A stretch of 64,000 bases of DNA from Strigamia acuminata (Eukaryota > Arthropoda > Chilopoda > Geophilomorpha > Linotaeniidae). The translations under genes were made by a program, and so were the position numbers. The stretch covers positions 1,736,001 to 1,800,000 of the forward strand of contig OX442316.1 in assembly GCA_949358305.1 (NCBI GenBank). The letters are read 5' to 3'. Every line of letters begins with the position of its first letter. Within the stretch, counting starts at the first letter, position 1. Below the pieces are notes generated by a model, which saw only the letters and a program-made list of their open reading frames with translations, made no database searches and had not been told where the DNA came from. Below, piece after piece: positions 1 to 64,000 of this stretch.

Positions 1-290
1 TACCCCCATACGTAACAATATTACACATAACATTCAAAATAATTGCATAAAGCCTTAAAAAACTTGGTGAAATCATTAAAAAATTGGTAAAAATAATTTA
101 AAAGTGCATAAAATTATTAAAAAAATTGCTTAAAATCATTAAAAAATTAATAAAAATCATTTAAAAAGTGGTTAAACCATTAAAGACTTACATAAAATCA
201 TTTAAAAATGCATAAAATTATTAAAAAATATTAAAAAATTGGTAAATCATAAATAATTGCATGAAATTGCATGAAATTTCAATTTTTAAA
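1..290. repeat. AT-rich phrase repeat
   Basis: Degenerate repeats of short phrases such as ATCATTAAAAAATTGGTAAA and ATAAAATTATTAAAAAA. There is no fixed period and no open frame. It looks like low-complexity intergenic DNA upstream of the receptor gene. Confidence 0.5.
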
Positions 291-429
291 AAAATATTTT
301 TCCCAATACATTACCCAACTCCAAACTTCCAAAAAATCAAACAAAAGCATGAAATTGCCCAAAACAATCGATTTAACGATTATTTCATTCATTAAAATTT
401 AAAAAACACCATATCGAATTTTAAAATGA

Positions 430-640
430 AAATTTAATTCCGGGTTAGCAATCTGCGTGGATGGGTCACGACACCAACGCCACCTACAAACCGCTCAGTA
501 AAACCGCGCACTAATCACTTCCCAATGCAAGCCACCAAGGTTAGGACGTTCCACGTCTGGACTCCTCGCCTCTAACTCAAAAAACATGCGAATTCGTCAC
601 TGAAGTCGCCGAAAACCGGAAGAAAAAAACACCGACAAAC
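430..640 (+). promoter_or_regulatory. Probable 5' UTR / promoter-proximal region of the receptor
   Basis: Base composition changes sharply here from AT-rich repeat to more GC-rich sequence (CGCGCACTAATC, GGACGTTCCACGTCTGG), directly upstream of the receptor ATG. The frame of the ATG at 641 stays open for a short way upstream, but I see no upstream in-frame ATG near it, so 641 is the natural start. No clear TATA box was found. The boundaries are inferred from composition only. Confidence 0.35.
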
Positions 641-1773
641 ATGAAGACTTTGACATACGGGACTTATTTGAACATATTTTATTATTTAATCATCACTTTC
701 GACACTTTCGACACCGCACCGGCCGAAAACAACGCCAGCTACAACTTTCCGCCGCAATTCCCCACTTGCGCACCCAAATTCAGCTTTAATTTAGTCACGC
801 GAACGTGCGTGGACAACGAGACTGCACAGCGCATCAGCAAACGGCCCTCATGTAAGAACATCACATTGTTGCCCAATTTCGTCACCATCGACAATGGGCG
901 GTTGTACATAACCGGAAGTAAGCCGAATGTCTCCATCGAGGACTATTCCGTGCGCAACGACAACTCGGTGACGCTTTGCTACCCCCTGACGCCGAGATTC
1001 CGCGCGTGTCAACGATGGGGTGTCTACCCCAACGAATACGAACTGGAAAACGGCGGGCTCACGCTACTGTTGACGCAGACCAACACGACGGTAGCGGCGG
1101 GCGACTTCACCGTGAACGAGGCGAAATTCGGCGTCATCTGCATCGCCAATTCGCGGTCCAAAACGGACGTGATCGACGCGTACGCGACGTCGTGGATGAT
1201 TTCCGCCGTGAGTTTGCTCGCGTCGTTGCTGATTTACGCGATCACGAACCGGAAGTTGAGTTACCAGACGAAAACAATGATGTGTCACATGCTGAGTTTG
1301 TTTGTTTTCTATTTGTTGTTGGCGGTGCGAGCGTGGGGACCCGATTTCGGCCCGAATTTGTGCGTCGGGTTCAGCGTGGTTGTGCATTACTTTTTCTTGG
1401 CCTCGTTTTTCTGGATTAACGTGCTCGCGTTTGACATTTGGAAGAATTTGCCGCGGTTCGCGTCGAAGGTCGGAGTGTTGTCGCGGGATAGGGCGAGGTT
1501 CGCGTGGATGTCGGTGTACGCGTGGGGGTTGCCGGGCTTGATCGCGACGTGTGCGGCGTTGACTGATCAGCTGGCGCCGGACGAGAGCGTGTTTCGGCCG
1601 CAGTTCGCGCGGCAGTGCTGGTTCGTGGGCATTGAGGCGAAGGTGACTTTTTTGTACGGACCTGCGGCGGTGGTTTTGGGCTCGAATATTGTGTTTTTTG
1701 GACTGACGGTGTGGAGGTTGAAGAGGTTGAGTAAGGATACTATGATGGTCAATAAGAAGATTCACTCGCAGTT
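641..1773 (+). CDS. Methuselah-like (family B-related) GPCR, exon 1
   Basis: Encodes the ectodomain and the first five membrane helices of a seven-pass plasma-membrane receptor of the Mth-like family. Residues 1-25 form a hydrophobic, signal-peptide-like start. The ectodomain (about 26-180) has six cysteines (43, 56, 71, 113, 123, 167) and N-glycosylation sequons near 31, 59, 73, 96 and 148. Helices lie near 184-203, 211-230, 241-266, 286-305 and 333-358. The strongest family signature is the TM3 stretch FFLASFFWINVLAFDIW; Cys241 and Cys326 are placed for the usual TM3-ECL2 disulfide. An apparent stop at 1775 is intronic: the exon ends at 1773, before a consensus GTAAGT donor at 1774, leaving two bases of a split Leu codon. 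Exon 2 at 4702 restores the frame, giving a predicted 499-aa protein. Ligand and ortholog cannot be told from sequence. Confidence 0.93.
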
Positions 1774-1982
1774 GTAAGTAGTTTTGAATTATTCATTTTT
1801 TTTGTATTCATTTTTTTGTATTCATTTTTTGTTAACTTTAATGGCATAAAAACTTTATGGTTGGAAAAAAGTTTAGTATTTAGACAAAAAATGCAATTTT
1901 TAGGCAGTAAAATTTAATTTTAATACAGAATATGACAATACTTACGCAGAATGTTGCAATTTTGAAGCAACAAATACATTTG

Positions 1983-2432
1983 CCATGTTTACATGTACTC
2001 AGTTATCTAGAAAACTGATAATCCAAAAACCAATTTTCCAGAAAAGCGGACTTATTCGGAAAACTAAATTCCAGTTGTACGAGGTAGATTTTGGGCGTTT
2101 TGCGCATTGCAAACTGCGTGGAAATACCTGTGCAATGCGTAAAAGTGCCGTACTATTTCGTACCCCAATTATAAACAAAAATGATATATTCCTTTGTTTT
2201 TATAACAAATTTTAATGCTTTCTGCTTTTGGGAGAAGTTACGTGAGCTAAATTTGATTTGTTTAGGGGCTGAAATAGATCGACAACCATTTTGTTGTTCC
2301 AGATAATCAAAATGCGTTGTGAGTAATTCACACACGACATCAAGTTTACCACAAAACTAACATTCACGGTTAATTGGATAAATAAAATCCGAATTTTCAC
2401 TTATTTGGAAAACTGTTACCACGTAAACGTAG
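1983..2432. mobile_element. Non-autonomous TIR element, CCATGTTTACATG family, copy 1
   Basis: The left end CCATGTTTACATGTACTCA is mirrored at the right end, which reads CACGTAAACGTAG followed by TA. The interior shares phrases (ACTTATCTAGA-type, GAGGTAGATTTTGGG, TTTTGCGCATTGC) with the copy at 55770-56173. Length is about 450 bp and no transposase is encoded. Sits inside receptor intron 1. Confidence 0.7.
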
Positions 2433-2464
2433 TAACTGTTACGAGCTACCATTTAATTAAATTG

Positions 2465-2597
2465 TCTACAAATACATTGTTATGGGCATACCGGTACATT
2501 CAATTCAATTTTCAACAAATACATTGTTATGAGCATACATTCAATTCAATTTTCAACAAATACATTGTTACGAGCATACATTCAATTCAATTTCAAA
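2465..2597. repeat. About 42-bp tandem repeat, three units
   Basis: Three successive units carry ACAAATACATTGTTAYGRGC followed by ATACATTCAATTCAATTTTC. The first unit has a small insertion (ACCGGT). Lies in receptor intron 1. Confidence 0.7.
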
Positions 2598-3490
2598 CAT
2601 TACCACGCACAAAAATACAATCTGTAGTCATTTGTACACAAAATACAATATTTTGATATTGTTACGCACAATTTGGATATTTTCATGATCATAAATGCAT
2701 TTCGTTGATATTTTTCAGCATAAAAATTCAATTTTTAGACAAATTTATTCAAACTGCACTTTTTCTAACGAGTAAACTGAATCTTTTTAGATGAAACGAA
2801 ATTAGAAAAACAACATAATGAAATAAAACTTATTCCAAGGGTCAGTGAGAAAATTTCCAGGCCAACATTTAAACGTATCCAAGCTGTATTGTCAGGACAA
2901 ACAGCTAAGCCAGTTTAAGCCTTTCAAAACCAAACAACCTTAATAAAAAGCAAAAACAAATGATTAAAATCCTCCACAAAAACATAGAATGCATGAATTT
3001 AAAGCAACAGCTGTTCGCCAATCTCTCTATCTTCACAATCTCTTTATCTTCACTTGAACACGGAGGGAAAAACAGAAACAATTGGATAGCCTCTGTTCTT
3101 CTCTTCTCTTCGATAATCAATATCTAGTGTACACCATTCAACTACCCACCGGAAGGAAAGAGTGTTTCCTTTCAATTTAAAAGAATATTAGATTTTAATG
3201 ATAAAACCGCCAACTGCCAAGAGTTACGTGATCCCATAAATAAATTATCGATAAAAATTCATAAATTCCTTTCCAAGGACGGAGTTGGAACGAAATCGAG
3301 GCTCGTGTCTAAGTTACGGGCTAAGCCAAACTCTATCCGTCCAAAGTTTATACTAATTCTCATTGGTCAGCGGGCATATTACACACGTCGGAGAAAAAAG
3401 TCCCGTCAGTGTTTTCGATTTATGGAAAAAGCACTAAAACTAACAACTAATCGAGGGAGGAGGGAGGAGGTGCGGAGGGGGTTGCTAATG

Positions 3491-4436
3491 CTGGAAATCT
3501 CATGTGGGTCAAGATTTTGGATTTCAAAATGAATGAAATCCTAAAAATTCTGGAAATTTACGAAATCTTAAAAATTATCTTTCTAATTCCAATTCCCTGA
3601 AGTCTTCAAATCCACAGGAAATCTCTGCAGTCTTCAAATCTTCAAATAGCAAATGCCTGAAATCTATAGTAAATCTGTGAAAACGCAAAAATCCTTGGAA
3701 ATCCCAGAATTGTGTGAAATCGTACAAATTGTCCCATAAATTATATCAAAATCTTTAAAGAAATTCTTTTGAAATCCTGAAATCTTCAAATTCATAGCAA
3801 ATCACTGACATCTTCAGCAAAGTTTTAAAATTTTAGAAATCTGAAATATTTGGAATATCTTTGAAAGGTTGCAAAAATCTCTGAAATCCATGAAATCTTT
3901 GAAAGGTTGCAAAAATCTCTGAAATCCATGAAATCTTTGAAAGGTTGCAAAAATCTCTGAAATCCATGAAATCTTTAAACGTCAAAGATTTAACAGGATT
4001 TCAAAATCTTGTGTGATTTTTGGGATTGGCCATCCCCTCGTAATTAAATAAACTTTGAGACGACATGTTTCATGTTTTGGGGATAGCCAATCGCACAAGA
4101 GATTTTTAAATCCTGTTAAATTTTGAATATTTCAAGATTTCCCAGGGTTCCAGGTGATTTCATTATAGATTTTGCTATAATTTGCGAGACATTTTGTAAG
4201 ATTTTATACATTTCTAGGATTTTTGTGATTTTAGAGATTTGCTATGAATTAAAAGATTTCAAGATTTCAGAAGGATTTCTCAGAATTTCAAGGATTCCAG
4301 AAAGATTTATCAGGATTTTAAGTGAATTTCTTTATAGATTTTGCTACAATTCCCAAGGTACTTCATGTACTTCTGGGATTACATGAGGTTTTATGGATTT
4401 TGAAATCCAAAATCTTGGCCCACACTAGATTTCCAG
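3491..4436. mobile_element. Inverted-repeat element built of GAAATC phrases
   Basis: The left end CTGGAAATCTCATGTGGG runs into AAGATTTTGGATTTCAAAAT. The right end reads as the reverse complement, with CCCACACTAGATTTCCAG at 4419-4436. A second, inner inverted repeat (GGATTGGCCATCCCC against GGGGATAGCCAATC) lies near 4020-4100. The arms are degenerate repeats of GAAATC-type phrases, including a near-perfect 38-bp unit present three times at about 3860-3975. No coding capacity. Sits in receptor intron 1. Confidence 0.7.
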
Positions 4437-4701
4437 TAGGCCTGATTTCCTTGTATGAGTTGTGATTGGTTGAGATGATTACCTGCTCACTTCCTTTGTA
4501 TCAACAAACTGGCAAAGCAGCCAGACAAATGAGAATCTGTGGATTCTCTGGGCGGATAAAGTGTAATGATCCAATGTTACCCCTAAACGGAAATAATGAG
4601 TTGGACTGTACATAAAAGATGGCCGAATAAACACCTGATGGCAGGAAACAGATTGATCAAGATGGCGGCTCGAAATTCATTTTATTTTATTCTATTTTCA
4701 G

Positions 4702-5068
4702 GACCAGGATGTACATGAAGTTGTTGGTGGTGATGGGATTATGTTGGATCATGGAGATTGTTTCCGGCGTAGTGGAAAAAGACGACCGATATTGGTACTT
4801 TACAGACATCGTCAATGGACTGCAGGGATTCTTCCTCTTCCTAGTGTACGTGTGCAAAGCGAATGTGTTGCGTGATTTATTGGCACTGTGGGTCAAGCAC
4901 GTAGGAATTGGGAGTGGATTATGTAGTAAAATCTCGACCGGTTCCGGCCGCTTCTCGGCACCGTCGCGAGACACCTCCCGATCGTATCCGGAACGTGGGG
5001 AGAGCGTGAGTTCAATTTCACTCCCCAATTCAACATCAAATGACAAAGTGAATTCAATAAAATATTGA
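4702..5068 (+). CDS. Methuselah-like GPCR, exon 2 (TM6, TM7, C-tail)
   Basis: The exon opens right after TTTTCAG and its first base completes the Leu codon split at 1773. TM6 is near residues 383-402 and TM7 near 409-430, the latter with the Mth-like stretch WYFTDIVNGLQG. A Ser/Arg-rich cytoplasmic tail of about 70 residues follows, ending at TGA 5066-5068. The AATAAA at 5056-5061 lies within the last codons, so the stop and a possible polyadenylation signal overlap. A strong internal donor, AGC|GTGAGT at 5006, falls on a codon boundary and could splice the tail to the acceptor ending at 5585, which would end the protein two codons later. Which end is used cannot be decided from sequence. Confidence 0.9.
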
Positions 5069-5585
5069 TTTTGTTTGGAAATTTGTACCTGACGTTTTGT
5101 TTTTTTTGTACTTTATTTTTGTATTAAAATGAAAATCGAGTGTGAATGATAAATTAAAGCTTGTTATTTGAAGCGCTTTTGCCGATGGCGCCAACTTGTG
5201 CTAAGTTTTAACACTAATTGTATATTTTGGGTTAAAGCGGTGCGATTTAAAAATTTAATCAAGAAAAAAAAATTCATGGAATATTTGGTTTGTTGAAAAA
5301 AATGGGGATTTGTTATCTTAAACGTTTCTTTAATTCGTGGATTAAATTTTAATGAATTAAATGCAATAGACAGTAGCGCCACCGCTGCGGTTGTCATTTC
5401 GCGTGTACCAGTTAAGCCTACGACTGGTCGTTTGTTATTTGTTTCATAGAGATTATTAGACACCATCAAAGCTAATTTTATTGTTATAATAAAACTGGAT
5501 GGTAAATTGTTTATTTAGTGTCAACCACTGCCACTCGCATTGTTATCTCAAATTAATTAATTAATGAATTCTTTTCCACGTACAG

Positions 5586-5633
5586 ACAAAGTGAGGACAC
5601 ACGCACGAAAATGGCGGCCATGGAAAACGCACG
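5586..5633 (+). other. Candidate exon flanked by good splice signals
   Basis: A 48-bp segment lies between TTTTCCACGTACAG and GTAGGT. It contains AAAATGGCGGCCATGG, which has good Kozak context (and a YY1-like core). It could be an alternative last exon of the receptor (ACA AAG TGA after donor 5006) or the first coding exon of an unseen gene. Only the splice-like flanks are direct evidence. Confidence 0.3.
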
Positions 5634-5639
5634 GTAGGT

Positions 5640-6350
5640 CACTAATTTTCTATATAAATTCAAAGATCTTAAATATACGAAAGGAGGGGTCAAGACAAAT
5701 ATTCTTTACGCATAGAATTGAATTTTAAGTGCCAAATTTGGTCGAAATTGCATTTTTCCATCGGTTTAAATTGAATTTACACCTTATTTTAATGCCCCCC
5801 TCGCCGCCCCCTAGAGTTTGGATCAATAGACCGGACTGGAACGAAAGAAGAATATATTTGTTTGGTAACTGGTTCCGGCGAATAATAATTCAAATTTAAA
5901 GGACAAAATGCAATTGCATGTGGTAATTACAGCAAAGAAAATGGCGCATTGGAGTGTAATGTTTGCTTAAATCAGTTTAAATTGGAGTTCTTAACGTTTG
6001 TTTCATTACCATGTTTATTGGCATCGCCTTTATCCTGGTGGCAATTTGAACAAAAGCATCGTGCATTAGGTTTAGGTGCGAGGAAGTCTGCAAGGTGAAA
6101 TTTATGGCTGCATAATTTGTGTGAGAAAGCAGTGCAGCAGTGCAGGGGGTCAGTGTTGGCTGCAATCCTGGATGGGTAGCTGGCTTACTGTTAGTTGCCA
6201 TTTTAATGGCCATCTTGCAAAGTGTTTAGACTTTGTTTAACTTGGAATAAGTTGAATGGAAAATGGATAGGTTTTGTTTGATGTCACACTTGACACTTGA
6301 CCAGCTTCAATTGGGATTGTTTTAATGGAAATGTAATTAAAACACTTTAA
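5640..6350. other. No recognised feature
   Basis: AT-rich DNA. Open frames here are short and on both strands, with no family motif. I see no gene, repeat array or element ends. Confidence 0.5.
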
Positions 6351-6356
6351 ATGTCA

Positions 6357-7150
6357 ACTGGAAATCGATTAGGTTCACTTAGAAATGACTGATTAGTTCT
6401 ACCAAATATATACTGGAAATTGATTAGTTTTACTACATATACTGGAAATTGATTAGTTTTACTAATATTATACTGGAAATTGATTAGTTTTACTACATAT
6501 ACTGGAAATTGATTAGTTTTACTAATATTATACCGGAAATTGATTAGTTTTACTAATATTATACTGGAAATTGATTAGTTTTACTAATATTATACTGGAA
6601 ATTGATTAGTTTTACTAATATTATACTGGAAATTGATTAGTTTTACTATATATACTGGAAATTGATTAGTTTTACTACACATATACTGGAAGTAGAATTA
6701 AACATTACCTGTACATGTCTACTGGAAATTGATTAGTTTTACTACACATATACTGGAAGTAGAATTAAACATTACCTGTACATGTCTACTGGAAATTGAT
6801 TAGTTTTACTACACATATACTGGAAGTAGAATTAAACATTACCTGTACATGTCTACTGGAAATTGATTAGTTTTACTACACATATACTGGAAGTAGAATT
6901 AAACATTACCTGTACATGTCTACTGGAAATAGATTAGATTATAGCCACTCAATGTCTACTGGAAATCGATTTGACCCACTAAATGTCCACTGGAAATCGA
7001 TTTGACCCATTAAATGTCCACTGGAAATTGATTTGACCCACTAAATGTCTACTGGAAATCGATTTGACCCACTAAATGTCTACTGGAAGTTGATTAGACC
7101 CACCAAACGTCTACTGGATATTGATCAGATCCACTAAATGTCGACTGGAG
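6357..7150. repeat. Minisatellite with three successive unit types
   Basis: All units share TACTGGAAATTGATTAG. From about 6410 to 6670 the units are about 24-31 bp (with TTTTACTAATAT). From 6660 to 6930 a compound unit of about 62 bp appears four times (ACTACACATATACTGGAAG, then TTAAACATTACCTGTACATG). From 6945 to 7140 units become about 31 bp with CGATTTGACCCACTAAATGT. The array changes register in steps, as expected from successive local amplifications. Confidence 0.9.
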
Positions 7151-7210
7151 GGCCCCAACTGGATTAAAAGTTGTAGAAGATGAAGAAATATAAGAATGTA
7201 AGTTTCAATA

Positions 7211-7318
7211 AGGGGTTTTATTAAGAAAACGATTATGTGATTGTCATGTGACCCAACAATCGGCCAATCATGTGGATAATCGCATAATCGCAAAATCGTT
7301 TTCTTATTCAGTAAGAGC
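7211..7318. mobile_element. Truncated AAGGGGTTT-family inverted-repeat element
   Basis: Starts after TA with AGGGGTTTTATTAAG, like the complete element at 51831. An inner inverted repeat pairs AAGAAAACGATTATG with AATCGTTTTCTTATTC. The matching AAACCCCT end is missing, so this is a remnant. Confidence 0.5.
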
Positions 7319-7319
7319 C

Positions 7320-9680
7320 ATTGTTCTTATTCACGGGCAACTATTACAGCAAATGTTCACTATTGGTCAAGACTAGATTTTAAGGGTAGTTGCTAATAAA
7401 GTGTGACTTTTAATCTTTAAATTAAACACCACTCTTCCTTCATTGATAATCTCCCTTTGATCCGATTAAGCCCTACATCTCAACAGATTACTCGCACAAT
7501 CACTGTGTTCACCACAAAGCATTCTGATTAACCAAACCAGTCTTTTGACCATAACCAAATCTATTAATCTGGGATTCCAGATCAAGTTTTAGATCATCCT
7601 TCAGGCTCCAAGTCTCACATATGGGTATTTTTTCACGATTTTCAACCCCTTGGTTTTTTCTATTAATAATAATAGTTCATTACTTAAAACTGAGATTGAA
7701 GGGTGCCACTTAACAGTGATGAGCCTACAAGGAGGGACACCCCACATACAAAAAACAAAAAATAAATAAACAACGCAAAACAAAATCAGAAAAGAATCTC
7801 ATTCACTCACTATATTCGCCAAACACAAATGAACATCATGCAGAGAACAAAAAAAAAATATCGCTTAGACAAAAAGCAGTTACAACTGTCCATTATGCGG
7901 CCCACCGGCAATCTAAGATCACCATCACCAGCAACAAAAATATGAGCAACGGAACGAGTAGGACGTAGGGAAGGAAGCCTCAGGTAAAAAAGCATCAGAA
8001 TGTCAGGGGTGTACAAGAAGCCCCTAAAAATACAATACGCAAAGACACAGTCGGCCCTCCGCATAGCTAATAATTATTATAGTGGAGATTATTATTGTTG
8101 TTTACTCTAAAAAGAATTAATAACTGCTGCAAAATTCTACTTAGATGGTGGCCAAAAATGTGCGATTTGAACGAGGAAACTCGTTACACGAAGATTGAAA
8201 CGACCTATTGTGCTCAAACCCTATTGATTAAACCTAGGCCTAATCTGGAATAAAGATGTGTGAATTTATTTCAATTTAACTACTTATTCAGCCTCTTTAA
8301 TTGGAAAACTAAGCAACTTTGCTAATGCCCACTTTGGGACGGACCCGATTTGTTCTAATCGATTCAATTGCTTTAAGACCGATCCTGGTGCGAATCGCAT
8401 TCCTCTCTAGGACAAAAAATAGGTAAATTAGAGTTTTTTGTACAACTTTAAAAGCTGCGAACAAACTAGAATTTAAACCCCAGGTGGGATTTGATTAAAT
8501 CCTCAGAAGGATGGCTATTGATTACATTCAAGAGTGAGTGTTGTTTATTTGTCAGGTGAAAATTGGATTCATGGTTTAGAGTTAGAGAGAGAATCAAATT
8601 CAAACATAATTGTATTTTTTAAGTTATGGTGAAAGATAAAGTAGTTTTAAGTTTTAAGTGGAGTGGTTTAGGACAACTTGAGTGAACTAAGTAAGTAGTC
8701 TTTGATGTCCTCTTGAAATCTGTCAAGAAGGATCAGCAAGAGTGGGCTGTCACTTTGAATCCCACTGACTGAATGGCTGGTAAAAGGCTCTGGATGTGTC
8801 TTGCTGCTGCTTTAAGGGTCACGAGAAGATTTTGTAATTGGATATAACTTTTATAATTGGATCGCTATTGATCAGATACGTGATGGAAATCTTAAATTGT
8901 GAGCAAATGTACAGTCGTGTTAAAAAAATGGATCTTCACTGTATGCTGTTAATTGAAATTGTGAATAATTTCATGTTTTGCCACTAGGTGAAACGCCAGA
9001 AATCAACAGGTGATAATACAGTGATCCTTTCATAATTAAGTGGCTTAGGCGCTTTAGGAAAGTATGCAATTTAATCATTTCTGGAGCCCAACAACATACC
9101 ATTTTATCACCAAGATAGAAGATAACTTCGAATGTTGACACGTTGTGTTTTTAATTATCACAATAATAATAATAGTAATAATAAACTTTCTTCCCTTTGA
9201 GTACACAATCCTAGGCCACATTGACAAAAAAAAAGAACATACGATCGTGAAAGGTGGCATTGACTTCCAAAAATGACATACCAGTATAATGTTCATCCTG
9301 GATGTAAGCAAGTTTCATTCAAACAACGAAAAACGTATCCTTAACTGCCAGTAGTATCAGGAGTTTCACTCACTACCAGTAGAGCGCGCTTGGGTATTGT
9401 GGAAATCGTCTATTCTTCATTGGATGAACCCAGAGAATTTTCTTTTTGCATTGGTCAGCGGGCAAATTCCTGCTGGCTTCAGAAAATAGTCCTGATAACT
9501 TGTTTGCCTTTTTGAAAGAGGGCGCTGATTACACTAAAGCGCTCTAGAAAAAAGTTTTGACAACTTTTTCATTTCATCGAAAGAGAGCGCTGATCACATT
9601 GGAGTGTTCCGATAGAACAATTCATTTATTCATTTTGAGTAGCCATGGCTGTTTTCATTGTAAAAAGTGATTAGAAATGA
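7320..9680. other. No confident gene
   Basis: AT-rich sequence with only short open frames, none with a recognisable domain or splice support. A TAA/TAG-type microsatellite-like run is at 9160-9185. Confidence 0.4.
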
Positions 9681-9743
9681 ATGTTTTGATGATGAAAACG
9701 TTATTTAAACTAACATTTTTGCAACGTTTTCATCATCAAACAT
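9681..9743. repeat. Hairpin with about 21-bp arms
   Basis: TTTGATGATGAAAACGTT is mirrored by AACGTTTTCATCATCAAA about 20 bp away, with a single-base length difference in the outer stem. Just downstream, 9820-9870 has several GTTCATGAAC-type palindromes. Function unknown. Confidence 0.6.
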
Positions 9744-11277
9744 GGTGAACGTGAACTTCGTGCAAGCTCACTCCTAAAAGCGAACAAAGTTCGAATTTTT
9801 TATTCATCTGTAGAAGAGAACTAGTTCATTAACTTCGTTCATGAACTTATGAACGTCGTTCATGAATGCAAACTATTAGTTTGCGTTCGATACAACATCA
9901 TTTCTTTGTGTGTTGTGATTGGCTGTTACAATCACATGATCATTTTATTTGTATCAACACAATGGCAATGCAGCCAGCCAATGAGAAATAGTGGAGTCTC
10001 CGGATAGCGTTGTGTATGAAACTCCGATTAAAAGAGATACTTATGATATTGGTTAATAACTGGGAAAGCTGAACGGCTTCCACTACTTACTAGTGTTGAC
10101 AACAAAAGGGTTAAAGCCATTTAATAATTTGAAAAGAAGGTGACAATTTTAATAAAGCAAATTTCAATTATTGATTGAAATGTGCTTTTCTTATCTACAG
10201 TACCACCACTAAATTGAGGAAATGAAGTGAAGTTGAGTGAAGACCTGAAAGTGTTGCGTATAGGGGATGACAGATAGTATTTTTAAAGAGAACTAATGCT
10301 TGCCAAGCAAAGCAATGAAGCCTGTCAAGAGACCATGAATAGAAAAGGACAGCTCTAACATAAAAAAGATAGAATTATTATACAAACATGACATGAATAA
10401 TGTTATGCAAACAGTGCAATGAATTAATGAATTGATCAATTAGGAAAAATTGAATTTTCAATTAAAGCAAATTAGCATTCATATAGCAGGAATGCAGTTC
10501 AATAGTCCAGCACCTTTATGTGCATTAATTGCTTTATTTTTTTTCTTCTTTTCACGCCTGAAAAGCTGTAAAATCAAAAGTAAAAATTCATTTGGGTTTA
10601 TTGGATGCCTGAACTCAAAAATTAATTATAGCAATTAGGGGGCAAGAAACAAAGAAACAAATGTTGTTGACTTCACACCTAATTTACTTTCCCAAGTGAT
10701 CATAATGCATTAAACAAACTGCAGTTAGAGAAACTTTTATTTGCTATTAATTAGAAAATCAATATTAAATTTTCTTTGTGTACATCTTGAGATAAGGTAA
10801 ACAACCCGTGTCCAAATGTGCCGCCAGGGCTCTGTGCTGGCTTCCATTTGTCTATTTTCTTTTCAATTCTTGTTTTGCATTGTAGGAAATTCTATAAATA
10901 TCTTTTTCTACGTGTTTTGCAATTTGTCGTCAGGAAGTGGTAACTTGGCAATGGCCAGAGACGAAGAATCAAAAAATCTTGTTTGGAAGTTTGCATTTTC
11001 CCCAGCCATGGTTTTTATTTTTATGGCGTTTGATGTTGGAGTGACGGCTGACCCATTCACATATGTGGTCTTTTGATAATGAGGCGTAAGGAGGTGGTGG
11101 GTGGGGTTGGTGCTACCACTGCACCAACTACCTCATCTGCTACCTCACCCGCTACCACAGGCACCGTACGCTGCTTGAAATTTAATATTTACAAAATTTA
11201 AATTCAAGTAATTTAAATGTGAAGTGTAAATTTATATTTAACACATTAAGAAATTATAATGTATGTTAAATATGAAC
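9744..11277. other. No confident gene
   Basis: AT-rich, with a slightly GC-richer pocket at 10805-11170 that includes a CTACC-type imperfect repeat near 11110-11160. Open frames are short and carry no recognised domain. Confidence 0.4.
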
Positions 11278-11373
11278 GCGAAAGTTAAATTTAATTCATA
11301 TTTACTTATAGTAAATTTAATTTATGCGAAAGTTAAATTAAATTCATATTTACTCACAGTTAATTTAATTATA
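11278..11373. repeat. 48-bp tandem duplication
   Basis: Two units each begin GCGAAAGTTAAATT and contain TTCATATTTACT. Starts are at 11278 and 11326. Confidence 0.75.
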
Positions 11374-12185
11374 GTAGAAAACAAAAATATGGTGCGCTTT
11401 GACGCGCCTGATTGCCGACACTTCCACCACCTTCAGGCACCCGTCCGCCACGTGGATAACGGCCGAACACGTATCAACACGAAACGACAGAAACGAGTCG
11501 TTTTCGACTTTTTGAATGCAGTTACTGGAAAGAAGAAAATCCGTAAAAACAGAAATGTTGGTTGCAACTAATCTGTGCATTGCCTTTTGTGCAGGTAGAA
11601 ACGAGTTTTTGTAAATCTGATTGACACATTGCTGAATTTCTTTGCTTGTTTTTCCTTCCTACCTGCCATCTCTCTTAGTCTCTTGAAATGTGAAGTATAA
11701 GTTCACAAAAAGTGCTCATTTGAAATGCAGGCAGAGTTGAAAAGCTGCTCATTCAAGTCAGAATCTTTCTTCGTCTTTCTCCTCTTTTTCTTTTTTTCTC
11801 TGCTGCAAGCTTCATTGAAAATTCACTTTTTAGATTCTTCACGGTGCCTTTATTTGAGTTTTCTCTCCAAACTTTACAAGTTGTATGCAAAACAGTTGAA
11901 AAGAAGTCAATTTTTGTTGTTATGCCAAAATGTACTTGGCAAAATGTACTTGGCAAAATGTAATTACAAATTGAACAATTGCACCAAGTAAATTTGTCAA
12001 CTTACCACATAGAAATTCCTAGATAAAATATGTTTCTAACTGCAAGCGGAAGACATTTACTTGATTTAATTGTCCTCCTTTATTGATTTTTATGGTATTT
12101 TTGCAGAAATTGCTGAAATTGTTTAACTAATTCGAATATTGAAGCAACACTGTCTTATCGTTGTCCTATTTAACACAATTTCTAT

Positions 12186-12350
12186 GTCAAGAATGTCTTC
12201 GACTGGGCTTCCTGTGGTTTTCCTAGTTTTCGATGCAAATGCAAAGTTTGGTCCTCAAGAAAGTCGTAGCAGAGAACAAGAAATGCTCTTTCTAGTGCCT
12301 GATATCTGGAATGGCATTCTACCCATGGGGTCAAGACCATGTGAAGTTTG
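12186..12350 (+). mobile_element. SINE copy (conserved-core family), degenerate
   Basis: Carries the core shared with the copies at 26777 and 43655: TTTTCCTAGTTTTCGATGCAAATGC, read in parts as TTTTCC...GATGCAAATGCAAAG, then GGTCCTCAAGAAAGTCGT. The downstream part (CCATGGGGTCAAGACCATGTGAAG) aligns loosely with CCATGACCATGCTAAGTG in the other copies. No RNA-derived head is recognisable. Open frames over it are chance products. Confidence 0.65.
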
Positions 12351-13232
12351 CAAAATACAAATGCAAAAATCCATAGAAGAATAAATTGCTTCCGATAAAC
12401 GTGTTTATCCAATGTTAACTAAGCTGGAACCATTGTGCCTTTGTGTGCTAAGCCTAAGGCTAGTCATGTAACCAAACACTGGAGTCTTCATGTTGACAGA
12501 ACTGCTATTGTCTTTGTAAGAGATATTGCAATGACAACTTTAAAACCTCCTAAAATATTAAAACATAATTGAAAAATGAATAATGAAATCATAATTTCGG
12601 TGCTTGGATTGGTAGTGCACAACGTATTAGCATTTTTCAGTTATTTTTAAATCTAAGTTGCCAAGGATTATTTTTTTTTCTTTTTCTTTGATGCCAAACT
12701 CAAATTGAAAAAAATCTCTTAAGAGCACTATTCACTTATGTGCAACGAACAACTTTAGACTTTTGTGTTTCCGTGTACAAAAATAGAATTTAGTGTTTGA
12801 ATTTGTTGTGGTAAATTTGGTAAATGAATATCGCCATGTTAAACACACACACTTTATTGCTTCACCACGACAACTTATTACACTGAATGTTTTACAATGG
12901 TAGCAATATCATCGTGGAAATTAAACAATAATATTTTTATATCGTTTTATATCGCTTGTGTAATATCGAATAATATAGCTAGCAATATCGATTAATTTTG
13001 CCTCATTGTTATAATATCGAACAACGAATTCTTGTACTTGGCACTTGTACTTTGCCCAACTCTTCCTTAAAATTATTCAGCCCGAAATAAACGCATTGGT
13101 TGCTTCATCTTCACAAGTCTCGGTTCTCACAATCATACCGTGAATAACAATAGAATTTGACATCAAGTTAGAAATGCAAAAGAAGTCTATAAGAAATCCA
13201 TAATAGAGTATAGATTTTTTTAACGCTAATTA

Positions 13233-13742
13233 CCCAAGTAACACAATGAGCGATTAATATTGCGTGTATACTCTGGCTCACTGTAACTTGGGCCTATTTC
13301 CCATTGGCTGAGCCTCATTACTACTAACTGTGGTCTGTGTGCTACCACGAGGAAAAATAGTTCAGTTTGGTTTTAAATTTGTTTGATAATTTTAATCATT
13401 GAAATGATGTAATATTGTTTGTATTTTCTAAGAAAATGTATCTTCAAGTCATAAAATAAAGATTTATGCTGGTTTATTTCAACATTCATGTTTATTAAGT
13501 TTATTGCTTGCTTTTTCCAGAAAGCAAACAATTTTATATATTTTTATTGGTTGTTTTGTCTGGACAGCATTCAAAATGTCTACCAGTGTTTTGATCTAAT
13601 TTTTAGTATCACTACACCAGTGAAAAGGCTCAGCCAAAGGGAAATAGGCCCAAGTTAGAGTGAGCCAGAGTACAGTTAGATGCGATGTTTAATATTGTAT
13701 CTATGTAGATGTGATGTAAAATCGATCATCCGTGCTACTGGG
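13233..13742. mobile_element. CCCAAGTAAC-family short element, split by an inner insertion
   Basis: The outer ends read CCCAAGTAACACAATGAGCG and, inverted, CCCAGTAGCACGGATGATCG. The same architecture occurs as an uninterrupted 105-bp element at 33382-33486. The outer element is split at 13270/13671 by a second element, so it is the older insertion. Confidence 0.75.
13271..13670. mobile_element. 400-bp TIR element nested in the 13.2-kb element
   Basis: The terminal inverted repeats exceed 30 bp: CTCTGGCTCACT then AACTTGGGCCTATTTCCC, mirrored by GGGAAATAGGCCCAAGTT then AGTGAGCCAGAG. A TA duplication (13269-13270, 13671-13672) brackets it, typical of Tc1/mariner-like mobilisation. A diverged relative lies at 48248-48645. 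No ORF. Confidence 0.85.
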
Positions 13743-13803
13743 ATAGGTAAAAAAAAATCTACTATAACACTAAAGAGGAGATGTCAGTCGCTGCGTGAGA
13801 GTT

Positions 13804-13960
13804 GCACTTCCGGCGGAGCCGGAAGTGCTTTATTTGTGTGAATTTTACCGGAAGTGCGTCATTTTTTGGTGAATTTCACCCAAACCGGAACCGGAAATGG
13901 AATTATCACCAAGATGGCCGCCAACACTTGTACTAAAGAGGAGAAGTCAAACCGGAAGTG
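13804..13960. promoter_or_regulatory. Promoter-like cluster of ETS and YY1 motifs
   Basis: A perfect palindrome GCACTTCCGGC-GGA-GCCGGAAGTGC (13804-13828) holds two head-to-head ETS cores. ACCGGAAGTG recurs at 13847 and 13951, and ACCGGAACCGGAAATG is at 13884. A YY1-like AAGATGGCCGCC is at 13911, and GCGTCATTTTTT follows the second ETS site. Two TAAAGAGGAGA(T/A)GTCA phrases flank the block. This grammar matches TATA-less housekeeping promoters, but no transcript or first exon could be tied to it. Confidence 0.45.
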
Positions 13961-14397
13961 CTGTAATTTTTGCTATTTTGTAATTTTTTTTTTATTTTTC
14001 AATAAATTATATTGATTTCAAGTAAAATCTATGCCTACTTATTGTATTTGAGTGTTTCAGCAATTAGTATGCTGAAGCAATACAACTATACATACTATCA
14101 GTTTGCCTTATATAGTGGCTTGTGGGTGGGATGTAGTAGAACGGTGCGTCGTATGTTCACCCGATGAATAAATTGTTTAAAACGACTTTTTCCATTTGAA
14201 ATTAGATTATTCTGGTGTATTTTTACGTTTTCTACTTATTAAAGCAGAGAAAACAAATATTAAATGTAGTTTAATAGGAGAAAAATCGAAATTACGGCAA
14301 TTTATGTAGATCGCAGCGCCACCTGGCGGGAGCCGTTTCAACTATATTCCTGTGTAATGTTCGGTTCGATACGTAAAATGCCGTTTTCAATGTCAAG

Positions 14398-14690
14398 ATG
14401 AGATTTATAAATTCTAAAACCAAGCCCATAGGAAAGAGGGGACAATTTCACATCAGCCTGTATATTTTTTATATCCATTCGGGTTTAAAAAAGTGCCGAT
14501 TCAGGGCGACTGGAAAAATAGGCTTAAATGTTCGTCGCGATCGGTTTTTTGATGTTTTTTATGCCGAAATGAGGTCCAAAAATTCTGAAACCAACACCAT
14601 TCGATTGCAAATTCCATTTGGCATCTGCCTGTATATTTTATTTTTTTATTCGGGCGAGGGAAAGTGCCGATTCGGGCCATCTTAGCGGGT
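14398..14690. repeat. Diverged tandem duplication of about 170 bp
   Basis: Two copies share TTCTRAAACCAA, GCCTGTATATTTT, ATTCGGG and AAAGTGCCGATTC in the same order. They start near 14398 and 14570. Nearby TTCACCCG (14157) and CGGGTGAACG (14687) may be element ends. Confidence 0.65.
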
Positions 14691-14929
14691 GAACGAATGA
14701 AAATTTATGCAAAATTTGAATTTCACCATAAAAAAAAAACCCAAAATTCGCAAAATTAACCGAATGAAATGTTTAAGACATGTTTCCAGAGTAGAAAATG
14801 CCGCTTAAAACAATGGTGCCAATAACTTTTTGATTAGAACAACGGTTGACTTTGAAAATCGAAAAAAACGATCTTTTTTGGATAATTTTATCCAAAAAAT
14901 TTGATAAAAGGGTTGGAGGAGAAAACAGG

Positions 14930-15035
14930 ACAAAATAGCGAGTAAAAAATGAAAAAATAGCGGGTATTTGGTGAAATTAGCGGGGAAATAGGGTAAAATA
15001 GCGGGTAAAAAGAGGAAAAAATAGCGGGTAAAGCT
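14930..15035. repeat. AAATAGCGGGTA phrase repeat
   Basis: Five to six irregular copies of AAATAGCGGGTAAA-type phrases. No coding signal. Confidence 0.6.
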
Positions 15036-15434
15036 GTCGATAGATGGCGCTTTTTACAAAATGCTGTGTGGGTGTTTTATATATTTGTAACTGAATTGGT
15101 CAGCATTTAAGTTAAAGACTTGCCTTCGGGTTTGGCTTATTTTACTTGAACAATTAAATCAAACATGTGATTTCAAGCAACTTGAACAGAAAAGTTGCTA
15201 AAAATTTCTTCATTTTCTATTTTAAGTTTGGGATTTTAACATTCACGCACCAGTGTAATTGGGATGGGTTTAGATATCCACCTCCATATGAAATTGAATC
15301 AAAATTTCAACCACCTCTCTGCTTTATCCAATGCTAATGATTGCATTGAAATGCATATCATTGTGACTTTGGATAAAAGGTGAATAAATTGTGATGTAAT
15401 TTAATCACAATTATTCAAAATGGCGGGTCTTTGC

Positions 15435-15562
15435 GGGACGGGTTCTTTCCGGGACGGGTTCTTTCCGGGACGGGTTCTTTCCGGGACGGGTTCTTTCCGG
15501 GACGGGTTCTTTCCGGGACGGGTCTTTCCGGGACGGGTCTTTCCGGGACGGGTCTTTCCGGG
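15435..15562. repeat. GC-rich 16/15-bp minisatellite
   Basis: Five perfect units of GGGACGGGTTCTTTCC start at 15435, 15451, 15467, 15483 and 15499. Three perfect 15-bp units lacking one T start at 15515, 15530 and 15545. Every unit carries two GGG runs, so the + strand has G-quadruplex potential. The long PERxxPGK-like frames across it are repeat artefacts. Confidence 0.95.
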
Positions 15563-15564
15563 TG

Positions 15565-16940
15565 GCTGCAGTGGCGTTTGGTTTGGATTGGATTGTTTGG
15601 TTTTGGCTGCATTGGCGTTGTGGTTTGGTTTGGTTGGGGTTTCATTTTTTTGCAAAATTGTATTTTTATTGTTTTATTTTGCTGTGTTTGGTTTACATTA
15701 TGATTGATTTAGGGCAAAAATTGATTTAACATTTGTCTGATTTTTCATTCTGCGGGTGAACAGCTAGTTAACATTATGCTAATTATGCACTTGCGGTTTT
15801 TAGATGTTATTACGGACTTTGGAAGTCATTAAAATAATTTTTGGCATCACCTTTAGTTTACCCTAGAGGATGTTGTGCAATACAAGCGAAGCGAGCTGCC
15901 GGACGCCATGAATTTAGTTTAAAATATTTTGCCGAGATAAGGAATTGCAAACTATCATGTTACCTACAAGTTAGAATAACTAACAACATCCTGTCCATGT
16001 TTGTGGCCTGCAAGCTTGCTTTGCACATTGGTATGCAGATGCTTGCTCTGGAAATTATTCCACCTTGCCTGATGCACATCCACCGGCTTCATTTCACCCG
16101 GTGATGAATGCACCACTTGGGAGGATTAAATCAGGAATTGAAGAAAACTTTCCTCACAGATAGATTGAAAAGAAAAACTGTTGTGTGGCAAAGTTTGGAA
16201 AAAATGATGACTGGAGCATCAATTTGTTGGCAGTAAACCAAAAGTATTTGAATGATTTGCTTCATCTCCTCAAAGACACAGGTTAATCTCATCAAGAGGA
16301 GTCATCAGTCACTGGACACTAGATTTATGATGGCCATAAATTCTGGACACAACTTAAGCAAGAAAATTACATGGCTAACCAAACTTAGCCTATCTGCTTT
16401 ATTCAACCTATACATCATTCTTCTATTTTTATCTCCTTGTTCCAATCTGTCTGATTTATAACTTTGCAATGAAGACATTTTCAACTTGCTTATTTTCTAT
16501 GAACAGCCACTTGGTTATTGTATTCCACTTTCTCTTTCTCTTTTTTGTTTTTGATGAAAATCTAAAAGGCTTTTATTCACTTTTTTCTTTTCATTCTGGC
16601 ATTTTTTTCTTCTTTGGTTATTTTTCACAGAAGTTGTTTACTCTTCATGCTGCATTACACATTGAATTTGATTGAAATGTTTCTGTAGGAAGAGTGAGGC
16701 AGGGAATGGATTTGTTATTTTTGTCTCTTTTTTTCACATTTTGTTTTTCTTTTTTTCTCTTTTTTTTTTTGTTTAAGTGGATTTCTTCAGACACTTTCCT
16801 TCAGGTTCAGACAAGTTATTTATTACCAATGCACAGCCAAACATAATAAAATCCAAATTTAACACCGGCGTTGGAATTTCTGTTTTCGGTCATAAAATAT
16901 AGGTCTACAACTTAACGCAGTCATAACCTGTCTGATTTAG
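15565..16940. other. No confident gene
   Basis: A TTTGGTTTGG-rich stretch at 15578-15690 gives way to AT-rich DNA. An open frame near 15841-16104 has no recognisable domain or splice support. A long T/C-rich tract occupies 16530-16780. Confidence 0.4.
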
Positions 16941-16960
16941 GCCACCCAAGGAGAGTTGTG

Positions 16961-17020
16961 TACGAGCACTTTCTTGGGAATCCAACCTTGCATTTGCACC
17001 AAGAACTGGGAAAATCTAAG
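16961..17020 (-). mobile_element. SINE core fragment (minus strand)
   Basis: On the minus strand it reads TTTTCCCAGTTCTTGGTGCA, AATGCAAGGTTGG, then CCCAAGAAAGT. This is the same conserved core as in the copies at 12186, 26777 and 43655. Only the core is recognisable. Confidence 0.65.
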
Positions 17021-17084
17021 AAAACCCATGTGGTACTTTACTATCACTCAAATTTGACATTTTTGACGGAATCGGATTTTCTCA

Positions 17085-17180
17085 AATTTCCCGGTTCCCG
17101 GTACCGGGATTTCTCACCAGATTTCCCGGGAAACCGGTACACCGGTTTCCCGGTATCCCGGTTTCCCGGTACCGATACCC
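17085..17180. repeat. CCGGTTTCCCGG phrase cluster
   Basis: Irregular repeats of TTTCCCGG, CCGGTA and ACCGGTTTCCCGG, locally GC-rich and palindromic. The source is unknown. Confidence 0.55.
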
Positions 17181-19515
17181 TAAATACAATATACAGAAAA
17201 AAAACCCAATATACGGTAAGTAAACTAAATTACTGTTTCTTGCTGGACAACTACAAATAGTCTACAACCATGAACCAAGGATAACATTGACCCGTATCTA
17301 CATATTCATTGCGTTTTACCGCTGATGGCAACACATAATATATAGCCGCACTGAATTCTGGGATGTCAACAAGTAACAAACATGCATAGTTGGCAAGCAA
17401 TGCATGACATATGATTGATGTCATCTAATCAGCGCACAGAACAACGAATCAATAGGAAATAACACACGGATACGTGTCCATTGGTTCATGCTACAACTGT
17501 CGTAGAGAATTGCCAACGCTTTGCATCAATACAAACATCTGCTGGTTTGATGTAAGATGCTTAAAGAAACAGCTAATTGATTAAAACATGGGAGTTGTGG
17601 TTGTTGTTGACTATGATGTGTGATATCTGGTTTTAGTCTTGCAAGTGAAATATTTTGAAAGAAATAAAAACATAAATCACATTTTAAAGAAGACATGGAC
17701 ATGGATGTGCTTTCAGTTTGAAAGAAAATTTTTTTTCTATACATGTGTGATTTTTATTATATTGAATTTGGAGCAACGAGCAAGAAAAACAAAGTCCTAT
17801 GAAAAATTGGACCCTTTAACCCTCAAAGTTGCAACAGCATATCTTTTGTGGGTGGAACTGTCTCCTTGAATAGAAAAACCTTTTTTTTTTCGTTTTCTAT
17901 AGTTTGCTGAAAATTTCTGACTTAGTTTGGACAATCACAAAGTATGTTGGGAAAAAGATTTGGAATGTTTTGTGCATTATTCATTTATTTATTCAACATT
18001 GAATTTCTGCCCCTTAGAAATTCAAGTATAACTGAAAATAGCATAGCCAATCCAGTAGTTTTCCACTATTTACGTCACTGACTATAAAATCTGGATTAGC
18101 TTGACTTCTTTTGCGGCCATTTTGAATTCTCCGCTGAGTTTCAGTAATCACGTAACATGTATAAGGTTAACTCTAATTTTATAACTATAAGTTAAAACTT
18201 CAACTGCAAACCACTTTCACCTTAATAAATATAGTGTAAAAAATGTCATAATTGTAAGGAAAAAGTACCTGTCGCAAACTGTGTAATGACAATTTCAAAA
18301 ATACACTATAGTGCTTTTGCTTCGGTCCTTCTAAATTTAATTATTGTGCACCCAGAACTTAAGTTCTCACAGTGTATGTACAAACAATTCACTGTGAGAA
18401 CTAAATTGTTAATGTCTTCAAACTTTGCCCCTTTGAGGGTTATGCAAAAAATTTAATTTTTTTGAGTGAAAATATTAATTTCTGACAAAATAATGTTGTC
18501 TTTTATAAAAAAAAAAAAAGAAGAAAAGCCAGTGGGCCATGCGTATGAGTATTTGGGCCCCTAGATACCCGCCTAATGTGCCTTAACAGTAATCCATCAC
18601 TGCTTGCAGTTATGCACCAAGGGATAATTACCATTATGAATCTATTTTCTCAATCTTTAACTCTTCTACTGTCTGTGGCTATAAAAACCTTTTGATTTCT
18701 CTTTGATATTCTACAAGAAATCTCTACCACATACACGTATGGAAATTCCTCAAAATGAGATAAAATATGGAGTACCTACTTGCTCTTCCACAAGTCATAA
18801 AACCTGAAAAACCAATCTCTTCTTTCCAAATTCAGCATTAAATCCAACATTAAAAATCCAACTTCCCTGATCCCTCAAGAATCAACTTCTCAACAACATA
18901 CTGCATTTCCTTCACAGCTAATGTTGTCTATAAAATCTCTTGCACAATCTGTCCTCTTTCTAATATTGGCCAGACTAAACAACCCTCTGAACTCTCTCAT
19001 CCACTGGCAAGCTGTGGCCATCAACATCATACCACTGTGGCTGACCATTCCGTAGTTATTGCCTATTCTATGAGTATCTTGCCCATGTGGTTAAAAATAC
19101 ATTGCAATTATGTTAGAATGTATTTTGAAATGCATTAAGTTTGACAATGCACTTGAGGATGCATTTCTCAGGGTTTTCCAGTTTGATTTTGACATCAAGA
19201 TAGTGGGCGTGTGCTGCAGTCAAATCCAAAAGTTCTCCAGCACACTTCTTGTTCTCTTTAGAAAGTGTGTGAAGACAGAAAAACTCTTTCTCCATTAACC
19301 CAGACCTCTCACTGAAAAGAAAAACTAATTACCACTCTTTTCTTTAACCGTCCAATTTGCACCGCTCCCCGTTCGCTTCCCCTTAATTATGCTCCGACTT
19401 GTTTCCGTTATGTCGGCTTCGAGTTTTCATTTCATTTACTTCAAATGTTCTAAACGACAAGTCTTTAGATTTTTGTTCTTCTTATACTGTACAAAAAAAC
19501 TGTACTAGCTTTAAT
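17181..19515. other. No confident gene; one perfect hairpin
   Basis: AT-rich DNA with short open frames only. It contains the 13-bp-stem hairpin annotated at 18362-18402. A GGGCCCCTAGATACCC phrase near 18555 resembles transposon-end sequence seen at 33.8 and 49.5 kb. Confidence 0.4.
18362..18402. repeat. Perfect 13-bp stem-loop
   Basis: AGTTCTCACAGTG (18362-18374) pairs with CACTGTGAGAACT (18390-18402) across a 15-nt loop. It could be the core of a small inverted-repeat element. No further evidence of function. Confidence 0.6.
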
Positions 19516-19519
19516 TTGC

Positions 19520-20712
19520 AGATTTGCAGTTGATTTACTAGATTTGCAGATGATTTTCTAGATTTGCAGGTGATTTACTAGATTTGCAGATGATTTTCTA
19601 GATTTGCAGGGGATTTACTAGATTTGCAGATGATTTACTAGATTTGCAAGTGATTTTCTAGATTTGCAGATAATTTTCTAGATTTGCAGGTGATTTGCTG
19701 ATAGATTAGCAAAGATTTGCTGATAGATTAGCAAATGATTTGCTAGATTTGCAAATAATTTTCTAGATTTGCAGGTGATTTGCTGATAGATTAGCAAATG
19801 ATTTACTAGATTAGCAAATGATTTGCTAGATTTGCAAATAATTTGCAAATGATTTGCTAGATTTGCAAATAATTTGCAAATGATTTGCTAGATTTGCAAA
19901 TAATTTGCAAATGATTTGCTAGATTTGCAAATGATTTGCTAGATTTGCAAATGATTTGCTAGATTTGCAAATGATTTGCTAGATTTGCAAATGATTTGCT
20001 AGATTTGCAAATGATTTGCTAGATTTGCAAATGATTTGCTAGATTTGCAAATGATTTGCTAGATTTGCAAATGATTTGCTAGATTTGCAAATGATTTGCT
20101 AGATTTGCAAATGATTTGCTAGATTTGCAAATGATTTGCTAGATTTGCAAATGATTTGCTAGATTTGCAAATGATTTGCTAGATTTGCAAATGATTTGCT
20201 AGATTTGCAAATGATTTGCTAGATTTGCAAATGATTTGCTAGATTTGCAAATGATTTGCTAGATTTGCAAATGATTTGCTAGATTTGCAAATGATTTGCT
20301 AGATTTGCAAATGATTTGCTAGATTTGCAAATGATTTTCTAGATTAGCAAATGATTTGCTAGATTTTCAAATAATTTTCTAGATTAGCAAATGATTTGCT
20401 AGATTTGCCAATAATTTTCTATATTAGCAAATGATTTGCTAGATTTTCAAATAATTTTCTAGATTAGCAAATGATTTGCTAGATTTGCAAATAATTTGCA
20501 AATGATTTGCTAGATTTGCAAATAATTTGCAAACGATTTGCTAGATTTGCAAATGATTTGCTAGATTTGCAAATGATTTGCTAGATTTGCAAATGATTTA
20601 CTAGATTTGCAAATGATTTACTAGATTTGCAAATGATTTGCTAGATTTGCAAATGATTTGCTGGATTTGCAGTTGATTTGCTGGATTTGCAGTTGATTTG
20701 CTGGATTTGCAG
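19520..20712. repeat. 20-bp satellite array (about 1.2 kb)
   Basis: The consensus is AGATTTGCAAATGATTTGCT. About 21 identical units run from roughly 19921 to 20338, flanked on both sides by progressively diverged units (TTTTCT, GCAGGTGATT, GCTGATAGATTAGC variants). Each unit contains the dyad ATTTGCAAAT, one base from the POU octamer. The homogeneous centre and diverged edges are as expected for unequal exchange. Confidence 0.97.
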
Positions 20713-21505
20713 TACATATACCTAAACAGAGGGTGTAGAAGGATTTACCTTAAAGTTGTCCCCCTACCATCAACATTAACCAGTCTCTTGACTGAACAAA
20801 GCGGCAAATGTGCAGAGTTGACCACTCCATTCACAGAGGCCATGCCAATGCCAATGAGCAAACATTGACATTGAAGGTTTTCGTCCAAAACCCAAACACC
20901 GATAAAAAAACCAAAAAAATGTGCTTGTTCTGACAACAGCGACAAAAAGAGACGTTAAGTTCCTTTTTGATGCCATTGCCAAGACAAGCACACTCGAGCA
21001 CTAAAACCAGGGCACCAAATCTCAGCCAATGCCACCAGAGCTGTCATTTAGTCAACGGCTGGGAGATAGAGAGCTGGATTTACCACCCCATTTACCTACC
21101 CATCACATGGCATTAACAGCCTAACAGCCTAACAGACGCTTTCAAATCAAATTTCGCTCAAGCTAATCCAAGCCTGGAGTGATGTGAGAACATTTCTATT
21201 GTTTTATTTCTCTAGGAATCAAAACATGCTTTAATGGTGCTGGAAAATGAATTATTAATGGCTTCCACCTTGTTTTCGGTTTTGCCAATTTGCTACCGGG
21301 TACTTCTAATGCATCGGGGGAAACCATTAACCTGCACAACCCTGCCCTAAAAGTTCAACCAGGGATCACTGCTAGTTATCGGCCACTATACAATGCTCTT
21401 AGATGAGTGCCTTGTTTGATTCCTTCAATTTAATATGAAAATTGCATCAATATTGCAGTCATTTGTTATTTGTTGCGCTAGTGTGGAGGAGATGAGTTCC
21501 AATTG
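20713..21505. other. No confident gene
   Basis: Mixed-composition DNA with short open frames in both strands, none with a known domain. No element ends seen. Confidence 0.4.
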
Positions 21506-21509
21506 TAAT

Positions 21510-21642
21510 TGGATAAGTCACTTTTCCTTCTCTGACTCGAACAAAAGTGACTTATGGTTAATAATTTATAGTTTGGGGGCCGCCAAGATTGCTAAGGAGA
21601 AGACGCTTCGCCTTCTTCGTCTTATGGAAAAGTGACTTATCC
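21510..21642. repeat. Short inverted-repeat element
   Basis: A perfect 17-bp inverted repeat, GGATAAGTCACTTTTCC at 21510-21526 and its complement at 21626-21642, encloses about 100 bp. It directly abuts the AGGTGCATTC element that follows. Confidence 0.65.
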
Positions 21643-21644
21643 TT

Positions 21645-22650
21645 AGGTGCATTCAATCCTCAAAAGACGAATTGACTTATCCGTCGAAAATGACACTTCG
21701 TTATTTGAGAAGTCAACTTGAAAGAATTCAAATAAGAGGATTAAGATTACGAGAAGTTGAGATCATTTTTTCTGCTTGTAGAAATGACTCATCTCTTCTA
21801 CACCTGCTATTGGCTATTGTTACCACATGTTGTAGGTAGAGTTAGTTGTCTTTCGGGTTTGATTCAGTTTTTAGTGTGTATAAAAGAGAATCCACTTCTG
21901 TAAGTGATTGAAATTATATTATTTGTACAATATTTTTCCCTTATTTTTTACACTAACAATCCCTAACTTTTACACTAAATTTGTGAATACCAACAATATT
22001 TTCCTTTATTTCTACACTAAAAAATTCAAACACATCAAGGACTGGTTTAGATTAAGTTAGGTTAGGTTAGATCGAAAGCCATTGTATGTTAAACAGTTTG
22101 ACCAAGTGTTGTTTCAATTCAACTTAAAAGATGGAGGCTGATTTTGGCCTGCTTTCTGTTGCAGTGGGCATGTACGGTCGTGGACAAAAAGAACTTCCCT
22201 GCAGTTTAGCTGTTCTAGTATACAAATCCATCCAACGACATCATTATTTGGCCGGCCTATCTTTTAATACTGTTGTTAGGTCAAGACAAGAGACCGGGTC
22301 ACCATTGATGTCTTTTGGATTTTTATGCCACCTGGTAGATAAACTTAACACAGCTAAACTGAACGGAAGTTTGTTTTGTCCACGACTGTACTACACATCA
22401 TTTAAACAGCTAACATGTTTAAATATAATATTAAACATGCTTTTCGAATGCAGTTATCGTCAAACAGAAAACGGCAACTTGAAAGGTTTGACTTCGTAGA
22501 TTGGATAGAAGGTACGTGATATTTGGCATGCTCGCCACACATAAGTCACTTCCATAAGAAAGATAAGAAGGTCAATTGGTGCCTTAAATTTCATCTCTGT
22601 AAGGCATTTAAGGAGGATAAGTCACTTATACTCCAGAATTGAATGTTGCA
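21645..22650. mobile_element. AGGTGCATTC-family element, degenerate, with unassigned ORF
   Basis: The left end AGGTGCATTCAATCCTC matches the family seen at 28137, 35452 and 44150. The right end (GGATAAGTCACTTATACTCC then GAATTGAATG) is worn. Internal AAGTCACTT and AAGTCAACTT motifs are family features. A 122-codon + strand frame (22131-22499, ATG after AAAAG) lies inside. I do not recognise it and it may be chance. Confidence 0.45.
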
Positions 22651-23081
22651 AGGATGCTACAGTAATAAAACACACATCATTGGATGCGCCATATCCAATT
22701 TCAACCGAATCTCTGACATGGGCTTTCGAATCCTGGTCTGAATCCCCGAATCCCGAATTTTTATATTTTATAAAAATTTTGAATTTTTAGTCGAAAATTG
22801 GACAAAAGTTAAAATGTTTTCCACTTTTTTATTAAAATAATCATCTAAATCTTTCCGAATCCCATCCGAATCCAATGAAAGATTCGAATCCCTGCAATTT
22901 CATTTACAAATCCATCATCAAATTAAACATATCTGCAATTTTTTGCAAAATATTTGCCGTAGAAAGACTTTTCTACCGCCCCGAATCGACTAAGTTTGGG
23001 CCGCTTAAGAGTCGCGTCTTCTGGAAGGTAAAATTATACAATTAATCAATTACATTATGAAAAAAACCAAAAGAAAATATT

Positions 23082-23259
23082 TGGAGTGTCTCGCACTCCA
23101 TTGGTCAGTCTTGACCATTGATATATATTGTGACGCTGCTACTACAGCGCCACCTATCTTTGAATAAACTAGTCAGTTATGTAAATCTCAGCAGCACCAA
23201 CGGTCACGTTATTTTGCATGCTCCATTACAGTTTTAATATTTAGTCAAGACAGACTAAT
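23082..23259 (+). repeat. 5' LTR of the deleted Gypsy element
   Basis: Begins TGGAGTGTCTCGCACTCCA, a perfect short hairpin, and ends near CAGACTAAT. It contains GACGCTGCTACTACAGCGCC and AATAAACTAG, a possible poly(A) signal. Confidence 0.9.
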
Positions 23260-23274
23260 TGGCGACGAGATGGA
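23260..23274 (+). promoter_or_regulatory. Primer binding site-like sequence
   Basis: TGGCGACGAGATGG directly follows the LTR; the leading TGG can pair with the CCA end of a tRNA. The tRNA species is not assigned. Confidence 0.6.
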
Positions 23275-23547
23275 ATACCAATCCATGCTACAGAATCGTT
23301 TTTTGCAAAACTGGTGAAGTTTGGACACTTTTTGGACACCTTTTGGACGCCTGACCACGCTGACCACGCGGACCACACGTTAGGTTTAACCCTGTTTCAA
23401 ATTGTTCCGGTGTTCTCAAGAAAATCATCATGAAAAACGGATCAACAATTAATACCTCACAAACGGTAATGTACAAAATCGCTTAAAATTAGTGTAAAGT
23501 GCTGTTTCGGACCTTTGACCACGCCGTGACCACGCCTTGACCACGCC

Positions 23548-24225
23548 GTGACCATGCTGTTAGGCCTACTTCCATGTAAGCCTTTTTCATGCAAAACTTC
23601 TGTGATCGCTTCAAGTATCGGTTCACTGCAACCATATTGCATCAAGAATAACTGGACCCACTACATTGACCAGTTGGACTGCTTTTTCGTGTGCAGTGGC
23701 ATCACCAATGACACGAAGAAAGTGGTTGTTTTGCTGTGCATCGTCGGCGGGCTGCCGTACACACGTCTGGCTAACCTGTTTTCCAATGAAGCTTGTGCAG
23801 ATGACGTTCGCTGCCCTCGCCACGTTGAAGGCCGATTAACAGCACTCAAAACCCCTCCTCGCGGTCGACATTTCAACACCCGAGTGCAGGGACAGGTGGA
23901 ATCCGCTGCAGATTTTGCCATTTTGTTGCAGCTGCGTTCGGAGCACTGCAACTATTCTGATCAACTCCACAAGTTGAGTTGTGTCTACATTCAGCAAACC
24001 ATCATCAGTCAGTCTGAAATGAAGTTCACTCAGGCTCACCAGTCAGCCATTCAGCAAACCATCATCAGTCAGTCTGAAATGAAGTTTGCTCAGGACCAGC
24101 CGAAGTTGTTGAATCCTTGTGCCGGCGTGTGCATCGCAGGTGATGTCACGGACCATTGTTGGTCTAGCCGCACTTTTCGCCCATCAAAACGCTACCGCAC
24201 GCGTTGGGCACGGGGTCACATTTAG
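23548..24225 (+). pseudogene. Gypsy gag remnant with internal tandem duplication
   Basis: The 225-codon frame contains a Gypsy capsid-like region: NWTHYIDQLDCFFVCSGI, later RHFNTRVQGQVESAADFAIL and SEHCNYSDQLHKL, patterns typical of Ty3/Gypsy Gag. After that, a block of about 60 bp (ATTCAGCAAACCATCATCAG onward) is present twice at 23990-24095, adding a repeated peptide. No zinc knuckle follows and the frame ends in unrelated sequence, so the Gag is probably non-functional. Confidence 0.75.
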
Positions 24226-24706
24226 CCCTCTGTTGTTCAGGCTTCTTGTGAGGGGAGGAGAGAGTCATTCCGACTTCCTTTCCGTCTCCTGTCTAGCTGC
24301 TAATTCATCAAGCTAATTCATTCAACTATTGTTAATGTATCATGTTAGCATTTCAATGTTTAATTGCAATCATTGTTGGAATCAAAATTCATGTTATGTT
24401 CAATTTTACAAGTTTTATTTCGTGCATAATTCAGTAGTTTTAAAATCCAAGTATTTTTTTGTTCAATTTAAATTTGCATTTCATGTCAAACTGTTACTTT
24501 GAATTTACTAATTGCTCCCCTAGTTGGTTCACAATTGAGGGGATGATGGAGTGTCTTCACTCCAATGCATGTTACTTGTTACCTTTTAATTCATTGTTCA
24601 ATTGATTGTTTTTAAACCCACTTTAATTACATTGCATCCTTGTAGATCAATTGATTTCACTGTATTCTAAATTGTTCCTTCCCCCATTCCACAATTGAGG
24701 GGATAC

Positions 24707-24884
24707 TGGAGTGTCTCGCACTCCATTGGTCAGTCTTGACCATTGATATATATTGTGACGCTGCTACTACAGCGCCACCTATCTTTGAATAAACTAGTCA
24801 GTTATGTAAATCTCAGCAGCACCAACGGTCACGTTATTTTGCATGCTCCATTACAGTTTTAATATTTAGTCAAGACAGACTAAT
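24707..24884 (+). repeat. 3' LTR of the deleted Gypsy element
   Basis: Matches the 5' LTR over all 178 positions in my reading. Preceded by ACAATTGAGGGGATAC. A similar tract plus LTR-like start (ACAATTGAGGGGATGATGGA) also occurs near 24530, without a full LTR behind it. Confidence 0.9.
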
Positions 24885-25083
24885 ATTTTTTTAGGCTTAA
24901 AGCCAAAACACTCGGTCGTTTTTGAAATTCTCTAAACCATTTTAAGCCAGATAAGCCTAAAACGAGTCCACGATAGTAATTGCAGCATTCTCACATACCT
25001 TTTGATTTAACAAACTTATTATCCTTATCAAGCAAGTAAAACTAGCGATAAGGCAATTGGTTGTGACATTTTAACTGGCACAA

Positions 25084-25409
25084 ATGAACGTTTTCCTAAT
25101 TTATCCTGATTGCGTCGTGGCTCCCCGAAGGCTCCGCTTTTCATACCGGTCTGCAGAGAGCGCTGCCGTGCGCGTAATGACGTCACACGGCGTCGAGCTT
25201 GGCTGGGTGCCGAGGCGGGGCTCGAGAGCAGTGGCAGTTGGTGCAGCATCCACTCGGTATCGCCATCAATCTCGAGCGCAGGACGACGCTGCTGTAGTTG
25301 ATTTCAAATGCAGCATTCGACGGTCGGGAGGTTGGGAAACGCACGCCACATAATCGCTCGATTGGGGGAGAACGGGGGGGCAAGACCCGTATCGACCTGA
25401 CACTTAACC
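25084..25409 (+). promoter_or_regulatory. CpG-rich promoter and 5' UTR of an unidentified gene
   Basis: GC and CpG rise abruptly (GCTGCCGTGCGCG, GGCGTCGAGCTT, GAGGCGGGGCTCGAG). A perfect CRE, TGACGTCA, lies at 25178-25185. No TATA box is obvious. The block runs straight into an ATG-containing exon with a consensus donor, so it is best read as a promoter plus 5' UTR. Frames on the opposite strand look like shadows of this composition. Confidence 0.6.
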
Positions 25410-25443
25410 ATGTTAGACGAGGAGCCGCGCGTGCAAATCTCAA
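25410..25443 (+). CDS. First coding exon of an unidentified gene (11 codons + 1 nt)
   Basis: The ATG at 25410 (ACTTAACCATGT context) starts a short peptide, MLDEEPRVQIS plus one base, followed by GTAAGT at 25444, a strong donor in phase 1. The exon is too short to assign a family. The next exon would have to lie downstream, perhaps beyond the 28-30 kb and 35-42 kb insertions or outside the window; I could not find it. Call rests on the promoter-like composition, start context and donor. Confidence 0.5.
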
Positions 25444-26214
25444 GTAAGTGTTGTGACTTTTTTTCTTCTTCTTTTAAATCTCCTTTCAGGGTTTGATTTG
25501 GAGTTGGCAGCTTGTGATGTGATGTTTAGAAAGTGGTTTAATTGACAAAATGTGGTACAAGTCAGGGAAAGTAGGGTAACGCTTCATTTTTAAGTATTTG
25601 TTGAGGATGGATGGCTGATGGTGTGGAAAAATGGAAAATTATTAGGCCTATATTAAAATAAAGAAAGTTTTTCTTTAGTTCTCTGTTTTCTACGTATTTT
25701 CTGATTTTTTAGTTGAAAATAGATTAAAAGTGAGTGTGAAGTAAGCCGGATTGACGGACGGGTTTTTGTGTTTTTTCTTTGCGATTTTTTTCTTTAATTT
25801 TTTTTATTTATTAGGCTGATGAAGGTGTTTGAAATGAAAAAGAGCGAAAAGCCGAATGGAATTTTTTCCTCTTCTCGCTAAGTCCTGTTGGATGTGGCAA
25901 AATCATTCAACTTTTTTTCATTAAAGTTAAAGCGCCATGCAGGGCCGGACTTGCCATAAAGCTAAATAAGCCCCCCTGTTCTACAGGGTCTCAAAATAAT
26001 GGTTTTGCATAATAATTTTACATGTGATTTTGTTCGATGTTAAAATTTTGATGATTATCTTTTTTAAAAAGGAGATTGTAATAGTTAATGTAATTCAAAT
26101 ATTTAAATATATAACGTGTAAAGCATTAATAGAATATTTAATATACACATTTTGAATTAAATTAAATATCGTATCTTACCGATTAAGAGTTGCTCTCGAG
26201 TAGTAGCCGCGGCT

Positions 26215-26408
26215 GAGACACCAAGAATACCGTATTTTTGCAAAAGTACGGCATTGATTCCGTATTTAACCTCACGAATGATGAACGTACGCTTTGTTCA
26301 TGACGTTCTGACTTTATTCATTACATTAAACAAATGTAACAAACGAAAAACCAAAATTGTAGTTGCTAACAAAAATGGCAGTTTTGAATAAGAGCCGCGG
26401 CTCTTAAT
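26215..26408 (-). mobile_element. Dispersed repeat shared in inverted orientation with 43436-43590
   Basis: ACCAAGAATACCGTATTT, TTTAACCTCACGAATGATGA, TTCATGACGTTCTGACTT and TAACAAACGAAAAACC recur on the opposite strand at 43436-43590 in the same order. At 26392-26408 a perfect palindrome AAGAGCCGCGGCTCTT may mark an end. Confidence 0.6.
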
Positions 26409-26776
26409 TGATAAATATATTTTTGTTAGGTAACGCTACTATAAGATGCGGTAGTTTTTTACAAGTACCACTTATCGGTACGGATACTGAAGAAATCCAC
26501 AAAAGTACTGCATACAGGGCCCGTGGTACTTAATTTTCTCGAAGCGGCCCAACACTACCCATAAATAACGATTAATATGCGATATATTTAATTTTATTCA
26601 AAATGTGTATACATATTTTTGAGACATTAGGTGTGCGTATTTATTTCAATTGTAGCCTATTTTATTGATTAATTTTTTTAAAAAATGGAAAGAGGCTTTG
26701 GAAGTAGTTAGTCTGGCCCTCGTACTAAGGATAATGAAAACTGTTACCGGTATTTTGCAATTTACAACAGAACAAA

Positions 26777-27045
26777 TAAGTTAAGCAGCATTGGGGATAG
26801 TCAGTACTTGGATGGGTGACCGGTTGTTTTTCCATCCTTGCTTGATTTAAGTACTGTTTCTACGGCAAGAACATCTGCTGCCCGCCTTCAACTGGTTTTT
26901 CTGTGAATTTCCCAGTTCTCGGTGCGAATGCAATGTTAGGTTCTCAAGAAAGTTGTCCCACAGATCGGGCTAGCGTGCCTTAAATCCCACGTAAGCATCG
27001 TGTTAAACAGTCCATGACCATGCTAAGTGTTGGTATTATTATTTC
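26777..27045 (+). mobile_element. SINE with 5S rRNA-derived head and conserved core
   Basis: The first 48 bp (26777-26824) match the internal promoter half of 5S rRNA: AGTTAAGCAGCATTGGG and AGTACTTGGATGGGTGACCG. The 5' third of 5S is missing, so this is not a 5S gene. The body follows: AAGAACATCTGCTGCCCGCC, CCCAGTTCTCGGTGCGAATG, TTCTCAAGAAAGTTGTCCCA and CCATGACCATGCTAAGTG. The body is shared with 43655-43905, which lacks the 5S head. This fits the SINE3 class (5S-derived), with a central domain conserved across differing heads. Confidence 0.8.
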
Positions 27046-28135
27046 AAAATTTGTTGCCATTAGGAGTGGCAAAACATCGTGCATTGTCCTTTGTCTAGTG
27101 CACTGTAAAACCACGGATGTAGAACGACAGAAACCGCCATTTAGAACTAATTTGGCGAGTAAATTTTACGGCTACAAAGATTAAAGCCGTCCTTTTAGAT
27201 TAAGATTAAGATTAACACTAAAAAGTGGGGAAATAATCACTTAAGACCACTGTGACATCAGAAACAGTCTCGCTTCTCTCAGAATTACATTCTGTGAAGC
27301 CAATTATGACACTGAACCAAATAGTAACAATAAAAGTGTGACTGCAAAGTTTAATTAAATGAATAAATGAATAAGTTTTTCATAGCTTTTTATTTTATTG
27401 CAATTATTAAAAGATATAAATTGTACAAGAGAGAAAATTGCTTCCCCCTAATCTCTTGAGAGTAAATGCAAGGTAAATCTGTGTAGGTATTTGGCAACAA
27501 GCCAGTCTATTCGGTCAACTGTGGAATATGAATGAAGTTACATAACCATTAACTTTCATTTTTCCCACATGACTGTTAGGGATTAACCTTGAAAAAAAGA
27601 AGGAAAAACATTTAAATACTAAATAATTATATTTAAATGGAAAAAAAATAAAAAATAGAAATTTTTATTTAAAAAATATTTTTTTTTTTCATTTGATGTG
27701 GAAATTGAATAGTAGGCGGCTAAAATTATGTTTCTTTTGTTTGTTTTTTGCATAGAGAGAGAGACAGTTTGTGTGTCATGTTTGATTAGTTGAATTGGAC
27801 TATTATTTGGGCTCATTAAAAGTCCTGGCTCTAAGCCAAGATGGCTGAATCCCCTAGGACTTCTTGGAAAACAGACCAACTGCCAACAATCAAAGGAGCA
27901 GTCAGAAAACTTCTTGTTGTAATAAGAGTCTTTGGTGAGACTTGGCTTTTGAGTTTCCTACTTATGTTGATCTGATGACAGTCTCTGCCAACAAGTATTT
28001 TCTGGTGCTCCACACTGAACTAAACTGCTAACAAATGAGCTTTTTATAACACGTTGGTAGAAATAAAGACGGATAATTAGCGTTAACTTTTTTATGCTAT
28101 TGAACGATGTGAAGAATAAACGGTAAAAAATCTGT
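27046..28135. other. No confident gene
   Basis: AT-rich, with poly-A/T tracts (27590-27700). Short open frames only. CCAAGATGGCTGAA (27837) resembles a YY1 site but is isolated. Confidence 0.4.
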
Positions 28136-28315
28136 AGGTGCAATTAAACTTCAAAAGACAAATCGTCTTCTGCTTAAATCCGTTAAAGAAGCGACTTAAA
28201 GAAGTGAATTCTCGATTGAACACGCTAAACATCGGAGCTGAACTAAAAAGATGGCTTCCTACCACATGCGATAACAATAGCTAACAGAAGATGCTGAAGA
28301 GATAAGTCACTAATA

Positions 28316-28653
28316 AGGTGCGCGCCATAAGTTTAATAACGTAGTAAAATTCAAAAATGACAGAAAATTGATGACATAATCACTAATTGACTAATCAGAC
28401 AAAGGCATGTTATGTGATGTTAATTTTATCCTTTTTTTTTGCATCAAACCTAAAATATTCTATACTTATGTCACCCCCATTTTTATGTAAACTCACTGCC
28501 AAATTTATTTTTCTAAAAAACTTACAAATCTGTTAATTTTAAACGAATTCTAATGACAAAATGCACTTATTAAAAATTTGGTTTGATTCCAGATGAAGCG
28601 CAAAAATAAATATTTCAAAAAAACTCATTATTCTATACTTATGTCGCGCACCT
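28316..28653. mobile_element. 338-bp TIR element, AGGTGCGCG family
   Basis: The ends AGGTGCGCGCCATAAGT and ACTTATGTCGCGCACCT are inverted repeats with one mismatch, bracketed by TA duplications (28314-28315 and 28654-28655). No ORF. Inserted in the 28137-30061 element. Confidence 0.8.
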
Positions 28654-28754
28654 TATAAGTCAAAGAAGTTATTTAAATTCCACTTATTATGTATCTTTGA
28701 ATTCAAAACTGCTATATTTGGTCGCAATTGCAATTTTTGTTTTTTGTTAAACAC

Positions 28755-28905
28755 CGTACTGCCTCGATTTAATGCCGGGTTAAAAAAGGCGCCGGGCTCC
28801 TTTAAGTGCCGGATGGACAGAGGCACGTTAGTGAATAAACGTTGGCCCCGATTAAGCGCGGGGTCCCTCGGAAAAAAGCCTTATTTGCAGAAATACGGTA
28901 ATATT
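28755..28905. other. Pogo/Tigger-like terminal fragments
   Basis: CCTCGATTTAATGCCGGGTT and CCCCGATTAAGCGCGGGGTC resemble the ends of Tigger-like DNA transposons. No transposase is present, so this is a short relic inside the 28-30 kb nest. Confidence 0.35.
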
Positions 28906-29354
28906 AATTCCTTTATTTGAATTCTTTCAAGTTGACTTGTCAGAGATGTGATGTAAAAAATGCCATATCCTGTTTGGAGAAGTCATTTCAGACGACTAAC
29001 AAGGGGAGAGCACCAATAAGCTATCACAGATTGTTATAATATTAAACAAGAAGGATTGTTATATCATGCTGAATGAGACCCTAAAATAATTTTATTCCAT
29101 AGACAGCCAACAATGCAAACAATGAGCTCAAAGTTGGCACTATTTTGTCTGTGTATACATCAAATCTGAGCAATCAGGCCTAGTGTATGAATACTGTAAA
29201 CAACAGTTGCTAGGTAAAAAATAGTCCCAAGATCCAAGTTCAATTTTATCATTTGAGATTCAATGATGTCATTTCCTCTTTTGATATCACATGACATATG
29301 ACATCAGAACTTTGTTCAACAACATGACTGTCTTCATGAAGACAATAATAGTTT

Positions 29355-29426
29355 GTAGTGGTGGTCCAGTGGTTCAGGCAATGGACTAGGAATCTTTCCA
29401 CACAGGTTCAAATCCTGGTGTGTGTG
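29355..29426 (+). ncRNA. tRNA-like Pol III promoter module, left arm
   Basis: Box A-like TGGTCCAGTGG is at 29362-29372 and box B GGTTCAAATCC at 29405-29415; the 43-bp start-to-start spacing is normal for tRNA genes. An anticodon-loop-like CTAGGAA lies between. The acceptor arms do not pair properly and the T stem has a one-base misfit, so it is not a functional tRNA but resembles a SINE head. Confidence 0.65.
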
Positions 29427-29599
29427 AAAATTTTTTACTTTTATTTTTTATTTTTTTTTAGCAGTAATTTTAATGTTTGTAATTTTATGTTTGTTTTTAG
29501 AAAACTTTAATTAATTAATTTTAATTTTTTAACAAACATAAAATTACAAACATTAAAATTACTGCTAAAAAAAATTAAAAAATAAAAGTAAAAAATTTT

Positions 29600-29671
29600 C
29601 ACACACACCAGGATTTGAACCTGTGTGGAAAGATTCCTAGTCCATTGCCTGAACCACTGGACCACCACTAC
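29600..29671 (-). ncRNA. tRNA-like Pol III promoter module, right arm
   Basis: Exact mirror of the left-arm module: box B at 29611-29621 and box A at 29654-29664, both on the minus strand. Transcription from either module would run toward the palindrome centre and could yield a long self-complementary RNA. Confidence 0.65.
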
Positions 29672-30061
29672 AAACTATTATTGTCTTCATGAAGACAGTC
29701 ATGTTGTTGAACAAAGTTCTGATGTCATATGTCATGTGATATCAAAAGAGGAAATGACATCATTGAATCTCAAATGATAAAATTGAACTTGGATCTTGGG
29801 ACTATTTTTTACCTAGCAACTGTTGTTTACAGTATTCATACACTAGGCCTGATTGCTCAGATTTGATGTATACACAGACAAAATAGTGCCAACTTTGAGC
29901 TCATTGTTTGCATTGTTGGCTGTCTATGGAATAAAATTATTTTAGGGTCTCATTCAGCATGATATAACAATCCTTCTTGTTTAATATTATAACAATCTGT
30001 GATAGCTTATTGGTGCTCTCCCCTTGTAAGTCAATTTGTCTTTTGAAGTTTGCAAGCACCT

Positions 30062-30404
30062 TATGTTTTGTGCATTTATGGATTTTATTCGCTTGGGCTT
30101 CACGATTGTGACCCGGGCCCATCTCGCCTCTGTAAGACCGTAGACAGTATCTGTCGGTGTGCCGGTCGAGAGGATATTTGCCCGGTCTGTAAAACTCAAC
30201 GCTGTCATTTTACTCGACGGAGTGGAAGTAAAACACAACTATGGAATGCTGGGTCACGCAGAGATTTCTCTTCGGTAAACAAAACCACAGAGTAAAATTT
30301 ATTGCTCCAGATTTGTTAGTTCTACGGAAAGTCAGCCATGTAATATGCTTTTAATTACCGCACTCTGTTTCCGAAAACTTGAGACAAACAAACTCCCATT
30401 ATGT
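30062..30404. other. Moderately GC-rich stretch, no assigned gene
   Basis: 30105-30260 is GC-richer than its surroundings (ACCCGGGCCCATCTCGCC, GTGCCGGTCGAGAGG). A + strand frame contains CPVCKTQRCHF, suggestive of a zinc-binding pair but too short to call. No clear splice sites. Confidence 0.3.
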
Positions 30405-30625
30405 TTAGGCATTTCGTCGCCCTTCATTTCGTCGCCCTTTATTTCGTCGCTGACCATTACTCCCTGGAAGGAGATTTGCTTAAAAAAAGTGGTAGGGTTA
30501 GGTTTGCGGGGGGTCAAGGGGGGCTAGCGCCTCCCTTGTTAGGCATTTTTAGGAATACGAGAGGCGGACTCAGCCTAAAAACGGCAGCGAAGAAATGAAT
30601 GGTGACGAAATGAAGTGACTTTCCG
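30405..30625. mobile_element. TTTCGTCGC-repeat element relic
   Basis: CATTTCGTCGCCCTTCATTT on the left is mirrored by AAATGAATGGTGACGAAATG on the right, each side holding two to three copies of ATTTCGTCGC-type phrases. The interior has GGGTTAGGTTTGCGGGGGG and GGCGGACTCAGCC. Confidence 0.5.
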
Positions 30626-32290
30626 GTGGGGTCGGCTCTAGGTCGGCTCAAAAAACTATCAAAAGCCCAGGCGTTTAAACGAGGCGGTACAGTACATTCT
30701 TTACTTCATTAACTTTTTAATTTCACACATGTCACATCCGTTTGGAGACAAATCCGTCTTAAATAATTGCTTCCATTTAGCAATGATGGAAGACTTTGTT
30801 AACGGTTAATAATGTCTGTGAAAAGTTCAAAAACTGCAATCAGTTATTTTATAATCTGAAAGAATTCATCATGTTTTCAATTTATTACAAGCTTGAGTAC
30901 AACTGATGTTGATGTGACAACTTTAATTTGTTAAGCGCGAATGATGTCCTACAGAGAGGGAGAATGAAAGCGGCAAGTTGAGTGCGTCATTTTTGAATTG
31001 TCTCGTCCAAGTAGAAAATTGGAAAAGGGGGAACGAGGGTGAAGCAAGTCGAGTGCAATGAAAGAGAAAATATGAAAGAGACAAATGAAAAATAAAGTGT
31101 GACATGCATTTATCCACTTCTCATTCTCAATACAAATAAGTAGATCTCACAAACTTGAAAAAAAAGGTGATGGATTCGGATAAACCTAAATCCATTTTGC
31201 AAATGGCATCTTCTGCTGCTAAAAATGCTTTCATTTTTATTTGTGTGCTTTTCAGTGTTTCAATAAACAGCAAAATTAGAGAATTCTACTTTGGTTAAAA
31301 TTTATATGGCTTTTGGTGTTTCTATAAACAGCAAAAAGACATTAGGTGCATTCGAAGTTTCAGTTTTTATAGTTTTTGTAAATAAACAACAATAAACTCA
31401 TCATTAAAAGTAATTTACACCATATGTCCAAAAAATTGTTGTTTATTTACTTTATTTTAGCATTATTAGGCTTAATAATAGGCTTAATACTGCTAAATAA
31501 CAACTGGAATTAGAAAATCGTCTGCACAGAATGGGATGCGCAGTACGAATTTAGCATCAAGATACCGGGCGCGAACTGTAGAATCACAGAACATTAGTTC
31601 GACTGCGATCTAATTTCTGAGGCAGCCGTTTTAATGTGGTTTATGGCCGTTTTTGAAGTCTATTCAGTTTGCAGAAGAACAATGCTGCCAATAAAACGGC
31701 TGCATTTCATCATATGGTAAGCGACACAGTTTTAAAGCGCTTCAAAAATTGTCTGGCAGTCCACACATTTCATTTTATTTTATTTTGCTTTCATTTGTAC
31801 AGCAGGCAGAGCATTTTTTTCTGAATATTAATACAAATCTTGTGTAAAGATTGCTAGCTGGCCTGTCTTTGTTAAAAATGGCCACACCCGCTGTCAGCGC
31901 TCTTGCAGCACTTCCCTGTTAGGCTGGCACGGTCTCCGTTTAAACAAAGAAACAAGGTTAGTTGTTGGTCTGGCAAGTAATTTCTCTGCTATTAAATTGT
32001 GCCAATTTCTGAAAAAGAGAGAAAAAAAACTTTCAAGTTGCACAGCGGCTTAAGAGAACGGAAGGAATGAAATTCAAAAAAAATCGTTCAGGGACAGTGG
32101 TAAAAAAAATGTATTTTTAAACTTATCTGTACATAACATCATACATAGGAAACGTGATCTTTTATAATTTCTTAAAGTTGGGATTATGCAAGAAGATTGT
32201 TTAAGTGTATTTGTAGCAGATCAAATCTGGTGATGGTAATGGTATCTACAAAAATGGTATAGGATTATTCTTTCATTTTTTTTATTTTCT
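30626..32290. other. No confident gene
   Basis: AT-rich. An AGGTGCATTCGAAG phrase at 31345 matches the start of the AGGTGCATTC family, but no right end was found. A 17-bp inverted match (AATAAACAACAAT with ATTGTTGTTTATTTACT) spans 31380-31455. Confidence 0.4.
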
Positions 32291-32293
32291 ACT

Positions 32294-32702
32294 TATTATC
32301 TCGCTTTAAGCGGCATGCCAGTATAGCGCGGGTTTGATCAGACTGCTGGTAAACCCCTCTTTAACCGGCATGAATTTTTTCGATGAGAAATATACAAAAA
32401 CAAGCTTAAACAGCTTTTTAAGATGTCCAAAATTTAGGAAATTGGCTTAAATTTGTATAAATTTAGAGAAAATTTAATAACTTTCAGATTATCAAGAAAA
32501 CTCAAATTTCTGGCCTAAATCCAAACTTAATTATTCATCTGGGCATTTTTAATTTAAAATATAAATAAACTACTTCTTTTACATAAACTGGCATGTTTCA
32601 GATTATACTGGCATGCTGGTATAAGCTAAGTAACTAAAATTTGCAAAATTGTTAATTTCATGTACACCGGCAACCCGGCATGCCACTGAAAGCGGGATAA
32701 TA
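32294..32702. mobile_element. TATTATCYCGC-family TIR element
   Basis: The left end TATTATCTCGCTTTAAGCGG then CATGCC is mirrored by GGCATGCCACTGAAAGCGGG then ATAATA. Inner GGCATG / CATGCC phrases recur. About 400 bp, non-coding. TA-flanked Tc1/mariner-like or pogo-like ends are likely. Confidence 0.7.
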
Positions 32703-33381
32703 CTCTAACTTAAGTTTGAAGCCGTTAAAGATGGACATTATTTTCCAATTACAAAGTTGTAGAGCACTATTCATTTAGTCTAAAACCGTCTAAATATTAA
32801 TGAGTTATGTGGAAATTTATTTGAGAAAAAAATAAAAAACTATAATACCTAAGGTTGTCGCTACGCAACGACTTCCAATAACTTATTTTTGCTACATTGT
32901 GTGGTGTGGTGGTGTTATTGACATGTGCTAGATAGGTGTATGTTACCCAAGGTGGAGCTAGTATTATCTACAAAGGGAACTCTCCCAAACAAAATGAAGT
33001 GAAACCAAAATTGCAGAAATGACTGGTCAGAGTTTTGGAGTGGAGCCACTGCAGCGTGAAACCGGGGTTACGAGACAATTTTCAAGTTGACCTCTCTGTC
33101 TGTGGAGAGAAAAATCTTTGTTGGATGAAATTTGGCAGGTTGTTTGTTTTGTGATTGAATTTTTTTTTTGTAATTGCAAAGCTAGAAAAAAGATGTCTTC
33201 ATTAGGTTTGTTTAAAAAAAAAATAAAAGGATAAACACTCCTGCTGGTTGTGTAAAGACAGGCCAAATTAATCATGTTTATTTCATGATTGTTCTCTTTA
33301 CTCACTAAATTACAAGTTCTAAAAAAGCTCATGATTAAAAAAGGAACAAAATGGCTTGTCTGAAAGTTGTCTCGTGCAATC
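32703..33381. other. No confident gene
   Basis: AT-rich. A minus-strand frame at 33027-33410 has no recognised domain or splice support. Confidence 0.4.
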
Positions 33382-33486
33382 CCCAGCAGCACGTATGATT
33401 GATTTAACATTGTATCTATGCAGATATGATATTAAACATTGCATCTATCTAGATGCGATGTTTAATCGTTCATTATGTTACTTGGG
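33382..33486. mobile_element. 105-bp CCCAG...TTGGG element, intact
   Basis: The ends CCCAGCAGCACGTATGATTG and (inverted) CCCAAGTAACATAATGAACG bracket paired internal repeats (GCATCTATCTAGATGC is palindromic). ATC is duplicated at 33379-33381 and 33487-33489. Same family as the split outer element at 13233-13742. Confidence 0.8.
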
Positions 33487-33841
33487 ATCTTGCTAAATGT
33501 CAAAATGTATGAAAATATATCGAGAAGGTCACTTTTTCTTCCAGAATGGCATTTGTTCTTGCAGAATCTCACGTGTTGTTGCTGAATCTCACATGTTGTC
33601 GCAGTATCTTATTTGTTATTGCAAGATTTCACTTTGCATCGTTCTATCTCGTACTACAGTACTATTGCTCTTTCTGGCAATACTTGACTATCTCACAAAG
33701 TCTCACTATCACGAAAAGTCTCGCTCTATTTCGAGAAGTCTGACTACCACGCAAAGTCTCGTGAAGTCTGGCTATCTTGCAAAGTTAGGCTCTATCTAAA
33801 GTTCGAAATGGCAACAACGGCGTATGCGATATGCCTATCGC

Positions 33842-34546
33842 CCACAGCCGGATTAAGGGGGAGGCCGACTGGGCAGTTGTCCTGAGCCCCCGATTCTCAA
33901 GGGCCTCCTGATACACTTCCATAAGGAATTGCTTCAGATAAGAATACATGCTTTTTACTAAAATTCTATTTTTTTTGTTTAAAATTCCATTTTTTTGTCT
34001 AAAATTCCATTTTTTTTGTCTAAAATTCCATTTTTTTTGTCTAAAATTTCATTTTTTTTGTCTAAAATTCCATTTTTTTTGTCTAAAATTCCATTTTTTT
34101 GTCCGAAAATCTAATCTTATTTTGTCTAAAAATTTATTTTTTGGGCTAAAAATACAATTTTTGTCTGAAAGATGCATTTTTCTACTTTAAAAATGCAATT
34201 TTTTTTCTAAAAATGCTATTTTTTTTTCTAAAATGCAATTTTTTTTTTCTAAAAATGCAATTTTTTTTTCTAAAAATGCTATTTTTTTCTTCTAAAAATG
34301 CAATTTTTTTCTTCTAAAAATGCATTTTTATTTTTTGAAATGCATTTTGTTATCACTTGTAAATGAATTTTTTCACATTAAAGTGCATTATTCCAAGAAA
34401 ATATGCTTCATTTTGCATGAAAATTCAATTTGTACCACTCAGAATGAATTTCTTTCTTATAAAAATGCATTTTTCTGCTTGAAAACGTTGTGAAGATATT
34501 ATTTCTGTATATTCATGGAGTCCCCTAAGCCTTAATCTGGCCCTGC
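33842..34546. mobile_element. Element with CCGGATTAAGG ends and an internal T-tract array
   Basis: The left edge AGCCGGATTAAGGGGGAGGC and right edge CCCCTAAGCCTTAATCTGG are imperfect inverted repeats, followed by CCCTG. Most of the interior is a phased T-tract repeat (33958-34330). No intact coding region. A similar GGGCC/T-tract association occurs near 49.2-49.5 kb. Confidence 0.5.
33958..34330. repeat. T-tract phrase array, about 20-22-bp period
   Basis: At least six units of CTAAAATTCCATTTTTTTTGT are followed by units of CTAAAAATGCAATTTTTTTT. A frame reads through part of it only because the period is near a multiple of three. Confidence 0.9.
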
Positions 34547-34549
34547 TAT

Positions 34550-35259
34550 TGGTAGTGAATGCAAAACCTATATTTAAAAAATTTTTAACAAAGTCTCGTA
34601 CGGTTTCGCACTTTCTCACAAAGCCTCGTGCAACTGAAATTTCTTGGAACAAGTTAAGAGATCAACAAATCTCATTCAGCAAATAATGTTGAAGACTTAT
34701 TGTTGAATTCTGTCAGCTTGGTGCCGCGGAATTGATTCGATTGACCGTATTGAGTGACAGAAACCCGCAGTTGAATGGACCCTGCAAGGGAAAGGGAATT
34801 GAGTAGGAATGATGATAAATGACAGTGAGGAAAAATGATCATTCCATTCCCTCAACAACAAGTTAACATTACAGCTTCAAATATCTTGTATGGATGTGTA
34901 GGTGGAATTAAACTTAAAAATGTATTGTATTGCTATTGCTTACGCTTGTCTTCGGAAAACCAATCCTTCTTTGCAGTTGCTAATGAAAATCTAAAATGCT
35001 TCAAGAAATTTAATTGGAAATCAAAGACAATTTTCATTTCTCATTTTCTCAACAGCTTTAGGGCCAACTGACATGTGATTAAAAATATAGTTTCACAACA
35101 AAGCTTTTCGGCTTCCTTCGGGGCCAACTTTGCTAACTGTATCAATGTTATTGATTGTTTGCAGATCAGCGAGCGTTAAAAGCGCCGCGATGAATTTTTC
35201 CTAGCGTGCGATTAAGCTTGTGATCGAATTGGTTTCGGTTCTGTTTTGGTTTAAGAAAA
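34550..35259. other. No confident gene
   Basis: AT-rich with short frames. No element ends recognised. Confidence 0.4.
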
Positions 35260-35447
35260 TGTCCGTTCAATCTAGAATCGGGAGGAGGATTCTTTTCAAC
35301 TTGGATTCCTTTTGACCAGGAATGTTTTCGACTTTTGGAGAAACGACACTTCTTTCAACCCGGATTTTTTCCGACATATTTTTCATGACCAGGATTATTT
35401 TTGACAACAACCAATAACCAATTAATTTTAACAGACAAGCCAGATTC
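35260..35447 (-). repeat. GGATTCC/GTCGAA phrase repeat, left block
   Basis: Degenerate phrases such as GGATTCCTTTTGACCAGGAA are the reverse complement of the phrases at 42520-42715. The two blocks flank the 35452-42488 element, so it inserted in the middle of an older foldback-type sequence. Confidence 0.55.
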
Positions 35448-35813
35448 ATTAGGTGCATTCAATATCAATAAGCAGAAGTGACTTCTTTCACTTATTTGAA
35501 TTCTCACAACCGGATATGACGACTTTTGTGTCATATCTCTGATAAGTCGTTTTGAAAGAAGTCAAATAAGTGAAAGGAGGAGAAGTCAAAAAATAGTTAC
35601 TTATTCTTAACAATAAGTGACTTAAATAATAGTGCGCATGCGCATAGCGCCTGGTTTCGCTTCGTTTTGGAAATTTGTGGCCGCCATCTTTTCCTATCTA
35701 ATTCGCTCATCGCCGAGAGGATTTTTGTTGCCAAAAACAAAATAAATATGTGCTCAAAAAATCTAAAAACCACATGAACTTCTAATTAACACAAGAAAAA
35801 GAGATGCATGTGG

Positions 35814-36367
35814 TGTGAAAACCGACACGATTTTACGCGTTTTGATTATTATTGCCACTGTTTATTTGTTTTTCATGTTGATTATTGGATTTTAATTGTT
35901 TTTATAATAATGTGAAATTTTGATATATTGCTCATTAATGATTTGAATTGATGTGATGTTAGTTTGATTTTGACAAACTATTATTTTATTGTGTTTTATT
36001 TAAACCCTTTTGAAATTATATTTGTTTAGTTAAAAATAGTTGCTTTTTCACCTTAAACCACTTATCTTTTCCATTCCAAGAATTCACCTACTTTTAAATG
36101 TGTAACTAATTATCTTGCGCTCCCCTTTTGGAGCGCGTCATCTTTTCTCTGTGTGCTTTACTTGTAGCACAGAAATATTAGTCATTTCCTTTTTGTATAT
36201 TTAATTGCCGTTGTTTGAAAGAAAGAATAAAATCAGTCTTGAGGAAGTTTTTGAGTAGAAAAGTCAGGCTTCTTTATTTCTCACAAAAATTACATTTCAA
36301 TTTGAAATAAGCATTGTTATTCAGGGATTTAATTATTTTATCCGCAATACCTTATTGCATTTCAAAT
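35814..36367 (+). repeat. 5' LTR of BEL element
   Basis: Starts TGTGAAAACCGACACG and ends TTGCATTTCAAAT. Contains GCGCTCCCCTTTTGGAGCGC, a perfect hairpin near 36118-36137, and AATAAAATCAG as a likely poly(A) signal near 36227. Offset to the 3' LTR is a constant 5,879. Confidence 0.97.
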
Positions 36368-36368
36368 T

Positions 36369-36386
36369 TGGTGCCGAAACCCGGGA
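36369..36386 (+). promoter_or_regulatory. BEL primer binding site
   Basis: TGGTGCCGAAACCCGGGA starts with TGG, complementary to a tRNA CCA terminus, and lies immediately inside the LTR. The tRNA species is not assigned. The leader to the ATG is only 43 nt. Confidence 0.85.
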
Positions 36387-36429
36387 AAACATCTAAGTAA
36401 TTCCCCACATCACACGCTGAATCACAAAT

Positions 36430-39400
36430 ATGGTACGCGTGTACGAGATAAAGAGGCGAGCGCTCACGACGGCCATTGCTGCTGCCAACGCCCTGATGAC
36501 CACTATCACCACGGGAGTCAACAACGCAGCCCTATTGTCGAAGGACGAACTCGCCCTTTGGTCGCAACAACTCAACCAAAAAATGTTGAGAGCACAAAAG
36601 TCGTTTGAAGTCAGTTTGGAGCAAGCCAAGTCGGAACACGAGATCGATGAAACAATGGGCGATATGGATGCAGTGGAAGACAGAGCAGCCGCTACAAAGG
36701 CAACGATAGACAGGTACATTCGATTAAATTACCCACCTGTTCCACCTGTAGTCGACGCTCCGCTACCCGCACCCACGCCGATTGACCACGACGCGCTCGT
36801 CGCCGCTGTGACCGCCGCTGTGACCGCCACCGCTCGAGCCACTCCGCCGCCCGTAATCCACCAAAACGTAAGAAGAAAACCGCTAGAAATTCCAAGGTTC
36901 GACGGGAAACGACCCGAGGACTGGGGGGGTTTCTGGAAGACTTTTTGCGTGCAAGTCGCGGACGACGTGACACTCGACGAGGAGCAAAAACTGCTGCACT
37001 TACGCGCTCACCTGCTCGGCGACGCGATGGAGGAAATTAGAACACTCGAAATAAACGCCGCTAACTACGCCGTGGCTGTAAACCGACTGACGAAAAAATA
37101 CTGTGATCGGGCAGTGTTGGAAAACAGGTTTTTGTCTAACCTATTAAATTTGCCAATTATTAGCAGTGAACGAGACATTGTTGGACTACAAAAGCTGCAC
37201 CGACACGTGGAAATAAACGTGGAAAACCTGTCAAATATCGAGGTCCCGCTCGTAGAAATTCAGCGCATGCTGTTTCCTGTCTTAGCCGCAGCCATTCCAA
37301 GAACCGTGATGCGCAAATACGATGACGACTGCGACGGCGAACGATCGGTAATAAGATTAATGTCATGGGTACGAGAATTTTTGTTGAAGGAAAACCGTTA
37401 CGAAATGATGATAAACCAACAAAAAACGAACAAACCACCCACGTCAACTGAACCGACCAAAGGAAACGGAGATTCGAAGGGGAAGCCACATCGACGCAGA
37501 GGAGGAGCCAAGGAGAGTTCCGTCAACTCACTCTCAGTGGTAACAAATAAATGTCAATTTTGTTCTTCCAATGAACACAGCAGAAAAACGTGCCCACTCA
37601 CGGTGGAAGAGCGAAGGAGGAAAATTCAATCACAAGGAACCTGCATGAGATGTTTAGGCAGAACACCCCATAAAACTGAAGACTGCCGTACCACCATGAA
37701 ATGCTTCCGATGTGACGGATTACATCACACTCAAATCTGCGATCAACCACGAGTCAACCCGATCGACAACACTGCCCCAAAAGTACACGCCTCTGCCGTC
37801 GTGAGTAAAACCAAGAAATACGAATTTTTAATGGTGATGATGGTGAACGTGATTGGCGAAAAAATAACGAAACCAGCCGTGTGCTACGTCGATGGCGGAG
37901 CACAACGGACATTTATAAGAACTGACCTGTCGAGAAAACTAAATCTGAAAATTATAGGAACTGAGCAAATGACTTTATCCGTGTTTGGTCGCGAGCCGAC
38001 GACTGGAGTCCACAACAAAGTGGAATTAACCCTCACTCCGACGCACGCCAAGACGCCTCGCGTCACAATCGAAGCCGTGGAAATCTCACACGTGACGTCA
38101 ACACCCTGCGAAGTCCCGAACGAATATTTGAACAAAAAATTGGAGGAGAAAGGAGTCCAAGTGGCGTGCAAACAGGTGGCCCTACATTCCGACGAGGTGG
38201 ATCTGTTAATCGGAGTTGACAATTACTGGAAAATCACGACGAAAAGGACTGAATTCATCGAGGACAACTTAATAGCTGTCAACACGAATTTTGGATGGAC
38301 ACTGCACGGGCAAACAACCAATGGCGTCCACATCCTGGCGTCAACAGTAAGAACAAATCGAATAACCCTTGTACGTTCTACAGATGACATTATGAAGAAG
38401 CTGTGGGAATTGGAAGCCATCGGAATTCAACACGAGTCAATGGCCGACACGGACGAAGCAGAAGTTCTACGCAAATTTGACGAGTCGATACGATGGACAG
38501 GAAAGAATTACTCAGTAGCACTGCCATGGATCGTCGACAGCAACGAACTCGAAGACAATTTTGCAATTGCCGAACAACGCTTCTTGAACCTGCTCAGAAA
38601 ATTCCGACGACAGCCCAACTTATATTTGGAGTATAAGAAGGTCATCGAGGAACAGCTAGAACAAGGCATCGTTGAAGAAGTGACCGGAGACACGTCCAAC
38701 CCAATTTATTACATGCCACACAGGCCAATAATAAAAGAAGAGCGAGTTACGACAAAACTGAGGATCGTGTTCGACGCGTCAGCCCATCGAAAGGGGCAGC
38801 TATCGCTAAACGATTGCCTGTCCAAAGGTATAAACTTTTTGCCGTCCCTAATCGTTGTATTGATGAAATTTAGACTCCGAAAAATCGCTGAGACGTCGGA
38901 TATTCGCAAGGCGTTCCACATGATCGAAATTGAAGTAAAGGATCGAGACGTAACACGTTTTCTGTGGGTTTGCGCAGACTGGGACGGAACGGGACGAGCC
39001 AAAATTCGAGTACTACGCCAAACACGCGTTCTCTTCGGCGCAGCGCCCAGCCCTTTCCTTTTAAATGCAACCATCAAACGCCACATCAAGATCTACCAAG
39101 ACAAATATCCCGCCACATACGAATTACTTTGCCGATTTTTATACGTGGACGATTTGATCACGTCGGTGGACGACATTGACCAGGCAGTGAGGACATTCGA
39201 ACAAGCTCGCGAAATGCTCTCATCAGCCGGCATGCAACTGGTAAAATGGCAGACTAATTCTCCTGAACTGCGCGAAATATTCAGAAAAGAAGATCCTGCA
39301 GATGCAAAGGTGACATCAAATGAAGAATCCAAAGTGCTGGGACTGAAATGGGATCCAACTTCAGACAAACTGAGTCTACAAATCGAAAATATATCGAGCG

Positions 39401-41697
39401 TGGACAGCACAACAGTGACGAAAAGAGAAGTAGTCCAAATCTCCGCCCAGATATTTGACCCACTCGGATTCGTCACGCCATTCACCGTCACTGCAAGAAT
39501 CTTTTTCCAATCACTTTGGCTGAGAAAATTGGAATGGGATGAAAAATTGGATGATGCTCTTAGACTCAACTGGCTTAAATGGGCAGAACAAATTCCAAAA
39601 TTGAGTGAATTCCAAATTCCAAGATGGCTGGGAGTGAAAAATGAAATGAATTGCGAGATCCATATTTTTTCCGATGCAAGCCCCAAGGCGTACGGTGCTG
39701 TCGCCTACATTCAAGACACCACGGAAGACTTAATCAATTCCTTTTTTATTTTTTCTAAATGTAGGGTGGCACCAGTCAAGCCATTAACATTGCCAAAATT
39801 GGAACTAATGGGAGCTTTGGTGGCAGTCCGCATGGCCGACCAAATTAAAGAGGTGACAAGATGCCGTGAAATCCATTACTGGACCGACTCCCAAATATGC
39901 ATACATTGGATCCGCAACACAGCTAAAAGGCCGCCAACATTTATACAGAACAGAGTGCTGGAGATCCGAGAAAAGTCAAAAATCGACAATTGGCGTCACG
40001 TACCGGGCATCGACAACCCTGCTGACCGCTTGACACGAGGCCTGATGGTCGACGAATTGATGACCGACCAGCTGTGGTGGAACGGACCAGATTGGATGCG
40101 AGGCCCTCGTGACGATTGGCCGAATTCGAATGTGGAAATTGCAGACGAGTCGGACGAGGACGACATCGAAACTCACATCGAATCCCTCCAAGTCATTAAT
40201 ACTGAATTTATTTTCTCCAAATTTAGCTCGTTCAGTCGATTACGACGGGTCACGGCTTGGATGCTGAGATTCGCCGCCAATACACGAACTGTCGACGTCT
40301 CAAATAAGATTCGAGGACCATTGACCGTCGTCGAACTCAAACAGGCCGAGACGACGCTGATCCGAGCTGCACAAAGAGAATGTTACGGGATCGAGATGAC
40401 ACGACTACAAAACGAAAGGCCGTTGACCGACTCGCAACTGCAAAACTTAAACGTTTATCTAGACGTTTCTGGCGTGCTCAAATTGGACACTCGACTCAGG
40501 AACTCCAAAGACGCCATCACTGCAAACTCCCCCGTGCTTCTCCCGTCCGATCACGCACTCACCAAATTAATTTTATCGTTTTCACATTCTCAGGTTTTCC
40601 ATTGCGGTTTGACAGCCACCCTGGCATACTTCCGTCAGAATTACTGGACGCCAGCCGCGAGGAGAACCTTGAAAACAATCCTAAATAAGTGTGTGACTTG
40701 CAAGAGAATAAATGGACGATTGATGAGAGAGGTGCCCGGACAACTACCTTTTGATCGAGTGTCACAGTGCAGTCCATTCGCCATTACCGGAGTCGATTTT
40801 GCAGGCCCAATCATCGTACGAGGAAGGAAGACGAAGGCATACATCGCTCTCTTCACCTGCGCCAATATTCGAGCAGTGCACCTAGAACTGATCCCGTCAC
40901 TGACCACTTCAGACTTCGTAGGCGTGCTAGAACGCTTCATCAGCCGACGAGGGATGCCTAGGACCATCTACAGTGACAACGGGACGACGTTCCATCGTAC
41001 AAACCGTGAACTGAACGCTCTGCTGCGAAATACGAAAGACGACTCCGTACATAATTTCCTAACTCAAAAGGGAATTGAGTGGAAATTTATTGTTGAGAAT
41101 GCTCCTTGGTGGGGGGGATTTTGGGAGAGGATGATTCAAACTGTCAAATCTTGTTTAAAAAAAACGATAGGATCAGCCTCTCTCAACTTCTTTCAATTGG
41201 AAACTTTACTCACTCAGGTAGAAGCTATCATCAACAAAAGACCTATCACTTACATCTATGACGCGCCAAACGAACCCGAAGCGCTCACACCGGCCCATTT
41301 TTTGACGGGAACTAACCTAACGAGTTTGCCATCTGCTGAAGACGCTGCCTCGAACGAACCGACTCAGCAGTCATTTATCCACCAATGGAAGAGACGTCAA
41401 AGCATCTTGATGGACTTTTGGCGACGATGGTCTCGTGAGTATTTGGTCGACTTAAAGAGACAAGTGGGAAAACCAAATACTTGTCAACTGCAAATGGGAG
41501 ATGTAGTGTTGGTGGAAGATTTACTAAAATCTAGAATCAATTGGAAAATGGCACGCGTCGTCAGTATACACCCCAGTAAGGATGGTGTGACACGTTCATG
41601 CGAACTTTTAATGCCTAATGGTAATAAATTTAGGCGACCTATTCAACGTTTGATAAAAATGGAGATTCACCCCGGTCCTGTGCCGCCGGCAGTGTGA
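36430..41697 (+). CDS. BEL/Pao Gag-Pol polyprotein (1,755 aa)
   Basis: One ORF encodes all retrotransposition functions. In order: a Gag region (about 150-310, with LEIPRFDGKRPEDWGGFW); three CCHC zinc knuckles (375-435: CQFC, CMRC, CFRC); an aspartic-protease-like segment near 488, reading VDGGAQRTFI instead of the usual D-S/T-G; reverse transcriptase (about 775-960) with YVDD at 905; RNase H from about 1080 with FSDASP, LPKLELMGAL, WTDSQ and NPAD; an integrase HHCC finger (about 1375-1435); and a DDE core with Asp1456, Asp1516 and Glu1566. A C-terminal domain (WKRRQSILMDFW to RRPIQRL) is typical of BEL. The ATG at 36430 is the first after the PBS. The stop TGA (41695-41697) lies inside the first bases of the 3' LTR. 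No frameshift or premature stop. Confidence 0.97.
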   Translation: MVRVYEIKRRALTTAIAAANALMTTITTGVNNAALLSKDELALWSQQLNQKMLRAQKSFEVSLEQAKSEHEIDETMGDMDAVEDRAAATKATIDRYIRLNYPPVPPVVDAPLPAPTPIDHDALVAAVTAAVTATARATPPPVIHQNVRRKPLEIPRFDGKRPEDWGGFWKTFCVQVADDVTLDEEQKLLHLRAHLLGDAMEEIRTLEINAANYAVAVNRLTKKYCDRAVLENRFLSNLLNLPIISSERDIVGLQKLHRHVEINVENLSNIEVPLVEIQRMLFPVLAAAIPRTVMRKYDDDCDGERSVIRLMSWVREFLLKENRYEMMINQQKTNKPPTSTEPTKGNGDSKGKPHRRRGGAKESSVNSLSVVTNKCQFCSSNEHSRKTCPLTVEERRRKIQSQGTCMRCLGRTPHKTEDCRTTMKCFRCDGLHHTQICDQPRVNPIDNTAPKVHASAVVSKTKKYEFLMVMMVNVIGEKITKPAVCYVDGGAQRTFIRTDLSRKLNLKIIGTEQMTLSVFGREPTTGVHNKVELTLTPTHAKTPRVTIEAVEISHVTSTPCEVPNEYLNKKLEEKGVQVACKQVALHSDEVDLLIGVDNYWKITTKRTEFIEDNLIAVNTNFGWTLHGQTTNGVHILASTVRTNRITLVRSTDDIMKKLWELEAIGIQHESMADTDEAEVLRKFDESIRWTGKNYSVALPWIVDSNELEDNFAIAEQRFLNLLRKFRRQPNLYLEYKKVIEEQLEQGIVEEVTGDTSNPIYYMPHRPIIKEERVTTKLRIVFDASAHRKGQLSLNDCLSKGINFLPSLIVVLMKFRLRKIAETSDIRKAFHMIEIEVKDRDVTRFLWVCADWDGTGRAKIRVLRQTRVLFGAAPSPFLLNATIKRHIKIYQDKYPATYELLCRFLYVDDLITSVDDIDQAVRTFEQAREMLSSAGMQLVKWQTNSPELREIFRKEDPADAKVTSNEESKVLGLKWDPTSDKLSLQIENISSVDSTTVTKREVVQISAQIFDPLGFVTPFTVTARIFFQSLWLRKLEWDEKLDDALRLNWLKWAEQIPKLSEFQIPRWLGVKNEMNCEIHIFSDASPKAYGAVAYIQDTTEDLINSFFIFSKCRVAPVKPLTLPKLELMGALVAVRMADQIKEVTRCREIHYWTDSQICIHWIRNTAKRPPTFIQNRVLEIREKSKIDNWRHVPGIDNPADRLTRGLMVDELMTDQLWWNGPDWMRGPRDDWPNSNVEIADESDEDDIETHIESLQVINTEFIFSKFSSFSRLRRVTAWMLRFAANTRTVDVSNKIRGPLTVVELKQAETTLIRAAQRECYGIEMTRLQNERPLTDSQLQNLNVYLDVSGVLKLDTRLRNSKDAITANSPVLLPSDHALTKLILSFSHSQVFHCGLTATLAYFRQNYWTPAARRTLKTILNKCVTCKRINGRLMREVPGQLPFDRVSQCSPFAITGVDFAGPIIVRGRKTKAYIALFTCANIRAVHLELIPSLTTSDFVGVLERFISRRGMPRTIYSDNGTTFHRTNRELNALLRNTKDDSVHNFLTQKGIEWKFIVENAPWWGGFWERMIQTVKSCLKKTIGSASLNFFQLETLLTQVEAIINKRPITYIYDAPNEPEALTPAHFLTGTNLTSLPSAEDAASNEPTQQSFIHQWKRRQSILMDFWRRWSREYLVDLKRQVGKPNTCQLQMGDVVLVEDLLKSRINWKMARVVSIHPSKDGVTRSCELLMPNGNKFRRPIQRLIKMEIHPGPVPPAV

Positions 41698-42246
41698 AAA
41701 CCGACACGATTTTACGCGTTTTGATTATTATTGCCACTGTTTATTTGTTTTTCATGTTGATTATTGGATTTTAATTGTTTTTATAATAATGTGAAATTTT
41801 GATATATTGCTCATTAATGATTTGAATTGATGTGATGTTAGTTTGATTTTGACAAACTATTATTTTATTGTGTTTTATTTAAACCCTTTTGAAATTATAT
41901 TTGTTTAGTTAAAAATAGTTGCTTTTTCACCTTAAACCACTTATCTTTTCCATTCCAAGAATTCACCTACTTTTAAATGTGTAACTAATTATCTTGCGCT
42001 CCCCTTTTGGAGCGCGTCATCTTTTCTCTGTGTGCTTTACTTGTAGCACAGAAATATTAGTCATTTCCTTTTTGTATATTTAATTGCCGTTGTTTGAAAG
42101 AAAGAATAAAATCAGTCTTGAGGAAGTTTTTGAGTAGAAAAGTCAGGCTTCTTTATTTCTCACAAAAATTACATTTCAATTTGAAATAAGCATTGTTATT
42201 CAGGGATTTAATTATTTTATCCGCAATACCTTATTGCATTTCAAAT
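41693..42246 (+). repeat. 3' LTR of BEL element
   Basis: Identical by eye to the 5' LTR. Its first five bases overlap the end of the gag-pol ORF. The sequence just upstream (GTGCCGCCGGCAG) is not purine-rich. Confidence 0.97.
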
Positions 42247-42519
42247 GTGGTTTTTAGAATTTTAGAGCACATATTTTTTTTGACGAATGCGAGATTGAAA
42301 TTTGCATCTTGGTTTGGCAGCCATTTGCAATACTTGTTCTGAGCATGCTCAGAACTCGTCACAACTTTATAGAAGTCAAACACTTATGTAAAATAATAAG
42401 CGCGTTCAAACATAAGTCACTTCTTTCAAATGACTTACTTTTTCAACTTAAGGAGAAGTCACTTCTCCTTATTGATATTGAATGCACCTATTATGTTTTC
42501 GACAAAATGTAATGAATAT

Positions 42520-42715
42520 GTGATCGAAAGGATTCCTGGTCGAAATGAATCCAGATCGAGAGGACTTCCGATCGGTCAAAAGGATTCCTGGTTGAGAGGA
42601 TTCCTGGTTGGTCGAAAGGATTCCTGGTTGAGAAGATTCCAGATCAAAAGGATTACCAGTCGATAAAATTACGGTCGAAAAGAATCCAGTTGAAAATATT
42701 TCTGGTTGAAATACG
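42520..42715 (+). repeat. GTCGAAAGGATTCCTGGT phrase repeat, right block
   Basis: Six to eight degenerate copies of GTCGAAAGGATTCCTGGTTG. Inverse partner of the block at 35260-35447. Open frames over it are repeat products. Confidence 0.7.
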
Positions 42716-42719
42716 TGTA

Positions 42720-43435
42720 CGTGTGCCATTAATATTTACATACATTGAGCATGTGTGCACGCCCGCTGGTCAGAAGATACCGATTTGTTGCTTTTTATGT
42801 GGTAAATATTTTTTCAAAGCGCGAATGGCTGTTTTTTATGTTAAAATTGTGTTTTTAAATAAATATTATAATTTACATACTTATCTATAAGTAATAGCTG
42901 AATTACCTACTTGCATAATTAAATTTAACAATTTATTGCTTAAAATAGATACTGCTGACAGAAATAATTATGGAGCAATCAATTGCTCTAATAATAAAAA
43001 AGCAAATTTAGTCCTGACGTTTTTTAAGATACCATTAGATCTTGACAGGTAAATTAAATAATAATCTTTATGTTTAATTTTTGTAACTATTAAACATTCT
43101 TAATATGTCAGATCTGCTGCTTGGGTGCAAAATATGAGGCGAGAAGACATAAGGGGAAAGAGCTGCGCATATTTTGGCGCATATTTAGTGGCAGTTTTAG
43201 CAAGTGTTAAACGTACATTAAAAATGAACCTAAAAACAACAATAACATCATTTCATCGTTGACCTAGTGCCTTGGAATGTATTGTTTAGCCACACATGTC
43301 AACAAATCCCTATTCAATTTATAATGCAAAACACAAAACAACTTCTGCCTGTAGTGTGCCACCTTCTTTTCCCCAACTGACATCACACTGATCGGATTAT
43401 TTTTATTTTTTAATTTTACTAGTATTCTTAACTGC
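42720..43435. other. No confident gene
   Basis: AT-rich, short frames only, no element ends recognised. Confidence 0.4.
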
Positions 43436-43590
43436 TGTTTTTTTGTCAGCAATTACAATTTCGGTTTTTCGTTTGTCACATTTGTTTAATGTAACAAACG
43501 AAGTCTGAACGTCACGAACGAAGCGTATGTTCATAGTTAGTGAGGTTAAATACGGAAAAGTGCGGTATTCTTGGTGTGAGATATGTGAGA
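43436..43590 (+). mobile_element. Dispersed repeat, inverse partner of 26215-26408
   Basis: GGTTTTTCGTTTGTCAC, AATGTAACAAACGAAGTCTG, GTGAGGTTAAATACGG and GTGCGGTATTCTTGGTG match the 26.2-26.4 kb segment in reverse complement. It ends shortly before a SINE copy, but orientation relative to the SINE differs at the two sites, so the two are probably independent. Confidence 0.6.
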
Positions 43591-43654
43591 TTCTTTCTGA
43601 TCACCAGAGAGACACATGTCAACACTGAGAATTTATTATTTGTACAAGTAGATG

Positions 43655-43905
43655 ACCCTGAGCATATCAAAGAGGCCGCCTGTCTATTGCGCTACCGTTG
43701 CTCTTCGTGTACTGTTGTTTCCATGGCAAGAACATCTGCCACCTGCCTAAAACTGGGCTTTCTATATGGTTTTCCCAGTTCTCGGTGTAAATGCAAGGTT
43801 GGGTCCTTAGGAAAGTCGTCCCACAGATCACGGCTTGCATGGCTTAAATCCCTAGACAAGCACTATTCACTGGGCCATGACCATGCTAAGTGCCATACTA
43901 TTTCT
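43655..43905 (+). mobile_element. SINE copy with conserved core and non-5S head
   Basis: Core and tail closely follow the 26.8-kb copy: AAGAACATCTGCCACCTGCC, TTTTCCCAGTTCTCGGTG, AATGCAAGGTTGGGTCC, AAAGTCGTCCCACAGATC and CCATGACCATGCTAAGTGCC. The head (GACCCTGAGCATATCAAAG) is not 5S-like; its reverse strand has CAACGGTAGCGC, faintly tRNA D-arm-like. A 148-codon frame over it (43540-43986) is not a gene. Confidence 0.75.
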
Positions 43906-44149
43906 CCCTATGTAGATGTACACGGGCAGAGCAGTCCCAGGCAAATTAGGCAATATGCGCTTGCGGTATTACCAGGGCTAGATTAGGCATTGCGGGACCG
44001 AAGCTGTAATAGAGCTCTCCAGTTATTCCAATGTATACTTTTTATACAATTAGGGATAGTGAGTCCTCTACATACGAACATCAGAGTTACGAACTTTTAG
44101 AGATACCTTAAACTTAAATTTTTGCAACAGTGCATAAATTAGTTCCAGT

Positions 44150-44590
44150 AGGTGCATTCCAAAACGTAGTGTTAGGCGTTTTAGGCGTTTCCGTTCCGTG
44201 TCGTTTTATGGTCGTTTTAGGCCTGTTTAGGAACGTCAAAACGAAAAATTTTTTTGCTCTCGTTTTAGCAATTTCGTGTTATGAAATATTTATAAAATAT
44301 TTAAAAATCTTTATGAAATGTTCAAATTCTGACTAATTTTATTTATTTGTGGACCGCAAATGACAATGTTTATAACAGCCGACTAATTCACATCAACAAT
44401 CGCGCCAAAATCTACGCACCATCGATGGCAACCCTAACACACAAATCGTGTCTGCTAAAACGTGTTTTCATACACGTTTTCGTTTCAGCCGTGTTAGCGC
44501 CACAGACACGGAATTTTTCCGGATGTGACGTCATACCTTATAACACGACACGGCTGAAACGGCTGAAACGGGAGTTTTGGAATGCACTGT
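44150..44590. mobile_element. AGGTGCATTC-type TIR element, CCAAAACG variant
   Basis: The left end AGGTGCATTCCAAAACG is mirrored by TTTTGGAATGCACTG at 44574-44588. Inner segments are also inverted (TTTCCGTTCCGTGTCG against CACGACACGG; GTGTCTG / CAGACAC). Next to the right end, GCACTGTAT is repeated three times. Confidence 0.65.
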
Positions 44591-45288
44591 ATGCACTGTA
44601 TGCACTGTATGCCTGCTGTTGTACTTTTCAAAGTGAGATTAAAAACTTTCTTTAATGGATACATTTATTAAATTCAAATAAAACAAAATAAAAAAATAAC
44701 AAGATTAAAAATGTTTTCTTTAATTAGGAACAAATGTTCTACATTGTACACTTTTGCTAGACTTATGAACAATTCGACTTGCGAATGCATTCTCGGAACG
44801 GAACTCATTTGTATGTCGGGGACTTATTGTAACACAACCCGTAGGACTGATATTTTGAAATAACAACTTCAGTTCTATTCGAATTTTCTTTCTATTCCTT
44901 ACCATTTCAAAGATATGCTTATTTTGTTGAATTGTGTTACACTTGCATTTTTTTCACTCGAGTGTAAGTCACAGCTCAACACAGGGATGATATAGGCAGC
45001 AGGTGTGCACAAGCGCCTGTGTAATTTGGCTGCTTCAGCAAATCTAACAAATACAGAACAGAACAAACTTTTTCAACTGTTTGTTCAGAAAAAAAGAATA
45101 TGATGAAATCTTTGCAAAAGGAAAAACACACTGGCTTTAATATTGTTGCTTCAAGTCGGGCTTTCTGTGATTAGTAAAAGCAAAAGCCGTAGAAATATGT
45201 GACATTTGTCGCTGTCGGTTTGGTTGTGCGATAGTCGAACAGTTAATCCGGCTTATTTTTTCGTCAGTGTAAGTGGATGATTTCTGCT
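44591..45288. other. No confident gene
   Basis: AT-rich. A minus-strand frame at 44720-44905 has no recognised domain. GCAGCAGGTGTGCACA at 44998 recurs at 54190 without extended similarity. Confidence 0.4.
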
Positions 45289-45775
45289 TAGGGACCGTCC
45301 ATAAATTACATTAATAAATTAATAAATTAATAAATTAAATAAATTACGTAACGCAAATTTTTGGATTTTTAGACCCCTTTCCCCCCTAGGAAATTACGTA
45401 ACAAAACTGACCACCCCCCCCCCCAATTTTGATATATATATATATATATATGTATAGTACAAATTCAGCCATTTTCAATTTTAATTTAAAAATGACCATT
45501 TAAAAATTTAATTTTGACACTTTTACATTTTCATTAATATTGTTATTATTGTTATTATTGTTATTATTATTGTTATTATTATTGTTAATATTGTATTTTG
45601 ACCTTTTAAACTTCATCATCCCAAGGCAAACTCTTATGTTTTTTCAATATTTAATATTTCAATAATGTTATATTATGTTATTGAGAAAACCCCCCTCCCC
45701 CCTCGTAACATCCCTTAACAAAATTTGAAACCCTCTCCCCTTCTAGGCGTTACGTAATTTATTTACGGCTCCTTA
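45289..45775. mobile_element. TIR element with GGGACCGTCC-ATAAATTAC ends
   Basis: The left end TAGGGACCGTCCATAAATTAC and right end GTAATTTATTTACGGCTCCTT are imperfect inverted repeats. AAATTACGTAAC recurs just inside both ends, next to C-rich runs (CCCCCCCCCC on the left, CCCCCCTCCCCCC on the right). The middle holds (TA)n at 45430-45450 and TTATTATTG repeats at 45540-45590. No transposase. Confidence 0.65.
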
Positions 45776-46103
45776 CGGAGGGACATTTTGTTCATAAATG
45801 AATTACAGCTTTAGACACTTTTGTCTCAAAAAATACTTCTGTATATTAAGTTTCAACACATGGCTGCGCAACGCTTGCCATTCAATAGCTTTGGAAGCTT
45901 GCATACTCTACTTCAGTATAACCTAGCAAAAACCTTTTTTTCATGCCGTGAGGAAGCCAGCAATAATTTGTCCACTGACCAATGAGAATTAGTCCTAATT
46001 AAGTGTTGGAACATTTTAAAACCACTTTAACCTCTTCGTAGCCAATGTGAATACTGTTCATTAACATGCAACTAACCGTCCAAGGCGTAAGGTTAAGCTT
46101 GTA

Positions 46104-46454
46104 CCTTGTTCGCACCAGAAAGTTTGAGGTAGCCCAAAGTTTAAATCTAGTTCTGGTTCTTGGTGCGAACGCATCTAGCCCACAATTATCTAGTTAAAAC
46201 ATTTTTAAACTAGATAATTCTAATCTAGCTGTGTGAACTAGATAATTGCCAAAGAACTAGATAACTGTCAAGGTCACATCCCACAATTCTGTGCGTAACA
46301 TGGTCAGTTGATTGTCTATTGGCTGCATGCTTGCCTAGATATGTGTCTTTTTGCTTTTTGGTGCGAACGTTGTAGCCTGTACTTTTTAAGCCAATTTCAG
46401 GCCAGAACCAGATTTAAACTTTGGGCTAACCCAAAGTTTCTGGTGCGAACAAGG
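46104..46454. mobile_element. 351-bp TIR element, CCTTGTTCGCACC family
   Basis: The ends CCTTGTTCGCACCAGAAAG and TTTCTGGTGCGAACAAGG are perfect over about 18 bp, with TA on both sides (46102-46103, 46455-46456). A second pair, TTGGTGCGAACGC and GGTGCGAACGTT, lies inside. CTAGATAAT palindromes are in the centre. No ORF. Confidence 0.85.
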
Positions 46455-47300
46455 TATAAGACATGTTTTGGGACAACCAGTTTCTTGAATCAAATTTTTT
46501 TTATTCTTTTTAGTTGAAAATTTGTGACGTTGATTGTATCATAATATCTCTTGTGATATTTGTAGTCATTGGTTATTTATTTAATCAATTATTTTAAATT
46601 GAAATTTACTGTCCCTCAAAATTTCAGCTTTTGGCTTTTCCCAGTAGTGTTAGAAACCACAGCCAGATGGTGCAAACTTCTTTATTATTGTTGTCCACAC
46701 ACTAGAGACTAGAACTCTCTACAAAATTAGTAGCGAACTAAAAACAACCTAAAGGATCCCTTTAACCAATGGACCTTAAAATTGACCCAAAACGTGTAAG
46801 GCTTTTACCAAAAAGTGATATTTCACTCTTATTCGAATTTCGACGTGGAACTAACTTACGTCCAAAAGGACAATCCAACACCATCCATGCAGCCGAAGTA
46901 ACAATAACAACAATTCCACGATGGCAAACAATTCCCATCAAGAGATGGCGCTGCAACAACCTCTCCTGTTTGCCGGGTGTGAGCTGATAGGCGAAAACGA
47001 AGAGTAGCCTGTTGACCAGTCCGCTGACCAGTCGAAATCAAAATAACAATAAAAACACAACAAACAATCCCCTCCCCACGTAGTTCTACGTTACTACTGA
47101 ATCTGTGAATTTTGTTTTGCTCTTCCCTTAAAAAGCGGCCTAATGGCAGTTTGGTCAGACTCTTAAAAGCGCTTCAATTCAGTAGCTGCAAAATTTAATT
47201 TCAGCTGCTTTTGTGACAATCTGGTCAAAGTGAAGTTACATGAAAGGATGCGTTGAATCCATTTTGACTTATGAGGATTATTGAATCTTTGAAATGGAGT
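46455..47300. other. No confident gene
   Basis: AT-rich with a slightly GC-richer patch at 46840-47030. Overlapping frames on both strands there have no recognised domain. Confidence 0.35.
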
Positions 47301-47307
47301 TGTTTGT

Positions 47308-48152
47308 TCAAACAAATACATGTGATATTGATTCCAGACTTGTCATCCGCTCCTTTTGTACAGCCCGAATTTTCCTCGCCTTTGTGTGCTCAGTAAACAG
47401 TCGAGCAATGGCATTATTCGCACACTCGGGAGTACAATGTCGAGGTAAGAAAGAAAAGGAATCGATGTCGGCAGCAGTGAAACTCGTTTGTTCGTGACCA
47501 GTGTGCAATCACAAGGTCCTGTCTCGGCTACAGAATTTAATTCACGGCCTATGAAGGTGGTTTTGTGGAGGAAGTTATGTTTCTCTCAGGTGGTGAGCCA
47601 TCAACTCGATACCAAGGAATTTTTTTTCCCTTTCACTTTTCCTCCTGAGTAATAGTCAACGAAATGAGATACGAGGTCCCGATTAAAGTCGATAAAATTC
47701 TCATAAAATGTTTGAGTGTGTGTGTTGAAGATGATGAATGATCTTGTCAGTGTCGGATAGCGAATGATATTTTTCATTTCTTTAAACATTTTAGGGGCTT
47801 GCTTTCTTTTTTTACGCTCTAATCCGGTGGAAAGATTGGTCAGGGCGGATTGCGATTGGGAACAGAACGCTTCTTGGCGGTAAAGCTTTGTACTCATAAC
47901 CAGTTTTCTACGTAGGTAAGCAGTCTGCCTCAGAAATTTTGCCTACAGAAAAAACTGGCACTTATTAGTTTCATTCCAGTCTTGGAATATCTGTGAGATA
48001 TGTTCTAAATTAACTTTCTGGCATGTTGATGAAACGGAAAGCTGATCTTCGTTTCCAGGCGCAGGAACTTCTGTGGCACAGAAAGTAGCGATCGGTCTTG
48101 AGAATTTGTGGCCAGTCATTATTTTTTTAACCGGTCTCAAACGTGGCAGCAA
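47308..48152 (-). other. Candidate gene fragment or pseudogene (minus strand)
   Basis: Coding-like minus-strand segments lie in order. 48152-47943 and 47945-47601 share one frame, separated by a single TAG that is part of TTTTTTCTGTAG, a good splice acceptor. The downstream segment (about 115 codons) is basic and ends at a stop; a further open segment (47508-47308) follows in another frame. The donor for the putative first intron is unclear. I recognise no family. It could be the 3' part of a gene, a decayed gene or chance. Confidence 0.3.
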
Positions 48153-48247
48153 TCAGTTCTGCCAACAAATGCAAACAAATGTATATTTTATTTATAAAAA
48201 TAGATTATTAGTTTATAATTAAAATTAAAAATTAAAAACAAACTATA

Positions 48248-48645
48248 CTCTTGTTCGACTCAAAAGGGTGGCCTTCTCCCATTGGCCGAGCCGCATTACT
48301 CCTAACACCAGTATGTATTACTACCACTAGGAGAAGTAGTTTTTATTTTTATTTATTTTTTAGATTATTATGACCATTTAAATTGATATAATTTTAATTG
48401 TATTTTATTATAAAATGTTATTTCCATTTAGGAAATAAAGTTTTATGCACATATAAATGTAAAACTTATGTTTGTTCTGTTTATTGGCAAACAATTTTGA
48501 AATTTTGGCTGTTACCTAGGCAATCGATTACAATGTCTGTACATTGTAATGCATTTCTGGCGTTTGGGTCTGTATTTTTGTATCACTACACCAGTGATAC
48601 GGCTCGGCCAATGGGAGAAGGCCACCCTTTTAAGTCGAACAAGAG
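48248..48645. mobile_element. TIR element related to the 13.27-kb element
   Basis: The ends CTCTTGTTCGACTCAAAAGG and, inverted, CTCTTGTTCGACTTAAAAGG bracket about 400 bp. Internal matches to 13271-13670 include CCCATTGGCCGAGCC, GCATTACTCCTAAC and ATCACTACACCAGTGA. The outermost bases differ, so it is a subfamily. Confidence 0.8.
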
Positions 48646-49219
48646 GATAGCAATCCTATTCATCCTATCTCCAAAAGTAGCCTTAAAATTTTTTATTGGC
48701 ATCCATCTTGTTTCTTTTTCATGACCATTCACCATTTCTTTTTTTTTGCTTAGAGCTGTGAGTACCACAAAAAGTCTGGCGTAACAGACTGGCAATGTTC
48801 TGGTACCAGATGATTCCGATATGCTTTTCTGTCAAGTGTATACACACACAAAAGCACAAAAGTCTGTGGACATACACTTCTGTTAGCAGATGATCTTATG
48901 AGTACTAAGCTTAAGTGGTAGCGTTAATGAAGTTTGTGGCAAGGTATAAAACCAACCTTTCTGCAACTACCTGTCAATATTTGCACATGGTGTCAGCAGG
49001 AGATGCAAAAGTTAGGGTGTATTAAAAAAAATCAGTCTTGATATGTTAATTAAAGCGCTCTTTACTAATAATAATAGTTTTACTGGAGTTTTAAAAGGAG
49101 AAAATTTCAATTTAGCCCAATTAATTAAATGAATGTTCAAGGATCTCAAATTTTTAGCTCTCATGCACAAACAGAAATGTTAAAAATTCAGAAATGGCCC
49201 TTTTTTGCAGAACAGTACT
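48646..49219. other. No confident gene
   Basis: AT-rich, short frames only. Confidence 0.4.
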
Positions 49220-49460
49220 TACATTTTCAAGCAAAAAAATGCATTTGCAGGGAGAAAAAATACGTTTTGAAGTGAAAAAATTGCATTATCGTGTGGAAAA
49301 AATGCATTTTCAGAAAGAAAAAAAAAGAAATGAATTTTTGGAATTAAAAGTGCTTTATTGGAAAGAAAAATACATTTCAAGATGAAAAAATTTCATTTTC
49401 AAAAAAAGATGCATTTTTGGAAATAAAACTGGTTTATTAGACAAAAACATGCATTTTTAA
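49220..49460. repeat. AAAAAATGCATTT phrase repeat
   Basis: Degenerate units such as GAAAAAATGCATTTTCAG at irregular 20-25 bp spacing, similar in style to the T-tract array at 33958 read on the other strand. GGGCTCCTAGCATGCATGGG follows, resembling the transposon-edge sequence near 33.9 kb. Confidence 0.6.
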
Positions 49461-51828
49461 GTGTACCAGGGACTGTTAACCAGCTCTGACAAATGGGCTC
49501 CTAGCATGCATGGGCCCCCTGCACCGCTGGGTTCTGCCTCCAGTATTTATGCCACTGTTGTGCGCCTTTTAATTTTTTGTCATGTTGTGGCTTCCTCCAT
49601 CTCCCTATTTTTGATTTGTTCCAAATGCAGTTAAATGATATTAAATTGTACGCTGCTTTTATGTTTATGTGCCGATCCATGCGCCCTGGCAGCTGAATAT
49701 AGGGTAGAAGTGAATTGCGGACGCATAGCTCGGTGCCCTATAACCTGTGGCACCCTTGCGTTTAGCACAAAATGAACAATGGGTTGGAATGGGCGTGACT
49801 AGAATAGCTGTCTAGGCTAACTCAAAACACCACAATTCCTTGTGCACGGTCAGTTGATTGTCTACGTGTGTGGCGAAAAGTTAAGGATGACGTAGTACAC
49901 AGTGAGATTCAGGCAAACAGAATTTTATTGTTTTCTGCAGTCATGGTGCGCAGGCAAATTCAATTGTTTTGGTGCACAAACAAATTTAGAGGTGCCAGAA
50001 CGCAATGTAATGTGACCGATGAGGATCGGTGCGGCTTTTTGGATTTATTGGCGTATTGACACCACGAGAAATTGATGCATTTCTAAGAATAACAAGTAAA
50101 TATAAAAAACTAAGTTTTTTGAAAAAGGCTTTTATATTGGTGCTTCAAATCGACGCCAGGGTGCGCTACTACAGCCGGAAGTTGAAACACACAAACATTC
50201 ACGTCAAGTTAAATAAAAGTCTTTAATGATATGAACGCAATCTTAAATGTTGTCATGAAGCTTCCGTATTTTCTCCTTAGTAACGATTGGCCGGGAAGTT
50301 TTCAAGGGGGCGATTTTTACCACTCGTCAATTAGTAGTCTGTACTTCTTATAACAACTGACCACTGTGGTGGCTGGCTCGTTAAACGGTATAAATTTCAG
50401 CGTATAAATTGAAAAGCACGTAGAAAATGATATTTATGAAAATGCAAATTTGTATTAATGAAATGCCCTTTCCGTATGAAATGACGCAGTTTCTAAATCG
50501 TTAAACCCGAAACTGAAAATGCGCTTTCGGAAACAGAAAATGCAATTTCACAAATAGAAAATTTTATCACTTCCACTAGTTGCATTCAAAATGTCCCAGT
50601 GAACGGAGTGGGATTTGGATGAAATTTCTCTCCGGTCAGACAGGATCCAATGTTGGAATCAGCTTACAAGTACTAAGCTTTTGTTTGAAACATCTTTACT
50701 TTTTCTGTCAAAAATATGCATTGTTGCTAGGCAACTAATGTTTACAAGAGACTCCAAAACCTATTGGAGAAGGTTGACAAACAAGGATGGAATATCTAAA
50801 GAAGTTAATATAAATTTTATATTTTATTGAAATTTAAGTCAAAACGTTCAATGTAGAATGAATAAATTGAAATCATTTATTAGCAAAAACAACTCATTCC
50901 TTGTTTGAGTCGGTAGGAAAATTGTTTTCACACAATTAAATCCCGTGTTCATTCAGGGCTGCTAACTGAAGCATTCATTATTGTGAATTTGCACTGAAGT
51001 GGATTTTTAGAGTTGAAGTGCTATCCCTTGTTAACACCACACTTAACCTGAGTCTACAATGGATGTGGGACAATGACTCAAGTTCAACGGGCAATTAATT
51101 AATACAAATTAACCGCATTACTTGGCTCTACCTTGATTTAAATCTTTAAAGAAGATCCAACTGACTTTGCTTAAACCAAGTGTCCACATTGACATCCCCA
51201 TATGGTTCAAAAATACAAATGTAGATATTGTTGGCGTGGATAAAATTTCATTCAACACACCATTACTTTTGCTTCATCATAGATATTATTTTTTACTTTT
51301 TACTTAATGCATTCCAAAATGTATAGCATTTTGCGGCATTAAGTATATTATTCGCACATTAAAAAATGCGTTTTATAATACAATTGAAAAATGCCTTTGA
51401 AAATGCATTCATATTTGACAAATAATAGTATCGGGAACACATTTTGTAATGAATTTTATCGCTTCTCGCTTTTCCGTTGGCTTTATCCCAAGCGAGAATG
51501 TCAGCGGCGGTGATCGTTGGATTTTTAATATCCGCAATTGCTCGTGGTTGTTTCGTTGTAAGCGTTTCTCACGTACCATTGTTGTAACAAACACTTTCGA
51601 GCTGCAGCTTCCAAGTGTTGTTTTTGTCGTCGGTTAATTTTTTGATCCTGTGCGCTTCGGTCATTTTTAATAAAATGTTTTTAATCGATTGGCGACGGTA
51701 AATACGAAATTTGGGTCCTCGGCGATCTTAATTATACGCAGTGGAAGCGTGCTGGGTCCATAACCTGAAGTTATGTTAACACAAACGTACGACAATATTA
51801 AGAGACAACTGATCATTTATTCAAAGAC
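49461..51828. other. No confident gene
   Basis: AT-rich. Frames at 49868-50059, 50615-50830 and 51409-51637 are short and unassigned. No splice-supported coding block identified. Confidence 0.4.
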
Positions 51829-51830
51829 TA

Positions 51831-52271
51831 AGGGGTTTTTTTGAACCAGGGTGTTTTTTCATTTTAGTTAATTACGAGAGAAAAATAAAAGTTTCCATGT
51901 TAAAAATAAGGTTTCTTGCTTATTTTGATGTGAAAAACGATTGGAATAGGTTAGAAAACCATAAAATGACGAGATCATTTCAAAACAAACAAATTTCACG
52001 TGTTTCTAATTTTTTGAGTCGCACCTTATAACAAACTCTGCTCAGTTTAGGTTAAACTGAACACATGAAACGAGTTAGGTAGTTGCAATTATTATTTGTA
52101 GGAACTTTTTTTTTAAACATTTGCAACGTATTTAGGTTACATTTTAAACAATTCCGCCCATCGGAGCAATAATCACATAATCAGATTTTTGTTGGGCCCT
52201 CAATAATTGAGTGATTACGATTATTGCAATAATGAACTAATCACAAAAATCGCTCATTTAATGAAACCCCT
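51831..52271. mobile_element. 441-bp TIR element, AAGGGGTTT family
   Basis: Ends AGGGGTTTTTTTGAACC and ATTTAATGAAACCCCT with TA on each side (51829-51830, 52272-52273). ATAATCACATAATC and GATTAGTTCATTATTG-type palindromic phrases fill the right half. Related remnant at 7211. Confidence 0.65.
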
Positions 52272-52273
52272 TA

Positions 52274-53744
52274 ATGTTGGGTGTTTATATACCTCAAAAT
52301 ACAATGAACGTTGCATGGAAGTTTTGTCAATCTGACCAATGGGGTTGGATTGACAACTATTGACAAAAACAAGATAGCTTGAACAAATTGCAGCATAATT
52401 TTAACCTTCCCATAACCATGGCTGGTTACCAGACATGTCAGTCATTTCTGTCTCCTTTTCAAAAATCCTTCTGCACGTATTAACCCGTGCTAACTATTCG
52501 TCAACGTTTGCATATGTATACAAGTAGAAATCATCAGCATGCGGTGCAAAAAAAATACGTTAGGATGGCAGGTAACTTGCCGCTGTCGGCAGATGTTGTC
52601 CTTGTTTAAACAGTTTAAAAAGTTTCCTAAGACATGACATATTCAACACGAAGTAAGACAAAACAAGTTTCATGAGTTTCATCTTACTCTTAATCTGACT
52701 GAGTTGCAGTCGTGTTCAACAGCATCTCATTTGGAACATAGCACATGTACTTCACATTATTATTTTTTTCCTGCTCTCTGCTATTTCTCCAAATAATTAG
52801 ACTTTGAGCAAAGATAAAACTCAACAAAGGCTCATAAAAACTTGTAAGCATGAGTAAAGAGAAAGTCGTCAATGTCTCTCCCTAGACAGAAGGCGAGAGA
52901 GAGAGCGAAATCATTGACGCTAGTCACTCTACTAACCCTGCATTAACTGAAATACGAGAAACCATTTGTTCTAACTGCTTTTTTACCCGCTGTGAATTTG
53001 ATGCGACATTTAGGTTTTTACATTTTTACATTGCTAATATTCAAGTTACTAATAGGGGATTTTATGCCAAGGATTAAAAGCTAACGACTAATAAAGACGG
53101 GAAAATGGTTCCGTAAAGAGATTTATCGACAATATAGTTAATTCGACTCGACTTTATTTAGATCACCACACCCAGTGGTGTAACTACAATTTTTTAGCCC
53201 TTATGCAAGATATAAAATATCTCTCTTCCCTTGCTACAGCCAGATGGGCCGATTTTTACATCTAAGACGCACTTTTTTTTAAAACAAATAAACATCTCTA
53301 AAATGAGGGTTGCGACTTACAATTGAAGCGTCAGATAATGTAAAACGCAGAAATGTGACACTAGTTCTCAAGTTGCAAATGATGAGATGTCTAAAGTCCT
53401 AGTAACAATTTGAAATGCTAATTGAAAAGTTGTAACTTCAAGAAATTGGAAATGGCGCTTGATGGTGAAGAAGAACAGTGTTAGGTTAAAGTTCATACTG
53501 ACACCGAGGCTTTATTTTACTGGGGTTTGGCCAGGGGTTTGGCATATATACAACAGACGCTCCTATTGGTATAAAAGAGTTAAACTCAGCAGGTGCGTAT
53601 AATTAAAATGGAGGCACATTCCAAACTTTGGAAGGGTCTCCAGGGTCACAGACCCCAATTTTGGGGTGAAAGTAAAACCAACACAAATACAATAAAAATA
53701 ACAAAATTACTTCAAACAAATTAACAAATAGAAAAAAACACAAA
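52274..53744. other. No confident gene
   Basis: AT-rich, short frames only. A GAGAGAGAGAGC run is at 52890. Confidence 0.4.
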
Positions 53745-53899
53745 ATGCATATTTAAAATGCCTAAGAAATATGCATATTTAAAATGCCTAAGAAATATGC
53801 ATATTTAAAATGCCTAAGAAATATGCATATTTAAAATGCTTAAGAAATATGCATATTTAAAATGCCTAAGAAATATGCATATTTAAAATGCCTAACAAA
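53745..53899. repeat. 26-bp tandem repeat, six units
   Basis: Units begin ATGCATATTTAAAATGCC and continue TAAGAAAT. They start at 53745, 53771, 53797, 53823, 53849 and 53875, nearly identical. Confidence 0.93.
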
Positions 53900-54371
53900 T
53901 GCAATATAATTAAATAAAAATATAATAAGTAGAAATAATTTTCAAAACAAAATGGAATGTTTTAAACACATGAAATGAATGAAATACACTAAATCAAGAG
54001 GTAAACCAAAATAAAAACTTGTAAAACCACACGGTTTGCACATTTCGTCTAGCAGCCAGTCGTCGTCTCTACTATATTGCCAATCAACAAAAGTTCCATG
54101 TTTCCTTTCAATGGTTACTTCAATCATGATGGCTATCCACCCTGGCTTAAAAGCAAACCATGCATTGCATCTGTATTAACTTTTTTAGCAGCAGGTGTGC
54201 ACAGAGCCCACAAAGAGAAAATTTGTTCGCTCAATTATGAAATGTTATTTCAGCACAGGGACCAAAAAGCCTAAACTTGCTGAAATGTGAAATTAGGTAT
54301 ACATGTACGTTAGTTTGAAAACTTAACGCATCATTGTTTCTATTATTCATAATCGTTGAAAAACAAACTGC

Positions 54372-54429
54372 CTGGTATGCAGATTCTCTGCATGTTGCAT
54401 TAGTGCTCTACCGACTTAGCTATCCGGGA
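54372..54429 (-). pseudogene. tRNA-Lys-like 5' half (SINE head or tRNA relic)
   Basis: The minus strand reads CCCGGATAGCTAAGTCGGTAG then AGCA, matching a tRNA acceptor and D arm with a box A-like TAGCTAAGTCGGTAGAGC at 54405-54422. The T arm/box B is absent (an unrelated GCAGAGAATCTGC hairpin instead), so it is not a functional tRNA. Confidence 0.55.
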
Positions 54430-55769
54430 TCTAACTGTATGCAATAACTACAATTTAATCGGTGGTTACAACCCACAGTATGACCTGTGTCATGATGCCA
54501 AACTCAAACGCTAGATTCTCTTTTTTGCCCACGACAACACCAAAGTCTAAAATAGTTTATTACATGCAAGAGATTAGTGCCATTAGCTGTTATTATTTCT
54601 AAAAATCATGTATTTATTGCGTCAGTTTGATTGTGGCATCAAGATACCGGACGCCCTCTTTCATATAGCGATAAAACCAAAAAAACCAAGAGGACATCGT
54701 AAGTGGAATTAAAAGTGTTTTTGCTGTTGTGTTTATAGTTTTGTATGCAGCTAGAGCCAGTGCACGTAATTCACTCGGAGTACTTTGCGTGGGAATAAAC
54801 GAGCCTGTTCACACGTGTTAGTGAGTTGAGAGTCAAGGGATTAGTCTATAAATAATGGCAACAAGGGACAAGCACACTCCCCATTATTCAGAAAGGGAAT
54901 TCTAGTAGTTGGCGCGTTTTACTGCAACAGCGTTGGTACGGAAGTCCATCTTGTTGTGGACCTTAAAGGGGCCAAAGGAGATGACTCCGTATCTACATCT
55001 GCGTGCTTAAGTTAGGTTTGTGAGACGACCGATACAGCAATTAACGCCAAATTTGGTCGGGGCCTCGGTGTTTGTGGTGCCGCTTGTTATTGCATGCAAG
55101 GAGACTAGCAGCTGTACTAAGTACTCACGAGAGACCGATTCGACAGGAAAATAGTGTTTGCGAAGCGGAATGTTAACCATTCTTTTGCTGCCTGGGCCCG
55201 TAGTTTTGATTTAGTGGTTTGATATCTCTTTTTCATTGTGATATGGAGAAGTTATCTTAAAACCCATGCAAATTGTGGGTGGATGTTAGAAGTGTGAAAA
55301 TGAGGCAATAAATAAACTAATGATAATGAAAAGCTGCGGCTTGATGGGGCTGTAATGAGGAAAATTTCTTTTTAATGGGTCACTACAAATTTGCAGTGAC
55401 CCAGGTAAAAGTAATTTGCACAATATTTTCTGCACAATATATTCTGCAAAAAAGGTTAACAAATTTCTGCAGAGCTTCTGTAGACTACTCTGCAGATAAT
55501 GTTCTGTACGATGTGTAGAATTGTGCAGACCCATTTTTCCCCGACAAACGAAGAGTTTTTCTGCTCAATTTATGTCGGGGCATCTTCGTCCATTGGTCTG
55601 ACCTAGGATGATTAACTACAGGACTTCACATTTTTTCTGAATCTAAATTGTCCCACACAAAAATGAAGTACCAGCACCATCCATCGTTGCAATGCTAATA
55701 CGTGCGTGCAAATGATAAAATTAGCACAAAAATAAGTCAAAATGTTGGACTGAGGTCTTAAGACAATTA
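54430..55769. other. No confident gene
   Basis: Mixed AT-rich DNA. Frames at 55286-55534 are in a repeat of TGCAGA/CTGCAGA-type phrases. GCATCAAGATACCGGACGC at 54632 nearly repeats 31555. Confidence 0.4.
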
Positions 55770-56173
55770 CCATGTTTACATGTACTCACTTATCTAGATA
55801 AGTGAAAATGCAAAGTTTACTTTTCTGGAAAACTGATCATGTAAACAAATCAGTTTTCCAGAAAAGTCAAACTTATCTGGAAAACTAAAATCCACTTGTT
55901 TGAGGTAGATTTTGGGTGTTTTGCGCATTGCCATTTGCAATGTAAACACCCACTCACTACTTATCTAGAAAAGCTGACATCACAACAATGCTGTGACATG
56001 TTGTTTCTGCGCAGTGCATTGTGGATGATTAATGCGCAAGTTTAACAGAGTTAAATACGTAATATGACGTCACATTTGTTAGAAAACTGATTCTTTGTAA
56101 ACGCATGCAGTTTTCCACAAAAGTAATATTCGCATTTTCACTTATCTGGATAAGTGAACACATGTAAACGTGG
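55770..56173. mobile_element. CCATGTTTACATG-family TIR element, copy 2
   Basis: The ends CCATGTTTACATGTACTCAC and CATGTAAACGTGG are inverted, with TA at 55768-55769 and 56174-56175. ACTTATCTAGATAAGTGAAA and its mirror TTTCACTTATCTGGATAAGT lie just inside. Better preserved than the copy at 1983. Confidence 0.85.
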
Positions 56174-56175
56174 TA

Positions 56176-57358
56176 AATGTCTGATGGCTCGAAACATGAT
56201 GTCATTTTATTGACATCGTATATAAATGTATCAGCCGATGGATAAAATCGCTACTTTAGAAGCTTCCGTACACTGGATGGCTCAGTAAATTTAGGGTGTT
56301 GAGTGGCATTTTGTCAAAACCGCTCATCCTATTGAAAAATTTATACACTCTAAAGTAGTTCGCAAGGTTGGAAGCTTTAGAGTAGTGATGGTCAATTTGA
56401 CCGTGGTCAGTTTCAAGGTCAATCGTTTTGTAAGTTTGCAACCAAAAGAGATAGAGAAAAATTGTCAATTACAAAGTTGTGGAGCACCATCAAATTTGTC
56501 TAAAAACTGTGTTTTCTATTTAATTCAAATCTTGCGTTAATTTTGGGACACCCTTTACAAAGGGGCACAGGAGGTTTTGTTGTTATTCAGTTCATTGTTT
56601 TTGTTTTTGGTGCCGTTAGTGGCACTGGTTTCCATTTCCGTAACGAAGATTGTCCTCTTAGATGTAGATCTGGGTAAAAATTTTTTTTGTCCAAATTAAG
56701 TGATTAGTTGATCTTAAATAATGCAAACATTGAAGTTGGCAGTTTTTACTTCATCTCTTCAAATATATTGAGACGCTGCTTTAGTCGATGCAAAGTGACA
56801 AGAAAAAAAAAAGTGATTTGATATTTTAGAGGTACTGCAAATTGGTTTTAAAACATGTGGAAGCGAGATGGTCCTTGGTGCAGAATGAGAAAACATTTGA
56901 AGAATTTGAAGAAGGTATAAAAAAAAAATCTTTACTCGAGTGGAACTTTAGAATGAAATGTTTAAAGCAATAGGAAATATGTCACGCTGGACTTGGACGT
57001 TCTATAAATTTTCACGATCCCAGACACTGTGCTCTTATTACTTGTTTGCTTGACGGGATGTGACTGGAATAAAGTGGCACTGGAGTTTATTGCCATCAAT
57101 CTTGGAGCAAATTACATCATAGAATACACATAATAAAAAACAAAATAAATATTTGATCTTGTCAGCAACAAATACCAATCATATTTCAATTTATAATACA
57201 TTTTTTAATAATGAAAGCGCTATTAATAATGAAGAAAAATCGGCGGCTAACAGGAAATGTTACAATATCAAAAATTTGGTGGTTGGTAAAATAATATTTG
57301 CTTATCGAAAAGATAATATTTCTAGAAAATATCCTTAAATTAAGACTTGAATTGCAGA
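56176..57358. other. No confident gene
   Basis: AT-rich, short frames only, no repeats of note. Confidence 0.4.
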
Positions 57359-57360
57359 TA

Positions 57361-57412
57361 CAGTAGAGCGTCGATTATTCGAACTAATCGGGAACATGGG
57401 TGATTAGTTCGG
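57361..57412. mobile_element. Pogo/Tigger-like terminal sequence
   Basis: CAGTAGAGCGTCGATTATTCG after TA, then GAACTAATCGGG and GATTAGTTCGGATAAT, resembles Tigger-like terminal repeats. No opposite end found; it runs straight into the inverted repeat of the next feature. Confidence 0.45.
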
Positions 57413-57849
57413 ATAATTGGGATTTTGCTAGTATAGTGAAGCAAAATCTAGATTATACTAAGGGAAATAAATATTGCTAATTTAGGAATTGTCTAATTTC
57501 TCCATTTGAACTCAGAACTTTAAAGAAAAGAAAAAACCACCACCAGGTTACACCCTTACTGCGGGCTACGGACAGTCCAAATCCTCAGTCTAATGACGGA
57601 GGCAAATAAAGACAAAATAAGTCAGGCAGAAAATTGTTTATTCGACCTAAACATACGGGAAGAATAAATCACAACGGTAAAAGATGATCTCGACGGCGTC
57701 AATTTTCTGCAAGGGAGGGAAGACAAACAATTAATACAGAAAGCAAAATTGCAGACAGAAAAAAGCTTTGGGAGGGACCATTAGCAATATTTATTTCCCT
57801 TAGTATAATCTAGATTTTGCTTCACTATACTAGCAAAATCCCAATTATA
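57412..57849. repeat. 69-bp perfect inverted repeat beside the recombinase gene
   Basis: 57413-57481 and 57780-57848 are exact reverse complements (ATAATTGGGATTTTGC at the outer end, ATTGCTAA at the inner end), about 300 bp apart. A third, direct copy of its inner end (GGAAATAAATATTGCTAATT) runs across 57858-57883 into the recombinase stop codon. Such complementary terminal repeats are a feature of DIRS-type elements. Confidence 0.85.
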
Positions 57850-57875
57850 CAACAGCGGAAATAAATATTGCTAAT

Positions 57876-58754
57876 TTAGGAACGTTCGTAGCCCCTTAAT
57901 ACTACAAAAGCAAATTCTTCCAAAGCGGATTCGATCGGCCTACCGTAGAATTTCTTAAATACAGCGGCAGTTGACCAATCGGCGGCTTTGATAATGCACT
58001 CTAAAGACTCCCCTACTAGCCGCGAACAACGTGGCTGCAGCTCTGGTTGAATGAGCCGAGAAAACGGAGGTATCTACCCCCGCGTCAGAGAGGACGCCCT
58101 TGATCCACCTCGCGATGGTCGTAGAGGAAAGCGGGCCAAACAGTGGCGAGCCAGAGAGAAAAAGTTGTTTTGAACTACCCTTCAAAGAAGCGGTAAAGTT
58201 TAGGAACCGGCGCAAAGCAACCACTGGACATAATTCCTCGTCGTGAAAGGACGCGATGCAAAGAGGCGTTAGATACGCGGATTTACGAGAACCGCACAGA
58301 GGGACCATGCAAAAATAATCGAAAAACGAAATGTCTGCTGAGAGTAGCCAAAGGTCACCCGCTCTGTCTGCCAATGCAAGAGCCAAAAGAGTAGCCAGAC
58401 GCTGATTTCTCGACAGTCACGAAAGATTAGGGGCGGAAAAGAGACGTTTGAGATGCGTTAAAATCGAGCCTATGTGCCAGATATTAGAGTATTTCGGGAC
58501 AGTCGGTCTAGAAAGAGACACGCCCCTCAGGATTCGGCGAATAACCGGATGGAAACCTAAGTCTTCCCCCCCCCCGACAGGGAAACCAATTGGGAAATTG
58601 CAGACCTGCGACAATTGACCGAGCTGTAAGATCTGCCCGCGCTAAACAGCGAACCCAGGAAGTTCGCTACGACCAGGGCAGATGGTCGAAGAGGGTCCAC
58701 GCTGCGAGAGGGGCTGACTTCCGAGAGCCGGTCAAGGGACCAACACAGATCCAC
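57876..58754 (-). pseudogene. Tyrosine recombinase of a DIRS-like retroelement, disrupted
   Basis: Minus-strand segments match the DIRS-type tyrosine recombinase that integrates circular cDNA. N-terminal core-binding part: VDPLRPSALVVANFLGSLF, then HPVIRRILRG and SRPTVPKYSNIW. Catalytic part: DRAGDL (first Arg), LCPVVALRRFL, STTIARWIKGVL and FSAHSTRAAAT, containing the HxxR box. The KKFY tyrosine follows in another frame. Three lesions are visible: a frame change at a 10-C run (58566-58575), an in-frame TGA at 58417-58419, and a one- or two-base shift near 58011. The gene is therefore dead as written. No RT is present nearby. Crypton origin is less likely given the DIRS-like motif set. Confidence 0.8.
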
Positions 58755-58842
58755 TCGAAGAAGTAATATCTGCGGAAAGCAGCTTAAGGTCAGCCGCCCT
58801 GCCCGCCAAAGCCAGGGCTAAAAGTATAGCTAGAGGCCGATT
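58735..58842 (-). pseudogene. Second tyrosine recombinase fragment
   Basis: The minus strand reads NRPLAILLALALAGRAADLK then LLSADIT, the same segment as RLATLLALALADRAGDLWLLSADI in the adjacent gene but about 80% alike. It is fused head-on to the N-terminal part of the neighbour, so two copies of one family were joined by recombination. Confidence 0.7.
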
Positions 58843-59146
58843 AACCGGCTAAGTGAAAATTAGTCGCATTTTACAACCTAGGCATTCTTAAATCTACTTC
58901 GATCTCTCGAAACTTCACGTTTCCATGATAAAGAAGATCCAACTTCTCAGTTTGGACTAAGATACAACTTGATCCAACACCGTTTTGACGATACTTTGAC
59001 AACGAGCAATCATCAAACCATTTAGCGGATCATCCAATACTAGCTATTTAATTACTATTATGGAGTTAATCGAGTGGCACAAGGTGATGTGTAAAACCAA
59101 TAGATTTTACAGTAAATTCGTTTCGATGAGGTCTGTAACGATGCTA

Positions 59147-59915
59147 TCACAGACAAGATGACAAATATTGACATTCAGGCATTACCAAATTAATGGAATT
59201 TACCAATAACATTCGCAAATGTTGTGTGGATAATGTATCTATTTGTGAGTCCAGTTCCTCAAAAATGGGCAGCATATGTAGATCTCGGAACGCAGGCTGA
59301 TTTAAACTACCACAATCAGCTACAGCACCACAAAAGAACCGATATTTTCGATAATGACTGAACAAATCTTGTTCAGTTCAAAGCTGGCTTGTCGCCCCGT
59401 TGTTTTACAGCATTAATGTAACTATAGTATGAAAACAAAATCAAATATGTGGTCCGCGTAATTCTTCCCAAGTTAAGACGTCAAAGCTTGGGCAAATGTT
59501 TCACTAATGATATTACACATTCCGATGAAGCTTCTAGGTATGACAAATCGAGGGCTATCAGGTTGCCACAAACTTGGAGTATATTAACTGCAAGCTTGTG
59601 CGTAGGGTGAAAGTAAACCCAAAACCAAAAAGATAAAGACGTTGTGCCGGGACGAATAAAATCATCCGGATGCAAAAGAACCTACGTCTTCGCTTACTGC
59701 ATAAGTATAACATAGGCGAGACCTATGTTTGACAACAGACCGTTGGTATGTATTAACCAATGTGTCAGATGGTGAATCTCGTAACAATAATGTGCAGCGA
59801 CTGTTTCCAAGCTCCATGCTGATTTCTTATTAGGCATGGCGTAGAAAAAATTAGATGGAATGTAATGATGACCATCGAAACATTCATTCAAATTAGGAGG
59901 TAGGTGGCACTGCAG
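59147..59915 (-). pseudogene. Leucine-rich-repeat-like exon remnants
   Basis: Minus-strand coding-like blocks. 59915-59702 lies between an acceptor-like GCCTTCTGCAG and donor GTAAGC, about 71 codons. 59675-59481 has LRR-like spacing (LIALDLSYLEASSECVISL, VKHLPKL, then stop, then RLNLG). 59365-59147 has FRDLHMLPIFEELD and LRMLLVNSINL. Exon phases do not join cleanly and a TGA interrupts the LRR. Most likely a decayed LRR gene (F-box/Zyg-11-like proteins have similar repeats), but a live gene with missed exons is possible. Confidence 0.35.
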
Positions 59916-60104
59916 AAGGCAGCGTCACAAAATAGAGTCCAGAATGTTGAGATTATAAAAGATAAGAATTGCTTAAAAGAGGGTCGAATCTCTCCCCCCC
60001 CCTCTCCCATCAACTTCAGAGAGGATATCATGTGCATTTTATTTTATTCTCTAAATAAATCTTATATAAAAGAAAAACCAGCTTCGCAAAACTAGGGAAT
60101 TTCG

Positions 60105-60176
60105 GGAGTGGGACCCGAACCCTGTATCCATGAGTCCATGCGGCAGATATTGCTCTACTCATTTGATCACACTGGG
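60105..60176 (-). pseudogene. tRNA-like sequence (SINE head)
   Basis: Minus strand: box A-like TGATCAAATGAGTAGAGCA (60151-60170) and box B-like GGTTCGGGTCCC (60110-60121) at tRNA-like spacing. The acceptor arms do not pair. Best read as a tRNA-derived SINE head or tRNA pseudogene. Confidence 0.55.
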
Positions 60177-60768
60177 GCGATTTTAACGTAATTTCTAATT
60201 TCATCTCGAGCTGTGTCATCGATATTTTGACAACCAACAAATAACAAACAAATAAATGGATTTTCCTCTCAACATTTACCAAAACTGTAGCAGTATTAAT
60301 CGCGAGGCTCACTGAGATTTCACAGTTTAGTGGCTGGAAAGAAAAACCTTGGATTATGTAGGTATACATCTGGTATCACACTAAACCTGAAAAAGAAAGG
60401 ACAAAGTATTGGTATTGAAAAGCATGCATCCGATGGAGCAAATTTAATCAGAAAAACTTTAATTTTGCTACAATGCACCGAATTGTACAAAACAGACATT
60501 CCAAAATTAATTTCGAATACTTTGTATAATTTTGTTATTAATTTTAGATTTTTAATCCCTTTTAAGGCCGTTCAGTCCATCCTTAGATTCAGAGCTTTGA
60601 ATGAGCCTATGGCGAATAGATCTGCCACAAAAAAGTAAAAGCATCTAAATTGATGTAGTACACAGAAAAATTCTCTGAATTAAAATTGGATTGAGAAACA
60701 AATAAAAAAACCCCATGAATTTAACACATGTTAAAGCCAATAAAGGAAAAACTATCTCATGAAGTAAC
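60177..60768. other. No confident gene
   Basis: AT-rich. A 102-codon + frame at 60330-60638 shows no recognised domain. Confidence 0.4.
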
Positions 60769-61254
60769 CTAAGGCATAGAAAAATGTGAGGTTGTGGTGA
60801 CCTCAAATATTCCTATTTGAGTGCGCACCATATTTCCAAATTGTCTTATAAACATATTCAACAAACTTATATGTTTTGTTTCAATGTAAATTGAAATAAA
60901 ACATACATTAATAAAATATAAAACAAGACACAATATTACCCAAATAATATTGTGTTTTGCAGCAAGTTTTGGCCCAGCAACAGCGTCAACCAATCGCGCT
61001 GCAGCGTGCATTGCTTTGATGATGCTGCTAGGCGTGTGCCTGGGCGGAGCATCCCTTCCCCTCGCGCGTGCCCGGCTCGATTGTTGCACACGACCCGAAG
61101 GCGGCCGTGTGTGATCTTCATGCAACTCGTCATCTGCGCAGCTTTTCTGAGCAGATTTAGAAGTGAGCCAAACGGTTTTGGCCCACTCTTCCCGCACTCT
61201 TGATTCCACCTCCAAACTGTTCACAACCGTGTCAAACTTCTGCCAAAACTGCAA
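60769..61254 (-). CDS. Unidentified ORF (161 codons), GC-rich 5' half
   Basis: The ATG is at 61254. The first 100 codons have higher GC than the surroundings and a plausible protein composition (start MQFWQKFDTVVNSLEVESRV), with Arg/Pro-rich DHTRPPSGRV after. The rest is AT-rich with a hydrophobic stretch near the end that may be chance. I recognise no family. It lies just outside the putative Gypsy 5' region on the opposite strand. Could be a gene fragment, a first exon (GTAATATTG follows near 60945) or a spurious frame. Confidence 0.25.
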   Translation of the reverse strand: MQFWQKFDTVVNSLEVESRVREEWAKTVWLTSKSAQKSCADDELHEDHTRPPSGRVQQSSRARARGRDAPPRHTPSSIIKAMHAAARLVDAVAGPKLAAKHNIIWVILCLVLYFINVCFISIYIETKHISLLNMFIRQFGNMVRTQIGIFEVTTTSHFSMP

Positions 61255-61330
61255 AGTGTGATCTGTGATTCTTGGACGAATTGAGTTTCATCGCTGGTCT
61301 GTACCCACTGTACGGAATAGCAACTTTCTA

Positions 61331-61585
61331 GCTTGAATTACTACGAGTAATTTAAGCCATTTCTGTGTGTGAAACTAACATCGAGTTTACTCTGTTAGTT
61401 TGAAGGCTTTGTGTCGAGTTTAACTCCACAAGGCGAATTGTGTTAAGACGGATTGTTACGTCGAGCTTGCTCCGTAATAATCAAATCGCTGTGTGCAAGA
61501 CGTATTCTCGTGTTGAGCTTGCTCCGCGAGGATTTTTAGTATATTTTAGCAAAGTATTTTAGCGTCGAGTTTACTCCGCTAAAAT
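61331..61585 (+). ncRNA. Array of five matched hairpins plus one upstream stem-loop
   Basis: Five hairpins at 61372-61401, 61406-61434, 61451-61482, 61504-61533 and 61556-61585 share one architecture: a lower stem of 8-10 bp, a 5' bulge of TC (TT in the fourth), an upper GAG/CTC stem and a 4-5-nt loop (TTTA, TTTAA or CTTG). Lower stems differ yet pair: AAACTAACA/TGTTAGTTT, GCTTTGTG/CACAAGGC, GATTGTTACG/CGTAATAATC, ATTCTCGTG/CGCGAGGAT and ATTTTAGCG/CGCTAAAAT. An 11-bp hairpin with a different loop (GCTTGAATTAC/GTAATTTAAGC) precedes at 61331-61357. This covariation implies selection for structure, most simply in RNA. It lies 290-500 nt upstream of the PBS, probably in LTR or leader. Confidence 0.8.
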
Positions 61586-61872
61586 CCCGCGCTCACACGA
61601 CGCCATCGACGCCATTTTGGAGCCAACGGTCAACTGTGAGTGTCCAAGTACGAAGAGAAACCAGATCGACCCAGTCATTACACTTATTATTTCGCATTAT
61701 ATTCGGGTGTATTTAAAACGATTAAAACAATCTAATTTTTCCTTTACTCTGTGTAAAATCATTCCCCTAGACAACCATTTGGCCACAGAGTAGAAGTCCT
61801 GTACGGCATCTCACCGACGATTGCTTATTAAATTTATATAATTTAATAAGTAAAAACCCGGATCGCCGCACT

Positions 61873-61890
61873 TGGGGGCCCGTCCGGGAT
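61873..61890 (+). promoter_or_regulatory. Gypsy primer binding site, proline-tRNA type
   Basis: TGGGGGCCCGTCCGGGAT lies 2 nt after the inferred LTR end. It differs at one position from the proline-tRNA PBS known in gammaretroviruses. Confidence 0.75.
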
Positions 61891-61962
61891 TGTTTTGATT
61901 ATTAAAATCCGATTTTTGCGAAAAAATCCTTTATTTCCATTGTTCTTTTTCAATTTGACAAA

Positions 61963-64000
61963 ATGGCGACGCCAATGCAAATTGTAAAACGACAACGAGG
62001 TCGACCAAGCACTCAGAAACGAGCAGCGACGGTTTTGCCGGCTCTCGAGCCTGAAATGCTTATGGAGAAAATTATTTCTGAAGAAATAACACCAGTTCCA
62101 GATCCGAAACAACTTAAGGATGCTGAAAATGAAGTTGCTAGAGCATTAAGCGCTTCAAGTGCGAGTTCTAACGACCAAGAACTCCCGCCACTTCCACTGG
62201 AGGAAGTGGAAAATACGTTACGTGAAATGGAAAGTGAATCGTCTCACGAATCACCTCCTCGCATGACCATGTTGGATGCTTTGAGAAATCAAGCACGCCA
62301 AGATGGCGCCCAAATAACGGACGACATGACGGTGGAAGAGATTCATCGCGCCATGATACGACTTCACACTGACCGAGCCGTTTCAAATTTACAATTTGAA
62401 ATGGAACGAAAAGAAGCTGAGCTTCAACAACAAAAAGCGGAGGTTGAGCTTCAACACATGGAACTCAATCGACAAAATGAGGAATTTCTAGCCCAAAAAG
62501 CTAGAGAATACAGATTAAAAGGTGAAGTGGAAGATCTTTCTAAAATGAATACTAGAAATGAACTTTCAATTCGCTCACACCAAGAGGCGCGAAGACAGCT
62601 CGAGCTTACCAAAAGTAAGCTGGAGCAGAAAAATAAAGAATTGATTGATTTGGCAGACCACTACCAACGCAATCATAATCAACTAGTGAGATATGCTGCT
62701 GAATTAGACACACGTGCTAAAACACAGCGTACTCGCGAAAGCAAAATAGCTAAGCGTGAAGACGAGATTTTCCACTCGCTGGATCAACCCAGTACGAGCG
62801 GACAAGTCAAGTCTAGCGGCCCTGCTAAGCGATTACAACCAGAATCGCAAAATCAAATAAACGAGAATGAAATTCTCCGAGCTGATTTGTTACGCGCTCA
62901 AGAAGAGCTTGCAGAAATGAAAGACCGTTTGCAAGCAAGAAATTATACTGACCAATTGGTGCAACCAGAAATGGCTGCGCCAACTGTCCCTATTTTGACT
63001 CCCGAAACAATAACAATTTCTGTTGTTTCAGAGTTAAGTAGCCAATCTGGATTATCGAGTGATGACGACCAACGTTCGCGTCGTCGCCATCGCTCAAAAA
63101 GAAAACGTCCTTCAGATTCTGAGGAACGGAGAGCTGATCGCAATCCGCTCCCTGGTAATCGAAACCCTATTTTTCACAACAGTGACCGACTGTTGGGGAT
63201 AGTAGACGATCGAAATAGACGGCATGAAACTGGTATTCATGTTACTCGAACGATACCACTGACTCAACAGCAAGACTCGTCAAAAAGAAGTCGACGAGAC
63301 ACCAATCCAACACGCGAACCGCCGGACGGACATGAAAGCCCGCCAGGTGGGGGTCAGTATAGAAGAAATCCACCAGATGGAGGAAATCCAGATGGACATG
63401 GAGATGGACCACCTGGAGGTGGACGTCGACCGCCCGACGATGACGGCGACCCACCCGACCCACCTGAAACACCACATTTTAACACGCCTTCAAATTCACA
63501 ATCTGATTCAAGGTCGGATTCTGATGTGAATGCGCAACAAGAACGCGATAATCGACATCGATCTCATCGACGTCGACATCGAGGCCATTCTTCTCGGCGT
63601 AATACACATTATTACACTGCTGAAGAAATTGATCGATTATTAGCTGATCGTCGATCTTCCGATCGATCTGACGCTACTGCCGATAATGCTGATATTGCAT
63701 TACGACAAAAAATTGCACAATATACTGCCAACAACTGGACTCACGATCTAGTTGATGAAAGAACTATTAGATGGGATCACATCAAACCCGCTTTATTCGA
63801 TGGAGAATGGGAAGCTGGATCCACTCTTTTAGATGAAGTGTTACGAATTTCAAGGTTGAATGGCATTGCATGTCACACTGCTTTGAAAAGAGTAGTACCA
63901 AAAGCTCTTATAGATCGAGCTGAGAAATGGTTTTATTCTAAACAATTTCAAAACTGGAATCACTTTGTAGAGGAATTCATGACTGAATATGGGGAGTCAA
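61963..64000 (+). CDS. Gypsy-like Gag with long coiled-coil N-terminal region (partial, 679 codons)
   Basis: The frame is open from the ATG at 61963 to the window end with no stop. The ATG follows the PBS by 72 nt (GACAAAATGG, good context). In order: an N-terminal basic segment with an AT-hook-like KRQRGRPS core (residues 9-16); acidic linker; predicted coiled coil about 123-276 (ERKEAELQQQKAEVELQHME) and 296-326; basic RSRRRHRSKRKR about 372; a Gly/Pro/Asp-rich linker; an RHRSHRRRHRGHSSRR patch; then from about 577 a capsid-like domain with NWTHDLVDERTIRWDHIKPA and LFDGEWEAGSTLLDEVLRIS, the Ty3/Gypsy Gag pattern. Nearly 570 residues before the capsid is unusually long. Protease and RT would follow beyond the window. 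Confidence 0.8.
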   Translation, partial: MATPMQIVKRQRGRPSTQKRAATVLPALEPEMLMEKIISEEITPVPDPKQLKDAENEVARALSASSASSNDQELPPLPLEEVENTLREMESESSHESPPRMTMLDALRNQARQDGAQITDDMTVEEIHRAMIRLHTDRAVSNLQFEMERKEAELQQQKAEVELQHMELNRQNEEFLAQKAREYRLKGEVEDLSKMNTRNELSIRSHQEARRQLELTKSKLEQKNKELIDLADHYQRNHNQLVRYAAELDTRAKTQRTRESKIAKREDEIFHSLDQPSTSGQVKSSGPAKRLQPESQNQINENEILRADLLRAQEELAEMKDRLQARNYTDQLVQPEMAAPTVPILTPETITISVVSELSSQSGLSSDDDQRSRRRHRSKRKRPSDSEERRADRNPLPGNRNPIFHNSDRLLGIVDDRNRRHETGIHVTRTIPLTQQQDSSKRSRRDTNPTREPPDGHESPPGGGQYRRNPPDGGNPDGHGDGPPGGGRRPPDDDGDPPDPPETPHFNTPSNSQSDSRSDSDVNAQQERDNRHRSHRRRHRGHSSRRNTHYYTAEEIDRLLADRRSSDRSDATADNADIALRQKIAQYTANNWTHDLVDERTIRWDHIKPALFDGEWEAGSTLLDEVLRISRLNGIACHTALKRVVPKALIDRAEKWFYSKQFQNWNHFVEEFMTEYGES

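Follow-up and report, generated by a model that had tools for sequence, protein, structure and literature searches.

We analyzed a window of 64,000 nt from Strigamia acuminata (the whole stretch examined; OX442316.1, positions 1,736,001 to 1,800,000, forward strand) and focused on its 3′ end, which carries the 5′ LTR, the primer binding site (PBS) and the beginning of gag of a retrotransposon (Table 1). In the continuation of gag (L025) a Retrotrans_gag domain and a CCHC zinc knuckle were found, the pol domains stand in the order RVT_1, RNase H, integrase zinc domain and rve, the protease match is weak (PF13975, E 0.011, under the cut-off) and a polypurine tract lies before the 3′ LTR. LTRs, PBS (which we take to be of the tRNA-Pro type), polypurine tract, target duplication and pol domain order are those of a Ty3/Gypsy element, and its insertion is recent, the two LTRs being identical along all 1,078 bp. 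A first-pass annotation, made from the letters alone, had described an array of hairpins upstream of a Gypsy PBS; this array sits inside the LTR of the recently active Ty3/Gypsy retrotransposon and is also found in the 3′ LTR. The element has a third ORF (L026 1827-3971, 714 aa, TTG start), which is Arg/Ser-rich and for which no homologue was found at E 0.001 among 7,994 candidates scored, no Pfam match to E 0.1 and no PDB match to E 1. Elsewhere in the window we observed a second retroelement with a fully open BEL/Pao-type ORF of 1755 aa (36430-41697) and, at 641-1777, a probable host gene, whose 378-aa ORF has a 7-transmembrane domain of the secretin family.

Table 1. Features of the Ty3/Gypsy element, in window positions
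Feature	Position	Strand	Basis or remark
4-bp target duplication AGGT	60789-60792		AGGT on both sides of the element
5′ LTR, TG..CA, 1078 bp	60793..61870	+	100% identical to the 3′ LTR (L009 547-1624)
ACTCTTGA, candidate core-promoter or start-site motif	61196..61203	+	Recurrence; second window copy at 61185
AUG-free stretch to gag start, read as 5′ leader (R, U5 and untranslated region)	61243..61962	+	ATG counts
H0, sixth hairpin of another plan, 10-bp stem	61332..61356	+	Folding; precedes the five
H1, stem AAACTAACA/TGTTAGTTT, bulge UC, GAG-UUUA-CUC	61372..61401	+	Folding; two-sided changes at three pairs across copies
H2, stem GCTTTGTG/CACAAGGC, bulge UC, GAG-UUUAA-CUC	61406..61434	+	Folding; one G-C to T-A double change
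H3, stem GATTGTTACG/CGTAATAATC, bulge UC, GAG-CUUG-CUC	61451..61482	+	Folding
H4, stem ATTCTCGTG/CGCGAGGAT, bulge UU, GAG-CUUG-CUC	61504..61533	+	Folding
H5, stem ATTTTAGCG/CGCTAAAAT, bulge UC, GAG-UUUA-CUC	61556..61585	+	Folding; two-sided changes at two pairs
Probable polyadenylation module ATTAAA, putative end of R	61706..61745	+	Related LTRs
A/T-rich hairpin ahead of LTR end	61821..61853	+	Inverted repeat; family B counterpart at about -56 from the PBS
PBS TGGGGGCCCGTCCGGGAT	61873..61890	+	322 exact genome matches to TGGGGGCYCGTCCGGGAT, 0 for the pattern reversed
gag ORF, runs past the window end	61963..63999	+	Open frame; Arg/Lys-rich stretches at about residues 363-394 and 527-547

The five hairpins H1-H5 (61372-61585) share one plan, in which a variable stem of 8-10 bp is followed by a U-Y bulge on the 5′ side, a GAG/CUC upper stem and a short loop. 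RNAfold of 61320-61600 (+) recovered all five stem-loops that the first-pass annotation had listed; their starts, reported there as 34-53 nt apart, are spaced by 34, 45, 53 and 52 nt, the bulge is indeed UC four times and UU once, and wobble pairs occur in H2, H3 and H4 as described. Two details have to be corrected: an array beginning at 61331 takes in H0, which follows a different plan, and the YUUR-type loop applies to H1, H3, H4 and H5 but not to H2 with its loop of 5 nt. The minimum free energy of 61320-61600 (+) was -86 compared to -66.5 ± 4.8 in 200 shuffles (z -4.1, one shuffle as low); the minus strand reaches z -4.1 too, but mostly with other structures across the region. Every unit kept a mean pair probability of at least 0.92 when folded in four longer contexts, among them the presumed leader (61196-61962) and the complete LTR. 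In H1, H3, H4 and H5 the loop opens and closes with U..A or C..G, two bases that covary in H1, so that an upper stem of 4 bp with only 2 nt in the loop is an alternative reading. A 30-nt repeat with a spacing of 52 nt (80 and 67% identical) joins H3, H4 and H5 and covers the constant head plus the linker AAGACG before H3 and H4. This shared repeat, linker included, points to tandem duplication and subsequent divergence of the stems with pairing kept. The earlier view that structure is preserved on unrelated stems without duplication is therefore right in its first part, as pairing is kept in 36 LTRs, but has to be modified for H3-H5; judged from the sequences, duplication followed by compensated stem divergence explains the array.

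A genome search with 61300-61900 yielded 40 scored matches of 427 candidates, and at least 13 of these reach 100% identity (rounded) along the full 601 bases; as each genome search scores 40 of its candidates, the copy numbers are minimum values. The head pattern GTYGAGYTTRCTCC matched the genome 656 times compared to 16 times for the reversed pattern, which is more than chance. The fetched LTRs of the array family (family A) range from 80 to 100% identity, and the number of units shifts by whole hairpins, with seven units in L027 and L028. Lone head matches in L032 and L035 were rejected as arrays, no stem being present. The expectation that other copies carry the array was borne out within the family, where it is kept in 36 LTRs, and in a second LTR family (family C) the same head and bulge are carried by another stem (GAGTCCCG/CGGAACTC, one C.A mismatch), but it does not extend to other elements with the same PBS: the 20 loci inspected from five other LTR clusters all lack the array, these loci being the first 20 outside the array family among 100 listed (of 322). 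For family C, 48 matches gave 32 loci and 30 distinct places; the head was found in 8 of the 30, mostly old fragments, and 6 of 12 heads fold to the plan.

Family B is array-free, and its Gag resembles that of the array family by eye and is equally Arg/Lys-rich. A hairpin comparable to H0 (AGCTTGAATTAGCC..GCTAATTCCAGCT) lies there at a similar distance from the PBS. We also observed in the family B leader, about -510 to -477 from the PBS, a hairpin in which a constant CGCGAA loop stands on changing stems (GCAGCAG/CTGTTGC, GTTGCCG/CGGCAAC, GCAGTAG/CTGCTGC), with 7 of 7 pairs in five of nine loci (L051, L054-L057, L061, L062, L064, L065) and 6 of 7 in the other four. From about -630 to -550 two adjoining hairpins have a common base (WGCT..AGCW) and different tops, the second resembling H0. 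The A/T-rich hairpin ahead of the LTR end differs in stem sequence between the window and family B, with pairing retained. Furthermore, LTRs of several families share CCCTAGACA followed by AAGTC-like and GGCAT bits (61765-61800 in the window), which stands upstream of the poly(A) signal in some cases and downstream of it in others.

Conservation of pairing was analyzed on an unfiltered set of 39 distinct LTRs (6 loci with <900 bp coverage dropped, identical sequences counted once); 36 entered the pairing and tree analyses, with L027, L028 and L030 (extra or rearranged units) left out. In this set, which was not selected for hairpins, 2,306 of the 2,316 ungapped cells in H1-H5 contain a standard pair (2,663 of 2,676 with H0), and L036 at 80% identity still pairs 71 of 74. 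Stems that no longer pair in other copies, which would have spoken against the first-pass annotation, were thus not what we observed. Departures in H1-H5 comprise 131 G.U and 5 A.C (170 versus 5 with H0), and as the 131 would be A.C mismatches on the minus strand, it is the plus-strand RNA that is kept. Changes were counted on a tree built from the LTR outside the array, leaving out pairs gapped in any copy and including H0: all 22 reconstructed two-sided changes, at 8 distinct pairs of which one lies in H0, retain pairing; of 38 one-sided changes that start from the paired state, 30 still pair via G.U and 8 break the pair. H1 occurs in two forms (ACTAACA/TGTTAGT and ATTGACA/TGTCAAT), as does H5 (TTTTAGCG/CGCTAAAA and TTTTGGCA/TGCCAAAA). 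Both H1 forms occur together within the seven-hairpin arrays of L027 and L028, so that they probably derive from a duplicated hairpin pair and were exchanged later; since much of the H1 variation is block exchange between two forms, the number of independent compensations is below 22.

A second alignment comprised the 25 distinct arrays from loci with exactly five hairpins detected (L030 left out). Here 99.8% of the cells pair, compared to 34-44% with slid partners, and the slid controls contained no two-sided changes versus five pairs with such changes in the real registration. Cells with two-sided changes numbered 31 compared to 10.0 in shuffles. The excess in pairs with two-sided changes was modest (5 versus 3.3, reached by 10 of 500 shuffles), and the 18 further pair types were below the shuffle value of 21.0. 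Compensated changes across copies, as they characterize structured RNA, are present, and the array is an RNA structure conserved as plus-strand RNA.

The constant part of the hairpins was resolved base by base in the 39 LTRs. Of 195 heads, 194 have U as the first bulge base and all have a purine beneath the bulge (A 44, G 151), while the second bulge base varies in four of the five units (C, U, rarely A). Mean heterozygosity is 0.011 for GAG/CUC (4 of 30 columns variable), 0.010 for bulge position 1 and 0.391 for bulge position 2; for comparison, it is 0.067 in the lower stems, 0.060 in the 5′ part of the LTR and 0.108 in the linkers. In H1 the outer loop bases flip jointly between U..A and C..G, and the sequence reads CA-UU-GA in 24 of 39 copies and CA-UU-GAGC in 22. 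Five sites in many copies make it legible what is fixed (the first bulge U, GA/UC and the purine below) and what is free (the stem sequence and the second bulge base), and the head and its partner can thus be directly tested with short RNAs and reporters. From near-identical heads on interchangeable stems we infer that the reader recognizes the head and not the stem, and this reader is likeliest a protein.

In order to place the array in the RNA we analyzed the distribution of ATG triplets. In the window copy, 61123-61962 contains no plus-strand ATG compared to 11.3 expected, which makes ATG the most depleted of the 64 triplets in this interval. Among 21 leaders, composed of the window and the 20 loci from the five other LTR clusters (related copies in many cases) and each reaching from -600 relative to the PBS as far as the gag AUG, we counted 9 ATGs versus 174.5 expected, all 9 within L047, L053 and L058, and 249 of the complement CAT versus 228.9 expected. 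Farther upstream (-1100 to -800) the values are 99 versus 139.5 for ATG and 98 versus 133.7 for CAT. The location in a retroelement leader, as claimed before, agrees with the AUG-free leader seen in the window and most of the 20 loci. Within the array family, ATG occurs at 61240 in 21 of 39 LTRs, and between 61243 and 61870 only 4 ATGs are found among the 39, in 3 copies (L033, L036, L077). Such a strand-specific lack of AUG up to gag is the pattern of a scanned 5′ leader, from which we infer that transcription most likely starts upstream of the array, between about 61190 and 61330 and thus about 40-180 nt before H1. The array would then probably belong to R and hence be present at both RNA ends. 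The candidate start-site motif has counterparts elsewhere, as ACTCTT is found at -685 to -698 from the PBS in four of nine family B loci (L051, L055, L057, L065) and at about -875 in L048 and L059, and a similar motif stands upstream of hairpins in L084, L089 and L090. We also considered that TATTTAAA at 61708 might be a TATA box; the array would then lie in U3 and solely in the 3′ UTR. However, at the matching place six family B LTRs and four of five family C LTRs have AATAAA followed by a G/T-rich and a T-rich stretch, so that TATTTAAA, where the window has ATTAAA with a weaker T-rich stretch, is more likely a polyadenylation module at the end of R; a U3 location is also disfavored by the AUG-free leader, which would put the start upstream instead. 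More generally, the lack of AUG offers a simple way to map the transcribed parts of LTRs without transcript data. Within the leader, CGACGCCATTTTG (61607-61619) is complementary at 12 of 13 positions to the gag start region CAAAATGGCGACG (61959-61971), which may reflect a leader pairing or a chance match of the CGCCAT motif; by eye, this pairing with the gag AUG seems shorter or absent in related families.

Several functions were weighed for an array at this position. Dimerisation had been proposed in the first-pass annotation; by kissing loops it is unlikely, as loops of 2-5 nt are too short, and it was rejected. We regard it as highly improbable that the hairpins act as DNA palindromes, either as promoter repeats for a transcription factor or as cruciforms: the head is near-palindromic in DNA and repeated in the LTR, but the bulge is one-sided, the stems vary yet pair, and G.U far outnumbers A.C on the plus strand. 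Repeats for a transcription factor would keep their sequence regardless of flanking complementarity, whereas here the stems stay complementary and the wobbles are strand-specific. Control of translation, in which the hairpins would tune or redirect scanning to the gag AUG (by shunt, entry site or block) and so split translated from packaged RNA, fits a leader that is AUG-free over about 700 nt and therefore apparently scanned, with stable hairpins between the supposed cap and gag. A scanning block, however, needs no invariant head with a free second bulge base, and 21 of 39 copies have the AUG at 61240, so that we consider this function unlikely. A role in RNA export or stability, exerted by the array copy in the 3′ LTR as with the response elements of complex retroviruses, appears doubtful: the array is in the 3′ LTR as well, such LTR elements are reported in HERV-K, and the Arg/Ser-rich third ORF without found relatives could supply a partner, but an RNA-binding role of this ORF is putative.

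An equally unlikely function as translation control, but one with a specific structural basis, is TAR/7SK-like control, in which the heads would be arginine-sandwich bulges that capture an Arg-rich protein on the nascent leader and act on transcription, the partner being encoded by the element or belonging to the host HEXIM/P-TEFb pathway. According to PMC6189040, in TAR and 7SK ASM3 the bulge U caps the A-U pair above, the floor being the base that precedes the bulge, and the secondary structures of TAR and the third bulge of 7SK stem-loop 1 are called identical. At the level of secondary structure the heads show the same arrangement (a U, a second bulge base, a G-C and then an A-U pair above, a paired purine floor), with the first bulge base nearly invariant and the second free, and the array apparently lies in the leader like TAR. 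The host genome has a 7SK gene (58.8 bits with the Arthropod_7SK model, whose cut-off is 44 and which matched none of 14 control genomes) that reads CA-UU-GAUC, close to the H1 variants given above. On the other hand, the motif is short and could match by chance, which is why it is kept as a rival; no Rfam match above threshold was obtained, and Arg-rich Gag is present in array-free families too. Moreover, four of the five window units have a G-C instead of an A-U floor, and in 7SK this engineered change weakened Tat binding five-fold and abolished HEXIM binding (PMC6189040). That the array is an independently built multi-copy TAR, imitating the host 7SK bulge so that an Arg-rich protein of the element or the host controls transcription or handling, is slightly less likely still; if true, we know of no Tat/TAR-like system or 7SK mimic before it outside the retroviruses.

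We therefore favor, as the probable explanation, a structured, multivalent protein-binding RNA element in the 5′ leader of the Ty3/Gypsy element, probably in R and so also at the 3′ end. Five copies of one head (purine-pyrimidine pair, U-Y bulge, GAG/CUC, short loop) would be displayed on stems whose sequence would be irrelevant provided that pairing holds. One RNA would thereby present several equivalent sites for one protein, the multiple copies suggesting avidity, and Gag or a host factor might mark the genomic RNA via the array for packaging or handling. We put marking of genomic RNA first because the array stands before gag and probably at both RNA ends, which is a preference and not a result; within the protein-binding leader reading a putative packaging role is tentative, with translation, transcription or export taking the remainder. 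The array is not generally needed, as the five other LTR clusters, family B among them, do without it, and the similar Arg/Lys-rich Gag of array-free family B means that Gag binding is not favored by co-occurrence. For the same reason a tie between the array and an Arg-rich Gag was rejected. A further point against the favored explanation is that ribosomes scanning the leader would need to get past the hairpins. To our knowledge, RNA elements that select or regulate genomes are hardly known for animal Gypsy retrotransposons, and the array offers a handle on such a head and its partner.

The first-pass annotation knew of no retroelement leader of this form, and our comparisons agree: Rfam 15 gave no match in the window (for 61300-61900 the best E was 0.61, with all five listed below gathering), and no such array was found in the literature titles and abstract beginnings searched, a set with most subscription journals outside its scope. 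Some known systems nevertheless share parts of the plan. Bacterial sRNA protein traps of the CsrB/RsmZ type, free sponges with many hairpins, likewise combine a constant recognition part with variable stems, but their motif is different and the array belongs to a retroelement RNA. Complex retroviruses have response elements such as RmRE and RxRE in their 3′ LTR; the array resembles this class, to which the RcRE of HERV-K also belongs, as a structured LTR RNA with several stem-loops, but it is a simple tandem and not a single branched fold, and a Rec/Rem/Rex-like partner is putative. With HIV TAR, a leader hairpin, and the bulge of 7SK stem-loop 1 the heads share a pyrimidine bulge starting with U, the A-U pair second above and a paired base below; unlike TAR, which has a six-base apical loop at the RNA 5′ end, the array consists of five tandem copies with loops of 2-5 nt and apparently lies off the RNA 5′ end given the start proposed above, and a Tat/cyclin partner would be hypothetical. 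Retroviral Psi leaders bound by Gag are similar in being multi-hairpin 5′ leaders upstream of the gag AUG in an LTR element, but the array is located within the LTR before the PBS, with near-identical heads and loops too short for kissing. Taken together, the array would belong to an already known kind, the structured leader RNAs of LTR elements, while its form appears to be a new variant.
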